Under the pieces are notes generated by a model, which ran no database searches, had not been told where the DNA came from, and saw nothing but the letters and a program-made list of their open reading frames with translations. The translations under genes were made by a program, and so were the position numbers. From Massiliimicrobium timonense (GTDB lineage: Bacteria; Bacillota_I; Bacilli_A; Erysipelotrichales; Coprobacillaceae): a stretch of DNA of 49,326 nucleotides. Location: assembly GCF_002160865.1 (NCBI RefSeq), contig NZ_NFLJ01000022.1, forward strand, positions 1 to 49,326, given 5' to 3'. Positions 1 through 49,326 of this stretch are shown here, piece after piece. Position 1 is the first letter of the stretch, and the number at the start of each line of letters is the position of its first letter.

Positions 1-2
1 AT

Positions 3-125
3 GAGCTGATTTATACAAGAAATGAACAGGGAAGAAAGATTTTACTGCAAGGTAGAAGGGATGCTTTGGCTAATCGACAAAACAGACTTCTTACAAGAAA
101 GAAAGTTAAAGGGGCTTTGGAATAA
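3..125 (+). CDS. C-terminal end of an unidentified protein (cut by window edge)
   Basis: An open frame enters from the left edge and ends at TAA 123-125, giving about 40 residues. The tail is basic, rich in Arg, Lys and Gln, and ends KKVKGALE. Nothing in it identifies a family. It lies 83 bp upstream of a GH1 glucosidase on the same strand, so it may belong to a beta-glucoside operon, but that is only context. The rest of the gene is outside the window. Confidence 0.45.
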   Translation, partial: ELIYTRNEQGRKILLQGRRDALANRQNRLLTRKKVKGALE

Positions 126-184
126 TATATTTCTTTCATTGTTTGAAAATATAGCGAAATAAAATGAGTTTTTAATTATAATAA

Positions 185-1648
<1,464 letters not shown>

Positions 1649-1651
1649 AAA

Positions 1652-1682
1652 ATAACCGCACTTTGAGTGCGGTTATCATTTT
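1652..1682. terminator. Bidirectional intrinsic terminator between GH1 and capA-like gene
   Basis: Ten-bp arms ATAACCGCAC (1652-1661) and GTGCGGTTAT (1667-1676) flank a 5-nt loop. The A-rich run before the hairpin gives a good U-tract on the minus strand, and the plus-strand tail (CATTTT) is weaker. It probably ends both convergent transcripts. Confidence 0.8.
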
Positions 1683-1692
1683 ATAAAGCTAT

Positions 1693-2847
1693 TTATTGAA
1701 GTTGATGATTTGATAGCTTTTCAGGTATAAGTTTTTGATAAGTTTGTTGAATCCATTCTTTTGTCAGACCATTATGATAATGATAATGTGATGTTTCATA
1801 TTGAGTTGTATATTGATCATAAGGAATAAGTTTAAAGTTTTGTAAATGTTCATCATAGTAATTGATAACAGGGATATAGTCAATGTTTTGAATAGAAATT
1901 TGATTATTTTCTTCTACAATGTCAAGTGAAACCATCATTGAAACATTATATGCATTTTTAAATTCCTGGTGAGTACGATCGACAATAGGGTCTGCACTTA
2001 CAAAATTTCCTAGAGAATACATACATAAAGTGCGATTATTATTGATCCATTCCATAGGCTGTGAACAATGAGAATGATTACCAATAATAATATCAACACC
2101 TAAATCACTAAGCAATTGAGATACTTCTTCTTGTTGAGTTGAAATATCATATGTAAATTCATTTCCCCAATGCATCATTGCAATCAAGACATCACAGTTT
2201 TCTCTGGTTTGAGTCACTTCTTTGGTTAATAAATCTTTATATGCCTGTGTCATTTTTCGGTCGCTAGGACGATTAAATAAAGCAACTTTGGCTTGATTTT
2301 CATCACTGACAATTTGATTTGTTGCATATGTATAAGATACAAAACCAAGCTTTATTCCATGAATAGTCATATATTTTCCTTGATCTCTATCATCTTGATT
2401 ATAGTAAGTGCCCACAGCTAAAATATCTTTTTCTTTTAAGAAATCAAGGGTATTATCAATGCCTTGATTTCCTCGATCATTAGCGTGGTTATTAGCAGTT
2501 GAAACGACTTCTAAATCAAGCGATGCTACCTGTTTACCAATTTCACGAGAAGCATTAAAAGAATAGCCTGTCCCAGAAATGTTCAGTTCTTTACCACCAA
2601 TAGGTGTTTCCAGATTAGCAATGGATAAATCATCATTTTGTAGATAAGGTCTTACCAAATCATAATAGCCTTTATCTTGGCTATCATCTTCGATCCAGTC
2701 ATAATAAGGCTTCTCATATAATAAATCACCAATAAAATGACAGCTTACTGTGTTTTTTGTTTCTTCTTTTTGAGGTTGTGTTTGTGGTTGCGGTTGACAT
2801 CCAACAAGCAAAAGGACCAAACAAACAAATAATTTTATTTTTTTCAT
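1693..2847 (-). CDS. CapA-family metallophosphatase-like lipoprotein
   Basis: This 384-residue protein belongs to the CapA / poly-gamma-glutamate synthesis family, which has a calcineurin-like metallophosphatase fold. A lipoprotein signal ends in the lipobox LLVGC with Cys17, followed by a Gln/Pro linker. Fold motifs are visible in order: FIGDLLYE (about 38), NLETPIGG, STANNHANDRG, MMHWGNEF, IIGNHSHCSQ and YSLGNFV. Family members act outside the membrane on polyglutamate or other envelope polymers. No capB or capC lies nearby, so this is probably a stand-alone envelope phosphatase or hydrolase. It is a single gene with its own promoter, divergent from the acetyltransferase. Confidence 0.85.
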   Translation of the reverse strand: MKKIKLFVCLVLLLVGCQPQPQTQPQKEETKNTVSCHFIGDLLYEKPYYDWIEDDSQDKGYYDLVRPYLQNDDLSIANLETPIGGKELNISGTGYSFNASREIGKQVASLDLEVVSTANNHANDRGNQGIDNTLDFLKEKDILAVGTYYNQDDRDQGKYMTIHGIKLGFVSYTYATNQIVSDENQAKVALFNRPSDRKMTQAYKDLLTKEVTQTRENCDVLIAMMHWGNEFTYDISTQQEEVSQLLSDLGVDIIIGNHSHCSQPMEWINNNRTLCMYSLGNFVSADPIVDRTHQEFKNAYNVSMMVSLDIVEENNQISIQNIDYIPVINYYDEHLQNFKLIPYDQYTTQYETSHYHYHNGLTKEWIQQTYQKLIPEKLSNHQLQ

Positions 2848-2862
2848 GAAATCACCATAATG

Positions 2863-2891
2863 ATTGTATAATATTGTCGAAAGCTGTTCAA
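2863..2891 (-). promoter_or_regulatory. Promoter of the CapA-like gene
   Basis: Read on the minus strand, TTGAAC (2891-2886), a 17-nt spacer and TACAAT (2868-2863) form a sigma-A-type promoter with a short leader to the start at 2847. Confidence 0.55.
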
Positions 2892-2906
2892 TACCTATGA
2901 TATAAT
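2874..2906 (+). promoter_or_regulatory. Promoter of the GNAT acetyltransferase gene
   Basis: TTGTCG (2874-2879) is followed after 16 nt by TATGAT (2896-2901), overlapping a TATAAT at 2901-2906. It overlaps the divergent promoter of the CapA-like gene, so the two may interfere with each other. Confidence 0.5.
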
Positions 2907-2931
2907 AAAATATAGAGAAAAGAGGGTTTAT

Positions 2932-3351
2932 ATGATTGAAAAAGCAAGATTAGAAGATTGTGATGAGATTTATGACTTAATGTGTATATTAGAAAATCAG
3001 AAATTGGATTATGATCATTTTAAACAAACTTATCACCAGGGAATCAATAGTAATGATGTGATATATCTGGTTTATCGACAAGATAAAATATTAGGGTTTT
3101 TAAGCTTTCAGATTCATCATTATTTACATCATAATCAAGATACAGGAGAAATTGTGGAACTGGTTGTTTTACCAGAATGTAGAGGCAAACGTATTGGACA
3201 ACAGTTATTACAGGCTATAGAGAAAAAAGCGATTGATCTTCATTTAGAACAAATTGAATTATCAACATCTACATATAGAAAACAGGCTCATCATTTTTAT
3301 GAACAAAATGGTTATGAAATGTCGCATTATAATTATACAAAGAATTTATAG
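2932..3351 (+). CDS. GNAT family N-acetyltransferase
   Basis: This 139-residue single-domain GNAT protein should transfer an acetyl group from acetyl-CoA to an unknown amine. The CoA pyrophosphate-binding loop is visible as VVLPECRGKRIGQQLL (motif A, R/QxxGxG/A type) near residues 76-91. The C-terminal YRKQAHHFYEQNGYE fits motif B. It is full length. GAGGG precedes the start and a terminator overlaps the stop. Substrate is not inferable. It is a monocistronic gene. Confidence 0.85.
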   Translation: MIEKARLEDCDEIYDLMCILENQKLDYDHFKQTYHQGINSNDVIYLVYRQDKILGFLSFQIHHYLHHNQDTGEIVELVVLPECRGKRIGQQLLQAIEKKAIDLHLEQIELSTSTYRKQAHHFYEQNGYEMSHYNYTKNL

Positions 3352-3375
3352 GACTATGAAAATAGTTCTTTTTTA
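3351..3375 (+). terminator. Terminator of the acetyltransferase gene
   Basis: Arms GGACTAT (3351-3357) and ATAGTTC (3362-3368, one G-U pair) enclose a GAAA loop and are followed by a T-run. The last base of the TAG stop codon is the first base of the stem. Confidence 0.75.
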
Positions 3376-3387
3376 ATATAACAGCAT

Positions 3388-3423
3388 ATAACAGTTGACA
3401 ACAGTTTCATACTGTTATATACT
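3388..3423 (+). promoter_or_regulatory. Promoter and probable operator of the GntR-ABC operon
   Basis: TTGACA (3395-3400), 17 nt, then TATACT (3418-3423) is a near-consensus promoter. It is filled with copies of ACAGT/ACTGT: ATAACAG (3388-3394) mirrors CTGTTAT (3412-3418), and AACAGT (3400-3405) mirrors ACTGTT (3411-3416). YtrA-type GntR repressors usually regulate their own operon, so this palindrome is the likely operator. Confidence 0.65.
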
Positions 3424-3445
3424 GTTTATGAACAGGAGGGAGAAA

Positions 3446-3817
3446 ATGAAAATTATTATTAATCATTCTTTAATGACACCTATATATGAACAAGTTGTTG
3501 ATCAAATCAAAACAATGATAAGAAAAGGAAAACTTAAAGAAAATGATCAGTTACCATCTGTTCGTACTCTCTCAAAAGAGTTGAAAATAAGTGCCCTGAC
3601 TGTCAAGAAAGCGTACGATAACTTGGAAGAAGAAGGGTTTGTAGTGACAGTTCATGGAAAAGGAACATATGTGAGTGCGAATAATCGTGAATTGTTATTA
3701 GAAGAACAAAAAAAGGAAATCGAAGCCGATTTGGAAATGGCCATTCAAAAAGGTAGAAGATGTGGAATCAGTGATGAAGAATTAAAGAGTTTATTTGAGA
3801 TGATTCTGGAGGGTTAA
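3446..3817 (+). CDS. GntR family transcriptional regulator, YtrA subfamily
   Basis: This 123-residue regulator has an N-terminal winged helix (MTPIYEQVVDQIKTMI, then LPSVRTLSKEL and ALTVKKAYDNLEEEGFV). Its short C-terminal helical tail is typical of the YtrA subfamily, which lacks a large effector domain. The start at 3446 is chosen because AGGAGGG lies just upstream; an in-frame start at 3395 would lie inside the promoter. The ABC ATPase begins 2 nt after the stop. It probably represses its own operon in response to membrane or antibiotic stress, as family members do, although the inducer is unknown. Confidence 0.9.
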   Translation: MKIIINHSLMTPIYEQVVDQIKTMIRKGKLKENDQLPSVRTLSKELKISALTVKKAYDNLEEEGFVVTVHGKGTYVSANNRELLLEEQKKEIEADLEMAIQKGRRCGISDEELKSLFEMILEG

Positions 3818-3819
3818 TT

Positions 3820-4665
3820 ATGTTAAAGGTAAAACATTTAAAAAAGAATTATGCTTCATTTTCATTAGACTGTTCTTTAGAAGTCAAACCAGGTTATGTC
3901 ACTGGCTTGATAGGACAAAATGGAGCTGGAAAGAGTACAACATTTAAAGCTATCTTAGGGTTAATTCAATGTGATGGAGGATCAATTGAAATATTTGGTC
4001 AATCTGCTTTGAACGAAGAGGATAAACAGTTATTAGGTGTTGTTTTATCGGATTCAGGTTTTAGTGGATATTTAACAATATCAGATATTATTCCTATATT
4101 AGAGAATTTATATAAACGATTTGATAAATCATTCTTCTTACGTATGGTGAATCAGTTTGAATTGCCTAAAAATAAGAAAATCAAAGAATTTTCTACAGGG
4201 ATGAAAGCAAAATTGAAAATTATCGTTGCGATGAGTCATCAGGCTCAACTGTTGATTTTGGATGAACCAACAGCGGGGCTAGATGTGATTGCGAGAGATG
4301 AATTGCTTGATATGATGAGAGATTATATGGCAAAAGATGATCAAAGAGCTATTTTAATCAGTTCTCATATTTCCAGTGATTTAGAAACACTTTGTGATGA
4401 TGTCTATATGATTCATAATGGTCAAGTGATCATGCATGAAGATACGGATGTCTTATTAAGTGAATATGCTTTATTAAAGGTAGATGATCAACAATTTGAA
4501 CAGTTGGATAAGGCGTATATCTTAAAATACAAAAAAGAAAGTTATGGTTATAGCTGTTTGACTCATCAAAAACAATATTATAGAGAAAATTATCCTAATA
4601 TTGTATTAGAAAATAGTCATATTGATGATGTGATGACAATGATGATTAGAGGTGAAAAATCATGA
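3820..4665 (+). CDS. ABC transporter ATP-binding protein (YtrB/BcrA-like)
   Basis: This 281-residue ATPase energises the permease encoded next. Walker A GQNGAGKST is at residues 32-40. The signature region is a divergent FSTGMKAKL rather than LSGGQ, common in this exporter group. Walker B LLILDEPTAGLD has Asp148-Glu149, and an H-loop SSHIS follows. The last 70 or so residues form a C-terminal extension. It lies between the GntR regulator (2-nt gap) and the permease (4-nt ATGA overlap). Known relatives export peptides or handle cell-wall stress; the substrate here is unknown. Confidence 0.92.
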   Translation: MLKVKHLKKNYASFSLDCSLEVKPGYVTGLIGQNGAGKSTTFKAILGLIQCDGGSIEIFGQSALNEEDKQLLGVVLSDSGFSGYLTISDIIPILENLYKRFDKSFFLRMVNQFELPKNKKIKEFSTGMKAKLKIIVAMSHQAQLLILDEPTAGLDVIARDELLDMMRDYMAKDDQRAILISSHISSDLETLCDDVYMIHNGQVIMHEDTDVLLSEYALLKVDDQQFEQLDKAYILKYKKESYGYSCLTHQKQYYRENYPNIVLENSHIDDVMTMMIRGEKS

Positions 4666-5315
4666 AAGGTTTATTGATTAAAGATTTTAAATTGATGTTA
4701 ATGCAAAAGAATTTCTTTATCATTATTATTGTTGTGGCATGTTTGATATCAATCAGTTCGCAAGATCCAACTTTTATGATTGGTTTTATAACATTGATTT
4801 TATCATTATTTACCGTCAGTACGATTTCTTATGATGAATTTGATAATGGTTATCCATTCTTATTAACACTTCCTTTTTCTAGAAAAACTTATGTTTTAGA
4901 AAAGTATGTTTATGGATTGATTTTAGGAACAGGAGCCTGGATAGTATCAGTGATGATATGTAGCTTGATGCTTATTGTTCAGGGGAAGCCTGTGACTTCA
5001 GATATGTTGATTGGAGCTTTCGTGATTTTACCGATGTTTCTTGTCATAGAATCATTGATGATACCTGTTCATCTTCGTTTTGGTGGAGAAAAAGGAAGAT
5101 ATGCTCTCATTGCTTGTGTAGGTGTCCTTGTTGTGATTGGATTTGTGGTGATGAAAATAGTGGAAATCTTTCATATTGATGTTCTTCCATTGATTTTAGC
5201 TATTGATGCTTTAGGTCCAGTAATGTTTATGGTGATTCTTTTGATGATTGGATTTTTAATTATGTTGGTCTCTTTAAAAGTCAGTCTATCTATTATGAAT
5301 AAAAAAGAATTTTAG
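4662..5315 (+). CDS. ABC-2 type permease
   Basis: This 217-residue integral membrane protein has about six hydrophobic helices, starting near residues 17-33 and ending with FMVILLMIGFLIMLV. A cytoplasmic segment (DEFDNGYPFLLTLPFSRKTYV) is typical of ABC-2 permeases of the YtrC/bacteriocin-immunity type. It is translationally coupled to the ATPase by an ATGA overlap. The pair with the GntR regulator makes a ytrAB-like operon, probably for peptide export or envelope-stress defence. Confidence 0.85.
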   Translation: MKGLLIKDFKLMLMQKNFFIIIIVVACLISISSQDPTFMIGFITLILSLFTVSTISYDEFDNGYPFLLTLPFSRKTYVLEKYVYGLILGTGAWIVSVMICSLMLIVQGKPVTSDMLIGAFVILPMFLVIESLMIPVHLRFGGEKGRYALIACVGVLVVIGFVVMKIVEIFHIDVLPLILAIDALGPVMFMVILLMIGFLIMLVSLKVSLSIMNKKEF

Positions 5316-5326
5316 GAGAATCATCA

Positions 5327-5437
5327 ATGGATTTTACAATACTCATGGTTGTGTTGCTTTTAGGGATTGGGATACCGACGAGAAATAAGGCTATTCGAGC
5401 TTATCGTCAAAGAAAGAATAGAAAAAATGATCAATGA
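5327..5437 (+). CDS. 36-residue single-pass membrane peptide
   Basis: A short reading frame with the site AGGAGA at 5314-5319 starts at ATG 5327 and encodes 36 residues. Residues 3-16 are hydrophobic (FTILMVVLLLGIGI) and the tail is strongly basic with many Arg and Lys, so it should insert with the tail in the cytoplasm. It lies 11 bp after the ABC permease and directly before a terminator, making it the last gene of the GntR-ABC operon. It could be a small accessory subunit of the transporter. No family is recognised. Confidence 0.55.
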   Translation: MDFTILMVVLLLGIGIPTRNKAIRAYRQRKNRKNDQ

Positions 5438-5440
5438 AAA

Positions 5441-5473
5441 AAGATTATCAGTTTTTGAGGCTGATAATCTTTT
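5441..5473. terminator. Bidirectional terminator of the ABC operon and HAD gene
   Basis: Eleven-bp arms AAGATTATCAG (5441-5451) and CTGATAATCTT (5461-5471) have T-rich sequence on both outward sides. It separates the plus-strand ABC operon from the minus-strand HAD gene. Confidence 0.8.
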
Positions 5474-5477
5474 ATGT

Positions 5478-6128
5478 TTATAAATTGTCAATATAATCAA
5501 TAACTTGATGAAGTGAATCAAGAATACAAGTTGTTTTGTTAGCATAATCTTCATCAGGGTATTTCATATCTGGAATACAAATCACAGATATATGAGCGTT
5601 ATGGGCTGCTTGTATACCTGCTTCACTATCTTCTAAGACAAGGGCTTCACTTGGCTGAACATTTAACTTTTGACAAGCGTTCAAGAAAACATCAGGAGCA
5701 GGTTTACCATGTTCGACTTCATCACCGCAGATGACATCATCAAAATAATTGAGAATACCATTATCAGTCAATAAAACATTCACTCTTTCACGACGACTTG
5801 AAGTGGCAATCATTGTTTTATAATGATGTTCCTTTAAATAAGTCAACAATTTCACAAGACCATCTTTTAATGGAACACCATCTCTTGCAAATTGTTCATC
5901 CATTAACTGATGTACCTTTTTCGCAACTTTTTCAATAGGAAAATCTTCGCCATATTGATCAAACATTGCGCGTCTTGTTGCTTCCATAGTACGCCCTAAT
6001 AAAGTTGTATAAAACGCTTTTGTCATTTCTAAGTTCATTGTTTTTAAAACATCTTTATAACATTGATAAGTGACATTTTCTGTATCAATCATTAATCCAT
6101 CCATATCAAAAATAACCGCTTTTAACAT
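5478..6128 (-). CDS. HAD family hydrolase, beta-phosphoglucomutase-like
   Basis: This 216-residue HAD phosphatase has motif I DMDGLMIDTE at residues 8-17, with nucleophile and acid Asp8 and Asp10. It has a helical cap, motif II TSSRR near 111, and motifs III-IV GKPAPDVFL and LEDSEAGIQAA. This is the subfamily of beta-phosphoglucomutases and small sugar-phosphate phosphatases. Substrate is not resolved. The start is supported by GGAGGAAT 7-8 nt upstream on the minus strand. It is monocistronic with a near-perfect promoter. Confidence 0.88.
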   Translation of the reverse strand: MLKAVIFDMDGLMIDTENVTYQCYKDVLKTMNLEMTKAFYTTLLGRTMEATRRAMFDQYGEDFPIEKVAKKVHQLMDEQFARDGVPLKDGLVKLLTYLKEHHYKTMIATSSRRERVNVLLTDNGILNYFDDVICGDEVEHGKPAPDVFLNACQKLNVQPSEALVLEDSEAGIQAAHNAHISVICIPDMKYPDEDYANKTTCILDSLHQVIDYIDNL

Positions 6129-6152
6129 TTTTTATTCCTCCACTTTATATTG

Positions 6153-6181
6153 AGTATAAAAAAATGATCTATCTGTGTCAA
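6153..6181 (-). promoter_or_regulatory. Near-consensus promoter of the HAD gene
   Basis: On the minus strand TTGACA (6181-6176), 17 nt, TATACT (6158-6153). Confidence 0.75.
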
Positions 6182-6211
6182 TGAAAAAACAAAGATTATG
6201 ACAAGATTATT

Positions 6212-6240
6212 TTGCTTATTTTGAATGTTTATATTATAAT
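6212..6240 (+). promoter_or_regulatory. Promoter of prfA-prmC
   Basis: TTGCTT (6212-6217), 17 nt, TATAAT (6235-6240), about 24 bp before the prfA start. Confidence 0.6.
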
Positions 6241-6263
6241 GGTAACGGTTTGGAGGTTAGAGT

Positions 6264-7340
6264 ATGAATAATATGATGGAAAGATTGGAAACAATCGCAA
6301 GAAGATATGAAGAATTAAATGAAATATTAATGGATCCAAGCATTGCAAATGATGTTCAAAAGATGACAGAAGCCTCTAAGGAACAGGCAAGTCTGGAAAA
6401 TGCTTATCAGTTATATCAAGAATATAAAAAGGTTTTAGATGGAATTGAAGAAGCCAAAGAATTACTTAAAGAAAGTGATCCAGAAATTAAGGAAATGGCT
6501 GAACTGGAATTAAGTGAATTAGAAGAAAAGAAACCTCAATTAGAAGAAAAACTTCATTTAGAATTAATTCCTAAAGATCCAAATGATAATAAAAATGTTA
6601 TTGTTGAAATTCGTGGAGCTGCTGGTGGAGATGAAGGAAATATCTTTGCTGGTGACTTGTATAGAATGTATGTGAAATATGCAGAGTCACAGGGATGGAA
6701 GATTGAAGTTTTGGAAGCACAGGATAGTGAAGCTGGGGGCTATTCTTTGATTTCCTTTATGATTAAAGGGGAAGGTGTTTATTCAAAATTGAAGTTTGAA
6801 TCTGGTTCACATCGTGTACAACGTGTACCAAAGACAGAAACACAGGGACGTGTGCATACTTCTACAGCGACTGTGCTTGTGATGCCTGAAGCAGAAGAAG
6901 TTGATTTTGAATTAAATCCATCTGATTTAAGAATTGACACATATCGTGCATCAGGTGCAGGAGGACAGCATATTAATAAAACAGATTCAGCAGTACGTAT
7001 TACACATATTCCTACAGGTGTGGTAACGACTTCACAGGATGGGCGTAGTCAACATGACAATAGGGATAAAGCCATGAGAGCGATGCGTACAAAGTTATAT
7101 GAAATGAAACTTCGTGAACAGGAAGAAGCCATTGGCAGCGAACGTCGTAGTAAGATTGGAACTGGAGATCGTAGCGAAAAGATCAGAACATATAACTATC
7201 CACAAAATCGTGTCACTGATCACCGTATTGGATTAACAATTCAGCAGTTAGACCGTATTATGGAAGGGAAACTGGATGATATTATTGAAGCTTTGATGAA
7301 TGAAGATCAAAGATTGAAACTTCTAGGAGAAGAACAATGA
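6264..7340 (+). CDS. prfA: Peptide chain release factor 1
   Basis: This 358-residue RF1 recognises UAA and UAG stop codons and triggers peptide release on the ribosome. The catalytic GGQ is at residues 233-235 within SGAGGQHINKTDSAVR. The codon-recognition tripeptide, P-x-T in RF1, is PKT at 189-191. Length is standard. GGAGGT at 6251-6256 sets the start. The next gene, prmC, overlaps it by 4 nt; PrmC methylates the Gln of this same GGQ motif, so the pairing is functional and very common. Confidence 0.97.
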   Translation: MNNMMERLETIARRYEELNEILMDPSIANDVQKMTEASKEQASLENAYQLYQEYKKVLDGIEEAKELLKESDPEIKEMAELELSELEEKKPQLEEKLHLELIPKDPNDNKNVIVEIRGAAGGDEGNIFAGDLYRMYVKYAESQGWKIEVLEAQDSEAGGYSLISFMIKGEGVYSKLKFESGSHRVQRVPKTETQGRVHTSTATVLVMPEAEEVDFELNPSDLRIDTYRASGAGGQHINKTDSAVRITHIPTGVVTTSQDGRSQHDNRDKAMRAMRTKLYEMKLREQEEAIGSERRSKIGTGDRSEKIRTYNYPQNRVTDHRIGLTIQQLDRIMEGKLDDIIEALMNEDQRLKLLGEEQ

Positions 7341-8191
7341 TTTTAAGAGAACTGATTCGTCAAAGTGAAGCCATGCTTGATGAAAAAGATAAAGACTGTA
7401 ATGTTGCGAAAGTTCTGTTTTATCATTTGGCTCATAAAGAGCCTCATCAATTGTATCTGATGATGGATGAAGAAGTTGATGAAGAATTATTAAAACAGTT
7501 TCAGGATGGTATGCAAAGATATATGAATGGGGAACCTATTCAATATATTAATGGAAAAGAAAACTTTTTCTCTAGAGATTTTATTGTTAATGAAAATGTT
7601 TTGATACCACGTTATGAAACAGAAGAATTAGTTGAGAATATCTTATATAAGATTGATGATTATTTTGAGGATTATTCTTCTATTGATTTATGTGATGTTG
7701 GAACAGGTTCAGGAGCTATTGCGATTACTTTAGCGTTAGAAGAACCAAAGCTTAAGGTTGTCGCAACGGATATTAGTGAAAAGGCACTAGAAGTAGCGAA
7801 AGAAAACGCTAAGGAATTAAATGCTGATGTGACTTTTTATCAGGGCGATATGTTACAGCCACTGATTGAACAGCAACAGAAGTTTGATATATTTGTATCT
7901 AATCCTCCCTATATTCCACAAGATCAGGATATTGAAAGTGTGGTCAAGGATAATGAACCACATGTGGCATTGTTTGGGGGAAATGATGGGTTATATTTTT
8001 ATCGCAAAATCTTTCAAGACGTTAGACAAGTTTTAAAAGATCGTGCTTTATTGGCTTTTGAAATGGGTTTTGATCAAAGAGAAATCATGTGTGAAGCAGT
8101 AGAACATTATTTTCCAGACATTCCTTATGAGATTATAAAAGATATCAATGGAAAAGATCGTATGTTGTTTATTTATTATCATTTGAGTTAA
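7337..8191 (+). CDS. prmC: Release factor glutamine methyltransferase
   Basis: This 284-residue SAM-dependent methyltransferase modifies the GGQ glutamine of release factors. An N-terminal helical domain is followed by the Rossmann fold with SAM motif DVGTGSGAIAITLAL near residues 119-133. The signature NPPY is at residues 189-192. Start and stop overlap with prfA by ATGA, showing translational coupling. Full length. Confidence 0.96.
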   Translation: MILRELIRQSEAMLDEKDKDCNVAKVLFYHLAHKEPHQLYLMMDEEVDEELLKQFQDGMQRYMNGEPIQYINGKENFFSRDFIVNENVLIPRYETEELVENILYKIDDYFEDYSSIDLCDVGTGSGAIAITLALEEPKLKVVATDISEKALEVAKENAKELNADVTFYQGDMLQPLIEQQQKFDIFVSNPPYIPQDQDIESVVKDNEPHVALFGGNDGLYFYRKIFQDVRQVLKDRALLAFEMGFDQREIMCEAVEHYFPDIPYEIIKDINGKDRMLFIYYHLS

Positions 8192-8195
8192 GTTT

Positions 8196-8696
8196 ATGGA
8201 AAATATATTAGAAACTCCTAGATTATATTTAAGATGTCTGCAATTGACAGATGCTGTGCGTATGAGTGAATATCGTTCAAAAAAAGAAGTTGCTCATTAT
8301 CAATCGTGGAAAAAGTATTCTATAAAAGATGCAACGAAACGTATTCAACAATGTTTAAAGTTCACTTCTTTTTATCTACCGAAAACAAATTATCATTTGG
8401 CTGTTATTTTAAAAGAAAATGATATGATGATTGGTGATTTGTTTGTAGATGTTGTTAATGAAAAAGTTTTTGTTTTAGGTTATACATTGGATAGTGTTTA
8501 TTGGTCTAAGGGCTATGGAAGTGAGATTGTTGAGGCTTTTTGCCAATATATGAAAGAAACATATCATTTTCAAAAAGTCATTTGTTATGTTTATAAGGAT
8601 AATCAACGATCTATTCACTTATTAAAGAAATTACAATTTCATCAGTTTGAAGAATCTTATTTCTATCATGATGTAGGTTATATGAAATATTTATAA
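8196..8696 (+). CDS. GNAT acetyltransferase, RimJ/RimL type
   Basis: This 166-residue protein has the arrangement of ribosomal-protein or small-molecule acetyltransferases: an N-terminal ETPRLYLRCLQLTDA, the CoA loop SVYWSKGYGSEIVEAF near residues 103-118, and the final DNQRSIHLLKKLQFHQ motif. It lies 4 bp after prmC and is probably the last gene of the prfA operon. No strong ribosome binding site is seen, consistent with coupled translation. Its target is unknown. Confidence 0.83.
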   Translation: MENILETPRLYLRCLQLTDAVRMSEYRSKKEVAHYQSWKKYSIKDATKRIQQCLKFTSFYLPKTNYHLAVILKENDMMIGDLFVDVVNEKVFVLGYTLDSVYWSKGYGSEIVEAFCQYMKETYHFQKVICYVYKDNQRSIHLLKKLQFHQFEESYFYHDVGYMKYL

Positions 8697-8724
8697 AGCT
8701 TTCATAAAAAAATGAAGGCTTTTT
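8696..8724 (+). terminator. Terminator of the prfA operon
   Basis: Ten-bp arms AAGCTTTCAT (8696-8705) and ATGAAGGCTT (8712-8721, one G-U pair) with an A-loop and a T-run. Confidence 0.75.
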
Positions 8725-8777
8725 CATATTTTTTCCATATGATTATTGTATAATGATTATAAGTGGGGTGAATAGAC

Positions 8778-9452
8778 ATGAAAGTATTATTGATAGAAGA
8801 TGAAAAACTGATTCGTCAGTTTATTGTGGAATATTTTCAAAAACAGGGTGAAGAAGTCATAGAAGCTAGTGATGGATATGAAGGTTTATCATTATTGGAT
8901 GAAAGTTTTGATTTAATTTTATTAGATATTATGATGCCTGGTATTGATGGTTATGAAGTTTGTAAACAAGTCAGACAAAAAAATGATATACCGATTTTAT
9001 TTATTAGTGCATTGAGTGATGATGATAATAAATTAAAAGGATATGATTTAGGAGCCGATGATTTTATTTCTAAACCTTTTACACCTTCATTATTATATGC
9101 CAAATGTAATGCGCTATTGAAGCGTTTTAAAAAAGATGAACAACATGAAACCATGATTGAAGAAGGTATTCTGCGTATTAATGATGATACGCATGAAGTA
9201 TTTGTAGATGGACAACAAACAGCTCTGTCACATAAAGAATATCAGATGCTTATTTATTTTATAGATAATAAACGTAAGATTTTATCACGAGATCAGCTGT
9301 TAGATCATATCTGGGGTTATGATTATTATGGTGATCAGAGAATTGTGGATACATATGTCAAAAAGTTAAGAAAGAAATTAAAAGAGGCAGCCCCTTATAT
9401 TCAAACAGTGGTCAAGATTGGTTATATGTTTGATGTGAAGGAGTCAGTATGA
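8778..9452 (+). CDS. OmpR/PhoB-family response regulator
   Basis: This 224-residue regulator has a receiver domain with phosphoacceptor Asp50 in LLDIMMPG, acidic pocket residues in IEDE near 6-9, and Lys99 in SKPF. A C-terminal OmpR-type winged helix follows from about residue 125, including HKEYQMLIYF and DTYVKKLRKKL. The start has GGGGTGA upstream, and a TATAAT lies at 8749-8754. It overlaps the histidine kinase by 4 nt. The stimulus is not evident from sequence. Confidence 0.93.
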   Translation: MKVLLIEDEKLIRQFIVEYFQKQGEEVIEASDGYEGLSLLDESFDLILLDIMMPGIDGYEVCKQVRQKNDIPILFISALSDDDNKLKGYDLGADDFISKPFTPSLLYAKCNALLKRFKKDEQHETMIEEGILRINDDTHEVFVDGQQTALSHKEYQMLIYFIDNKRKILSRDQLLDHIWGYDYYGDQRIVDTYVKKLRKKLKEAAPYIQTVVKIGYMFDVKESV

Positions 9453-11347
9453 AAAAATTAAACTTTAGTTTAATTATTAAAATTGCCTGTATTATTTTAT
9501 TGGCTTTTATGGCTGTATTAGGGAATGAAATTCGTTTAGGAATAGAACGTTATATTAAAAATACAGTAGAAACAGATGCTGAGATTACGATTCGTAATTT
9601 AGATAAATTTGCGAAAAATTATCTGGAAAAAATAGCTGTTAATAAGGTGGATTTGTCATCTAAACAGTTTTCAAGATTATACCGTCATGCTCTTTCAGGA
9701 GATTTAACAAAAATTAAATGTCTGGTTGATAAAAATGGGCAAATACTAGATATGTCAAGAGATGGGGTTGATGGTCCAACATTATCATTAATTATAAATA
9801 AAAATGGAACCAATTATGCAACAAGTGTTGATTTTTCATCATTGAGTCAAAATGATTTGGATAAAGTAGAAAAACTGATTTTACAAAACCAAAATACAGA
9901 ACTTGAAATATCTATTGATGTACATGTTGGATACTATAATCAGTATAATGATGAGATGCGCGATTTAGATTTTAAGACAATCACAATCAACGATCAAACG
10001 ATTGTTGAACGACAGGTGAGTGGGGAAATCACTCATTTAGAAGGTGTTGCCAGTTCTTATATGAGTGCCAAGATGGAACTTGTGTTTCCTTATTCTGCTG
10101 ATACATTATCTATATCATCACAATTAAATCAAAAAGCATTATTAACAGATTATCACGATGCCTTTAAAGGACTTCAACAAAAAATCAAAAGAGAATTTCA
10201 GAAGTTTAAAGATTCTGGAAAAGAGTTTAATACATCCGTCTATGATTATACACAATATTATTTAATGAGTCCGTATGAATATAATGGGAAATATTATTCA
10301 ACGATTATGATGCGTTTAGAAGATTGGAACACTGCATCAGAAATGGAAGATGAAGAAATAACTGTTGATGATGCGACAATTGGTTATATTTTTGTAACAC
10401 AGGAATATAATAATTTACCTATGGATTCTTTTAAACAGTTTATGTATGATAATTCTTCTACATATATATTGGCTTTTATTTTAATCATTGTGATGTGTTT
10501 TGTAGTTGCGTATATGATTGTTAGACCGATTAAGCAATTAGAACTGGCAGCATGGCGTATTTCTCGTAAACAATTTGATTATCCTATTGATACATCTCGT
10601 CATGATGAATTAGGAGATCTGGCAAGAGGTGTTGATAGAATGAGTAAAGAGCTTGAAAAAACAATTAATGATTTACATCAAGAGATTGATAGAGTTCAAC
10701 AATTAGAAGTTGTTAGAAAAGAGTTTGTTTCTAACTTTACACATGAGATTAAAACACCTTTAGGTATTATTAATGGTTTTAGTGAGATGGTAGAATTAGA
10801 AAAAGATGAGAAAAAACGTAATGAATATATTGAAATCATTCAAAATGAAACCAAACGTATTAATGAACTCGTTTTAGCGATGCTGGATTTATCAAAGCTA
10901 GAATCACAAAATATGACATTAGATATGGAAGAAGTGGATTTATTAGATATTGTTGATGAAACATTAGAATCAATGGCTTGTTTATTTGAAAATCGTCATG
11001 TTCAGTTAATTACAGATTTGGATTCTAGTATTGTTGAAGCAGATCCATTTAAGATTGGAATGGTCATCACAAACTTTATTGGAAATGCTTTGCATCATAG
11101 TGAATCAGGAGAAAAAGTCATTATTCATTTAGATGAACATTGTTTTTCTGTAGAAAATACAGGCGCTTATATTCCAGAAGAAGATATAGAAAAAATATGG
11201 TTATCTTTCCACAAAGTAGATAAAGCAAGAAATGAAGGTGGAACAGGTCTGGGACTGGCAATCTGTAAAGCTATTTTAGAGTTGCATCATTTTGAATATG
11301 GAGTGCAAAATACAAAACAGGGTGTTTTATTTTATTTTCGTTTTTAA
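9449..11347 (+). CDS. Membrane sensor histidine kinase
   Basis: This 632-residue kinase partners the response regulator encoded just upstream (ATGA overlap). A transmembrane helix at about 8-27 and a second at about 338-358 flank a roughly 310-residue extracellular sensor region with no recognised fold. HAMP follows, then HisKA with phosphoacceptor His432 in NFTHEIKTPLG. The HATPase domain has N-box NFIGNALHH near 542 and G-box GGTGLGLAI near 597. The large sensor domain suggests an envelope or peptide signal. It ends with a terminator before spoIIE. Confidence 0.93.
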   Translation: MKKLNFSLIIKIACIILLAFMAVLGNEIRLGIERYIKNTVETDAEITIRNLDKFAKNYLEKIAVNKVDLSSKQFSRLYRHALSGDLTKIKCLVDKNGQILDMSRDGVDGPTLSLIINKNGTNYATSVDFSSLSQNDLDKVEKLILQNQNTELEISIDVHVGYYNQYNDEMRDLDFKTITINDQTIVERQVSGEITHLEGVASSYMSAKMELVFPYSADTLSISSQLNQKALLTDYHDAFKGLQQKIKREFQKFKDSGKEFNTSVYDYTQYYLMSPYEYNGKYYSTIMMRLEDWNTASEMEDEEITVDDATIGYIFVTQEYNNLPMDSFKQFMYDNSSTYILAFILIIVMCFVVAYMIVRPIKQLELAAWRISRKQFDYPIDTSRHDELGDLARGVDRMSKELEKTINDLHQEIDRVQQLEVVRKEFVSNFTHEIKTPLGIINGFSEMVELEKDEKKRNEYIEIIQNETKRINELVLAMLDLSKLESQNMTLDMEEVDLLDIVDETLESMACLFENRHVQLITDLDSSIVEADPFKIGMVITNFIGNALHHSESGEKVIIHLDEHCFSVENTGAYIPEEDIEKIWLSFHKVDKARNEGGTGLGLAICKAILELHHFEYGVQNTKQGVLFYFRF

Positions 11348-11350
11348 TGA

Positions 11351-11381
11351 AACCAATGGTTGAAAAACTGTTGGTTTTTTT
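11351..11381 (+). terminator. Terminator of the two-component system
   Basis: AACCAA...TTGGTT arms enclose an imperfect inner stem around GAAA and are followed by seven Ts. Confidence 0.7.
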
Positions 11382-11400
11382 ATGTCAAGACCTTGAAAAT

Positions 11401-11433
11401 ATGACAAATAATTTAAATGAAAACCTCTATAAT
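11401..11433 (+). promoter_or_regulatory. Possible Spo0A-type promoter of spoIIE
   Basis: TATAAT at 11428-11433 is clear. The best -35-like hexamer is ATGACA at 11401-11406, leaving 21 nt. In B. subtilis spoIIE and spoIIG the sigma-A promoters have a 21-22 bp spacer and need Spo0A-P. The spacing match is seen here; Spo0A control is inference. Confidence 0.35.
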
Positions 11434-11452
11434 GAGTCTAGAGGTGGAAAAA

Positions 11453-13639
11453 ATGGAACTGATTATCAATCCAAGTCGTGTTAAAAAAATCAAATATCAA
11501 TTCGTCTTTTATATAACACTCATATCTTTTTTAATGTCTATTGTTGATGTTTATTCAACATCATTATTATTTACACTCCCTTTTTTTTATGTGTGTTTTA
11601 TGTGTGGGTATCCTGCTTTATTGAGTTATTTTATGGGGATATTGATAGGTGTTATTGTTTTACAGGTTCCTTATGAATTGCTTTTCATTAGTGGTATAGC
11701 GTTTCTTATTTTAGAATTCTGTTTATTATTTCAATCTATGAAATCACGCTATGTGCCTTATCTTTTAACACTTATTGGGGGTATTTATTATGCTTATGTT
11801 CAAATAGATCTGCTTTCAACTTTATTGTTGACAATCCTTACTTATATCAATACCCTTATTTTTACATCATTGACTCCTTTATTAATGCATGGTGAATCAG
11901 ATTTGTTGACACATGAACGAATGAAATCCTTAACTGTCATTATTTTGATATGTACAATGGGGTTATTACCTTATTCACATATATCAACAATGATTTTGAT
12001 TCGTATCTTTATATTAATTATGATCTATCATGAATGTTTGGATGATTTATTACCGGGATTATTTTATGGCTCTATGTTGATGTTGTTGATGGATTTAAGT
12101 TACAAAGATGATATCTTATCTTTTTTATTACCACTGTTCTTTTTCTATATGATTCCCTGTCATAAAAAAGCAACCATTGTTTCTTTATATTTTGTATCAC
12201 ATCTTATCTTACCTTTCTTTCTTGAATTTCAATATACTTATCATGGTTTCATTGTTGTGGTGAGTGGACTTATATTTTTGATTTTACCTATTCGCCATGA
12301 TCAGACAGTGCTTTCTTCAAGCTATCAGGAAATGACTTTTAAACAACAGCTATCTAAACAGGTTGATTCTTTTTGTCGTTTATTTGAACAAATGACTGCT
12401 TTATTTACAAGAGCACCAGCGCCTAATCGTTCTTTAGAATATATTGGTTATATCTATGAGGATATGTGCCAGAATTGTTCTAGTCAGACAACTTGTTTTC
12501 ATAAAAAATATGGGCCCCATCGTTTGGTTAAACTCATGAACAAAGGTTTAAAAGAACATTATAATGAAACAGATGAAGATTTTATCCATCAGTATTGTTT
12601 GAATCCAGAAAAATATTTGGATTTAGTGAATCAATATCGTAAAGACTATCGCAAGATACAAAGAGTTCAAGAGGAATATAAAACCATGAAAAGTGATTTG
12701 TATCATCAGTTTTCTTTATTAAATCATGTTTTCCATCAATTCTCTCATCAGTTGGAAATAGGACATATTGAAGAAAAACATATTTATGAACATATGGAGG
12801 GTTATCATTTTCAGTTAGCTCATTTAAAAAAATATTATGAATCACAATCTGTTTATTATTTGGAAATAGGGATTTATGATATTACAAAAGAAGAAATTGA
12901 AAATGAATTTATTCCTATTTTAGAATCATATTTAAATGAAACATTGGATGTAGAAATTATGAAAACCCCGATGCATCAGTTAGGTTATACATATTTAGTA
13001 TTAAAACATCATACACGTTATTTTGTACAATATGGAGTCTGTCAATGTGCCAAAGAAAGTATTGCCTGTGGGGATAGTTATATGATATTTTCAATGAATG
13101 AAAATGATTATTTTGCCTTGAGTGATGGTATGGGTCAAGGACAAAAAGCCAGTGATGATTCAAAGTTGACACTGGATGTGATGAAACAATTGATCATGAA
13201 TGGCATATCTTTAGATGATACAATTCAATCGGTGAATGCTTTATTGAAAATAAAGAATCGTAATGATATGTTTACAACCATGGATATGATGGAAATTAAT
13301 CTGGTGAGTGGAATGACAACTTTTATTAAATATGGAGCTTGTCCAACTTATATCTTAAGAGATCATGAAATCATAGAAGTTGAATCAAAGACCTTACCAA
13401 TGGGAATTGTTTCTCCTTTAGAAACAGTGATTCAAAAACAGACTTTAAAAGAGAATGATATAATTTTTATGGTGAGTGATGGTTTTTCTGGACATTTTTA
13501 TGAGTTCTTGAAAGAAAATGAATATTTGATTGGTGATGATCATCCTAAGGATATTGCTCATTTATTGATGTCTTTAGCGAATGATGAACAACGAAATGAT
13601 GACATGACAATTATGGTTTTAAAATTATGTAAGCAATAA
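11453..13639 (+). CDS. spoIIE: Stage II sporulation protein E, PP2C phosphatase
   Basis: This 728-residue protein fits SpoIIE, which dephosphorylates the anti-anti-sigma factor SpoIIAA in the forespore and activates sigma-F. About 280 N-terminal residues are strongly hydrophobic with roughly ten helices. A central region has a CQNCSSQTTC cysteine cluster seen in SpoIIE proteins. The C-terminal PP2C domain has SDGMGQG at 557-563 and final motifs MVSDGFSG and NDDMTIMVL. The family is usually about 800 residues, so the central part is short. The start at 11453 follows GAGGTGG; the earlier in-frame ATG at 11417 precedes the -10. It is the clearest evidence that the organism forms spores. Confidence 0.92.
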   Translation: MELIINPSRVKKIKYQFVFYITLISFLMSIVDVYSTSLLFTLPFFYVCFMCGYPALLSYFMGILIGVIVLQVPYELLFISGIAFLILEFCLLFQSMKSRYVPYLLTLIGGIYYAYVQIDLLSTLLLTILTYINTLIFTSLTPLLMHGESDLLTHERMKSLTVIILICTMGLLPYSHISTMILIRIFILIMIYHECLDDLLPGLFYGSMLMLLMDLSYKDDILSFLLPLFFFYMIPCHKKATIVSLYFVSHLILPFFLEFQYTYHGFIVVVSGLIFLILPIRHDQTVLSSSYQEMTFKQQLSKQVDSFCRLFEQMTALFTRAPAPNRSLEYIGYIYEDMCQNCSSQTTCFHKKYGPHRLVKLMNKGLKEHYNETDEDFIHQYCLNPEKYLDLVNQYRKDYRKIQRVQEEYKTMKSDLYHQFSLLNHVFHQFSHQLEIGHIEEKHIYEHMEGYHFQLAHLKKYYESQSVYYLEIGIYDITKEEIENEFIPILESYLNETLDVEIMKTPMHQLGYTYLVLKHHTRYFVQYGVCQCAKESIACGDSYMIFSMNENDYFALSDGMGQGQKASDDSKLTLDVMKQLIMNGISLDDTIQSVNALLKIKNRNDMFTTMDMMEINLVSGMTTFIKYGACPTYILRDHEIIEVESKTLPMGIVSPLETVIQKQTLKENDIIFMVSDGFSGHFYEFLKENEYLIGDDHPKDIAHLLMSLANDEQRNDDMTIMVLKLCKQ

Positions 13640-13662
13640 TCCCAAAATATTGGGATTTTTGT
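13638..13662 (+). terminator. Terminator of spoIIE
   Basis: AATCCCAA (13638-13645) and TTGGGATT (13650-13657) pair around AATA, followed by Ts. The TAA stop touches the left arm. Confidence 0.75.
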
Positions 13663-13684
13663 TTTGGAATTGGAATTTCTTTGA

Positions 13685-13690
13685 TATAAT
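13685..13690 (+). promoter_or_regulatory. -10 element upstream of tilS
   Basis: TATAAT lies 20 bp before the tilS start. No -35 at standard spacing is convincing; TTGGAA at 13664 gives only a 15-nt spacer. Confidence 0.4.
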
Positions 13691-13709
13691 GTCTTCATGG
13701 AGTGATAAC

Positions 13710-14945
13710 ATGAATTTAGAATTATTGGATCGTTCAAAATATTATATTATTGGTGTATCTGGAGGTTGTGATTCGATGTATCTTTTAGATACATTAAGAA
13801 AACTGGGCTATCATTTATTAGTGGCACATGTGAATTATAATTTCCGTCATGACAGTTATCTCGATTATGAACTGGTCAGTGATTATTGTGCCACTTATGG
13901 CATTCCTTTTTACTATAAAGAATATCATTCACAAGATTATCATCAGGGCAATTTTCAAAATCAGGCAAGAACATTAAGATATAATTTTTATAAAGAAATT
14001 TATGATTTGTATCAAGTGGATGGTGTGATTTTAGGACATCATTTAGATGATCATATAGAAACGATTTATATGCAGTTATCGCATCATAATACAGTTCACT
14101 ACTTAGGGATTAAACAGGAAACACATGTTCAAAATATGCGTATTATCAGGCCTTTAATGTGTTTATATAAACAAGATATTTTAAAAAGATGTCAAGAAAG
14201 AAATATCCCTTATCATGATGATTATACCAATTTTGAAACTGATTTTGAAAGAGATCGTGTGCGTAATACTATCTTAAATCAGTATACTTTAAAACAAAAA
14301 GAAGAACTGATTCAAAAAGCCAAACAACATAATCAAAGAATCAAAGAATTAGAGTTTAAAGTTGAACCTTATTACCAACAATATAAAACAGATGGTATCA
14401 TTTACTACTATTATATTCCTAAAGAGTTAAGAGAAATCTTTCTTTATTTAATTCTACGTGATGTGATGCCAACACAATTGATTTCTTATGCTTTGATTCA
14501 AGAAATCAGACATCAGATAGATAGTGTCAAACCAAATATTCAAATGAATCTACCAGTTAATTATCTGTTCATAAAAGAATACGATAATATCTACATCATT
14601 GATAAAGATAAAACAAAAGGTTATCGTTATGAATTTCGAGAATATATGCCTTTTGGCTGTGAATATTTCCATTTATTAGATAGTGGACATATCAATGAAG
14701 GGGTTTTTCTATCTCCAGAAGATTACCCTATTACCATCCGTACGATGAAAGAAGGCGACAGCATTATGACTTCTTCGGGGACTAAGAAAGTTTCACGTCT
14801 ATTTATCAATGCAAAAATTCCTGCTTTAAAAAGAAAAACATGGCCAATTGTAGTCAATCGGGAAGGAACGATTGTATTGGTTCCACATATTGCAAAAAAC
14901 ATTGATTATTTGACTACAAAACCAAATGTATTTGTGATAAAATAG
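13710..14945 (+). CDS. tilS: tRNA(Ile)-lysidine synthetase
   Basis: This 411-residue enzyme adds lysine to C34 of tRNA-Ile(CAU), which switches it from AUG to AUA decoding. The PP-loop GVSGGCDS is at residues 15-22, followed by HVNYNFR and GHHLDDHIET. A C-terminal TilS domain follows (YPITIRTMKEGDSI, then RKTWPIVVN). The start at 13710 follows GGAGTGA; upstream in-frame codons would overlap the TATAAT. It heads the tilS-hpt-ftsH series in the same order as Bacillus. Confidence 0.94.
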   Translation: MNLELLDRSKYYIIGVSGGCDSMYLLDTLRKLGYHLLVAHVNYNFRHDSYLDYELVSDYCATYGIPFYYKEYHSQDYHQGNFQNQARTLRYNFYKEIYDLYQVDGVILGHHLDDHIETIYMQLSHHNTVHYLGIKQETHVQNMRIIRPLMCLYKQDILKRCQERNIPYHDDYTNFETDFERDRVRNTILNQYTLKQKEELIQKAKQHNQRIKELEFKVEPYYQQYKTDGIIYYYYIPKELREIFLYLILRDVMPTQLISYALIQEIRHQIDSVKPNIQMNLPVNYLFIKEYDNIYIIDKDKTKGYRYEFREYMPFGCEYFHLLDSGHINEGVFLSPEDYPITIRTMKEGDSIMTSSGTKKVSRLFINAKIPALKRKTWPIVVNREGTIVLVPHIAKNIDYLTTKPNVFVIK

Positions 14946-14973
14946 AGAGGCTTATTATAAGGAGTGGAGAAGT

Positions 14974-15504
14974 ATGCATAAAGATGTTAAAGAAATTTTA
15001 TATACACAACAACAAATTACTGAAAAATGTCAGGAATTAGCGACAATGATTAATCATGATTATCATGATAAAGAAGTGATTTTAGTAGGTTTATTAAAAG
15101 GGTCAGTTCCTTTTTTGGCAGAGTTATCTAAATATATAGAAATAGATGTAACTTTTGATTATATGGATGTCAGCAGTTATGAAGGTGTTGAATCTCGTAC
15201 GATTACAATCAAAAAAGATTTGGATCAGGATGTCAAAGGAAAAGATATTTTACTTGTTGAAGATATTTTAGATACAGGAAAAACTTTAACGACTGTCAAA
15301 GCGATGCTTGAAGAACGTGGAGCAACATCAGTAGAAATTGTAACAATGCTTGATAAAAAAGAAGGTCGTACTTATCCAATTGAGGCTAAATATGTTGGAT
15401 TTGAAATTCCAAATGCTTTTGTGATTGGATATGGATTGGATTTTAATGAAAAATATCGTCAATTGCCTTATGTAGGTATTTTAAAAGAAGAATGTTATCA
15501 GTAG
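14974..15504 (+). CDS. hpt: Hypoxanthine phosphoribosyltransferase
   Basis: This 176-residue purine salvage enzyme converts hypoxanthine or guanine and PRPP to IMP or GMP. The PRPP-binding signature VLLVEDILDTGKTL type motif is visible (LLVEDILDTGKTL), and the N-terminal VGLLKGSVPF loop and C-terminal VGYGLDFNEKYR motif are present. Length is normal. GGAGTGG precedes the start. It lies between tilS and ftsH, as in many Firmicutes. Confidence 0.95.
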   Translation: MHKDVKEILYTQQQITEKCQELATMINHDYHDKEVILVGLLKGSVPFLAELSKYIEIDVTFDYMDVSSYEGVESRTITIKKDLDQDVKGKDILLVEDILDTGKTLTTVKAMLEERGATSVEIVTMLDKKEGRTYPIEAKYVGFEIPNAFVIGYGLDFNEKYRQLPYVGILKEECYQ

Positions 15505-15519
15505 TGAAAAGGAGATTGT

Positions 15520-17478
15520 ATGAATAATAAGAATAAAAGTTTAATGAAGGCTATATTGCCTTGGATTCTTGTCATTATTTTATTGAGTTCACTTGTTCCT
15601 TTGCTTAATATGGGAAGAACAAATGAAGTCAATTATACACAATTTACACAGATTCTTGAAGAAGAAAAAGTGACTGAAATGTCAGTGATGCCGGGAATCT
15701 ATGTGACAAGTGTTGAAGGACAATATACAAAAACAGAAGAAGGTAAAGAGGTTAATTACACATTTAAAACAAATGTTCCTCAAACAGATCAGGAGTTAGA
15801 TTCTTTAATTCAATTAATGGAAGATAAAGGAATCACAGTGCAAATTAGAGATGCCAAGAGTGAAAATATGCTGGTAGATACATTGCTTAGCTTACTACCA
15901 TATATTTTATTGATTGGTGTGATGTTCTTTGTCATGAGAAGTATTGGAGGTGGCGGTGGAGCCAATGCCAAAGCCTTCGATTTTGGAAATTCTCGTGCAA
16001 AATTAGAAAAAGACAGCAAGACAAGATTTACAGATGTTGCTGGAGCAGATGAAGAAAAAGAAGAATTAAAAGAATTAGTAGATTTCTTAAAGAATCCTAA
16101 GAAATTTGCAAATATGGGTGCAAAAATTCCTCGAGGTGTCTTACTTGTAGGGCCACCGGGTACAGGAAAAACATTACTGGCAAGAGCAGTGGCTGGCGAA
16201 GCCAACGTGCCTTTCTACTCTATTTCTGGTTCAGAATTCGTAGAAATGTTTGTTGGTGTTGGTGCTGGACGTGTGCGTGATATGTTCAAGAAAGCAAAAC
16301 AGAATGCACCATGTATTATCTTTATTGATGAAATTGATGCAGTTGGACGTCAAAGAGGAACAGGTGTCGGTGGTGGACACGATGAACGTGAACAAACATT
16401 GAACCAGTTGCTTGTTGAAATGGATGGATTTAGTGGTAATGAAGGAATTATCATTTTAGCGGCTACAAACCGTGCTGATGTCTTAGACCCTGCATTGCTT
16501 CGTCCGGGACGTTTCGATAGACAAATTCAAGTGGCTAATCCAGATAAAAAAGCCAGAGCTGAAATCTTACGTGTTCATGCACGTAATAAGAAATTTACAG
16601 ATGATGTGAATTTTGAAAACATTGCACAACGTACACCGGGATTCTCTGGTGCTGAACTTGCGAATGTTTTAAATGAAGCAGCATTGTTAGCTGTTCGTTT
16701 AGGACATAAACGTATTACTTTAGATGATGTGGATGAAGCGATTGACCGTGTCATCGGTGGACCAGCTAAGAAATCACGTAAATATACTGAAAAAGAAAGA
16801 AAATTGGTAGCTTATCATGAAGCTGGTCATGCGATTATTGGATTGACTTTGGAAGATGCCAATAAAGTTCAAAAAGTCACAATTATTCCAAGAGGTCAAG
16901 CTGGTGGTTATAATTTAATGACACCTAAAGAAGAAACATACTTCCAGACAAAATCACAGTTAATGGCAAGTATTACTGGATTTATGGGTGGGCGTGTTGC
17001 TGAAGAAATTTTCTTTGGTGATGTTTCTTCAGGAGCTCATAACGATATTGAACAGGCTACACGTATCGCAAGAATGATGGTTACTGAATTAGGAATGTCT
17101 GAACTGGGACCTATTAAATATGATTCTGGACATGATGCTGTGTTCTTAGGTAGAGATTATTCTTCTACAAGCAATACACATTCTGGACAGATTGCCTATG
17201 AAATTGATCAGCAGGTACGTAAGATTATTGATGAATGTTATAACCAATGTCGTCAAATTATCAATGAACAAAAAGATAAATTGATTACGATTGCTGATGC
17301 ATTATTAGAACATGAAACATTAAATAATGAACAAATTGAATCATTATATAATACAGGACATATGTTAGTTTTAGATAACGGTGAAGATAATCATGATGAT
17401 CATCAACAGATGCCTCCAGTTGAGGAGAAGAAAGATCCTGTTAATTTAGATGATGATTTATTAGATGAAATGAAATAA
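15520..17478 (+). CDS. ftsH: ATP-dependent zinc metalloprotease FtsH
   Basis: This 652-residue membrane AAA+ protease degrades membrane and regulatory proteins. A transmembrane helix near residues 10-29 and another near 122-141 flank the external domain. Walker A GPPGTGKT is at 211-218, followed by Walker [10 protein letters not shown] and second region of homology [17 protein letters not shown]. The zinc site HEAGH is at 433-437. The tail is acidic and His/Asp rich. AAGGAG precedes the start. In sporulating Firmicutes FtsH also supports sporulation. A 30-residue membrane peptide is encoded immediately downstream. Confidence 0.97.
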
Positions 17479-17498
17479 GCACTTATGTGCTTATTTTT
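17474..17498 (+). terminator. Hairpin after ftsH
   Basis: AATAAGCAC (17474-17482) and GTGCTTATT (17487-17495) pair around TTAT with a few Ts after. The ftsH stop codon TAA lies in the left arm. The T-run is short, so it may only attenuate reading into the small gene and hslO. Confidence 0.6.
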
Positions 17499-17514
17499 GT
17501 AAGAGGAGAAAGTC

Positions 17515-17607
17515 ATGAAAAGAAGTACAATGAGTAAATTACTGGTTATCATTATTATTGCTTGTATGGTGATACCTTTAATCAGTTATTTTGCATTTGG
17601 AGGTTAA
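17515..17607 (+). CDS. 30-residue hydrophobic membrane peptide between ftsH and hslO
   Basis: AGAGGAGAAAG at 17501-17511 places a strong ribosome binding site before ATG 17515. The peptide starts with a basic MKRSTMSK and continues with a hydrophobic stretch LLVIIIIACMVIPLISYFAF, ending GG. It should be a single-pass or signal-anchor peptide with its N-terminus inside. It ends 1 nt before the hslO start, and the hslO ribosome binding site lies within its last codons. Bacillus has coaX in this position. The function is unknown; a partner or regulator of FtsH is one possibility, but that is speculation from position. Confidence 0.6.
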   Translation: MKRSTMSKLLVIIIIACMVIPLISYFAFGG

Positions 17608-17608
17608 A

Positions 17609-18481
17609 ATGAAAGATTATTTAGTCAGAGGAATAGTAGAATCAAAGAACTGTCGTGTCTTTGCATGTACAACAAAACAATTATTGGAAGTGGCAAGACA
17701 AAAACATGATTTGTGGCCAACGGCTTCAGCTGCGTTAGGACGTTTTATGTCAGCAACTTTTATGTTGGCAGCCATGAATAAAAATCATGAAAAAATGACT
17801 GTCACAATGAATGGTGGAGGAAATATCGGAACAATTATGGCTTGTACAAACAGTGATGGGAAAATTAAGGCATTTGTTGGAAATCCACATGTTCATTATA
17901 CTTATGAAGATACTGGAAAGCTAGGTGTGGGACTGGCAGTAGGGAATCAAGGGACTTTGCAGGTTATTAAAGATATGGGATTAAAAGAACCATTTGTTGG
18001 AACTGTTCCTATTCAAACAGGGGAAATTGGTGAAGATTTTTCTTATTATTTTATGGTTTCTGAACAGATTCCTTCGGTTGTATCATTAGGTGTTCTTGTT
18101 GATACGACAAATGAGATTTTATCTAGTGGTGGTTTTATTATTCAGCTTTTACCAGAAGCGAGTGATGAAGATATTTCTTATATTGAAGAAAAAATGAGAA
18201 ATTTCCCAGCAGTATCTGCATTGTTGAATGAAGGATATACACCAGAAGAAATACTACAGATGATTTTTGAAGATGTGAAGATTTTAGATAGTCAAGATTT
18301 ATTTTTTGAATGTGACTGTTCTAAGGAAAAAATGAAAAATGCACTGATGACAGTTGGAAAAGATGAAATTCAAGCTATGATTGATGAAGATCATGGTTGT
18401 GAAATGACATGTCAGTTCTGTAATTCAAAATATAGTTTTAGTGAAGATGAACTCAAAGAGTTATTAGAGAGTATCCAGTAG
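17609..18481 (+). CDS. hslO: Redox-regulated chaperone Hsp33
   Basis: This 290-residue holdase is activated by oxidative unfolding. The C-terminal zinc/redox switch has CDC at residues 235-237 and CQFC at 268-271, the expected CxC...CxxC pattern. The N-terminal core includes AALGRFMSATFMLAAM and MNGGGNIGTI. The start at 17609 follows GGAGG at 17598; an in-frame ATG six codons earlier lies in the small upstream gene. A terminator overlaps its TAG stop. Confidence 0.95.
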   Translation: MKDYLVRGIVESKNCRVFACTTKQLLEVARQKHDLWPTASAALGRFMSATFMLAAMNKNHEKMTVTMNGGGNIGTIMACTNSDGKIKAFVGNPHVHYTYEDTGKLGVGLAVGNQGTLQVIKDMGLKEPFVGTVPIQTGEIGEDFSYYFMVSEQIPSVVSLGVLVDTTNEILSSGGFIIQLLPEASDEDISYIEEKMRNFPAVSALLNEGYTPEEILQMIFEDVKILDSQDLFFECDCSKEKMKNALMTVGKDEIQAMIDEDHGCEMTCQFCNSKYSFSEDELKELLESIQ

Positions 18482-18495
18482 GATATTCTTTTTTT
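18468..18495 (+). terminator. Terminator of hslO (copy 1 of a duplicated sequence)
   Basis: AGAGTATCC pairs with GGATATTCT around AGTA and is followed by seven Ts. The hslO TAG stop is in the loop. Bases 18471-18495 recur at 19182-19206 with one mismatch. Confidence 0.8.
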
Positions 18496-18579
18496 GTTCT
18501 TTATCTTAAGTTAAAGGAAAGAGTATCTTAAATTAAAGAAAAGAATATATTATTGGTATTGAGGCATGTTATAATTATA

Positions 18580-18607
18580 TTGTCATAAGATTATCTTTTT
18601 ATATAAT
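18580..18607 (+). promoter_or_regulatory. Promoter of the flavodoxin gene
   Basis: TTGTCA (18580-18585), 16 nt, TATAAT (18602-18607). A second TATAAT with a TG extension at 18567-18575 may be an additional start. Confidence 0.6.
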
Positions 18608-18629
18608 GATTTGAAAGTGAGATGAAAAT

Positions 18630-19157
18630 ATGAAAGCTGGTATAATCATTTATCAATCAAAATATGGTTCAACAAAAAAATATGTAGAGTGGTTAATGGA
18701 AGAAATACAATTTGATTGTATAAAAACTTCAAATGCAAAAATAAAGGATATTGAAAAATATAATACGATTATTTTATGTGGGGGTATTTATGCTTCGGGA
18801 ATTTCAGGAATATCTTTTTTGAGAAGAAATTATGATGTGTTGAAAGATAAAAAACTAGCTATATTTTGTGTGGGAGCTTCACCTTTTGATGAACAAGCCT
18901 TCAACATGGTTAAAACTCATAATCTTAAAAATGATTTGAATAAGATACCAATGTTTTATGGTAGAGGTGCTTGGGATGAAGACAAAATGTCATTTAAAGA
19001 TAGAACTTTATGTAGAATACTGCAAAAATCAATATCAAAAAAAGATCCTCATACTTATGAACCTTGGATGAAAGCATTAATGAGTGCAGTTGGAGAAAAA
19101 TGCGATTGGACTGATAAAAAATATTTAAAACCACTGATAGATTATATTTTAAACTAA
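18630..19157 (+). CDS. Flavodoxin-domain protein (HemG/flavodoxin-like)
   Basis: This 175-residue protein has a flavodoxin fold. The FMN phosphate-binding loop is YQSKYGSTKKY at residues 9-19, and ILCGGIYASGIS near 48-59 fits the second loop. The size and C-terminal tail match the flavodoxin-domain group related to HemG-type oxidases, without any heme genes nearby. It probably carries electrons or acts as a small oxidoreductase. It is flanked by duplicated terminators and is more AT-rich than hslO, so it looks like an insertion next to hslO. Confidence 0.8.
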   Translation: MKAGIIIYQSKYGSTKKYVEWLMEEIQFDCIKTSNAKIKDIEKYNTIILCGGIYASGISGISFLRRNYDVLKDKKLAIFCVGASPFDEQAFNMVKTHNLKNDLNKIPMFYGRGAWDEDKMSFKDRTLCRILQKSISKKDPHTYEPWMKALMSAVGEKCDWTDKKYLKPLIDYILN

Positions 19158-19181
19158 GATAAGGTAAAAAATTTTTCACGG

Positions 19182-19206
19182 GTATCCAATAGGATATTCT
19201 TTTTTT
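19182..19206 (+). terminator. Terminator of the flavodoxin gene (copy 2)
   Basis: GTATCC and GGATATTC arms around AATA and seven Ts; near-identical to the hslO terminator. Confidence 0.75.
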
Positions 19207-19246
19207 AATATCTAAACAAGAAATTTCTCAAATTATAAATAATATA

Positions 19247-19275
19247 TTGACACTATTTCTCAGTATGATTATAAT
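19247..19275 (+). promoter_or_regulatory. Perfect consensus promoter of the PTS operon
   Basis: TTGACA (19247-19252), 17 nt, TATAAT (19270-19275): exact sigma-A consensus with ideal spacing. Confidence 0.85.
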
Positions 19276-19280
19276 ATATT

Positions 19281-19294
19281 TGTAAACGATTTCA
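19281..19294 (+). promoter_or_regulatory. cre site (CcpA operator) for the PTS operon
   Basis: TGTAAACGATTTCA matches the cre consensus TGWAANCGNTNWCA at every position. It starts 6 bp after the -10, covering the expected transcription start. CcpA bound here would block initiation or early elongation when preferred sugars are present. Confidence 0.75.
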
Positions 19295-19311
19295 GAAGGG
19301 AGTATGAATTT

Positions 19312-20634
19312 ATGGAAAGTATTAAGTCGTTTTTTGAGAAATTTCAAATGATTATGGAGGAAAAGATTGTTCCTGTTGCATCTCGTATTTCATCGCAAAG
19401 ACATTTAGCAGCTTTACGTGATGGATTGACAATTTTAATTCCTTTTACAGTCATTGGTGGGATTGCCTTGATGATTGCGAATCCACCAGTTGATTTGGAA
19501 ACAATACAACCTACTAATTTTTTCTTTCAGTTTTTAATTGCATGGAAAAATTGGGCAACGGATTGGAGTGCATTATTGTCAATACCTAATAATTTAACAA
19601 TTGGTATTATTTCTATTTATGTTGTTTTAGGGGTTTCTTACCGTCTGGCAAAAACTTATCAAATGGAAGCATTTGCAAATTGTTTAACTGCATTATTTGT
19701 CTTTTTGTGTGTTGCCGGGGTTCCTCAAAGTTTAACAGATGGGAATTATATTAATATTTCTGGATTAGGTTCTTCGTCAATGTTTGCAGCTATTGTCGTT
19801 GGATTAGTGGTTATTGAAATTAATCATTTCTTAATTATTAAAAATATTAAAATATCTATGCCACAGAGTGTTCCACCAATGGTCGCAGGACCATTTGAAG
19901 TCTTATTACCATTAGCTATTAATATGTTGTTGTTTATTGGTCTGGATCAGTTTATTATATACTTAACAGGAAGTGGTTTCGTGAATCTTGTCTTTACTGT
20001 TTTCTCACCACTTATTTCTGCAACATCATCTTTACCATCTATGTTATTTATTGTTTCATTAACAGTTATTTTCTGGTTCTTTGGTATTCATGGTGATAAC
20101 ATGGTCAGTGCTATTACAACACCAATTTTTACAGGAAATCTGGTTGCGAATCTTGAAGCATATAATGCAGGAAAAGACATTCCTAATATTATTGCTGGAA
20201 ACTTTACATTTATTTTTGGTTTAGCAATCTGCTATTTAGCTATTTTATTCCATATGAATTTTGTATGTAAGAATAAAAGATTACGTTCATTAGGACGTCT
20301 AGCTATTCCTTCATCTTTATTTAATATCAATGAACCTTTGGTTTTTGGGGTACCAACAGTTCTTAATATTTTAACATTTATTCCAAGTTTAATCTGTACA
20401 ATCTTTAATGTGGCAGTAGCATATGGAGCTACATATTATGGTTTAATGGGAAAAACATGTATGAGTGTTCCTTGGACATTACCAGCTCCATTGTATGCAT
20501 TTTTATCAACAATGGATTGGCGTGCCATGTTAGTCTGGTTATTCCTGTTTATAGTCAATGTTTTGGTATTTTTACCATTCATGAAAAGTTACAATAAACA
20601 GTTGGACTTAGAAGAAACAATGAATAAAGAATAG
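19312..20634 (+). CDS. PTS EIIC permease, cellobiose/lactose family
   Basis: This 440-residue membrane permease of the Lac/Cel type (CelB/ChbC) imports a beta-glucoside or chitobiose-like sugar. It has about ten hydrophobic helices and the signature FNINEPLVFG near residues 339-348, with FFGIHGDNMVSA near 261. It is a single EIIC domain: no EIIA or EIIB is fused or encoded nearby, so it must use subunits from elsewhere. AGAAGGGAG precedes the start. It is followed by a NIF3-family gene in the same operon and controlled by the promoter and cre site upstream. Confidence 0.92.
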   Translation: MESIKSFFEKFQMIMEEKIVPVASRISSQRHLAALRDGLTILIPFTVIGGIALMIANPPVDLETIQPTNFFFQFLIAWKNWATDWSALLSIPNNLTIGIISIYVVLGVSYRLAKTYQMEAFANCLTALFVFLCVAGVPQSLTDGNYINISGLGSSSMFAAIVVGLVVIEINHFLIIKNIKISMPQSVPPMVAGPFEVLLPLAINMLLFIGLDQFIIYLTGSGFVNLVFTVFSPLISATSSLPSMLFIVSLTVIFWFFGIHGDNMVSAITTPIFTGNLVANLEAYNAGKDIPNIIAGNFTFIFGLAICYLAILFHMNFVCKNKRLRSLGRLAIPSSLFNINEPLVFGVPTVLNILTFIPSLICTIFNVAVAYGATYYGLMGKTCMSVPWTLPAPLYAFLSTMDWRAMLVWLFLFIVNVLVFLPFMKSYNKQLDLEETMNKE

Positions 20635-20656
20635 TATCTTTGATAGGAGGATTTTT

Positions 20657-21457
20657 GTGAAAATTCAAGATATTGTAAATTGTTTAGAAAAACAAGGAGA
20701 ATGGGTTAATCGAGAATATACGAGAGATCATATTTTATTTGGGCGTACGGATACGGAAATTGATAAAGTCATTGTATGTTGGGTTGCAACTATGGAAGTG
20801 ATTCAACAGGCAATAAAACAGCAATGTCATTTCATTATTACGCATGAAAATCTCTTTTATATGAATGGAACTTCCATACCGACTGCTATTATTCAGTCAC
20901 AGCAAGAAAAAATGAACTTATTAGAAAAAAATAAAATCACTGTTTATCGCTGTCATGATTTATGGGATTTATATCCTCATATTGGCGTAAGAGATCAATG
21001 GGCCAAGCTTTTAAAAATTCCTTTTCAGGAAGTGACATCTCCACATAGTTATTTAAGAATTTCAAAGCCATTTGAAATGACAGTAGAAACATTGGCACAA
21101 CATATTATCAAATCCATAGAAGAATATGATGAATTTGGTGTTGAAGTGATTGGGAATCTTCATCAAATAGTGCATTGTTTAGGTATTGGAACAGGAGCGT
21201 GTACTGATGTTATTCAAATGCATAATGCAGGAGCTGATGTTTGCTTAGTCAGCGACGATGGCATCAATAACTGGGTTCATACGCAATGGGCTATGGATCA
21301 TCATATCCCACTCATTGTCGTGAATCATTTGACAAGTGAAGCTGCAGGAATAAAAAAATTAAGTGAGTATCTTTCTGAACAATTTCCTCATATTGAATTT
21401 CATTATATCCAAAATGATTATGGAATTCATCATATAGAAAAGGCATCCAATGATTAG
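20657..21457 (+). CDS. NIF3-family (DUF34) dinuclear-metal protein
   Basis: This 266-residue protein fits the NIF3/YbgI family, which binds two metal ions. The usual HHP motif is replaced by ITHENLFY with His63 and Glu64. The C-terminal metal motif is NHLTSEAAG with His224 and Glu228. A central segment GIGTGACTDVIQMHNAGADV also fits the family. It starts at GTG 20657, fixed by AGGAGG at 20645-20650. It lies 22 bp after EIIC and faces an RpiR regulator, so it is probably part of a sugar pathway, perhaps as a metal-dependent hydrolase. That role is inference from context; family function is unsettled. Confidence 0.82.
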   Translation: MKIQDIVNCLEKQGEWVNREYTRDHILFGRTDTEIDKVIVCWVATMEVIQQAIKQQCHFIITHENLFYMNGTSIPTAIIQSQQEKMNLLEKNKITVYRCHDLWDLYPHIGVRDQWAKLLKIPFQEVTSPHSYLRISKPFEMTVETLAQHIIKSIEEYDEFGVEVIGNLHQIVHCLGIGTGACTDVIQMHNAGADVCLVSDDGINNWVHTQWAMDHHIPLIVVNHLTSEAAGIKKLSEYLSEQFPHIEFHYIQNDYGIHHIEKASND

Positions 21458-21467
21458 GATGCCTTTT
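21438..21467. terminator. Shared bidirectional terminator with both stop codons at its loop
   Basis: Eleven-bp arms AAAAGGCATCC (21438-21448) and GGATGCCTTTT (21457-21467) enclose AATGATTA. The plus-strand TAG (21455-21457) and minus-strand TAA (21456-21454) overlap at the loop. Confidence 0.85.
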
Positions 21468-22245
21468 CCAAATATAAACCATAATAATAAGATATAATTT
21501 CAGCAAAGAAATAAAGTGTTGTACGATTATCAAGTTGTTTTAATACTGTAGAAGTAGATGTAGAAGCAATATTAGAAGGCAAAGTAAAAATCATATCAAC
21601 CAGTTTATTGATAGAAGAATCGTTATTCATTGTGATTAATACTGTTTTTGCTCCTTTGGATTTAGCTGTTTTTAATAAATGATTGTAAGTTGTAGATGAA
21701 GCAGAAACACTAAAAATAATGAGTAGATATTGGTTGTTTAAGCAATTCTCTAAATAATTAAACTGGACATCATCTGTAACTCCTTCAATAAATTGATTAT
21801 GAGAATATAAAGAATAGACAAGCTGTTTAGCGCAAAATGCAGAATTTCCTATACCAATTGCTTTAATATAGGGATATTGATAAATATAGGCAGCAAGTCT
21901 TTTTAAGTTTTCATCAAAGCTGAGCTGACCGATAGCTTGAATAGTTAAAGCAAATGATAAAGAAATTTGTTGTAAAACAGTTTGATTATCAACAGATGCA
22001 GGAATCTGTTGATAGTCTTTTTTTGTACTCTCCTCAATAGCATATTTAAACTCACTATATCCACGATAACCTAATTTTTTTGCAAACCTTAACATTGCTG
22101 ATTTAGATGTGTGACATAGTTCACCTGCTTCAATAATCGAATGATCAATGATAATATGAGGATTATCCATAATTTGTGTATAAATACGTTTTTCAGTTGT
22201 TGTGAGAGATGTGTAATATATTGATATACGTTCTTTTAAATTCAT
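21454..22245 (-). CDS. RpiR/MurR-family transcriptional regulator
   Basis: This 263-residue regulator has an N-terminal RpiR helix-turn-helix (TTTEKRIYTQIMDNP, then AGELCHTSKSAMLRFAKKLGYRGYSEFK). A C-terminal SIS domain that binds a phosphosugar follows (AIGIGNSAFCAKQLVYSLY, then YLLIIFSVSASSTTYN). The start is placed at 22245 because AAAGGAG lies 8 nt upstream; an earlier in-frame ATG at 22266 lacks a site. It converges on the PTS-NIF3 operon and is its likely regulator, sensing the phosphorylated sugar. Target sites were not identified. Confidence 0.88.
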   Translation of the reverse strand: MNLKERISIYYTSLTTTEKRIYTQIMDNPHIIIDHSIIEAGELCHTSKSAMLRFAKKLGYRGYSEFKYAIEESTKKDYQQIPASVDNQTVLQQISLSFALTIQAIGQLSFDENLKRLAAYIYQYPYIKAIGIGNSAFCAKQLVYSLYSHNQFIEGVTDDVQFNYLENCLNNQYLLIIFSVSASSTTYNHLLKTAKSKGAKTVLITMNNDSSINKLVDMIFTLPSNIASTSTSTVLKQLDNRTTLYFFAEIISYYYGLYLEKAS

Positions 22246-22306
22246 AGATATGCTCCTTTTATGCATATTTTACCATAGAGTATATGAGAAATAAAGAAAT
22301 GAAAAC

Positions 22307-22437
22307 GCAAAAAGAAGGTACAAGGGGAAGTACCTTCTTCTTTTGGGGTTTACCAATATTAGGAATATAACTTCGATAACTTACATCTATTTTATATGGG
22401 GAGGAAAAATAGAGGGGAAAGTGTAAGTTATCTGTAT
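22307..22437 (-). ncRNA. Candidate C-rich-motif regulatory RNA or bioY 3' UTR RNA
   Basis: Read on the minus strand, GATAACTTACA (22432-22422) pairs perfectly with TGTAAGTTATC (22385-22375). Inside it TCTATTTT (22413-22406) pairs with AAAATAGA (22393-22386). The unpaired bulge reads CUUUCCCC (22421-22414) and the apical loop UCCUCCCCAUAU (22405-22394). A terminator hairpin follows (22339-22312) with loop UUCCCCUU. An ACCCC also lies between them. All C4 runs fall outside stems in an otherwise AT-rich sequence. No clear promoter is seen, so it may be processed from the bioY transcript. No known RNA family is assigned. Confidence 0.4.
22312..22339 (-). terminator. Terminator of bioY / candidate RNA
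   Basis: AAGAAGGTAC and GTACCTTCTT arms (10 bp) with an 8-nt loop; on the minus strand it is followed by TTT then GCGTTTTC. Confidence 0.8.
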
Positions 22438-22465
22438 ATATGTTTGACTAATTTTTGAGTATTAT

Positions 22466-23026
22466 TCATTTTTTTATGATTTTTTTTAGTCTGTTAACAC
22501 ATAGAAAAGAAAGAGCAATTTTGATAAGATCAGGAATTATAAATGGAATCACACACCATCCTAAAACAACTGATAATGCAACTGGTCCTGTTGTTTGTGT
22601 ATAAACCATCATAAACCAGAATGTGCCAAAGCTATAACAAATCAATAAACCAATAAGCATTGAAATGATAAAAATGAAATGACGGTTTCCAAATACACTT
22701 TCGATAAACCACATAAATAATGCAGAGAATAGAAAACCGATAATATACCCACCACTTGTCCCTAGAATAGCTCCTAGTCCACTAGAAAAACTCGCAAAGA
22801 CAGGGATGCCTATGATTCCTAATAAAATATAAACAAATATAGCTATTGTAGCTCTTTTGCCTCCAAGTAAACCAACAGTTATAAAAATACCCATTGTCTG
22901 TAAAGTAAAGGGAACTGTTGCAGGAATAGCTATCCATGAACAAATAGCAATAAAAGCTGCAAACAGACCTATATAGACAATATCTTGCACTTTATGAATT
23001 TGTGAAACTGATTTTATATTTTCCAT
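22466..23026 (-). CDS. bioY: Biotin transporter BioY (ECF S component)
   Basis: This 186-residue membrane protein has about six helices and the BioY pattern VPFTLQTMGIFITVGLLGG, then YILLGIIGIPVFASFSSG and LGTSGGYIIGFL. BioY binds biotin and works with the shared ECF module (EcfA, EcfA', EcfT), which is not in this window. AAAGGATGG precedes the start on the minus strand. No biotin synthesis genes are nearby, suggesting a salvage lifestyle for this vitamin. It is monocistronic and flanked by structured non-coding DNA. Confidence 0.92.
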   Translation of the reverse strand: MENIKSVSQIHKVQDIVYIGLFAAFIAICSWIAIPATVPFTLQTMGIFITVGLLGGKRATIAIFVYILLGIIGIPVFASFSSGLGAILGTSGGYIIGFLFSALFMWFIESVFGNRHFIFIISMLIGLLICYSFGTFWFMMVYTQTTGPVALSVVLGWCVIPFIIPDLIKIALSFLCVNRLKKIIKK

Positions 23027-23052
23027 TATATACCATCCTTTAACAAGGCATA

Positions 23053-23081
23053 AGAATAACAGAGTTTATGTTTATTGTCAA
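23053..23081 (-). promoter_or_regulatory. Promoter of bioY
   Basis: On the minus strand TTGACA (23081-23076), 17 nt, TATTCT (23058-23053). An AT-rich partial palindrome around AATTGAATTTTAAATTGA overlaps the -35 and could be a BirA-type operator, but the match is weak. Confidence 0.6.
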
Positions 23082-23109
23082 TTTAAAATTCAATTTTGCT
23101 TTACAATAA

Positions 23110-23215
23110 AACAAAAATGAAGATTCCTATAAGAATCTTCATAAAAAATATTAAAAATGGGAGAGGGAAAAATATTATTTTATAAGTGAGAATTATGTTT
23201 TTATATCGCCTCCTT
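23110..23215 (-). ncRNA. Weak candidate small RNA upstream of bioY
   Basis: A strong terminator hairpin (ATGAAGATTC / GAATCTTCAT, 23142-23117, then TTTTTGTTTT on the minus strand) has no gene to terminate. The preceding minus-strand sequence contains UUUUUCCCUCUCCCAUUUUU (23174-23155), again a C-rich unpaired stretch. It also has an isolated AAGGAGGCGAT site with no start codon at proper distance. No firm promoter is seen. It could be a small RNA or a decayed small gene. Confidence 0.3.
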
Positions 23216-23242
23216 GTTTTATAATATATCAAGCTTTTATCT

Positions 23243-23270
23243 TTGTATTTTCAAAAAAGTATGTTATATT
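23243..23270 (+). promoter_or_regulatory. Promoter of dusB
   Basis: TTGTAT (23243-23248), 16 nt, TATATT (23265-23270) with TG at 23262-23263 (extended -10). Confidence 0.5.
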
Positions 23271-23287
23271 GTGTTATGGTGAAAATT

Positions 23288-24286
23288 ATGAAAATTGGAA
23301 ATGTAGATATTAAAAATAGAATTATTATGGCTCCAATGGCAGGAATTACTAATGTGGCTTTTAGAAAAATTATTAAGGAGTTTGGAGCAGGGCTTGTTGT
23401 AAGTGAAATGGTGAGCGATAAAGCTTTATGTTATGGTAATCAAAAAACAATTGAGATGTTGACAATAGATGAAGATGAACATCCTGTCAGTATACAGATT
23501 TTTGGTGGAGATGTTGATTCAATGGTACAGGCTGCCAAGTTTATAGATGAACACTCTAACTGTGATATTATTGATATTAATATGGGGTGTCCAGTTCAAA
23601 AAGTATTAAAAGCACATGCAGGAAGTTACCTATTGCAGTATCCAGATTTAGTTTCTGATATTGTAAAAAATGTTGTAGAAGCAGTTAGTAAACCTGTGAC
23701 AGTAAAAATTCGTATTGGCTATGATTTTGATTCTATTAATTGTGTTGAAATTGCCAAGCTGATTGAAAAAGCAGGAGCCAGTGCGATTGCGGTTCATGGG
23801 AGAACACGTTCACAAATGTATGAAGGACATGCTAACTGGGATTATATAAGACAAGTCAAAGAAGTAGTATCTATCCCAGTTATTGGTAATGGAGATGTCA
23901 AAACAGCACAGGATGCAAAACGTATGTTAGATGAAACTGGGTGTGACGCTGTAATGGTTGGTAGAGCAGCACTTGGAAATCCTTGGGTTATCCAGCAGAT
24001 GGTTCAATATGTTGAACATGGTATATTATTAGATGAACCAACGATTGATGAAAAACTTGATCAATGTCTTGCACATGCGAAAAGGTTACTCAAAGTTGAA
24101 GGAGAAAAGAATGCTATCAGACAAATGCGTGGTCATGCACCTTGGTATATGAAAGGATTGAAATCTGCAAGTGCTATTAAAAATCATTTATCCAAAATTA
24201 ATACTTATCAAGAACTAGAGGATATTATTGAAAATTATCGTTATTATTTACATACAGGGGATAAAACTATTTTTGAAGAAAGATAG
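23288..24286 (+). CDS. dusB: tRNA-dihydrouridine synthase
   Basis: This 332-residue FMN enzyme reduces uridines in the tRNA D-loop. It begins MKIGNVDIKNRIIMAPMAGITN, and has DINMGCPVQKV with catalytic Cys101, VKIRIGYD and AVHGRTRSQMYEG. The FMN phosphate loop is VIGNGDVKT with VMVGRAALGNPW. Length matches DusB. The start at 23288 is favoured over an ATG 15 codons earlier, which lies inside the promoter. In Bacillus dusB follows the hslO block, which fits the gene order here once the accessory insertion is removed. Confidence 0.93.
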   Translation: MKIGNVDIKNRIIMAPMAGITNVAFRKIIKEFGAGLVVSEMVSDKALCYGNQKTIEMLTIDEDEHPVSIQIFGGDVDSMVQAAKFIDEHSNCDIIDINMGCPVQKVLKAHAGSYLLQYPDLVSDIVKNVVEAVSKPVTVKIRIGYDFDSINCVEIAKLIEKAGASAIAVHGRTRSQMYEGHANWDYIRQVKEVVSIPVIGNGDVKTAQDAKRMLDETGCDAVMVGRAALGNPWVIQQMVQYVEHGILLDEPTIDEKLDQCLAHAKRLLKVEGEKNAIRQMRGHAPWYMKGLKSASAIKNHLSKINTYQELEDIIENYRYYLHTGDKTIFEER

Positions 24287-24297
24287 GGAAAAACGAT

Positions 24298-25110
24298 ATG
24301 GGAAAATTAATTAAGAGAATAATTGTAGCTATTTTAAGTGTGTTTGTTATTGTATGTGTTATAGGAATTGTTTTTGGAAACAAACAGGATTTTGATTTGG
24401 TAAAAGATGCATTAAGTTTGGAATATGGAGAAACATTGCCAGAAAATTTTGATGATTTTATTGATACAGATGGTGATATTAAAAATATCGAATACAGCAG
24501 TCAAGATATAGGTGATTTTAAGGATATTTTAAATGTTGGAGAATATACAGTTGATTTTCAACTAGGGGATAAAAAGGAAACGTTACATATTTCAGTTAAG
24601 GATACAACAGCTCCTCAGTTGCAATTACAAGAATCAGCATCAACTTTACAAAATCATACTATTGATTATGAGAAATGTTTATCTATACAAGATTTATCAA
24701 AGTGTGACATCATTATTAATGATGATGAGGTGAATTATAATGCACCCGGTAAATATATAGCTAAAGCTATTGTTAAAGATCAATATCAAAATCAATCAAC
24801 AATAGACATACCAGTTATAATTGAAGAAGTCACTTTACAAGCTTCAAATTCTTCAATAACTTTACAACCAAACGAAACACAAACATTAGAGCTTAAAACC
24901 AATAGTCATCATGCTATTACATATTCATCAAGTAATCCAGATGTTGTTACAGTAGATGAAGCTGGTCATATTTGTGCCTTAAAATCAGGTTCTGCAACTA
25001 TAAGTGCCAGTGTTGATGGTCATACACAAACATGTCATATTACTGTTCCATCTACTCAAAAAAAAATCAACCACATCGCATCATGTAACACATCATTCTT
25101 CAAAGAATGA
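24298..25110 (+). CDS. Membrane-anchored Ig-like (BIG_2) surface protein, frameshifted
   Basis: A 270-residue product as read. Residues 5-27 form a signal anchor. Two beta-sandwich-like repeats follow (ending near HISVKDTTAP and DIPVIIEE). A BIG_2 domain from about 180 to 251 has ITYSSSNPDVVTVDEAGHI and LKSGSATISASVDG. Translation then crosses an A9 run (25058-25066) and ends early. Removing one A would join it to the next frame and give about 323 residues with a cysteine-containing C-terminal domain. It is either a broken gene, a slippage site or a base-calling error. It is probably exposed outside the membrane. Confidence 0.75.
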   Translation: MGKLIKRIIVAILSVFVIVCVIGIVFGNKQDFDLVKDALSLEYGETLPENFDDFIDTDGDIKNIEYSSQDIGDFKDILNVGEYTVDFQLGDKKETLHISVKDTTAPQLQLQESASTLQNHTIDYEKCLSIQDLSKCDIIINDDEVNYNAPGKYIAKAIVKDQYQNQSTIDIPVIIEEVTLQASNSSITLQPNETQTLELKTNSHHAITYSSSNPDVVTVDEAGHICALKSGSATISASVDGHTQTCHITVPSTQKKINHIASCNTSFFKE

Positions 25111-25270
25111 AACAACATCAAATACTAATGTGGGAGAAACAGTTTATATTACAAAAACTGGTAGTAAATATCATCGTGCGGGTTGCCGTTATTTAAGAAA
25201 AAGTCAAATTGATATTTCATTAAGTGAGGCTAAAAATGAAGGCTATACAGCATGTAGTGTATGTTTCTAA
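25067..25270 (+). pseudogene. C-terminal domain of the Ig-like protein, out of frame
   Basis: This 67-codon stretch continues the preceding protein in the +1 frame. After a Ser/Thr/His-rich linker it carries GETVYITKTGSKYHRAGCRY, then SLSEAKNEGYTACSVC. This short Cys-containing terminal module is found at the ends of many secreted Firmicute proteins and resembles a small metal-binding knuckle (Cys in AGC and CSVC). It has no start signal of its own, so it is expressed only through frameshifting at the A9 run or an A8 allele. Confidence 0.65.
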
Positions 25271-25293
25271 AATATAAAAATGAATGAATATAC

Positions 25294-25339
25294 AAAAAGA
25301 GATTTTAAAAATGATCGTCATTTAAAAAATCTCTTTTTT
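25294..25339. terminator. Long bidirectional terminator
   Basis: AAAAAGAGATTTT pairs with AAAATCTCTTTTT with an inner AAATGA/TCATTT stem. T-rich on both sides, between the Ig-like gene and the minus-strand unknown genes. Confidence 0.75.
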
Positions 25340-25393
25340 GATTGCTTACTTATCTTAAAAATATATAGATGATGATTGGGTGTTTTAAAGTAT

Positions 25394-25840
25394 TTATATC
25401 TCTCCTTCATCATCTTCCTTTTCATTGTTTGTTTGAATATATTGTTCAATAATAGAATCAGAGTAACTTAACAGATGACCAAAAGCATAAGCAATTTCTA
25501 TTCTTGATTGATGATATTGATGATTCAAAATAGATTGTTTTTTACGTTCTTTTAAAGTAATATATTCTTCTATATATTTCTTTTCTTTATAAAAGATAAT
25601 ATTATAAGTATTACGATTAAGTGAATAAGGAAATAAATCAGTAATTAAAGGATCATCATCTAAGTAATAATGTGTTTGATATTTATTTGTTATAGCATTG
25701 ACAAAAGGAATATAACTATCTCTATTCTCTTTTGTTGTACAGGGATGAGCTAAAGCTATATGTTTCATACCAGCTTTTACCATTTCGTTAAAACAATCAA
25801 TCACTCCACATTGATAGGAATATGTATCTATTTGTTTCAT
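25394..25840 (-). CDS. Uncharacterised protein, second gene of a two-gene unit
   Basis: A 148-residue soluble protein starting MKQIDTYSYQCGVIDCFNEM. I recognise no family. The first half is rich in His, Cys and Asp/Glu (ALAHPCTTKENRD, YYLDDDPLITDLF); the second half is helical with many Lys and Glu, ending in an acidic tail EKEDDEGEI. The start at 25840 is chosen because AAAAAGG lies about 10 nt upstream; an in-frame ATG at 25849 touches it. It begins 20 bp after the other unknown gene, so the two are probably co-transcribed. No signal peptide. Confidence 0.7.
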   Translation of the reverse strand: MKQIDTYSYQCGVIDCFNEMVKAGMKHIALAHPCTTKENRDSYIPFVNAITNKYQTHYYLDDDPLITDLFPYSLNRNTYNIIFYKEKKYIEEYITLKERKKQSILNHQYHQSRIEIAYAFGHLLSYSDSIIEQYIQTNNEKEDDEGEI

Positions 25841-25860
25841 TTCAACCATACCTTTTTTGT

Positions 25861-26361
25861 TTACATCATGTCTTGCTTGTTTAAATCAAAATCTTTATAG
25901 TATTTAGAAAATAAATTCTTTTCTTTGAGTTCATAAACTTGGTTATCCATATAATAATAAGATTCACCATTTTGAAAATAAATATCCAATACAGTCTGTG
26001 AATTTCTAATATTATCTCTCATAATAAAAGATTGATTTGTTTGTGTTGTTCCAAAGAGGATCATCGGAATACGTGTGTATAAATGAAACATTTCAACAGG
26101 TCTTCTTACACTTGTATGAAAAGTAGGGTTCATAATTTTTGAGTCACCTGTATGTGATTCAAGAATATGAATGACATCTTCAAAGTTATTTTGTAATGGA
26201 AATGATAAGCAACTTCCTTTTGGTTGAAGGTCCTCTTTAGATATTTTCAGTTTCTTATGATACTGATAATCAGTCATTTCTATCACTTTTTGTTTGGCTA
26301 ATGTTTTAAAAACTAGATAGCCTTCTACTTGATTATCTAAATAAAGATCATATAAAGTCAT
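25861..26361 (-). CDS. Uncharacterised protein, first gene of a two-gene unit
   Basis: A 166-residue soluble protein beginning MTLYDLYLDNQVEGYLVFKT. It appears to mix beta strands and helices (MFHLYTRIPMILFGT, then VLDIYFQNGESYYYMDNQVYELKE). No family is recognised and no membrane segment is seen. The start at 26361 has GAGGA 6 nt upstream; the ATG two codons earlier overlaps that site. It lies between asnB's terminator and its partner gene and has its own AT-rich upstream region. Confidence 0.7.
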   Translation of the reverse strand: MTLYDLYLDNQVEGYLVFKTLAKQKVIEMTDYQYHKKLKISKEDLQPKGSCLSFPLQNNFEDVIHILESHTGDSKIMNPTFHTSVRRPVEMFHLYTRIPMILFGTTQTNQSFIMRDNIRNSQTVLDIYFQNGESYYYMDNQVYELKEKNLFSKYYKDFDLNKQDMM

Positions 26362-26430
26362 TGTCATTCCTCGCTTTCACTATTTATTTTACTATATATA
26401 AGATGATGAATCTATAATTATTTCTTAAAG

Positions 26431-26461
26431 CAAAAAAAAACACTAGACTTAGGATCTAGTG
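26431..26461 (-). terminator. Terminator of asnB
   Basis: On the minus strand CACTAGA and TCTAGTG arms (26461-26441) are followed by nine Ts. The asnB stop codon lies within the hairpin. Confidence 0.85.
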
Positions 26462-28282
26462 CTTATATTCTTCAGCAAAGAATACTTGATGCCATAATGA
26501 GAAACAATAAACAGTCCATATTTTTTTATAATAGTCATGTTTATGATTTTTATGATCTTCTAACATAGAAAGTAATTTTTGATCGTCAAAAAGCTGTTTA
26601 ATAATAGGTGTCTGTAAACCATCATAGACTTTTTGATAAAGATCATCTTCACGCATCCATTCACGTAATGGAACAGGGAAACCTAATTTCTTTTTCTTAT
26701 AGGCTTCATTAGGGATGACTTTTTTAGCGGCTTGTCTTAATAAGACTTTTGTATTTTCCTTTGTGACTTTTTGATTATCTTTTAATTGACTGGCAATTTG
26801 GAAAACTTCTTTATCGGTGAAAGGAACACGACTTTCGATAGAGTGTGCCATTGTCATTTTGTCACCTTTTTGTAAAATATCTTTAATAAACCATGTCTGT
26901 AAATCAAAAGCTTGTCTTTTTTGAATATTTGTGGCTTTTTTAACATTTTCAAAAACATTTCCAACAATATCCTGATGACTATGTAAATGACTTATATCTC
27001 TTAATAAATGTTTACAATCATTATCAGAGAAAACAGGATTGACACCGACATAATAATCTTCAATACGTTCACCATTTCTAATTAAAAATGGAACTCCCTT
27101 AAAAGTAGGCAAATGCTTACAAAGAGATGCGATTGCATGTCTGATAAAGAATGGCAATTTACCATAGATACCACTATCAATATCGCCTCTATAAGTATTG
27201 TAACCACCAAAGAATTCATCAGCCCCTTCACCAGATAATACAACTTTGACATCTTGACTGGCAAGTTGGCTGACAAAGTATAAAGCAACAGCTGCAGGAT
27301 CGGCTGTAGGTTCATCTAAATGATACATAATCTTTGGTAAGACTTCTAAATATTCTTCTTTTGTAATAATCTTACTTTTGTTTTCAATACCTAACTGTTG
27401 TGTTAAATCTTTCGCATAATTGATTTCATTATATCTTTCATCGTTATATCCGACTGTATAAGTATGTTGAGGTCTAGCTAATGAAACAAGATATGATGAA
27501 TCAATTCCACTACTTAAAAAAGAACCAACTTCAACATCAGCAATTAAATGATGTTTGATAGAATCTTTCATAATCTGATCAATAGCTTGAATCATTTCCT
27601 GATCTGTTTTATATTGATCTTTAAAAGCTATAGAATAATAGCGTTTGATTTCAATTGATTGATTTTTATAGATAAGATAATGACCAGGTAATAATTGTTT
27701 TACATTTTTAAAGAAAGTTTGTTCGCCAGCCACATAATTCATTTTTAAATAAATATCTAAAACATCTGTATTTAATTCTTTATGAAAATCTGGATGATCT
27801 AAAAATCCCTTAATTTCACTGGCAAATAAGAAATGTTGAGGATCATCATAATAATAGAAAGGCTTGATTCCAAAATGATCTCTGGCACAGAATAATTCAT
27901 GTGTATCTGTATCATACAATGCAAAAGCAAACATTCCTCTTAAATAATTCACAACATCATAACGATATTCTTGAAATCCATGTAAAATAACTTCCGTATC
28001 ACTATGTGTTAAAAAGACATGTCCTTTATTTTCTAAATCTTTTTTTAATTCTAAATAATTATATATTTCCCCATTAAAAACAATTACTAAGTTATTTGAT
28101 TTCATGGGTTGCTGTCCACCAGCTAAATCAATAATAGATAAACGACGATGACCTAAAGCAACATAATCATCAATAAACTGTCCTTCACCATCAGGACCTC
28201 TATGAGCAATACGATTCATCATCTTTTTTAATATTTGACTGGCATTTTCATTGGTTGGCGCAAATCCAACAATTCCACACAT
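26456..28282 (-). CDS. asnB: Asparagine synthase (glutamine-hydrolysing)
   Basis: This 608-residue enzyme makes asparagine from aspartate, glutamine and ATP. The N-terminal glutaminase domain must start with Cys after Met removal, so the start is the ATG at 28282 giving MCGIVGF, not the ATGs three codons earlier. Glutaminase motifs HRGPDGEG, HRRLSIIDL and FNGEIYNY are present. The synthetase PP-loop VGSFLSSGIDSSYL follows near residue 255. Full length. It is monocistronic with a good promoter and a strong terminator. Confidence 0.95.
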   Translation of the reverse strand: MCGIVGFAPTNENASQILKKMMNRIAHRGPDGEGQFIDDYVALGHRRLSIIDLAGGQQPMKSNNLVIVFNGEIYNYLELKKDLENKGHVFLTHSDTEVILHGFQEYRYDVVNYLRGMFAFALYDTDTHELFCARDHFGIKPFYYYDDPQHFLFASEIKGFLDHPDFHKELNTDVLDIYLKMNYVAGEQTFFKNVKQLLPGHYLIYKNQSIEIKRYYSIAFKDQYKTDQEMIQAIDQIMKDSIKHHLIADVEVGSFLSSGIDSSYLVSLARPQHTYTVGYNDERYNEINYAKDLTQQLGIENKSKIITKEEYLEVLPKIMYHLDEPTADPAAVALYFVSQLASQDVKVVLSGEGADEFFGGYNTYRGDIDSGIYGKLPFFIRHAIASLCKHLPTFKGVPFLIRNGERIEDYYVGVNPVFSDNDCKHLLRDISHLHSHQDIVGNVFENVKKATNIQKRQAFDLQTWFIKDILQKGDKMTMAHSIESRVPFTDKEVFQIASQLKDNQKVTKENTKVLLRQAAKKVIPNEAYKKKKLGFPVPLREWMREDDLYQKVYDGLQTPIIKQLFDDQKLLSMLEDHKNHKHDYYKKIWTVYCFSLWHQVFFAEEYKH

Positions 28283-28306
28283 TCTCATCACATCCTTCGT
28301 GAAAGC

Positions 28307-28334
28307 ATTATAACACGCTTTTTTGTATAAACAA
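28307..28334 (-). promoter_or_regulatory. Promoter of asnB
   Basis: On the minus strand TTGTTT (28334-28329), 16 nt, TATAAT (28312-28307) with a TG extension. Confidence 0.65.
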
Positions 28335-28350
28335 ATAAAAAAGTAAAGAA

Positions 28351-28371
28351 AAAGAGGACTTAATCCTCTTT
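28351..28371 (-). terminator. Terminator of the zinc-ribbon gene
   Basis: On the minus strand AAAGAGGA and TCCTCTTT arms with a 5-nt loop containing the stop codon, followed by a T-rich stretch. Confidence 0.75.
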
Positions 28372-28551
28372 CACATCAACATATAATTCAACATACCCAC
28401 ATTTTTTACATAAAGCAGCCTTAAGAGAATATTCTTTTTTCTTAAGATTTTCATTTTTTTCAATCAATGTAAAATCACTGATTGGTTGAGCCGTATCTTT
28501 AATATAACAGTTTTCTTTCATTTCATCATGACATCTTGGACATTTTCTCAT
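28360..28551 (-). CDS. Small zinc-ribbon protein
   Basis: A 63-residue protein with two Cys pairs, CPRC at residues 4-7 and CKKC at about 50-53, forming a single zinc ribbon. There is no membrane segment and the C-terminus is acidic. The start at 28551 follows GAGGTGG; an upstream in-frame ATG has no site. Similar small zinc-ribbon proteins are common and uncharacterised. It is divergent from ftsE and probably monocistronic. Confidence 0.75.
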   Translation of the reverse strand: MRKCPRCHDEMKENCYIKDTAQPISDFTLIEKNENLKKKEYSLKAALCKKCGYVELYVDVKED

Positions 28552-28673
28552 GTATACCACCTCTTTAATATTATTATACAAAAAATGAAAAAGAAAACAA
28601 AGAAAAACAAAAAAACGAATAATAATGATTTTACAAGAAAACCATTATTTCCCATTTTATTCATCAAAATATA

Positions 28674-28682
28674 TGTTATAAT
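28674..28682 (+). promoter_or_regulatory. Extended -10 promoter of ftsEX
   Basis: TGT followed by TATAAT (28677-28682), 20 bp before the ftsE start; no strong -35. Confidence 0.5.
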
Positions 28683-28702
28683 ATGTCGAGGAGTGTGATA
28701 GA

Positions 28703-29395
28703 ATGATTAAACTTGAAAATGTAACAAAAGTTTATAAAACCGGCGTAAGAGCTGTTAATAATATGAATGTCGATATTGGTGAAGGAGAATTTGTTTATGT
28801 TATAGGGCCTACGGGAGCTGGAAAATCAACATTTATTAAGTTGTTATACCGTGAAGAAAAAGCCAGTTCAGGAAAGGTCATTGTTGCAGGGCAGGATGTT
28901 TCTAAGATTAAGGATAGAAAAGTTCCTTATTTTAGAAGAAATATTGGTGTTGTTTTTCAAAACTTTAGATTATTACCTAAGAAAACTGTTTTTGAAAACG
29001 TTGCTTTTACATTGGAAGTCACAGATACACCTAAAATCCAAATTAGAAAAAAAGTACGTAGAACATTAGAATTAGTTGGTTTGGAAGATAAAGCCAATGC
29101 TTTTCCACATGAATTATCTGGTGGTCAACAACAACGTGTCGCTATTGCTAGAGCGATAGTCAATAGTCCTAAAGTTTTGATTGCTGATGAACCAACAGGA
29201 AACCTTGATCCTGATACTTCAAATGAAATTATTGAATTATTAGAGAGAATTAATGAAGTGAATCATACAACTATTTTAGTTGTGACACATGATAAAGAAA
29301 TTGTTCAAAAGCATAAAAAGAGAACCATTTTGATTGAAGATGGATGTATTAAAACAGATACAAGTGCAGGAGGTTATGTTGATGGAGTTCATTAG
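28703..29395 (+). CDS. ftsE: Cell division ATP-binding protein FtsE
   Basis: This 230-residue ATPase pairs with FtsX to activate peptidoglycan hydrolases at division or elongation sites. Walker A GPTGAGKST is at residues 35-43, the signature LSGGQQQRVAIARA near 138-151, and Walker B VLIADEPTGNLD near 159-170. The YKTGVRAVNN start and NFRLLPKKTVFENV segment are typical FtsE. Its 3' end overlaps ftsX by 14 nt. Confidence 0.95.
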   Translation: MIKLENVTKVYKTGVRAVNNMNVDIGEGEFVYVIGPTGAGKSTFIKLLYREEKASSGKVIVAGQDVSKIKDRKVPYFRRNIGVVFQNFRLLPKKTVFENVAFTLEVTDTPKIQIRKKVRRTLELVGLEDKANAFPHELSGGQQQRVAIARAIVNSPKVLIADEPTGNLDPDTSNEIIELLERINEVNHTTILVVTHDKEIVQKHKKRTILIEDGCIKTDTSAGGYVDGVH

Positions 29396-30287
29396 TTGTA
29401 TAAAAAACTTTCCAAAACATTGTAAAACAGCATTTCAGAATATTTGGCGTAATGGTGTGATGTCTGCATCTTCTATTTTTGCTGTAACGATTACTTTATT
29501 GTTGATTGCAGTCATTGGTGTGATTGCGATTAATGTACAAGATATGACTTATAGCATTGAAGATAGTTTAACGATTTATGTCAAGATGGATCGTGAAATT
29601 AGTGATAAAGAAGCTCAAGAGATTTTACCAGAGATTGAAAAGATTGATGGTGTCAAGAAAGCAACTTTTTCTTCTAAGGAAAATGAATTGGATAAAATGA
29701 TAGAAATGCAGGATGAAGATGGAAAGAAATTATTTGAAACTTATCGTGAAAATAATCCATTAGGAGCAGCTTATGTTGTAGAAGTCAAAGATGCTAAGGA
29801 AATTGATACTGTGGCTGATAAGATTAGTGCCTTAGACCATGTCAATGATGCGACTTCTGGAGGGGCATCTACAAATTCTTTAGTGAATAGTCTGGAAACT
29901 ATTCGTAATGGGGGAGCTGTATTTGTTGTTGGTTTAACAATAGTCGCTTTATTTATGATTGCCAATACAATTAAAATTACAATTACATCAAGACAAACAG
30001 AAATCAGTATTATGCGTATGGTAGGAGCTAGTAACTGGTACATTCGTTTGCCATATATGCTAGAGGGTGTCTTTATTGGTTTATTAGGTGCCATTATTCC
30101 TATTCTGGTTGTTTATTTTGGGTACAATTGGATTTATAGTGGAGCAGCTGATTTTTTACCAGCAATGGTATCTATGCGTGAACCATTTCCATTTATTTGG
30201 CAATGTGCTGGTATCATGATTGCATTAGGTTGTGGTGTTGGTTTAATTGGAAGTTTTGTTTCGGTAAGAAAGTTCTTGAAATTCTAG
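29382..30287 (+). CDS. ftsX: Cell division protein FtsX
   Basis: This 301-residue permease-like protein has a cytoplasmic N-terminus, a helix near residues 22-44, an extracellular domain of about 130 residues, and three helices at the C-terminal side. IMRMVGASNWYIRLPYMLEG is the conserved coupling segment. The start at 29382 is set by AGGAGG 8 nt upstream, inside ftsE; an ATG two codons earlier is too close to it. FtsX relays ATP hydrolysis to a hydrolase outside; no PcsB/CwlO homologue is in the window. Confidence 0.94.
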   Translation: MEFISCIKNFPKHCKTAFQNIWRNGVMSASSIFAVTITLLLIAVIGVIAINVQDMTYSIEDSLTIYVKMDREISDKEAQEILPEIEKIDGVKKATFSSKENELDKMIEMQDEDGKKLFETYRENNPLGAAYVVEVKDAKEIDTVADKISALDHVNDATSGGASTNSLVNSLETIRNGGAVFVVGLTIVALFMIANTIKITITSRQTEISIMRMVGASNWYIRLPYMLEGVFIGLLGAIIPILVVYFGYNWIYSGAADFLPAMVSMREPFPFIWQCAGIMIALGCGVGLIGSFVSVRKFLKF

Positions 30288-30315
30288 GCTTTAGGTGAAT
30301 CCTAAAGCCTTTTTT
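30286..30315 (+). terminator. Terminator of ftsEX
   Basis: Ten-bp perfect arms AGGCTTTAGG (30286-30295) and CCTAAAGCCT (30301-30310) followed by Ts. The ftsX TAG stop leads into the stem. Confidence 0.85.
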
Positions 30316-30325
30316 GGAGGTTATG

Positions 30326-30826
30326 ATGAAAAAATTAATCATGATTGGTGGAACAATGGGTGTTGGAAAAACAACAGTGAGTCGCTTGTTGAAAAAAGAG
30401 TTGAATCATAGTGTGATGTTAGATGGGGACTGGTGCTGGGATATGCATCCATTCATTGTTAATGATGAAACAAAAAAGATGGTTATGGATAATATTGTTT
30501 ATCAATTACAGTCTTTTATTCATTGTTCAGTTATTGAAAATATTATTTTTTGTTGGGTATTACATGATCAAAGTATTATTGATGAGATTTGTCAAAGACT
30601 GGATACTTCTCAGTGTCAGGTTTATTCTATTTCACTTCTTTGTGATGAAGACACATTAAGACAACATCTTCAAAAAGATATTGATTTAAAAATAAGAGAT
30701 GAGAGTGTTATTGAAAGAAGTTTAGAACGTATGGGACATTATCATGATCTTTTGACATATAAGATTGATATTTCTTCTTTAAGTCCAAAAGAGATTGTTG
30801 AATGTATTCTTGATTATATTCAATAA
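30326..30826 (+). CDS. Small P-loop nucleotide/metabolite kinase-like protein
   Basis: A 166-residue protein with Walker A GGTMGVGKTT at residues 8-17, followed by LLKKEL and LDGDWCWDMHPF, similar to AAA_33/gluconate-kinase-like small kinases. A lid region contains LRQHLQKDIDLKIRDE. The substrate is unknown; relatives phosphorylate small molecules or are annotated as nucleotide kinases. The start at 30326 follows GGAGG by 5 nt. It lies just after the ftsX terminator, and a new promoter follows it for pgsA. Confidence 0.78.
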   Translation: MKKLIMIGGTMGVGKTTVSRLLKKELNHSVMLDGDWCWDMHPFIVNDETKKMVMDNIVYQLQSFIHCSVIENIIFCWVLHDQSIIDEICQRLDTSQCQVYSISLLCDEDTLRQHLQKDIDLKIRDESVIERSLERMGHYHDLLTYKIDISSLSPKEIVECILDYIQ

Positions 30827-30836
30827 CAACATACGT

Positions 30837-30865
30837 TTGACTTCATTATCTATTTTCCTTATAAT
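30837..30865 (+). promoter_or_regulatory. Promoter of pgsA
   Basis: TTGACT (30837-30842), 17 nt, TATAAT (30860-30865). Confidence 0.75.
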
Positions 30866-30890
30866 AGGGAATATATAAAGGCAGGGACAT

Positions 30891-31451
30891 ATGATGTTTA
30901 CAAAGAAAGAAATTTTTAGTATTCCAAATATATTATGTTATTTTCGTATATTACTCGTACCCGTATTTTTATGGGCATATTTTGATTTACAATCGGATGA
31001 GGGGCATTTTGTAGCGGCAATTATCTTGGTACTATCAAGTTTAAGTGATTTTTTTGATGGATTCATTGCCAGAAAATGTCATATGATTACAGAACTCGGT
31101 AAGCTGATTGACCCTGTGGCTGATAAATTGACACAGTTTGTAGTGGCATGTACATTGATGTATACTTATCCAGCCTATGCATGGCTGGTTGCGATTATTG
31201 TATTGAAAGATGGTATGCTGTTGTTTGTAGGATATTATATTTATCGTAAAAAAGATAAACATCTTTCTCAGGCTCAAATGCCTGGTAAGGTTGCAACAGC
31301 TGTATTCTTTATTGTGTCTATTATTCTGGTTGCTTTTTATATTCCTGGAACAATGGTTTCATCAATTTTGATTTATTCAACGCTTATTTTAATGATTATT
31401 GCGATGATTTATTATGGACATGGTTTATATCGTTTATATCGTGAGAATTAA
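30891..31451 (+). CDS. pgsA: CDP-diacylglycerol-glycerol-3-phosphate 3-phosphatidyltransferase
   Basis: This 186-residue membrane enzyme makes phosphatidylglycerol-phosphate, the precursor of phosphatidylglycerol and cardiolipin. The CDP-alcohol phosphotransferase motif D-G-x2-A-R-x8-G-x3-D-x3-D is exact: Asp56, Gly57, Ala60, Arg61, Gly70, Asp74, Asp78. Four to five hydrophobic helices surround it. Start ATG 30891 or the next codon, after GCAGGG. A new promoter and a terminator make it monocistronic. PgsA is the likely function; other CDP-alcohol transferases are possible. Confidence 0.9.
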   Translation: MMFTKKEIFSIPNILCYFRILLVPVFLWAYFDLQSDEGHFVAAIILVLSSLSDFFDGFIARKCHMITELGKLIDPVADKLTQFVVACTLMYTYPAYAWLVAIIVLKDGMLLFVGYYIYRKKDKHLSQAQMPGKVATAVFFIVSIILVAFYIPGTMVSSILIYSTLILMIIAMIYYGHGLYRLYREN

Positions 31452-31471
31452 AGGCTTTTATAGCCTTTTTT
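31450..31471 (+). terminator. Terminator of pgsA
   Basis: AAAGGCT (31450-31456) and AGCCTTT (31462-31468) with TTTAT loop and a T-run. Confidence 0.75.
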
Positions 31472-31519
31472 CTATGTTTTCTTTTATGAATTCGGTATAA
31501 TAAAAATAGGTGATATATT

Positions 31520-31921
31520 ATGGGAAATAAAAGAGAATTAAAACGTTTATGTTATATGGAAGCTTTGGAAGATAATGTAGTTGGAGTAGAGATGATTTTA
31601 AATAGGTTTAATCAGATCGATAATAAAAAAGGTGTTTTTGATTCTTATATTTTGACACATGATCGTACCAAAGCTATTTTGGATTTAGAATTGTCACTGG
31701 CTACACTTTGTATTTTACTTAGAAAGATGTCTGAAAACCTGATGGTTGTTATACCATCAGAATTACGACGTGATATTAATAGTATTATTCACTCTAATCG
31801 TTTTGAATACAATCGTTTAGAAGTTATTGTTTATTCACAAAAAGGGAGAGAACCAGTAGATTTAAGAGGGTTGCTTCGCTTTTGTCATTCAGTGCTTGAT
31901 AGTGACAAAGTTCGTAAATAA
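31520..31921 (+). CDS. Uncharacterised 133-residue protein
   Basis: A soluble, mostly helical protein starting MGNKRELKRLCYMEALEDNV. It has no signal peptide, membrane segment or motif that I recognise. GGTGATAT precedes the start and a TATAAT is at 31496-31501. It is followed 29 bp later by a small membrane protein, and the two may form a unit. Charge is balanced with many Arg and Glu. Confidence 0.7.
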   Translation: MGNKRELKRLCYMEALEDNVVGVEMILNRFNQIDNKKGVFDSYILTHDRTKAILDLELSLATLCILLRKMSENLMVVIPSELRRDINSIIHSNRFEYNRLEVIVYSQKGREPVDLRGLLRFCHSVLDSDKVRK

Positions 31922-31950
31922 GGGATGTTAAAATATCATTGGTGATGACA

Positions 31951-32130
31951 ATGAATTTAAGAAAGAATATAGGTATCATTATGATGATGTTAGGTGTGAT
32001 TTTAACGATTAATCATGAACAACAAAATGAGTTTATTCAACAGCTGGAAACAAGTATCAAGGCTTATTGGCCTCTTGTTATTAGTTTTATAGGTATCTAT
32101 ATGATTTCTACACCTAGAAAAAGAAAATAA
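31951..32130 (+). CDS. Small two-helix membrane protein
   Basis: A 59-residue protein with hydrophobic helices at about 6-20 (IGIIMMMLGVILTI) and 38-53 (WPLVISFIGIYMI) and a basic tail PRKRK. The start at 31951 follows GGTGATGACA; in-frame ATG or GTG codons slightly upstream overlap that site. No family recognised; it resembles small LiaF/toastrack-type N-terminal segments only in hydrophobic pattern. Probably co-transcribed with the preceding gene. Confidence 0.6.
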   Translation: MNLRKNIGIIMMMLGVILTINHEQQNEFIQQLETSIKAYWPLVISFIGIYMISTPRKRK

Positions 32131-32198
32131 AATGTATATATAACTTTATTTTTTAAGTCAAATTTTGTATAATGAACGCGTATGGAGGTATAGAGAAT

Positions 32199-33716
32199 AT
32201 GAAAAAAAGACCTGTAGTTTTATGTATTTTAGATGGGTATGGATTAACTGATCGTGTCGATGGAAATGCGGTAAAATTAGCAAATACACCTAATTTAGAT
32301 GATTTAATGGCTATGTATCCAACAACAACTTTAAAAGCTTGTGGAAATGCGGTTGGATTACCTGAAGGACAAATGGGGAATAGTGAAGTTGGACATTTAA
32401 ATATTGGGGCTGGAAGAATTGTTTATCAATCATTAACACTTATTAATAAAGCTGTAGAAGATGGAACATTCTTTACAAATGAAGCTTTCTTAAAAGCAAT
32501 TCAACACGCTAAAGATAATGACTCAAAATTACATATTTGGGGATTATTATCAAATGGTGGTGTTCATTCTTCAAATGAACATATCTATGCTTTATTAAAA
32601 CTTGCAAAAGATCAAGGATTAGAAAAAGTTTATGTTCATGCATTCTTAGATGGTAGAGATGTAGCTCCAGATAGTGGTGCTGATTTCGTACAAGAATTAC
32701 AAGATAAGATGAATGAAATTGGTGTTGGTCAAATTGCTTCTATTTCTGGTAGATATTATGCTATGGACAGAGATAAAAGAATGGATCGTATTGAATTAGC
32801 ATATAACGCATTAATTGGAAAATCTGGTGAAACTTATAGTGATCCAGTTCAATATGTCAAAGATTCATATGCTAAAGAAGTATATGATGAATTCGTTATT
32901 CCTGGATATAATCCAGATACAAATGGTGCTATTGCAGATAATGATGCGATTATCTTTGCAAACTTTAGACCTGATAGAGCCATTCAAATGTCTAATGTAT
33001 TCACTGCTGATGTTTATGATAACTTTAAACCAGCTGATAAACCAAAAAATATTCACTTTGTATGTATGATGAGATATGCTGATACTGTTAATGGAGATAT
33101 TGCATTCCATTCATTAGATTTATCTAATACTTTAGGTGATTATTTATCAGCTCAAGGATTAAAACAATTAAGAATTGCTGAAACTGAAAAATATGCTCAC
33201 GTGACATTCTTTATGGATGGTGGCGTTGATAAAGAAATTGAAGGAGCAACTCGTGTTTTGATTAATTCACCAAAAGTGGCAACTTATGATTTACAACCAG
33301 AAATGAGTGCCTATGAAGTTAAAGATGCATTAATCGCAGAATTAGATAAAGATATCTATGATGTTGTCATTGTTAACTTTGCTAACTGTGATATGGTTGG
33401 ACATACTGGAATTATTCCAGCAGCTATTAAAGCAGTAAGCGTCGTTGATGAATGTGTTGGAGAAGTTTATGAAAAAGTGCTTGAACTTGGTGGAACAATG
33501 TTAATTACTGCTGATCATGGTAATAGTGAAAGATTATTAGATGAAGAAGGAAATCCATTTACAGCACATACAACAAATCCAGTACCTTTAATTCTTACAA
33601 ATACACACTTAGAATTAAGGGAAGGTGGAAAGTTAGGAGATTTAGCTCCAACAATCTTACAACTATTAGGATTACCAATTCCTAAAGAAATGACTGGAGA
33701 AAGTTTATTAAAATAA
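32199..33716 (+). CDS. gpmI: 2,3-bisphosphoglycerate-independent phosphoglycerate mutase
   Basis: This 505-residue manganese enzyme interconverts 3- and 2-phosphoglycerate in glycolysis. The metal site begins LCILDGYG near residue 8; the phosphoserine nucleophile is Ser62 in GNSEVGHLNIGAGR. HAFLDGRDVAPDSG, NFRPDRA and ITADHGN complete the metal and substrate sites. The start at 32199 is preferred: an ATG nine codons earlier is inside the TATAAT at 32168-32173. GGAGG lies upstream. It is monocistronic, ending in a strong terminator. Confidence 0.96.
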   Translation: MKKRPVVLCILDGYGLTDRVDGNAVKLANTPNLDDLMAMYPTTTLKACGNAVGLPEGQMGNSEVGHLNIGAGRIVYQSLTLINKAVEDGTFFTNEAFLKAIQHAKDNDSKLHIWGLLSNGGVHSSNEHIYALLKLAKDQGLEKVYVHAFLDGRDVAPDSGADFVQELQDKMNEIGVGQIASISGRYYAMDRDKRMDRIELAYNALIGKSGETYSDPVQYVKDSYAKEVYDEFVIPGYNPDTNGAIADNDAIIFANFRPDRAIQMSNVFTADVYDNFKPADKPKNIHFVCMMRYADTVNGDIAFHSLDLSNTLGDYLSAQGLKQLRIAETEKYAHVTFFMDGGVDKEIEGATRVLINSPKVATYDLQPEMSAYEVKDALIAELDKDIYDVVIVNFANCDMVGHTGIIPAAIKAVSVVDECVGEVYEKVLELGGTMLITADHGNSERLLDEEGNPFTAHTTNPVPLILTNTHLELREGGKLGDLAPTILQLLGLPIPKEMTGESLLK

Positions 33717-33724
33717 TATGAATG

Positions 33725-33752
33725 AGTCTAACGATAAGTTAGGCTTTTTTTT
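33725..33752 (+). terminator. Terminator of gpmI
   Basis: AGTCTAAC (33725-33732) and GTTAGGCT (33738-33745) with GATAA loop and seven Ts. Confidence 0.85.
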
Positions 33753-33791
33753 ATTAAGAATATAAAAAATAAGTCTATTTCTGTAAAAAAA

Positions 33792-33800
33792 TGATACAAT
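33792..33800 (+). promoter_or_regulatory. Extended -10 of the membrane-protein cluster
   Basis: TGA followed by TACAAT (33795-33800), 22 bp before the gene start. The -35 is weak. Confidence 0.4.
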
Positions 33801-33821
33801 AGAAAAAAGGGAGGGATATTT

Positions 33822-34412
33822 ATGAAAACAAAGTTAAAATATGTTCCATTTGCAATCGCTTCTTCAATAGTGAGCATTATTGCTTTGATTGGAACATATA
33901 TAGTGTATTCATCACTCAATCAATTAATGAATGGGGAAGGTGATTATTTTTCAACATTATCAAGTTTTTCAATGAGTTCTTTATCCAATGGAGCAAAACT
34001 CTTTGGCTTTGGATGCCTTGCGGTAGCCGTTGTTTCAATCATACTTATTGTTTATTATATTTATGAAGAAAGAAAGTTATCAATTATTATAACAGCTGTC
34101 ATTGGAATCATTGAATTTATATTATTTGTTCATTTCTTTGATACAATTGGTTCAGCATTATCCAATATTGGCTCTTATTTATTTGGTTCTGATTTTTCTT
34201 ATAACGATATTTTAGGTTCGATGCATGGAAGTCTTTTACTTGTCCTGCTTGTATCTTTGATTGGTGCAATTATCAATATTGTGATTCTTTTACAAATGTA
34301 TCATGTGATTCATATTTCTTTTTTACAGCCTTATATGCCTTCTTTACAGATGCAGACTCAAACAGTTGTTGAACCAGAAACAAAGCAAGATGAAGGAGGC
34401 GAATCACAATGA
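33822..34412 (+). CDS. Four-helix membrane protein, function unknown
   Basis: A 196-residue protein with hydrophobic helices near 10-29, 62-82, 88-107 and 135-160, and a hydrophilic C-terminal tail rich in Gln and Glu. Its layout matches the first 170 residues of the next gene, including a similar MQ/SQTVVE tail, so the two look like paralogues. GGGAGGG precedes the start. It overlaps the next gene by 4 nt. No family is recognised. Confidence 0.75.
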   Translation: MKTKLKYVPFAIASSIVSIIALIGTYIVYSSLNQLMNGEGDYFSTLSSFSMSSLSNGAKLFGFGCLAVAVVSIILIVYYIYEERKLSIIITAVIGIIEFILFVHFFDTIGSALSNIGSYLFGSDFSYNDILGSMHGSLLLVLLVSLIGAIINIVILLQMYHVIHISFLQPYMPSLQMQTQTVVEPETKQDEGGESQ

Positions 34413-35785
34413 AGAAAACGTATGCTTTTAAACCATTATGTTTATTAGTTATTATTTTTGATGCAATTCTATCCATCAGTTTATGGAGAATGTTGTCAAT
34501 TGTAGGAAATTTTTTAACTGCACTCACATCTTTATCAAGTATTCTAAGAGTCTTGCTCTTTTATTTGTTAGGTGTTTTAGGTGTTGTTGTCATGACTGTT
34601 TTTCTTTATCTTTATTATGTAAAGATAGAAAAAGCAAAGGGTATTCTTTTTGATGCGATTGCCCATACATTACTTGCTGTTTATTTTGGATTACAGCTTC
34701 TTGGTTTTGGAAATGGTCAGACATTATCAGCAAATGATAGTTTGTTTAACATTATTGCTTTATTTGTTCTTGTTTTGGTTGTAATACATGTTTTTGTGAT
34801 GTTAAGACTTGATGATATGATTCATGTCACACTTTTAGATGCTTATTTACCAGCAGGAAAAAATCAGATGATGCAGTCTCAAACAGTTGAAGAATCAATA
34901 CAGGATATATCATCTGTTCAAGATGATTCACAAGAACATAAGGAACCACTCATCACCAAAGAAAAAGCAGTTGCATTTTTCAAAACAAAAAATGGTAAAA
35001 TAGTCATTGGTGTGATTGGAGCGATTGTGATTGCTTTTGGTGGATATAAAATTTGGGATACTTTCTTTAATAAGACAGTTATTGATGCATTTATGAATGT
35101 GACGGTATCTTTTGATGGTTATAATACTGAAGGAGAGGCACATGTTGAAAATGCAGGTATTGATTATGATATGACCAATGAAGATTTGGCACAATTTGTA
35201 GGAGATATTTCATTTGAAGTTGAAAATAATGGAACGCTTTCTAATGGTGATCAAGTGACTGTAAAAGCTGTTTATTCAAAGGAAACAGCAAAACAGTTGA
35301 AAGTCGTTTTAAAAGAAGAAACAAAACAATTTGATGTCAGTGGTTTGACTGTGAAATATCAAAGTGTTTCAGAAATTGATCAGGCACTTTATAAACAGGC
35401 ATACAATAAAGCGATTGAAGAATCAAAGGATGTATCAGCATTCAATGAGGATACACAGGAAACATTCTATAAAGCCTATTATGTCAAATCACAAGAAGAA
35501 CAATTAGATTATCAAAGAAACTATTTGATTTTTGTATTTAATGAAACTTATCAAAGTTATGATTATACAAAAAATCAAGATGTTGAAAAAAAGAGATATG
35601 CTTGTTATTATACGGAATTTGATTCAAGCTATAATCCAGATGAAGTTTATATGACACATTCTTATTTATATAATGATTCATATACGTATGTAGAAAACGA
35701 AAGTGAAATTATTCCATCTTTACAAAGAAAATCTATGACTAATTATGGGTTATCACAAATTGAAGAAGTCAATATCTCTATTTAA
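34409..35785 (+). CDS. Membrane protein with extracellular domain, unknown function
   Basis: A 458-residue protein. Residues 1-140 carry four hydrophobic helices, resembling the preceding protein. A charged linker follows, then a fifth helix near 196-213 (GKIVIGVIGAIVIAFGGYKI). The rest, about 245 residues, should be outside the membrane: it starts FMNVTVSFDGYNTEGEAHVE, a beta-rich repeat style common in Firmicute membrane-anchored zinc-ribbon/TcaA-like proteins. The last part is Tyr-rich. It is coupled to the upstream gene by ATGA. A role in envelope sensing is plausible but unproven. Confidence 0.75.
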   Translation: MKKTYAFKPLCLLVIIFDAILSISLWRMLSIVGNFLTALTSLSSILRVLLFYLLGVLGVVVMTVFLYLYYVKIEKAKGILFDAIAHTLLAVYFGLQLLGFGNGQTLSANDSLFNIIALFVLVLVVIHVFVMLRLDDMIHVTLLDAYLPAGKNQMMQSQTVEESIQDISSVQDDSQEHKEPLITKEKAVAFFKTKNGKIVIGVIGAIVIAFGGYKIWDTFFNKTVIDAFMNVTVSFDGYNTEGEAHVENAGIDYDMTNEDLAQFVGDISFEVENNGTLSNGDQVTVKAVYSKETAKQLKVVLKEETKQFDVSGLTVKYQSVSEIDQALYKQAYNKAIEESKDVSAFNEDTQETFYKAYYVKSQEEQLDYQRNYLIFVFNETYQSYDYTKNQDVEKKRYACYYTEFDSSYNPDEVYMTHSYLYNDSYTYVENESEIIPSLQRKSMTNYGLSQIEEVNISI

Positions 35786-35818
35786 AACAATAAATGATGT
35801 AAAGTTAATACAAAGTTT

Positions 35819-35868
35819 AAATATTCATGTTAGATTGAAAAAGAAATGATTTGACATGAATATTTTTT
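35819..35868 (+). terminator. Terminator whose right arm overlaps the next promoter
   Basis: AAATATTCATGT (35819-35830) pairs with ACATGAATATTT (35854-35865) across a 23-nt loop, followed by Ts. The right arm contains part of the next -35 (TTGACA, 35851-35856). Confidence 0.65.
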
Positions 35869-35878
35869 GTGTTATATT
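35851..35878 (+). promoter_or_regulatory. Promoter of the thioredoxin-like lipoprotein
   Basis: TTGACA (35851-35856), 16 nt, TATATT (35873-35878) with a TG extension at 35870-35871. Confidence 0.7.
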
Positions 35879-35898
35879 AAACAAAAGTGGTGATGAAA

Positions 35899-36408
35899 GT
35901 GAAAAAGTGGATTTGCTTGTTTATAACGTGCTTTTTATTGTTGGGTTGTCAAACAGTGAAAACAGAAAAAATAAGTGTTGAGGGGATTCAGACTATTCCT
36001 TATGAAGAATTAAATGAATTACTTAATGATGATGTCACTTTTTTGTTATATATTGGTAGACCGGATTGTGGTGATTGTCAAGAGTTTTATCCCGTTTTGG
36101 AAGAATATGTTAAACAACATGATGGAACAGGTTTGTATTATTTAAATATTAAAGAATATCGTGATCGTGCCCAAGATAAAGATGCTTCGCAGGAAGAAAA
36201 GGATTTTTATGAAAATCTTTATGAGAGGCTTGATTTTGATTGGACACCAACTATTCAAAAAATAACGAATGGAAAGATTGTGGAAAGTTATCAATATTTG
36301 GATGAAGATTATTTTGATATCAAAGATCGTCAAAAACAATTAGAGGAAAAACAGGCGTTTTTAGATGAATTTGAGATATTTATGAATACATATTTTGAGG
36401 AGGAATAA
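35899..36408 (+). CDS. Thioredoxin-fold lipoprotein
   Basis: A 169-residue protein with a lipoprotein signal, lipobox LLLGC and Cys17. A thioredoxin-like domain follows, with the redox motif CGDC in YIGRPDCGDCQEFYPVL near residues 57-60. The cis-Pro region is DFDWTPTIQKI. It resembles the PedC/bacteriocin accessory type of extracytoplasmic thiol proteins, which help disulfide handling in exported proteins. The start is placed at GTG 35899, since GGTGAT lies 4 nt upstream; ATG 35893 is too close to it. The next gene begins 4 nt after the stop. Confidence 0.8.
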   Translation: MKKWICLFITCFLLLGCQTVKTEKISVEGIQTIPYEELNELLNDDVTFLLYIGRPDCGDCQEFYPVLEEYVKQHDGTGLYYLNIKEYRDRAQDKDASQEEKDFYENLYERLDFDWTPTIQKITNGKIVESYQYLDEDYFDIKDRQKQLEEKQAFLDEFEIFMNTYFEEE

Positions 36409-36411
36409 GGT

Positions 36412-37218
36412 ATGAAGAAATGCCCGAGATGTGGACATGACTTAAAGGATGATGAGAATTTTTGTTCCCATTGTGGTTTGGATTTAAGAAATCATTATCA
36501 CCATCGTAAATCCAATAATAAAGCTATGACTTATTTGTTGTATGTGATTATTTTCTTTTCGTTTATTACAATACCTTTGTTGTATAGTCGTATTTTAAGT
36601 GGAATGACAGGTTATGAAACAATTCAACAAAATGAGAAAATAGCTTTACCAGCTATAGAGGGAGAAGCAACGGCTTTGATTGCCAGTTATGATACATTAG
36701 CTGATTTTCAAAATCAGTTTACGAATGTTGATGGTATTGTAGAAAAGATTCAACAATATGAAGATTCATTAGCTCAAAAACAAGAAGGTTCATGGACAAA
36801 ATCTTATGTCATTCAAATTACTGATAATTATAATATTTATTATGATTTGACTTATCAGGTTGCAGTGGATGAGCATACAACACTTCAAATAGAACGTTCT
36901 TTTGATCGAGCTCATAGTTACAATGATGAAAAAATCACAATGATAAAAAACGATATAACAACATTTGAATCTTTATTCTTATCAGATTCACAACAACAAC
37001 TTTTTCAAAAGTTTTCTGGTTCACAGGATACAACAACACAATTAATGAATGATTTTCAAAAACGTCAAGATGAATTTGAAAAGAAAAAAGAAACACTAGG
37101 ACATTATGGTATGGGTAATTATGATGGACAATCTTCTTTTGTTGTGTATCCACAACAAAAAAGTTTTCAGTCAAAATTAACTTATGTACATACGCCTCAA
37201 GAATATATTGATGAATAA
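36412..37218 (+). CDS. Zinc-ribbon membrane-anchored protein
   Basis: A 268-residue protein with an N-terminal zinc ribbon (CPRCGHDLKDDENFCSHCG, residues 4-22). It is followed by a His/Lys-rich linker and one helix near 40-62 (YLLYVIIFFSFITIPLLY). The rest, about 200 residues, should lie outside: it is Gln-, Asp- and Ser-rich with no known motif. GAGGAGG at the end of the lipoprotein gene is its ribosome binding site, so the two are an operon. The substrate of the external domain is unknown. Confidence 0.8.
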   Translation: MKKCPRCGHDLKDDENFCSHCGLDLRNHYHHRKSNNKAMTYLLYVIIFFSFITIPLLYSRILSGMTGYETIQQNEKIALPAIEGEATALIASYDTLADFQNQFTNVDGIVEKIQQYEDSLAQKQEGSWTKSYVIQITDNYNIYYDLTYQVAVDEHTTLQIERSFDRAHSYNDEKITMIKNDITTFESLFLSDSQQQLFQKFSGSQDTTTQLMNDFQKRQDEFEKKKETLGHYGMGNYDGQSSFVVYPQQKSFQSKLTYVHTPQEYIDE

Positions 37219-37238
37219 AGAGGGCTCAGCCTCTTTTT
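37215..37238 (+). terminator. Terminator of the lipoprotein operon
   Basis: AAAGAGG (37215-37221) and CCTCTTT (37228-37234) followed by Ts. Confidence 0.8.
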
Positions 37239-37239
37239 T

Positions 37240-37269
37240 CTTTGCAAAGATAAAGATATTGGATATAAT
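37240..37269 (+). promoter_or_regulatory. Promoter of the HAD-hisC operon
   Basis: TTGCAA (37240-37245), 18 nt, TATAAT (37264-37269). Confidence 0.55.
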
Positions 37270-37291
37270 AGGAAACAATAGGTGATGTATG

Positions 37292-38074
37292 ATGAAAATG
37301 TTAATAAGTGATATTGATGGAACATTAATCAAAGAAGATCAAAATATCAGTCAATCTAATGTAGATTATATGCATGAATTACAAAGACAGGGACATAAAA
37401 TAGCTTTATGTACAGGGAGAAATCGTTTTGAAATGCAGTGGGTTTTAGACACTGTTACTTTTCCTTATGATTATCTTATATTAAATAATGGAGCACTCAT
37501 TTTAGATAGGAATCATCAGATAATCTATGAAAAGATGATTGATGGAGATGTTGGCAAAGCTGTTTTGGACTATATATCCAATTTTAAAGAGCTGGATTAT
37601 TTTTATAGTGATGGAAATAGCAGTTATGGATATGAAAATGGTTATTATATAGAACGGATGATAAAACAGTTTCAACATGTTGATGATATATTTTATCAAG
37701 ATTCATCGTGTTTTGAAATTATTTCTTTTTGTCAAAGAAATCATCAGATGGATGTCAGTCAACAATGTTTTGAATATATTCAAAATCATTGGCATCAACA
37801 GTTAAGCATTTATTATAATTTACATTGTGTAGATATTGTCGCAAAAGGTTGTTCTAAAGGAAATGCAGTGATATGGTTATGTCAGCATTTAAAAATAGAT
37901 CACCAGCATATCTATGCGATAGGTGATTCCTATAATGATTTATCAATGTTAGAAAAAGTAGAGAATAGTTATACATTTCATTATGCTCATGATGATATCA
38001 AAACAGTGATACCACGACATGTTCATTATGTTTATGAAGTCATTCAAAAAATGTTAGAGGAGGAAAAAGTATGA
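37292..38074 (+). CDS. Cof-type HAD hydrolase
   Basis: A 260-residue HAD phosphatase of the Cof/YidA class with a large C2 cap. Motif I ISDIDGTLIKED (catalytic Asp near residue 7), motif II LCTGRN, and motif III-IV KGNAVIWL and AIGDSYNDLSML are all present. Members dephosphorylate sugar phosphates, FMN or PLP. GGTGAT precedes two consecutive ATGs; the second (37292) has better spacing. It overlaps hisC by 4 nt, so a role tied to histidinol-phosphate or PLP is conceivable. Confidence 0.87.
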   Translation: MKMLISDIDGTLIKEDQNISQSNVDYMHELQRQGHKIALCTGRNRFEMQWVLDTVTFPYDYLILNNGALILDRNHQIIYEKMIDGDVGKAVLDYISNFKELDYFYSDGNSSYGYENGYYIERMIKQFQHVDDIFYQDSSCFEIISFCQRNHQMDVSQQCFEYIQNHWHQQLSIYYNLHCVDIVAKGCSKGNAVIWLCQHLKIDHQHIYAIGDSYNDLSMLEKVENSYTFHYAHDDIKTVIPRHVHYVYEVIQKMLEEEKV

Positions 38075-39126
38075 GTTGGCAAGATAAATTAAGAAAAGTT
38101 GATCCCTATATTGCAGGAGAGCAACCACGTATTCAAAATCTCATTAAATTAAATACAAATGAAAATCCCTATGATCCAGGTGAAAAAGTAAAAGATGCTA
38201 TCAAACAGTTTGATTCATCACAATTATCTTTATATCCTAGACCGGATGCTGATGAATTAAGAAAGGCTTTGGCTCAATATCATCATTTAAATGAAAATCA
38301 AGTTTTTATTGGTAATGGTTCTGATGAAGTTTTAGCCCTCATCTTTTTAACGTGCTTTAATGGAAAAGAACCCGTGTTATTCCCTGACATTAGCTATTCT
38401 TTTTATCCAGTATACTGCAAGTTATATCAGATTCCTTATCATCAGATACCATTAAATAATCACTTTGAGATTGTCTGCAGTGATTATTATCAACCAAATT
38501 CTGGTATTATTTTTCCAAATCCTAATGCTCCAACAGGTATGTGTGTATCATTAGAGATGATTGAAGATATTTTAAAACATAATTTAGAGAGCATTGTGGT
38601 TATTGATGAAGCTTATATTGATTTTGGGGGACAAACTGCTGTTCCATTGATTCAAAAATATCCGAATTTATTAATCACACAAACATTTTCTAAATATCGT
38701 TCATTAGCAGGAATTCGATTGGGTGTTGCTTTAGGAAGTCAAGAAGTCATCGCAAGATTATATGATGTGAAAAATTCCTTTAATTCTTATCCTATTGATC
38801 GTTTAGCACAAGTGATTGGGTTAGCTAGTATGGAAGATAGTGATTATATTCAAGAAAATGCACAAAAAATTATAAAAACAAGAATGTATACACAAAAAGC
38901 ATTGAAAGATTTGGGATTTGAAATGACTGATTCAAAAGCTAATTTTATCTTTGTGAAACATCCTCATTATGATGCTCAAAAGCTTTTTCAGCAGTTAAGA
39001 GAAAGAGGTATCTTGGTTCGCTATTTTCCACAACCTAGAATTGATCAATATTTAAGAATTACGATTGGAACACAAACACAGATGGAAACACTCGTACAAC
39101 AAATCAAAGATATTTTACAAGCATAA
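38071..39126 (+). CDS. hisC: Histidinol-phosphate / aromatic aminotransferase
   Basis: A 351-residue class II (fold type I) PLP aminotransferase of the HisC family. The PLP lysine is Lys208 in TFSKYRSLAGIRLG; NPNAPTG and VIDEAYIDFGG fit the cofactor site. It starts inside the stop of the HAD gene (ATGA). No other histidine genes are in the window, so it may serve aromatic amino acid metabolism instead, as HisC does in Bacillus. Full length. Confidence 0.9.
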   Translation: MSWQDKLRKVDPYIAGEQPRIQNLIKLNTNENPYDPGEKVKDAIKQFDSSQLSLYPRPDADELRKALAQYHHLNENQVFIGNGSDEVLALIFLTCFNGKEPVLFPDISYSFYPVYCKLYQIPYHQIPLNNHFEIVCSDYYQPNSGIIFPNPNAPTGMCVSLEMIEDILKHNLESIVVIDEAYIDFGGQTAVPLIQKYPNLLITQTFSKYRSLAGIRLGVALGSQEVIARLYDVKNSFNSYPIDRLAQVIGLASMEDSDYIQENAQKIIKTRMYTQKALKDLGFEMTDSKANFIFVKHPHYDAQKLFQQLRERGILVRYFPQPRIDQYLRITIGTQTQMETLVQQIKDILQA

Positions 39127-39149
39127 CAGTAGGGTGATGAGAAGAATTG

Positions 39150-39158
39150 TGTTATAAT
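39150..39158 (+). promoter_or_regulatory. Extended -10 before the PpaX-like gene
   Basis: TGT followed by TATAAT (39153-39158), 19 bp before the start. Confidence 0.45.
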
Positions 39159-39176
39159 GCAAACAAAGGAGAAAGT

Positions 39177-39830
39177 ATGAAAAAAGATTTTGCGGTTATT
39201 TTTGATTTGGATGGGACGTTGTTAAATACAGATTTATTGATTCAAAAATCTTTTGAACATGTTTTTAAGCGTTATAAACCTGATTATCAGATTAGTGATG
39301 AAGAACATTTATCATTTTTAGGACCAACATTAAAAGAAACTTTTTCAAGATATTTTCCTGATGATATGATTGATGAGTTGATTGAATATTATCGTGAATA
39401 TAATCATAAGCACCATCAAGACTATGTGACGATTTATCCACATATTAGAGAAACCTTGAAAACTTTAAAACAAAAAGGGTATCCTTTAGCTGTTGTGACA
39501 ACAAAATATCGTCAAGCTGCTTATATTGGTTTAGATTTATTTGATTTGACTAATTATTTTGATATGGTTTTAGGAATGAATGATGTCCAACATGTTAAAC
39601 CTCATCCAGAAGGTATCGTGAAAGTTATGCAGACTTTAGCGTGTGATCGAGGATTATATATTGGTGATAATATAACAGATATTATGGCAGGAAAGAATGC
39701 AGGAATTTATACTGCAGGTGTCAAGTGGACACCGAAGGGATATGAAATATTAGAAAAGTTAGAGCCTGATTTGATGATTGATGATATGCAGGACATTATA
39801 ACATTTGTAGAAAGGGTGAGTGAAGAATGA
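39177..39830 (+). CDS. HAD phosphatase, PpaX/phosphoglycolate phosphatase-like
   Basis: A 217-residue HAD protein: motif I IFDLDGTLLNTD (about residues 8-19), cap with FLGPTLKETF, motif II VVTTKYRQAA, motif III KPHPEGI and motif IV IGDNITDI. This matches PpaX pyrophosphatases and phosphoglycolate phosphatases. PpaX in Bacillus clears pyrophosphate from HPr-Ser-P removal. The start at 39177 follows AAAGGAG; an upstream ATG overlaps the -10. It overlaps trxB by ATGA. Confidence 0.85.
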   Translation: MKKDFAVIFDLDGTLLNTDLLIQKSFEHVFKRYKPDYQISDEEHLSFLGPTLKETFSRYFPDDMIDELIEYYREYNHKHHQDYVTIYPHIRETLKTLKQKGYPLAVVTTKYRQAAYIGLDLFDLTNYFDMVLGMNDVQHVKPHPEGIVKVMQTLACDRGLYIGDNITDIMAGKNAGIYTAGVKWTPKGYEILEKLEPDLMIDDMQDIITFVERVSEE

Positions 39831-40729
39831 TTGATTTAATTGTTGTAGGAGCTGGACCAGCCGGTTTAACAGCGGCTTTATATGCATCTCGTGCTGGAGC
39901 GAGTGTGCTTGTTTTAGATGGTGGGGCACCTGGTGGAAAGATGAATTTAACAGCTGAAATAGAAAACTATCCGGGTTTAATTACAAAAGGACCACAACTA
40001 GCTTATGCAATGTATGAACAATGTCTTTCTTTTGGTGCAAAGTATGAATATGGTGAAGTGACACAGATTGAACACTATGAAGATCATCAAGTTGTTTATG
40101 TCGGAGAAAAAACATATGAAGCACGTTATGTTTTCATTGCGACAGGAACGAAAGAACGCCATATGGGAATCCCTCATGAAGAAGAAATGAGTGGGAGAGG
40201 TGTTTCATATTGTGCTGTCTGTGATGGACCATTCTTTAAGAATAAGGATGTATGTGTTGTGGGTGGAGGTAATAGTGCTATTGAAGAAGCTATTTATCTC
40301 AGTGATATTGTCAGTCGTGTTCATATTATTGTTCGTCGTGATGTTTTACGTGCTGATCAATACTTGGTTAATAAATTACAAACAAAAGAAAATATTGAAA
40401 TGCATTATTTAAAGAAACCTCATGAGATTATTGTAGACAATCAAAAGGTCGCTGGATTGGTTGTTGAAGATTCACATACAGGAGAATTGTCTACGATTGA
40501 AGCACAAGGTATTTTCCCATTTATTGGTTTGGATCCTATTACAGAATTTGTGAAGGATTTAGGTATTGTCAATGAAAAAGGTTATATTGAAGTTGATGAA
40601 AATCAAGAAACAAAAGTTACTGGTATTTTTGCGGGTGGCGATGTGACTGATAAATCATTGCGTCAAGTTGTTACTGCTGCAAATGATGGAGCTATTGCAG
40701 GACAATACATTGCTTCGTTATTAAAATAA
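39827..40729 (+). CDS. trxB: Thioredoxin reductase
   Basis: A 300-residue flavoenzyme that reduces thioredoxin with NADPH. FAD-binding VVGAGPAGLTAALYA is at residues 4-18, the redox pair Cys129-Cys132 is in CAVCDG, and NADPH-binding VVGGGNSAIEEA follows. GIFAGGDVTDKSLRQ ends the FAD site. Full length. It is coupled to the PpaX-like gene by ATGA, the same pairing seen in several Firmicutes near rapZ-whiA. Confidence 0.95.
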   Translation: MIDLIVVGAGPAGLTAALYASRAGASVLVLDGGAPGGKMNLTAEIENYPGLITKGPQLAYAMYEQCLSFGAKYEYGEVTQIEHYEDHQVVYVGEKTYEARYVFIATGTKERHMGIPHEEEMSGRGVSYCAVCDGPFFKNKDVCVVGGGNSAIEEAIYLSDIVSRVHIIVRRDVLRADQYLVNKLQTKENIEMHYLKKPHEIIVDNQKVAGLVVEDSHTGELSTIEAQGIFPFIGLDPITEFVKDLGIVNEKGYIEVDENQETKVTGIFAGGDVTDKSLRQVVTAANDGAIAGQYIASLLK

Positions 40730-40740
40730 TTGTCAAAGGG

Positions 40741-40767
40741 AAAGGAGATTTCTTTTCTCTTTTTTTA
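40741..40767 (+). terminator. Terminator of trxB
   Basis: AAAGGAGA (40741-40748) pairs with TCTCTTTT (40756-40763, one G-U) and is followed by Ts. Confidence 0.7.
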
Positions 40768-40828
40768 TGAAAAGAGTACACTTATAATGTGATTTTTGAT
40801 ATATTATAAAAGGAGAGGGTGAGTGAGT

Positions 40829-41677
40829 ATGAATAAAATTGAAGTTGTTGTGGTTACAGGAATGTCAGGTGCTGGAAAGACACAGGCGATGGCTATTTTT
40901 GAGAATATGGAATATCGTTGTATTGATAATTATCCGATTCCTTTATTAAAGGAGTTTGGAGATTTGATGCGTACTTCAACGAAATATTCTAAAGTGGCTA
41001 TGGCAGTATCTTTAGGTGATGCGATTTTGGCTGTACGTATTTTGTCTAATATGGATTGGGTGGATTTAACGGTTATTTTTCTGGATTGTGATGATAAAGT
41101 CTTGCTTTCACGTTATAAACAAACAAGACGTTCTCACCCATTAATGATTAGTAATGTGGCTTCTTCGTTAGTTGAAGCGATTGAATTTGAAAGAGAAATG
41201 GCTGATCCTATTAGTCAATTAGCAAATATTGTGATTGATACAACATTATTGAAACCAACAAAATTACAAGATAAACTGGAAAGTTATTTTCATAAAGGAA
41301 ATCGAGATGTTTTTAGAGTTTCTTTTATTTCCTTTGGTTATAAACATGGTATTCCAAGAGATGCAGATTTATTGTTAGATGTTCGTTTTTTGCCAAATCC
41401 TTTCTATATTGAAAGTTTAAGAAAATTAACAGGTAATGATAAAGAAGTTTATGATTATGTGATGTCACAAAGTGAAACACAGGAATTTGTTCGTAGAACG
41501 ATTGAATACTATGATTATTTACTTGAAAAATATGAAGAAGAAGGTAAAATGCAGATGATTATTGGGATTGGATGTACTGGGGGACAACATCGCTCAGTGA
41601 CGCTTACAAATTATTTTGCTGAACATTATTCTCAATATTATCAAGTTTATAAATGGCATCGTGATGCTGATCATTAA
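40829..41677 (+). CDS. rapZ: RNase adapter / nucleotide-binding protein RapZ (YvcJ)
   Basis: A 282-residue P-loop protein with Walker A GMSGAGKT at residues 11-18. It has the conserved C-terminal domain (FISFGYKHGIP, DVRFLPNPF, GIGCTGGQHRSV). In Firmicutes YvcJ binds and hydrolyses nucleotides and affects competence and cell-wall precursor flow. The start ATG 40829 is preferred; GTG 40823 is possible since AGGAG lies 7 nt before it. It lies 12 bp before whiA, without yvcK/glmR between them. Confidence 0.93.
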   Translation: MNKIEVVVVTGMSGAGKTQAMAIFENMEYRCIDNYPIPLLKEFGDLMRTSTKYSKVAMAVSLGDAILAVRILSNMDWVDLTVIFLDCDDKVLLSRYKQTRRSHPLMISNVASSLVEAIEFEREMADPISQLANIVIDTTLLKPTKLQDKLESYFHKGNRDVFRVSFISFGYKHGIPRDADLLLDVRFLPNPFYIESLRKLTGNDKEVYDYVMSQSETQEFVRRTIEYYDYLLEKYEEEGKMQMIIGIGCTGGQHRSVTLTNYFAEHYSQYYQVYKWHRDADH

Positions 41678-41689
41678 GGAGGTTTTAAG

Positions 41690-42637
41690 ATGATTTCTTT
41701 TTCAAGAATCGTCAAAGAGGAGATTGTTTTCAATGATTTTGATCAAGAATGTGAAAAAGCTATTTTATGTGCGATGATTAAAATCATTGGCACATTGTCT
41801 TTAAATCAGTCGGGATTATCATTAACTTTAAGAACAGAGAATGCGAAAATTGCTTCTAAATTACATAAGTTCTTAAAAGATTTATATCAGCCCCATATTG
41901 AATTTAGAGTTTCCAGAAAGATGAAATTAAAGAAAAATAATATCTATATACTCAAAGTATCCAAAGCCAGAGAGATATTAGAAGATCTACATCTTATGGA
42001 AGGAATTGGGATTCAAAGTTTTCCAGATATTCGTTTTTTAGAAACAGATACGAAAAAAAGAGCCTATCTGGCAGGGGTTTTCTTATCTTGTGGAAGTGTT
42101 AATAATCCTGATACATCAAATTATCATCTGGAAATGAGTGTCAATGAACCTGAATATGCTTCATTTATTATGGAATTAATGAATCATTATGATTTGAATG
42201 CAAAAATGATTAAAAGACGTAATAAATATGTTGTGTATTTAAAATCTGCTGAAAAGATTGGTGATTTTTTAAGAGCAATTGGGGCTTCTCAATCGGTTAT
42301 GAATTTTGAAATGACACGTATTGATCGTTCGATGGCTAATACAGTGAATCGATGGAATAATTGTGATATAGCTAATGAAGTGAAAGCAATGAGTGCGTCA
42401 ACTTCGCAGATTGAAGATATTGCCTATATTATTGATAAGGTAGGAATAGAAATTTTAGATGATAAAACACGTACAGTGGCATTGCTGCGTTTAGATAATC
42501 CAGAATTAACATTAAATGAACTGGCAGATGCCTATGTTCAAAAAACCGGACAGACCATTAGTAAATCTGGTTTGCATCATCGTTTTAAAAAGATCAAAGA
42601 AGAAGCACAAAAAATACGTCAAATGGAGAACGGATAG
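41690..42637 (+). CDS. whiA: Sporulation/cell division regulator WhiA
   Basis: A 315-residue protein with an N-terminal LAGLIDADG-like homing-endonuclease fold (FSRIVKEEI, then AYLAGVFLSCGSVNNP) and a C-terminal helix-turn-helix (LTLNELADAYVQKTGQTISKSGLHHRF). In Firmicutes WhiA influences division and fatty acid composition. AAGGAGG precedes the start. It follows rapZ and is followed 2 bp later by a small XRE regulator, so at least three genes are likely transcribed together. Confidence 0.94.
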   Translation: MISFSRIVKEEIVFNDFDQECEKAILCAMIKIIGTLSLNQSGLSLTLRTENAKIASKLHKFLKDLYQPHIEFRVSRKMKLKKNNIYILKVSKAREILEDLHLMEGIGIQSFPDIRFLETDTKKRAYLAGVFLSCGSVNNPDTSNYHLEMSVNEPEYASFIMELMNHYDLNAKMIKRRNKYVVYLKSAEKIGDFLRAIGASQSVMNFEMTRIDRSMANTVNRWNNCDIANEVKAMSASTSQIEDIAYIIDKVGIEILDDKTRTVALLRLDNPELTLNELADAYVQKTGQTISKSGLHHRFKKIKEEAQKIRQMENG

Positions 42638-42639
42638 TT

Positions 42640-42876
42640 ATGGAAAATATTAATGTACGATTTGGCAGAAGAATTAAAGAATTACGTTTGATGCAAAATG
42701 TTTCGCAGGAAGAATTAGGGTTTCGTTGTCAATTATCTAAAAACTATGTATCCGATGTCGAAAGAGGACGTCGTAATGTGTCGTTGAAGGTTGTTGAAAA
42801 GTTTGCCTTAGGATTAAAAGTGCCAGTTTATTATTTATTTGTCTGGCACGAAGATGAAGAAACAGTTCATTTATAG
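42640..42876 (+). CDS. Small XRE-family DNA-binding protein
   Basis: A 78-residue protein that is a single HTH_3 domain: RFGRRIKELRLMQNVSQEEL, then LSKNYVSDVERGRRNVSLKV and LALGLKVP-type ending (ALGLKVPVYYLF). Family members are repressors or phage-type regulators. It begins 2 bp after whiA and lacks a strong site of its own, suggesting coupled expression. Its target may be its own operon, including the membrane proteins downstream. Confidence 0.85.
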   Translation: MENINVRFGRRIKELRLMQNVSQEELGFRCQLSKNYVSDVERGRRNVSLKVVEKFALGLKVPVYYLFVWHEDEETVHL

Positions 42877-42919
42877 TTTATATTTATCATATAGACTATA
42901 TCGCAAAAGGAGAAATGTT

Positions 42920-43192
42920 ATGGGATATAATTTTATCTATTTGTTATGTGTTTTGGTATTATTCATGTTAGCATTAAGATTATTTTTACCAATACTCATG
43001 GCTGTTGTTGGTGTGATTGTTGTCATTTGGTTGATTAGAAAATTGTTTTCTTCACATCGTCGTCATCAGACATATGAAGAAGATGATCGCAGTTATTATG
43101 AATCAATTTATGAGGAAGATTCCAAACAAAATGAGGATGTCATTGATGTGGATTATAAAGTTGTTGATGAACAGGAAAATCCACATCAATAG
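42920..43192 (+). CDS. Small membrane protein with acidic tail
   Basis: A 90-residue protein with two hydrophobic helices at about 5-20 and 25-43, a basic stretch RKLFSSHRRH, and an acidic, Tyr-rich tail with EEDDRSYYESIYEED. No family recognised. The start at 42920 is fixed by AAAAGGAG 7 nt upstream. It lies between the XRE gene and the zinc-ribbon/propeller gene. Confidence 0.75.
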   Translation: MGYNFIYLLCVLVLFMLALRLFLPILMAVVGVIVVIWLIRKLFSSHRRHQTYEEDDRSYYESIYEEDSKQNEDVIDVDYKVVDEQENPHQ

Positions 43193-43210
43193 GATGAGGG
43201 AGATGAAGAT

Positions 43211-44464
43211 ATGTTTTGTCCAAGATGTCAAAATGAAGTTAATGAAGATATGAACTATTGTCCACATTGTGGATATCCAATGAAGCACTGTCCTTATTGT
43301 CATCATTTGATTCAAAATGATGATCTTTATTGTCCAACATGTGGAAAAATGCTTCATAAAGCATCTCAAGATGATATTGGAGGTTATTATGAACCTTTAT
43401 TTCATGAAGGGAATGATAACCGTCATGAACATCAAAAAACATTTAAAGATATACCGGTCAATCAAAAGGTGAATAAAGTCGTTGTCTTGGTAAGTGTCAT
43501 TGTCCTTGTAATTTTATCAGTATTGTCTTATGAATATATTGAACATGGACCTTCTTTAACACCAGAAACATCAAAAACAACATTACCACGTCAAGAAATG
43601 ACAATTTCAGGTCAAACAGATCAATCTAGTTTGATAGGGAATCAAAATCAAAATGGTCAGGCCTACTTTGATGGGAAAAATCTTTATTTATGTGATTTAC
43701 AGGGAAATCTTATATTAATGGATCAAAATTTAAATCAACAAAAAACATTGTTGTCTAAAAAATGTGAGAATCTGATTGTGCATAATGATACCATTTATTA
43801 TACAGATGCAAATAATCATTTTTGTGAAATGTCAACAGATGGTCAAAATCAAAAAACTATTCTTTCTAAAGCTGTTTATTATCCTTATTTGGATAATCAG
43901 CAATTATATTATCAGTTAGATGAAGATCAGGAATCTCTTTATGTTTATAATTTAGAAAGCAAAAAAGAAACAAAACTAAATGATCGACCAACCTATTGTA
44001 TTAATGTTGTAGATGATATGATTTATTATTTATCTAAAGATGGTATATATCGTATACGTAAAGATGGAAAGAATGATGAAAAATTATTAAGTGGAACATT
44101 TGATAATGTCATTTATTCACAAGGAAAACTTTATTATCTATCGACTGAAGGTATCTGTGCTTTTGATATCGAGAGTCAAAAAGTATCAGTGATTAAAGAA
44201 CTTGTTGCATCTTTTATTAATATGAATGATCAATATCTATTCTATCAGTCAATGGATGGTAGTGTGGAAAGATATGACTTGAAAACGCAAGAAGAAAAAA
44301 CAATTTATAATGGGCTGGTAGAAATAGGATATATTGTTGGAGATAAGCTGATTGTTGAAACGAGTGTGTCCTTATATACACAGGATAGCTATGCTGTTGT
44401 GATGGATTTTGATGGAACACAGCAACAAAGATTATTTTTTGATGGACAAGGAGATTATATTTAA
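43211..44464 (+). CDS. Double zinc-ribbon membrane protein with beta-propeller domain (DUF5050-like)
   Basis: A 417-residue protein. Two zinc ribbons open it (CPRCQNEVNEDMNYCPHCG, then CPYCHHLIQNDDLYCPTCG). A linker and one helix near 89-106 (VVVLVSVIVLVILSVLSY) follow. The external part, about 300 residues, has repeated blades such as KNLYLCDLQGNLILMDQNL and DDMIYYLSKDGIYRIRKDG, the style of the DUF5050 beta-propeller. The N-terminus is cytoplasmic, so metal-bound ribbons may read a partner inside while the propeller reads an extracellular ligand. Confidence 0.82.
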   Translation: MFCPRCQNEVNEDMNYCPHCGYPMKHCPYCHHLIQNDDLYCPTCGKMLHKASQDDIGGYYEPLFHEGNDNRHEHQKTFKDIPVNQKVNKVVVLVSVIVLVILSVLSYEYIEHGPSLTPETSKTTLPRQEMTISGQTDQSSLIGNQNQNGQAYFDGKNLYLCDLQGNLILMDQNLNQQKTLLSKKCENLIVHNDTIYYTDANNHFCEMSTDGQNQKTILSKAVYYPYLDNQQLYYQLDEDQESLYVYNLESKKETKLNDRPTYCINVVDDMIYYLSKDGIYRIRKDGKNDEKLLSGTFDNVIYSQGKLYYLSTEGICAFDIESQKVSVIKELVASFINMNDQYLFYQSMDGSVERYDLKTQEEKTIYNGLVEIGYIVGDKLIVETSVSLYTQDSYAVVMDFDGTQQQRLFFDGQGDYI

Positions 44465-44799
44465 TGATTGTTGTTCTTGTTTCAGCAAGATATCAGCGTA
44501 TTTTAGAATGGCTTTCTCATGAACCTATTGAAGCTATTAAAACGATAGAAGTTGTCAAAAGGGTTGGACCTAAAATCTTCTTGTATGTAGATACATCGCT
44601 TCCTTATGAAAAGATTATACAGTCTTTTCGACAACGTATTATAAGTTGTGGAGGTATTATGTATGTTTATCAGTTTTATCGTATTTTTAATGGGATGATT
44701 GATTATAATGAATATTTATCTGATGAAACAAAAATGTCCATGCCTTATTATCAATCTCATCATAAAGATATTTTAGAATCAGAGTATTTAAAAAAATAG
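44464..44799 (+). CDS. Uncharacterised 111-residue protein
   Basis: A soluble alpha/beta protein starting MIVVLVSARYQRILEWLSHE. It has no motif that I recognise. Its start overlaps the stop of the propeller gene by one base (TAATG), so it is translationally coupled. A terminator overlaps its TAG stop, making it the last gene of the operon that starts at rapZ or whiA. Confidence 0.7.
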   Translation: MIVVLVSARYQRILEWLSHEPIEAIKTIEVVKRVGPKIFLYVDTSLPYEKIIQSFRQRIISCGGIMYVYQFYRIFNGMIDYNEYLSDETKMSMPYYQSHHKDILESEYLKK

Positions 44800-44821
44800 T
44801 TACAAGCGTAGCTATTTTTTT
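44793..44821 (+). terminator. Terminator of the whiA/propeller operon
   Basis: AAAATAGTTAC (44793-44803) pairs with GTAGCTATTTT (44808-44818, one G-U) and Ts follow. The TAG stop is inside the left arm. Confidence 0.8.
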
Positions 44822-44861
44822 ATTTAAAGACACTCAAATCATAGCATTCCTTGTCAACAGG

Positions 44862-44870
44862 TGCTATAAT
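44862..44870 (+). promoter_or_regulatory. Extended -10 promoter of murF-ddl
   Basis: TGC followed by TATAAT (44865-44870), 29 bp before murF. The nearby TTGTCA at 44851 is too close to be its -35. Confidence 0.5.
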
Positions 44871-44899
44871 AGTGCATATATTAAAAATGAGGTAAAATT

Positions 44900-46252
44900 A
44901 TGTTGATAAAAGAGATTGTTGAAGCAACAGGTGGAACATTATTATCTGGAAATATGAATGATGATGTGAGAGGATTTACACAAGATACAAGACAGATTCA
45001 TCAAGGAGATATGTATATACCACTTGTTGGTGAAAAAAATGATGGACATCAGTTTATTAAACAGGCTTTTGAAGCAGGGGCGAGTGCTGTGATAACAGCT
45101 CATCCTATTGAGGATGATACACATAATGTGATTCTGGTTAAAGATACTTTACAGGCTTTAACAGAAATGGCAGCCTATTTAAGAGAACATCGAGATGTGA
45201 AAGTTGTAGGAATTACAGGAAGTGTAGGAAAAACAAGTACAAAAGATATGATCTATGCAGTTGTATCTACACAATATAAAACATTAAAAACTTTAGGAAA
45301 CTATAACAATCATATTGGGTTACCATTAACGATTTTAAGACATCAAAATGAAGATGTGATGGTACTAGAAATGGGGATGAATCACTTAGGTGAGATTCAT
45401 CATTTAACGCATATTGCCAAACCTGATATTGCTTGTATTACCAATGTGGGAACAGCTCATATTGGAGAGTTAGGTTCACGTGAAAATATTTTAAAAGCAA
45501 AGATGGAAATTGTTGATGGGATATCAAAAGATGGAACTTTGATTATTAATGATAACAATGATTTATTGCATACTGTAGCATGTGATTATTGTGATGTTGT
45601 TCGTGTGGGATACAATGATGATTGCCAGCTTAAAGCTCATCATCTTCAATTATTGCTGGAAGAATCTTATTTTGATTTAGATTATCAAGGTAAAACTTAT
45701 CATGTGCATGTGCCTGTTTCAGGGGAACATTTTGTTGTGAATGCACTTATAGCTATCGCTGTGGGACTATCTTTAGATATTCCTATTGAAAGGTGTATCG
45801 CAGGTATTGATCGTTTTGAATTGACAAAGAACCGTATGGATATTATTGAACTCATTCAAGGAATGAAAGTCATTGATGGAACGTATAATGCCAATCTCGA
45901 TTCTATGAAATCAAGTCTTGATGTATTGGCTCAATATCCTGAAAGAAAAATAGCTGTTCTGGCAGATATGCTGGAATTAGGAGAATATGAACAGGCATTT
46001 CATGAAGAAGTAGGAGATTATGTTGCACAAAAACATATTGATGTCTTATTGACGGTAGGTCAGGCAAGTAGGCATATTATGTTAAAGGCAAAGGAAAAAG
46101 GCATAGAAGCCTATCATTTTGAAAATAATCAACAATTAAAGCAAAAGCTTGAACAGATGATTCAAAAAAATGATGTGATTTTAGTGAAAGGATCTCATGG
46201 AATGCATCTTCATGAAATTGTGGAATATTTAAAGGAGATATATAAAAAATGA
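44900..46252 (+). CDS. murF: UDP-N-acetylmuramoyl-tripeptide-D-alanyl-D-alanine ligase
   Basis: A 450-residue Mur ligase that adds D-Ala-D-Ala to the cell-wall precursor. The ATP loop GITGSVGKTST lies near 104-114, followed by LGNYNNHIGLPLT and LEMGMNHLGEI, both typical of MurF. The C-terminal domain has DMLELG and VKGSHGM. GAGGT precedes the start. It overlaps ddl by ATGA, which makes the D-Ala-D-Ala it uses; in Bacillus the order is ddl-murF. Confidence 0.95.
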   Translation: MLIKEIVEATGGTLLSGNMNDDVRGFTQDTRQIHQGDMYIPLVGEKNDGHQFIKQAFEAGASAVITAHPIEDDTHNVILVKDTLQALTEMAAYLREHRDVKVVGITGSVGKTSTKDMIYAVVSTQYKTLKTLGNYNNHIGLPLTILRHQNEDVMVLEMGMNHLGEIHHLTHIAKPDIACITNVGTAHIGELGSRENILKAKMEIVDGISKDGTLIINDNNDLLHTVACDYCDVVRVGYNDDCQLKAHHLQLLLEESYFDLDYQGKTYHVHVPVSGEHFVVNALIAIAVGLSLDIPIERCIAGIDRFELTKNRMDIIELIQGMKVIDGTYNANLDSMKSSLDVLAQYPERKIAVLADMLELGEYEQAFHEEVGDYVAQKHIDVLLTVGQASRHIMLKAKEKGIEAYHFENNQQLKQKLEQMIQKNDVILVKGSHGMHLHEIVEYLKEIYKK

Positions 46253-47286
46253 AAAAATTAATGATTATTTGTGGGGGACAATCTACGGAACATTCCATTT
46301 CTAGAATGTCTTGTACCTCAGTTTTAAAAAATCTTCATAAAGAACGCTATGTATTAACATTAGTAGGTATTGATCGTGATGGACAATGGTATTTACTAGA
46401 TGATACACAAGAAGATTTGTCTTTAGATTCATGGTTAGATAACGCTCAAGAAATAACAGATATATATAACTTATTAAAGAAGCAGGATGTGATTTTCCCT
46501 GTGCTTCATGGTCAATATGGTGAAGATGGAACAATTCAAGGATTATTTGAACTCGTTAATGTTCCTTATGTGGGATGTAGAACTTTCGCTTCTAGTGTAG
46601 CGATGGATAAAATTTATACAAAGAAAATTTTGGAAACAGTGGGTATTCCACAAGTGAAATCTTTATATATTAAAAAAAGATATGATGGACAATATGTCGT
46701 TGTGGATCATCAATTTCAAGAACATAAAGATATTTTAAATTGGGTTGAAGATAAATTAGGATTCCCTTGTTTTGTGAAAGCAAGTCGTTCTGGTTCCAGT
46801 GTAGGATGTTATCGTGTGGACCAAAAAGAACAATTCTTAGATATCTTACATCAGGCAGGACAGTATGATAGCCATATTGTTGTTGAAGAATGTATTGATT
46901 GTATTGAATTGGAAACAGCAGTATTAGGTAATGATGATCCTATTGTTTCTCGTGTTGGTCAAATTATGCCTCATGGAGAGTTTTATACTTTTGAATCAAA
47001 GTATGAAGATGAAGAAAGCAAAACATGTATTCCTGCATTAGTTGATGCTAACATTCAAGAAAAAATTCGAGAATATGCATTAAAAGTTTTCAAAGCTGTT
47101 GATGGACATGGGCTTTCTCGTGTGGATTTTTTCTTGGATAAGAAAACAAATCAGATTTATCTTAATGAAATTAATACGATGCCCGGATTCACAAAGATTT
47201 CGATGTATCCTCAGTTAATAGCTGATTTAGGCATCCCTTATAGTGATTTAATTGATCGTCTTATTGATTTAGCTTTTGATCGATAG
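46249..47286 (+). CDS. ddl: D-alanine-D-alanine ligase
   Basis: A 345-residue ATP-grasp enzyme. It begins IICGGQSTEHSISRMSC, with VLHGQYGEDGTIQG, PCFVKASRSGSSVG and the metal site YLNEINTMPGFT. It makes the terminal dipeptide of peptidoglycan and lies 4 nt overlapping murF, its pathway partner. Full length. Whether it accepts D-lactate (VanA-like) cannot be judged safely from sequence reading alone. Confidence 0.95.
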   Translation: MKKLMIICGGQSTEHSISRMSCTSVLKNLHKERYVLTLVGIDRDGQWYLLDDTQEDLSLDSWLDNAQEITDIYNLLKKQDVIFPVLHGQYGEDGTIQGLFELVNVPYVGCRTFASSVAMDKIYTKKILETVGIPQVKSLYIKKRYDGQYVVVDHQFQEHKDILNWVEDKLGFPCFVKASRSGSSVGCYRVDQKEQFLDILHQAGQYDSHIVVEECIDCIELETAVLGNDDPIVSRVGQIMPHGEFYTFESKYEDEESKTCIPALVDANIQEKIREYALKVFKAVDGHGLSRVDFFLDKKTNQIYLNEINTMPGFTKISMYPQLIADLGIPYSDLIDRLIDLAFDR

Positions 47287-47312
47287 AATAACCTTTTTGG
47301 TTATTCTTTTTT
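47285..47312 (+). terminator. Terminator of murF-ddl
   Basis: Nine-bp perfect arms AGAATAACC and GGTTATTCT with a T5 loop and a T-run. Confidence 0.85.
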
Positions 47313-47906
47313 GTATTCAATTAAAATCCACAAACTATCGCGTAGTAACGAGATTTAAAAATGAGATGTGATTCCTAAAGCTAAAAAGTAAGATAATCAA
47401 AAAGTGTATAAAACAATATAAAAGTGGTATTGATGATTGTTGTACAGTAAAAGGATAAGAAAAGCATACAAGAATATTTCAAAAATTCATTGAAAGAAGA
47501 TAAAGAGGCAGAACAATTAATGAAATGATCCATTCAACAAGAAATAATGCAAGATGCTAGGATAGGTCGCATAAAATGAAGGAGATTCAGCCTTTGTTCT
47601 AGAAACAGGCTTGTTCTCAAAAAAAACACGAGATGAGTTGATAGGTATTTATTAAAAGTAAAAATATAAATTCAATTTGTTTATATTTGTGAAAAGATAG
47701 ATGAATTGTTAAATAACTGATTTTTCATTTTCAACATATATTTTTTATAAAGGATTGTTAAAATTTATTGAAGTGAATATTAAGTTTAAATGAATGGTAT
47801 TTATATTTTTCTTGATTTATGATTAAATAATGTTGTAGTGCACTATATATAAATATTTGAATAAGAAGGGAAAATTGTAGATTAAAAATCTTCAATATAG
47901 TAGAAA
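47313..47906. other. AT-rich intergenic region with decayed sequence
   Basis: About 594 bp without an intact gene. Its middle (about 47452-47655) has coding-like fragments interrupted by stops. The rest is very AT-rich. A short palindrome AGTGCACT (47837-47844) lies about 65 bp before the secreted-protein gene; it could be an operator. No RNA gene or strong promoter is recognised. Confidence 0.5.
47452..47655 (+). pseudogene. Possible decayed coding remnant
   Basis: One frame reads SIQEYFKNSLKEDKEAEQLMK, then stop, then SIQQEIMQDARIGRIK, stop; a shifted frame continues EGDSAFVLETGLFSKKTRDE and ends at TAA 47653-47655. The composition looks like real protein, but two stops and a frame shift are needed. 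No family recognised. It could be chance in AT-rich DNA. Confidence 0.3.
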
Positions 47907-48866
47907 ATGAATATAAACTTGAAAAAAATATCAGTATCATTATTAGCGTCTGCTTTTCTATTCTCGGTGATAGAAATGCAGAATGTTTCAGCTTTTTCTA
48001 ATGATGAAAAAGAAATTGTATTAGATAGTAATGGAGATGAAACAAACACAACAATTGATGAAATCAATGCAATTATTGATTTGCAAAATGAAGCATTTGT
48101 TGAGGAAAATTTCAGTTCTGTAAAAGAATATGAAAATCAATTGAATAGTTTAGGTGTCCAAACTGTTACGGGATCTGAATTGGCAAAAATCATTGGTGAA
48201 GATCAAGTTGGAAGTATTGCTAAAGTTAAAGGTGCAACAATGAAAACAGTATATAGTAAATATACTACTGGAGGAAAAACATATGATGTAATGAGAGTGC
48301 TTGCAACTCCCACGACAAGTAGTAATTTATACAAAACTGGTGTTACTGCTTTGAAATCTAATACCTCAGCTCAAGCAAAAACGTTTAGTGTTTTAAAAAC
48401 AATTGGAAAAACAGTAGCTGGTGAAAGTAAAGCTGGAAAAGCTATTTCAGCATATGATTTTATTAAATCAGTTGCATCTGATATATCAAGTACAACAACT
48501 GTTACAAGTATAAGTAGTTCATATACTTGGAATACTGCTGAAACATGCTCTTTTGTCTATTTTAAATCACCAAGTGGATTATGGGTTCATTCGGCTTCTT
48601 ATACAAAAGCATCATGCACGGTGACAGTTGTTGTTCCTACACTTAAATATGGAGCTAATGGTGCAAAAACAGCTCATAGAACTGCTACTTATACTAGCAC
48701 GTTTACTCCAGCATATTATGACAGTACATCTAAGGCTTATGCAGGATATAAAGGTTCAACATATATATCACAGAGAATTAAATCAGTAAATATTACTGGA
48801 GTATCAGGAAAAACAGTAAAAAATGTTGTCTTGACATGTCCATATAATATGACTATGGTAAATTGA
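47907..48866 (+). CDS. Secreted protein of unknown function
   Basis: A 319-residue protein with a signal peptide (basic NLKK, hydrophobic ISVSLLASAFLFSVI) and a likely cleavage after NVSA near residue 29. An acidic helical region follows, and from about residue 100 a Ser/Thr-rich beta-type region. Two Cys pairs are possible (ETCSF, ASCTV, LTCPY). No family is recognised. No strong ribosome binding site precedes ATG 47907. It lies next to an IS end, so it may be recently acquired; a bacteriocin or surface adhesin role cannot be shown. Confidence 0.7.
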   Translation: MNINLKKISVSLLASAFLFSVIEMQNVSAFSNDEKEIVLDSNGDETNTTIDEINAIIDLQNEAFVEENFSSVKEYENQLNSLGVQTVTGSELAKIIGEDQVGSIAKVKGATMKTVYSKYTTGGKTYDVMRVLATPTTSSNLYKTGVTALKSNTSAQAKTFSVLKTIGKTVAGESKAGKAISAYDFIKSVASDISSTTTVTSISSSYTWNTAETCSFVYFKSPSGLWVHSASYTKASCTVTVVVPTLKYGANGAKTAHRTATYTSTFTPAYYDSTSKAYAGYKGSTYISQRIKSVNITGVSGKTVKNVVLTCPYNMTMVN

Positions 48867-48870
48867 GTTA

Positions 48871-49146
48871 ATGAAACGAAGATATAAAAAATTTGTCATT
48901 TATATGCTAGTATATGACTTTTTGGCGATTCTTGTGGTATCAGCTACCACAGTAGTTCCCGTTAATATTAATCTGGATATATTCTATTATGTATTATGTT
49001 TCATTGGTTTTATTGGAACGGTAGCTATTTATGTCTTATATCCTTTTATATGGAGATGTCATTTTTGTGGTAGTTTACTGGATATGAGTAGCATATTTTC
49101 TGGTAAGAAGTGTTCACACTGTGGCACAGATATATTTGATGACTAG
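48871..49146 (+). CDS. Small zinc-ribbon membrane protein
   Basis: A 91-residue protein with two hydrophobic helices at about 7-28 and 36-58, then a C-terminal zinc ribbon (CHFCG near 63 and CSHCG near 82). It starts 4 bp after the stop of the secreted protein, suggesting co-expression. No family recognised; the zinc ribbon should be cytoplasmic. Confidence 0.7.
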   Translation: MKRRYKKFVIYMLVYDFLAILVVSATTVVPVNINLDIFYYVLCFIGFIGTVAIYVLYPFIWRCHFCGSLLDMSSIFSGKKCSHCGTDIFDD

Positions 49147-49258
49147 AATTATGAAAAATGATAAAATTGGGTGCCATGATAAGGCTTCAAATAAAGCTAT
49201 ATATCTATTTGAACCGCCCCTGTCAAGTAGACAGGTGAAATAATTAAAAATGTTTTTG

Positions 49259-49290
49259 ATGAAGTTGCCGAGGAGACAACTTCATTTTTC
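49259..49290. terminator. Hairpin at the end of the IS transposase
   Basis: ATGAAGTTG (49259-49267) pairs perfectly with CAACTTCAT (49277-49285), with T-rich flanks on both sides. It lies just after the transposase stop and may block transcription into or out of the element. Confidence 0.65.
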
Positions 49291-49291
49291 T

Positions 49292-49326
49292 TTATGCAGC
49301 TAATGTTGTATTACTTGTATAATGTT
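49292..49326 (-). CDS. C-terminal end of an IS3-family transposase (partial)
   Basis: Ten codons are visible, reading HYTSNTTLAA then TAA. IS3-type OrfB proteins commonly end with SPVxYR...AA, which fits. The fragment is too short to be certain; the terminal repeat and hairpin next to it support the call. Confidence 0.4.
   Translation of the reverse strand, partial: HYTSNTTLAA

Follow-up and report, generated by a model that had tools for sequence, protein, structure and literature searches.

The window, that is, the whole stretch of DNA analyzed here (49,326 nt of contig NZ_NFLJ01000022.1, Massiliimicrobium timonense), carries a small RNA gene of about 125 nt on the minus strand, running from its start to its terminator at positions 22309-22433. 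The RNA starts right behind bioY (PF02632), on the same strand, and it forms a block conserved in more than 30 genomes.

Fold, conservation and distribution of the RNA

The stretch 22309-22433 (minus strand) folds with a minimum free energy of -35.0 kcal/mol, compared with a mean of -13.2 kcal/mol for shuffled sequences (z = -8.26; none of 200 shuffles equaled it). A wider stretch around the RNA folds with z = -6.1. The hairpin opens with the 5′ arm of an outer stem, P1 (GATAACTTACA, 22422-22432), whose 10-bp core was kept in all 28 distinct alignment rows. C-rich motif 1 (CUUUCCCC, 22414-22421), near-invariant in the alignment, forms an internal bulge, and the 5′ arm of the inner stem P2 (UCUAUUUU, 22406-22413) leads to an apical loop (UCCUCCCCAUAU, 22394-22405) that holds C-rich motif 2 with its near-invariant CCUCCC core. 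The fold and the alignment both place the 3′ arms of P2 (AAAAUAGA, 22386-22393) and P1 (UGUAAGUUAUC, 22375-22385) after the loop, as they do the 5′ arm of P2. Then come a linker (22343-22374), in which AGUUAUAUUCCUAAUAUUGGUAAACC is conserved in the alignment, and a predicted intrinsic terminator (22309-22342) with a 13-bp stem, the loop UUCCCCUU and a U run. All these parts lie on the minus strand.

The fold reproduced the 11-bp outer stem, the bulge, the 8-bp inner stem and the apical loop that the first-pass annotation had described. The terminator stem that it placed downstream is present with its loop, but 13 bp are predicted (22342-22309) and not 10. Its statement that all C4 runs are unpaired was slightly overstated: it holds for both hairpin motifs, but ACCCC is partly paired (UUGG/CCAA) in the minimum-free-energy fold. 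This third C run is not conserved among relatives.

Both C-rich hairpin motifs are near-invariant across about 30 loci, while the flanks diverge. Pairing in P1 and P2 was retained in about 97% of the alignment cells, with nearly invariant sequence. Because the stem sequences are so invariant, covariation supports the stems almost not at all; the single double-sided pair change (C-G to U-A, in genus g12) does not exceed what shuffles give. The hairpin is supported by its fold energy and its conservation, not by covariation. The terminator stem varies in sequence among genera and retains its pairing. Comparison of the genomes shows the predicted gene, its boundaries and the exposure of its conserved C-rich motifs. 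Loss of both the stems and the C-rich loops in relatives, which had been named as grounds against the proposal, is not what we found; related genomes keep both.

In most genera, the linker segment AGUUAUAUUCCUAAUAUUGG, within 22343-22374 (minus strand), equals the C-rich motifs in its degree of conservation. One copy of the Thomasclavelia group (L030 1460-1567, genome G007) has lost the apical CCUCCCC loop and kept the outer stem, motif 1, the linker and the promoter. A protein-coding function was rejected, as the only ORFs in the region are of 20-28 aa, at chance level, and indels among relatives are out of frame. A repeat or mobile element was also rejected, the stretch being single-copy in its own genome. 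No Rfam family matched the window.

Searching 60 relatives at the DNA level recovered the block from many genomes within the family, often at 85-95% identity over about 140 nt and in differing surroundings. At least 26 related genomes contain a single copy of the RNA each, and the genera that carry it include Massilimicrobiota, Thomasclavelia, Candidatus Stoquefichus, Longibaculum and Beduini. The family is Coprobacillaceae as grouped by the genome tool; the NCBI taxonomy has Thomasclavelia in Coprobacillaceae and Massilimicrobiota (as Massiliimicrobium) under Erysipelotrichaceae. The covariance-model match in the window covers 22359-22433 (minus strand). With model R1, the RNA was detected in 32 family genomes (31 clear; G031 weak, 31.5 bits), and nothing convincing turned up outside the family among 295 genomes of the order. 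Across 392 genomes of the phylum, model R2 also gave no convincing match outside the family; two other matches had E values of about 0.04. A weak model match in G239 turned out to be an unrelated terminator-like inverted repeat.

Genomic setting and promoter

In most other genera, the neighbors of the RNA are hslO (Hsp33) and dusB, both in the opposite orientation, with no bioY, and in yet other genomes it sits at further, different places. Release from the bioY 3′ end was one of two origins that the first-pass annotation had allowed. Since other genera have the RNA between hslO and dusB without bioY, we reject this origin. The window's copy does lie directly behind bioY on the same strand, as would be expected if the RNA were merely the bioY 3′ untranslated region with a terminator. 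Elsewhere, however, there is mostly no adjoining bioY, a divergent dusB lies upstream, and the RNA has its own conserved promoter, which makes this explanation extremely improbable. Read-through from bioY is possible for the window's genus only. The position of the upstream boxes is fixed relative to the RNA and not relative to dusB; where dusB is the direct neighbor, it is 73 to about 280 nt off. Its own predicted promoter and terminator and the conserved exposed C-rich motifs favor the other origin: the RNA appears to be a free-standing small-RNA gene that moves as a unit.

A forespore-type promoter is predicted at 22439-22468 (minus strand), with the -35 box TGAATA (22468-22463), a 17-nt spacer and the -10 box AAACATA (22445-22439). 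The -35 box overlaps the bioY stop codon. The sites were scored in the 75 nt upstream with a matrix trained on 15 SASP promoters of family genomes, the RNA loci being excluded from training. In 29 of 31 loci, the best site fell at one offset, 5 nt before the first stem; L011 and L025 were the two exceptions. Across the RNA loci the pattern is TGHATA-17 nt-nAnnHTA. The upstream regions have mostly diverged, yet TGTATAA recurs in them. SASP genes (PF00269) of the same genomes have promoters of the form TGAATA-17 nt-CAAACTA and variants, with the same spacing as the RNA boxes, and these SASP boxes match the sigma-G consensus of Bacillus. Many Thomasclavelia copies of the RNA have CATACTA or CATAATA as the -10 box; the window's AAACATA is weaker than CATACTA and alone gave a shuffle p of 0.05. 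The main promoter argument, and a strong one, is the common offset across loci, and by this comparison the predicted promoter is of the forespore sigma-F/G class. The earlier finding of no clear promoter was right for sigma-70-type sites, as a housekeeping sigma-70 promoter has no good site in place, but it missed the forespore-sigma promoter at 22468-22439 (minus strand).

Nearly all of the family's SASP leaders (L120-L136) have an inverted repeat, GACACAAACTAATTGTGTC, over the -10 box and directly before a perfect Shine-Dalgarno sequence, AGGAGGTGA. The repeat is possibly a 5′ hairpin or an operator.

As the predicted promoter resembles those used only inside developing spores, the RNA is probably a sporulation regulator. 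We surveyed 37 genomes of the family, scoring sigma factors of clear forespore or mother-cell type and SASP by PF00269. All 27 genomes that have both a forespore sigma factor and SASP carry the RNA (26 clear; G031 weak, at a contig end), and none of the 10 that lack them does. The draft genome G208 (72% complete) has SASP and gave no RNA match. A SigA tree implies about four changes of the spore-forming state, two of them forced by well-supported branches. Because forespore genes were lost only about two to four times on the tree, the independent support for the co-occurrence is limited, and a sign test could not reach significance. Judged by comparison of the genomes, the RNA is confined to spore-formers within Coprobacillaceae. 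In the sister family, G041, G052 and G057 have strong spore sigma factors, yet no PF00269 match, which is odd for spore-formers.

Proposed role and target search

We consider it probable that the gene specifies a stand-alone, trans-acting forespore RNA, dependent on sigma-F/G, whose C-rich motifs pair with and mask G-rich Shine-Dalgarno regions. From the promoter class we infer transcription in the forespore, where sigma-F and/or sigma-G would transcribe the gene from 22468-22439 (minus strand). Transcription would end at the intrinsic terminator, for a length of about 125 nt. The two stems of the RNA would form a rigid hairpin that presents CUUUCCCC in the bulge and UCCUCCCC in the apical loop. 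By analogy with other C-rich RNAs, these motifs may base-pair with G-rich Shine-Dalgarno regions at the ribosome-binding sites of forespore mRNAs, and the pairing would lower translation or stability of the mRNAs, as C-rich RNAs such as RoxS do.

C-rich region 3 of RoxS binds a ribosome-binding site (PMC4409812). Like the Coprobacillaceae RNA, RoxS/RsaE (RF01820) has exposed C-rich regions, for which pairing with ribosome-binding sites was either proposed or demonstrated (PMC4409812). In Bacillus it is controlled by ResDE and is not forespore-specific, unlike what the promoter class suggests for the Coprobacillaceae RNA. Unpaired C-rich motifs and a terminator are what would be expected of a member of the RsaE/RoxS family, but RF01820 had no match at 22309-22433, the promoter is of the forespore type and the architecture is another one. 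That the RNA belongs to this family is hardly credible. Bvs196 of Bacillus velezensis is a forespore-specific sRNA under sigma-F/sigma-G (PMC9147052). It has 294 nt and lies between hinT and ecsA; the Coprobacillaceae RNA resembles it in its predicted forespore control.

We searched 12 genomes for complements of the motifs before ATG. The complement of motif 2, GGGGAGGA, pointed to no widely shared gene and no sporulation gene, only to small clusters (three related genera share an ABC-transporter lipoprotein, and two share PTS IIC). Sites for the complement of motif 1, GGGGAAAG, were located in the 12 genomes and their genes were identified in part. No target conserved across the 12 genomes was found by this search. 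In Massilimicrobiota and the genera close to it, SASP leaders (AGGAGGUGAAAG) can pair with motif 1 save for a single mismatch, and this pairing is among the best 7-8% of 110 ribosome-binding-site windows. It is not strong in Beduini or Thomasclavelia. The PTS EIIC leader at 19.3 kb, which the first-pass annotation had suggested as a target, is unexceptional, offering no more than an AAGGGAG site of average pairing.

A forespore RNA might also bind or sequester a protein, not mRNAs, with the invariant stem and linker as the binding site. P1 and AGUUAUAUUCCUAAUAUUGG are conserved like the C-rich loops, beyond what simple seed pairing needs, and a conserved mRNA target was not found. Unpaired C-rich motifs are, however, what marks RoxS and other RNAs known to act by pairing, and nearly all species retain both motifs. 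We regard protein binding as unlikely and favor the pairing of the C-rich motifs with Shine-Dalgarno regions.

A second C-rich RNA candidate lies between dusB and bioY, at about 23117-23215 (minus strand), and is also found at L009-L016. In relatives, it lies between dusB and bioY or between dusB and the first RNA. It has a candidate extended -10 box at 23231-23217 and a putative terminator at 23142-23117, both on the minus strand. AGGAGGCGATA is conserved at its 5′ end and the segment UUUUCCCUCUCCCA is invariant. The latter was predicted as a hairpin loop on a variable stem in three of five sequences of the Massilimicrobiota group; in the window copy it is unpaired outside a hairpin in the lowest-energy fold. 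RF01820 scored 17.9 bits on the second RNA (23114-23183; cut-off 79), which is at chance level.

Comparison with CsfG

Among known RNAs, CsfG of Bacillus comes closest; it is made in the forespore and has C-rich loops. CsfG is conserved among spore-forming bacteria, and a 2021 paper still described both its targets and its role as unknown (PMC8216469). It resembles the Coprobacillaceae RNA as a single small RNA of spore-formers with unpaired C-rich motifs and a terminator. The class and spacing of its forespore promoter, GTATA-17 nt-CATACTA, are common to the promoter predicted for the Coprobacillaceae RNA, and ACUUAC-n-UUUCCCC is shared by the two. They differ in location, since CsfG lies beside rsmD-coaD and the Coprobacillaceae RNA between hslO and dusB. 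The main C-rich stretch also differs in place: it follows the hairpin in CsfG, whereas it forms the apical loop in the Coprobacillaceae RNA.

CsfG genes were collected via RF00516 (ylbH element), which models the opposite strand and matched in 41 of 41 Bacillus-group genomes. Their promoter spacing equals that of the Coprobacillaceae RNA, and they contain the strings ACUUACGUUUCCCC and UUUCUCCUCUCCC. Both rsmD (ylbH) and coaD were present at all 30 Bacillus-group CsfG loci checked and at L146, L038 and L150; rsmD-coaD was found at none of the loci of the Coprobacillaceae RNA. In Coprobacillaceae, RF00516 gave only chance-level matches (best 19.8 bits; cut-off 50), as in unrelated control genomes, and R2 found no CsfG gene. 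Pairwise local alignments of the RNA with CsfG had p values from 0.002 to 0.93, and most pairs were not significant. The best pair was L027 and L145 (p = 0.002). In some pairs ACUUAC-n-UUUCCCC is followed, about 8 nt on, by UUCCUCC. A below-cut-off CsfG lies at L150 1400-1541 in the sister-family spore-former G041, beside rsmD-coaD and with the promoter TGTATA-N17-AATGCTA. RF00516, which models the wrong strand, misses copies such as this one.

Because the covariance models fail both ways and the locations differ, membership in CsfG is not established. The RNA could still be a true but diverged orthologue of CsfG, one that moved away from rsmD and now has its second C-rich motif in the loop of the hairpin. 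The promoter class is the same and tightly placed, the ACUUAC-n-UUUCCCC and UUCCUCC strings are shared in some pairs (p = 0.002 at best), and the sister family has CsfG at rsmD-coaD (L150) while the Rfam model finds nothing convincing in Coprobacillaceae. Against this, R2 misses the CsfG genes and RF00516 misses the Coprobacillaceae RNA, most pairwise comparisons are insignificant (p 0.01-0.9), and both location and architecture differ. We see true orthology as possible but doubtful. By promoter and motif display, the RNA would work like CsfG; it lacks the model and synteny features. It may be a remodelled, relocated counterpart of CsfG.

Tentatively, Coprobacillaceae may have lost or replaced an ancestral CsfG at rsmD, with the relocated, differently built RNA doing the same forespore task. 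If so, endospore formation across Bacillota would require a C-rich RNA in the forespore, and the second tandem C-rich RNA may act together with the first. A further RNA, from gut spore-formers, that has the promoter class and C-rich display of CsfG, and another build and location, would allow comparison to reveal which motifs and targets matter. The RNA loci also offer a testable model for forespore promoters in Coprobacillaceae. Since spores are thought to be how such anaerobes survive outside the host, a forespore regulator would bear on their persistence.
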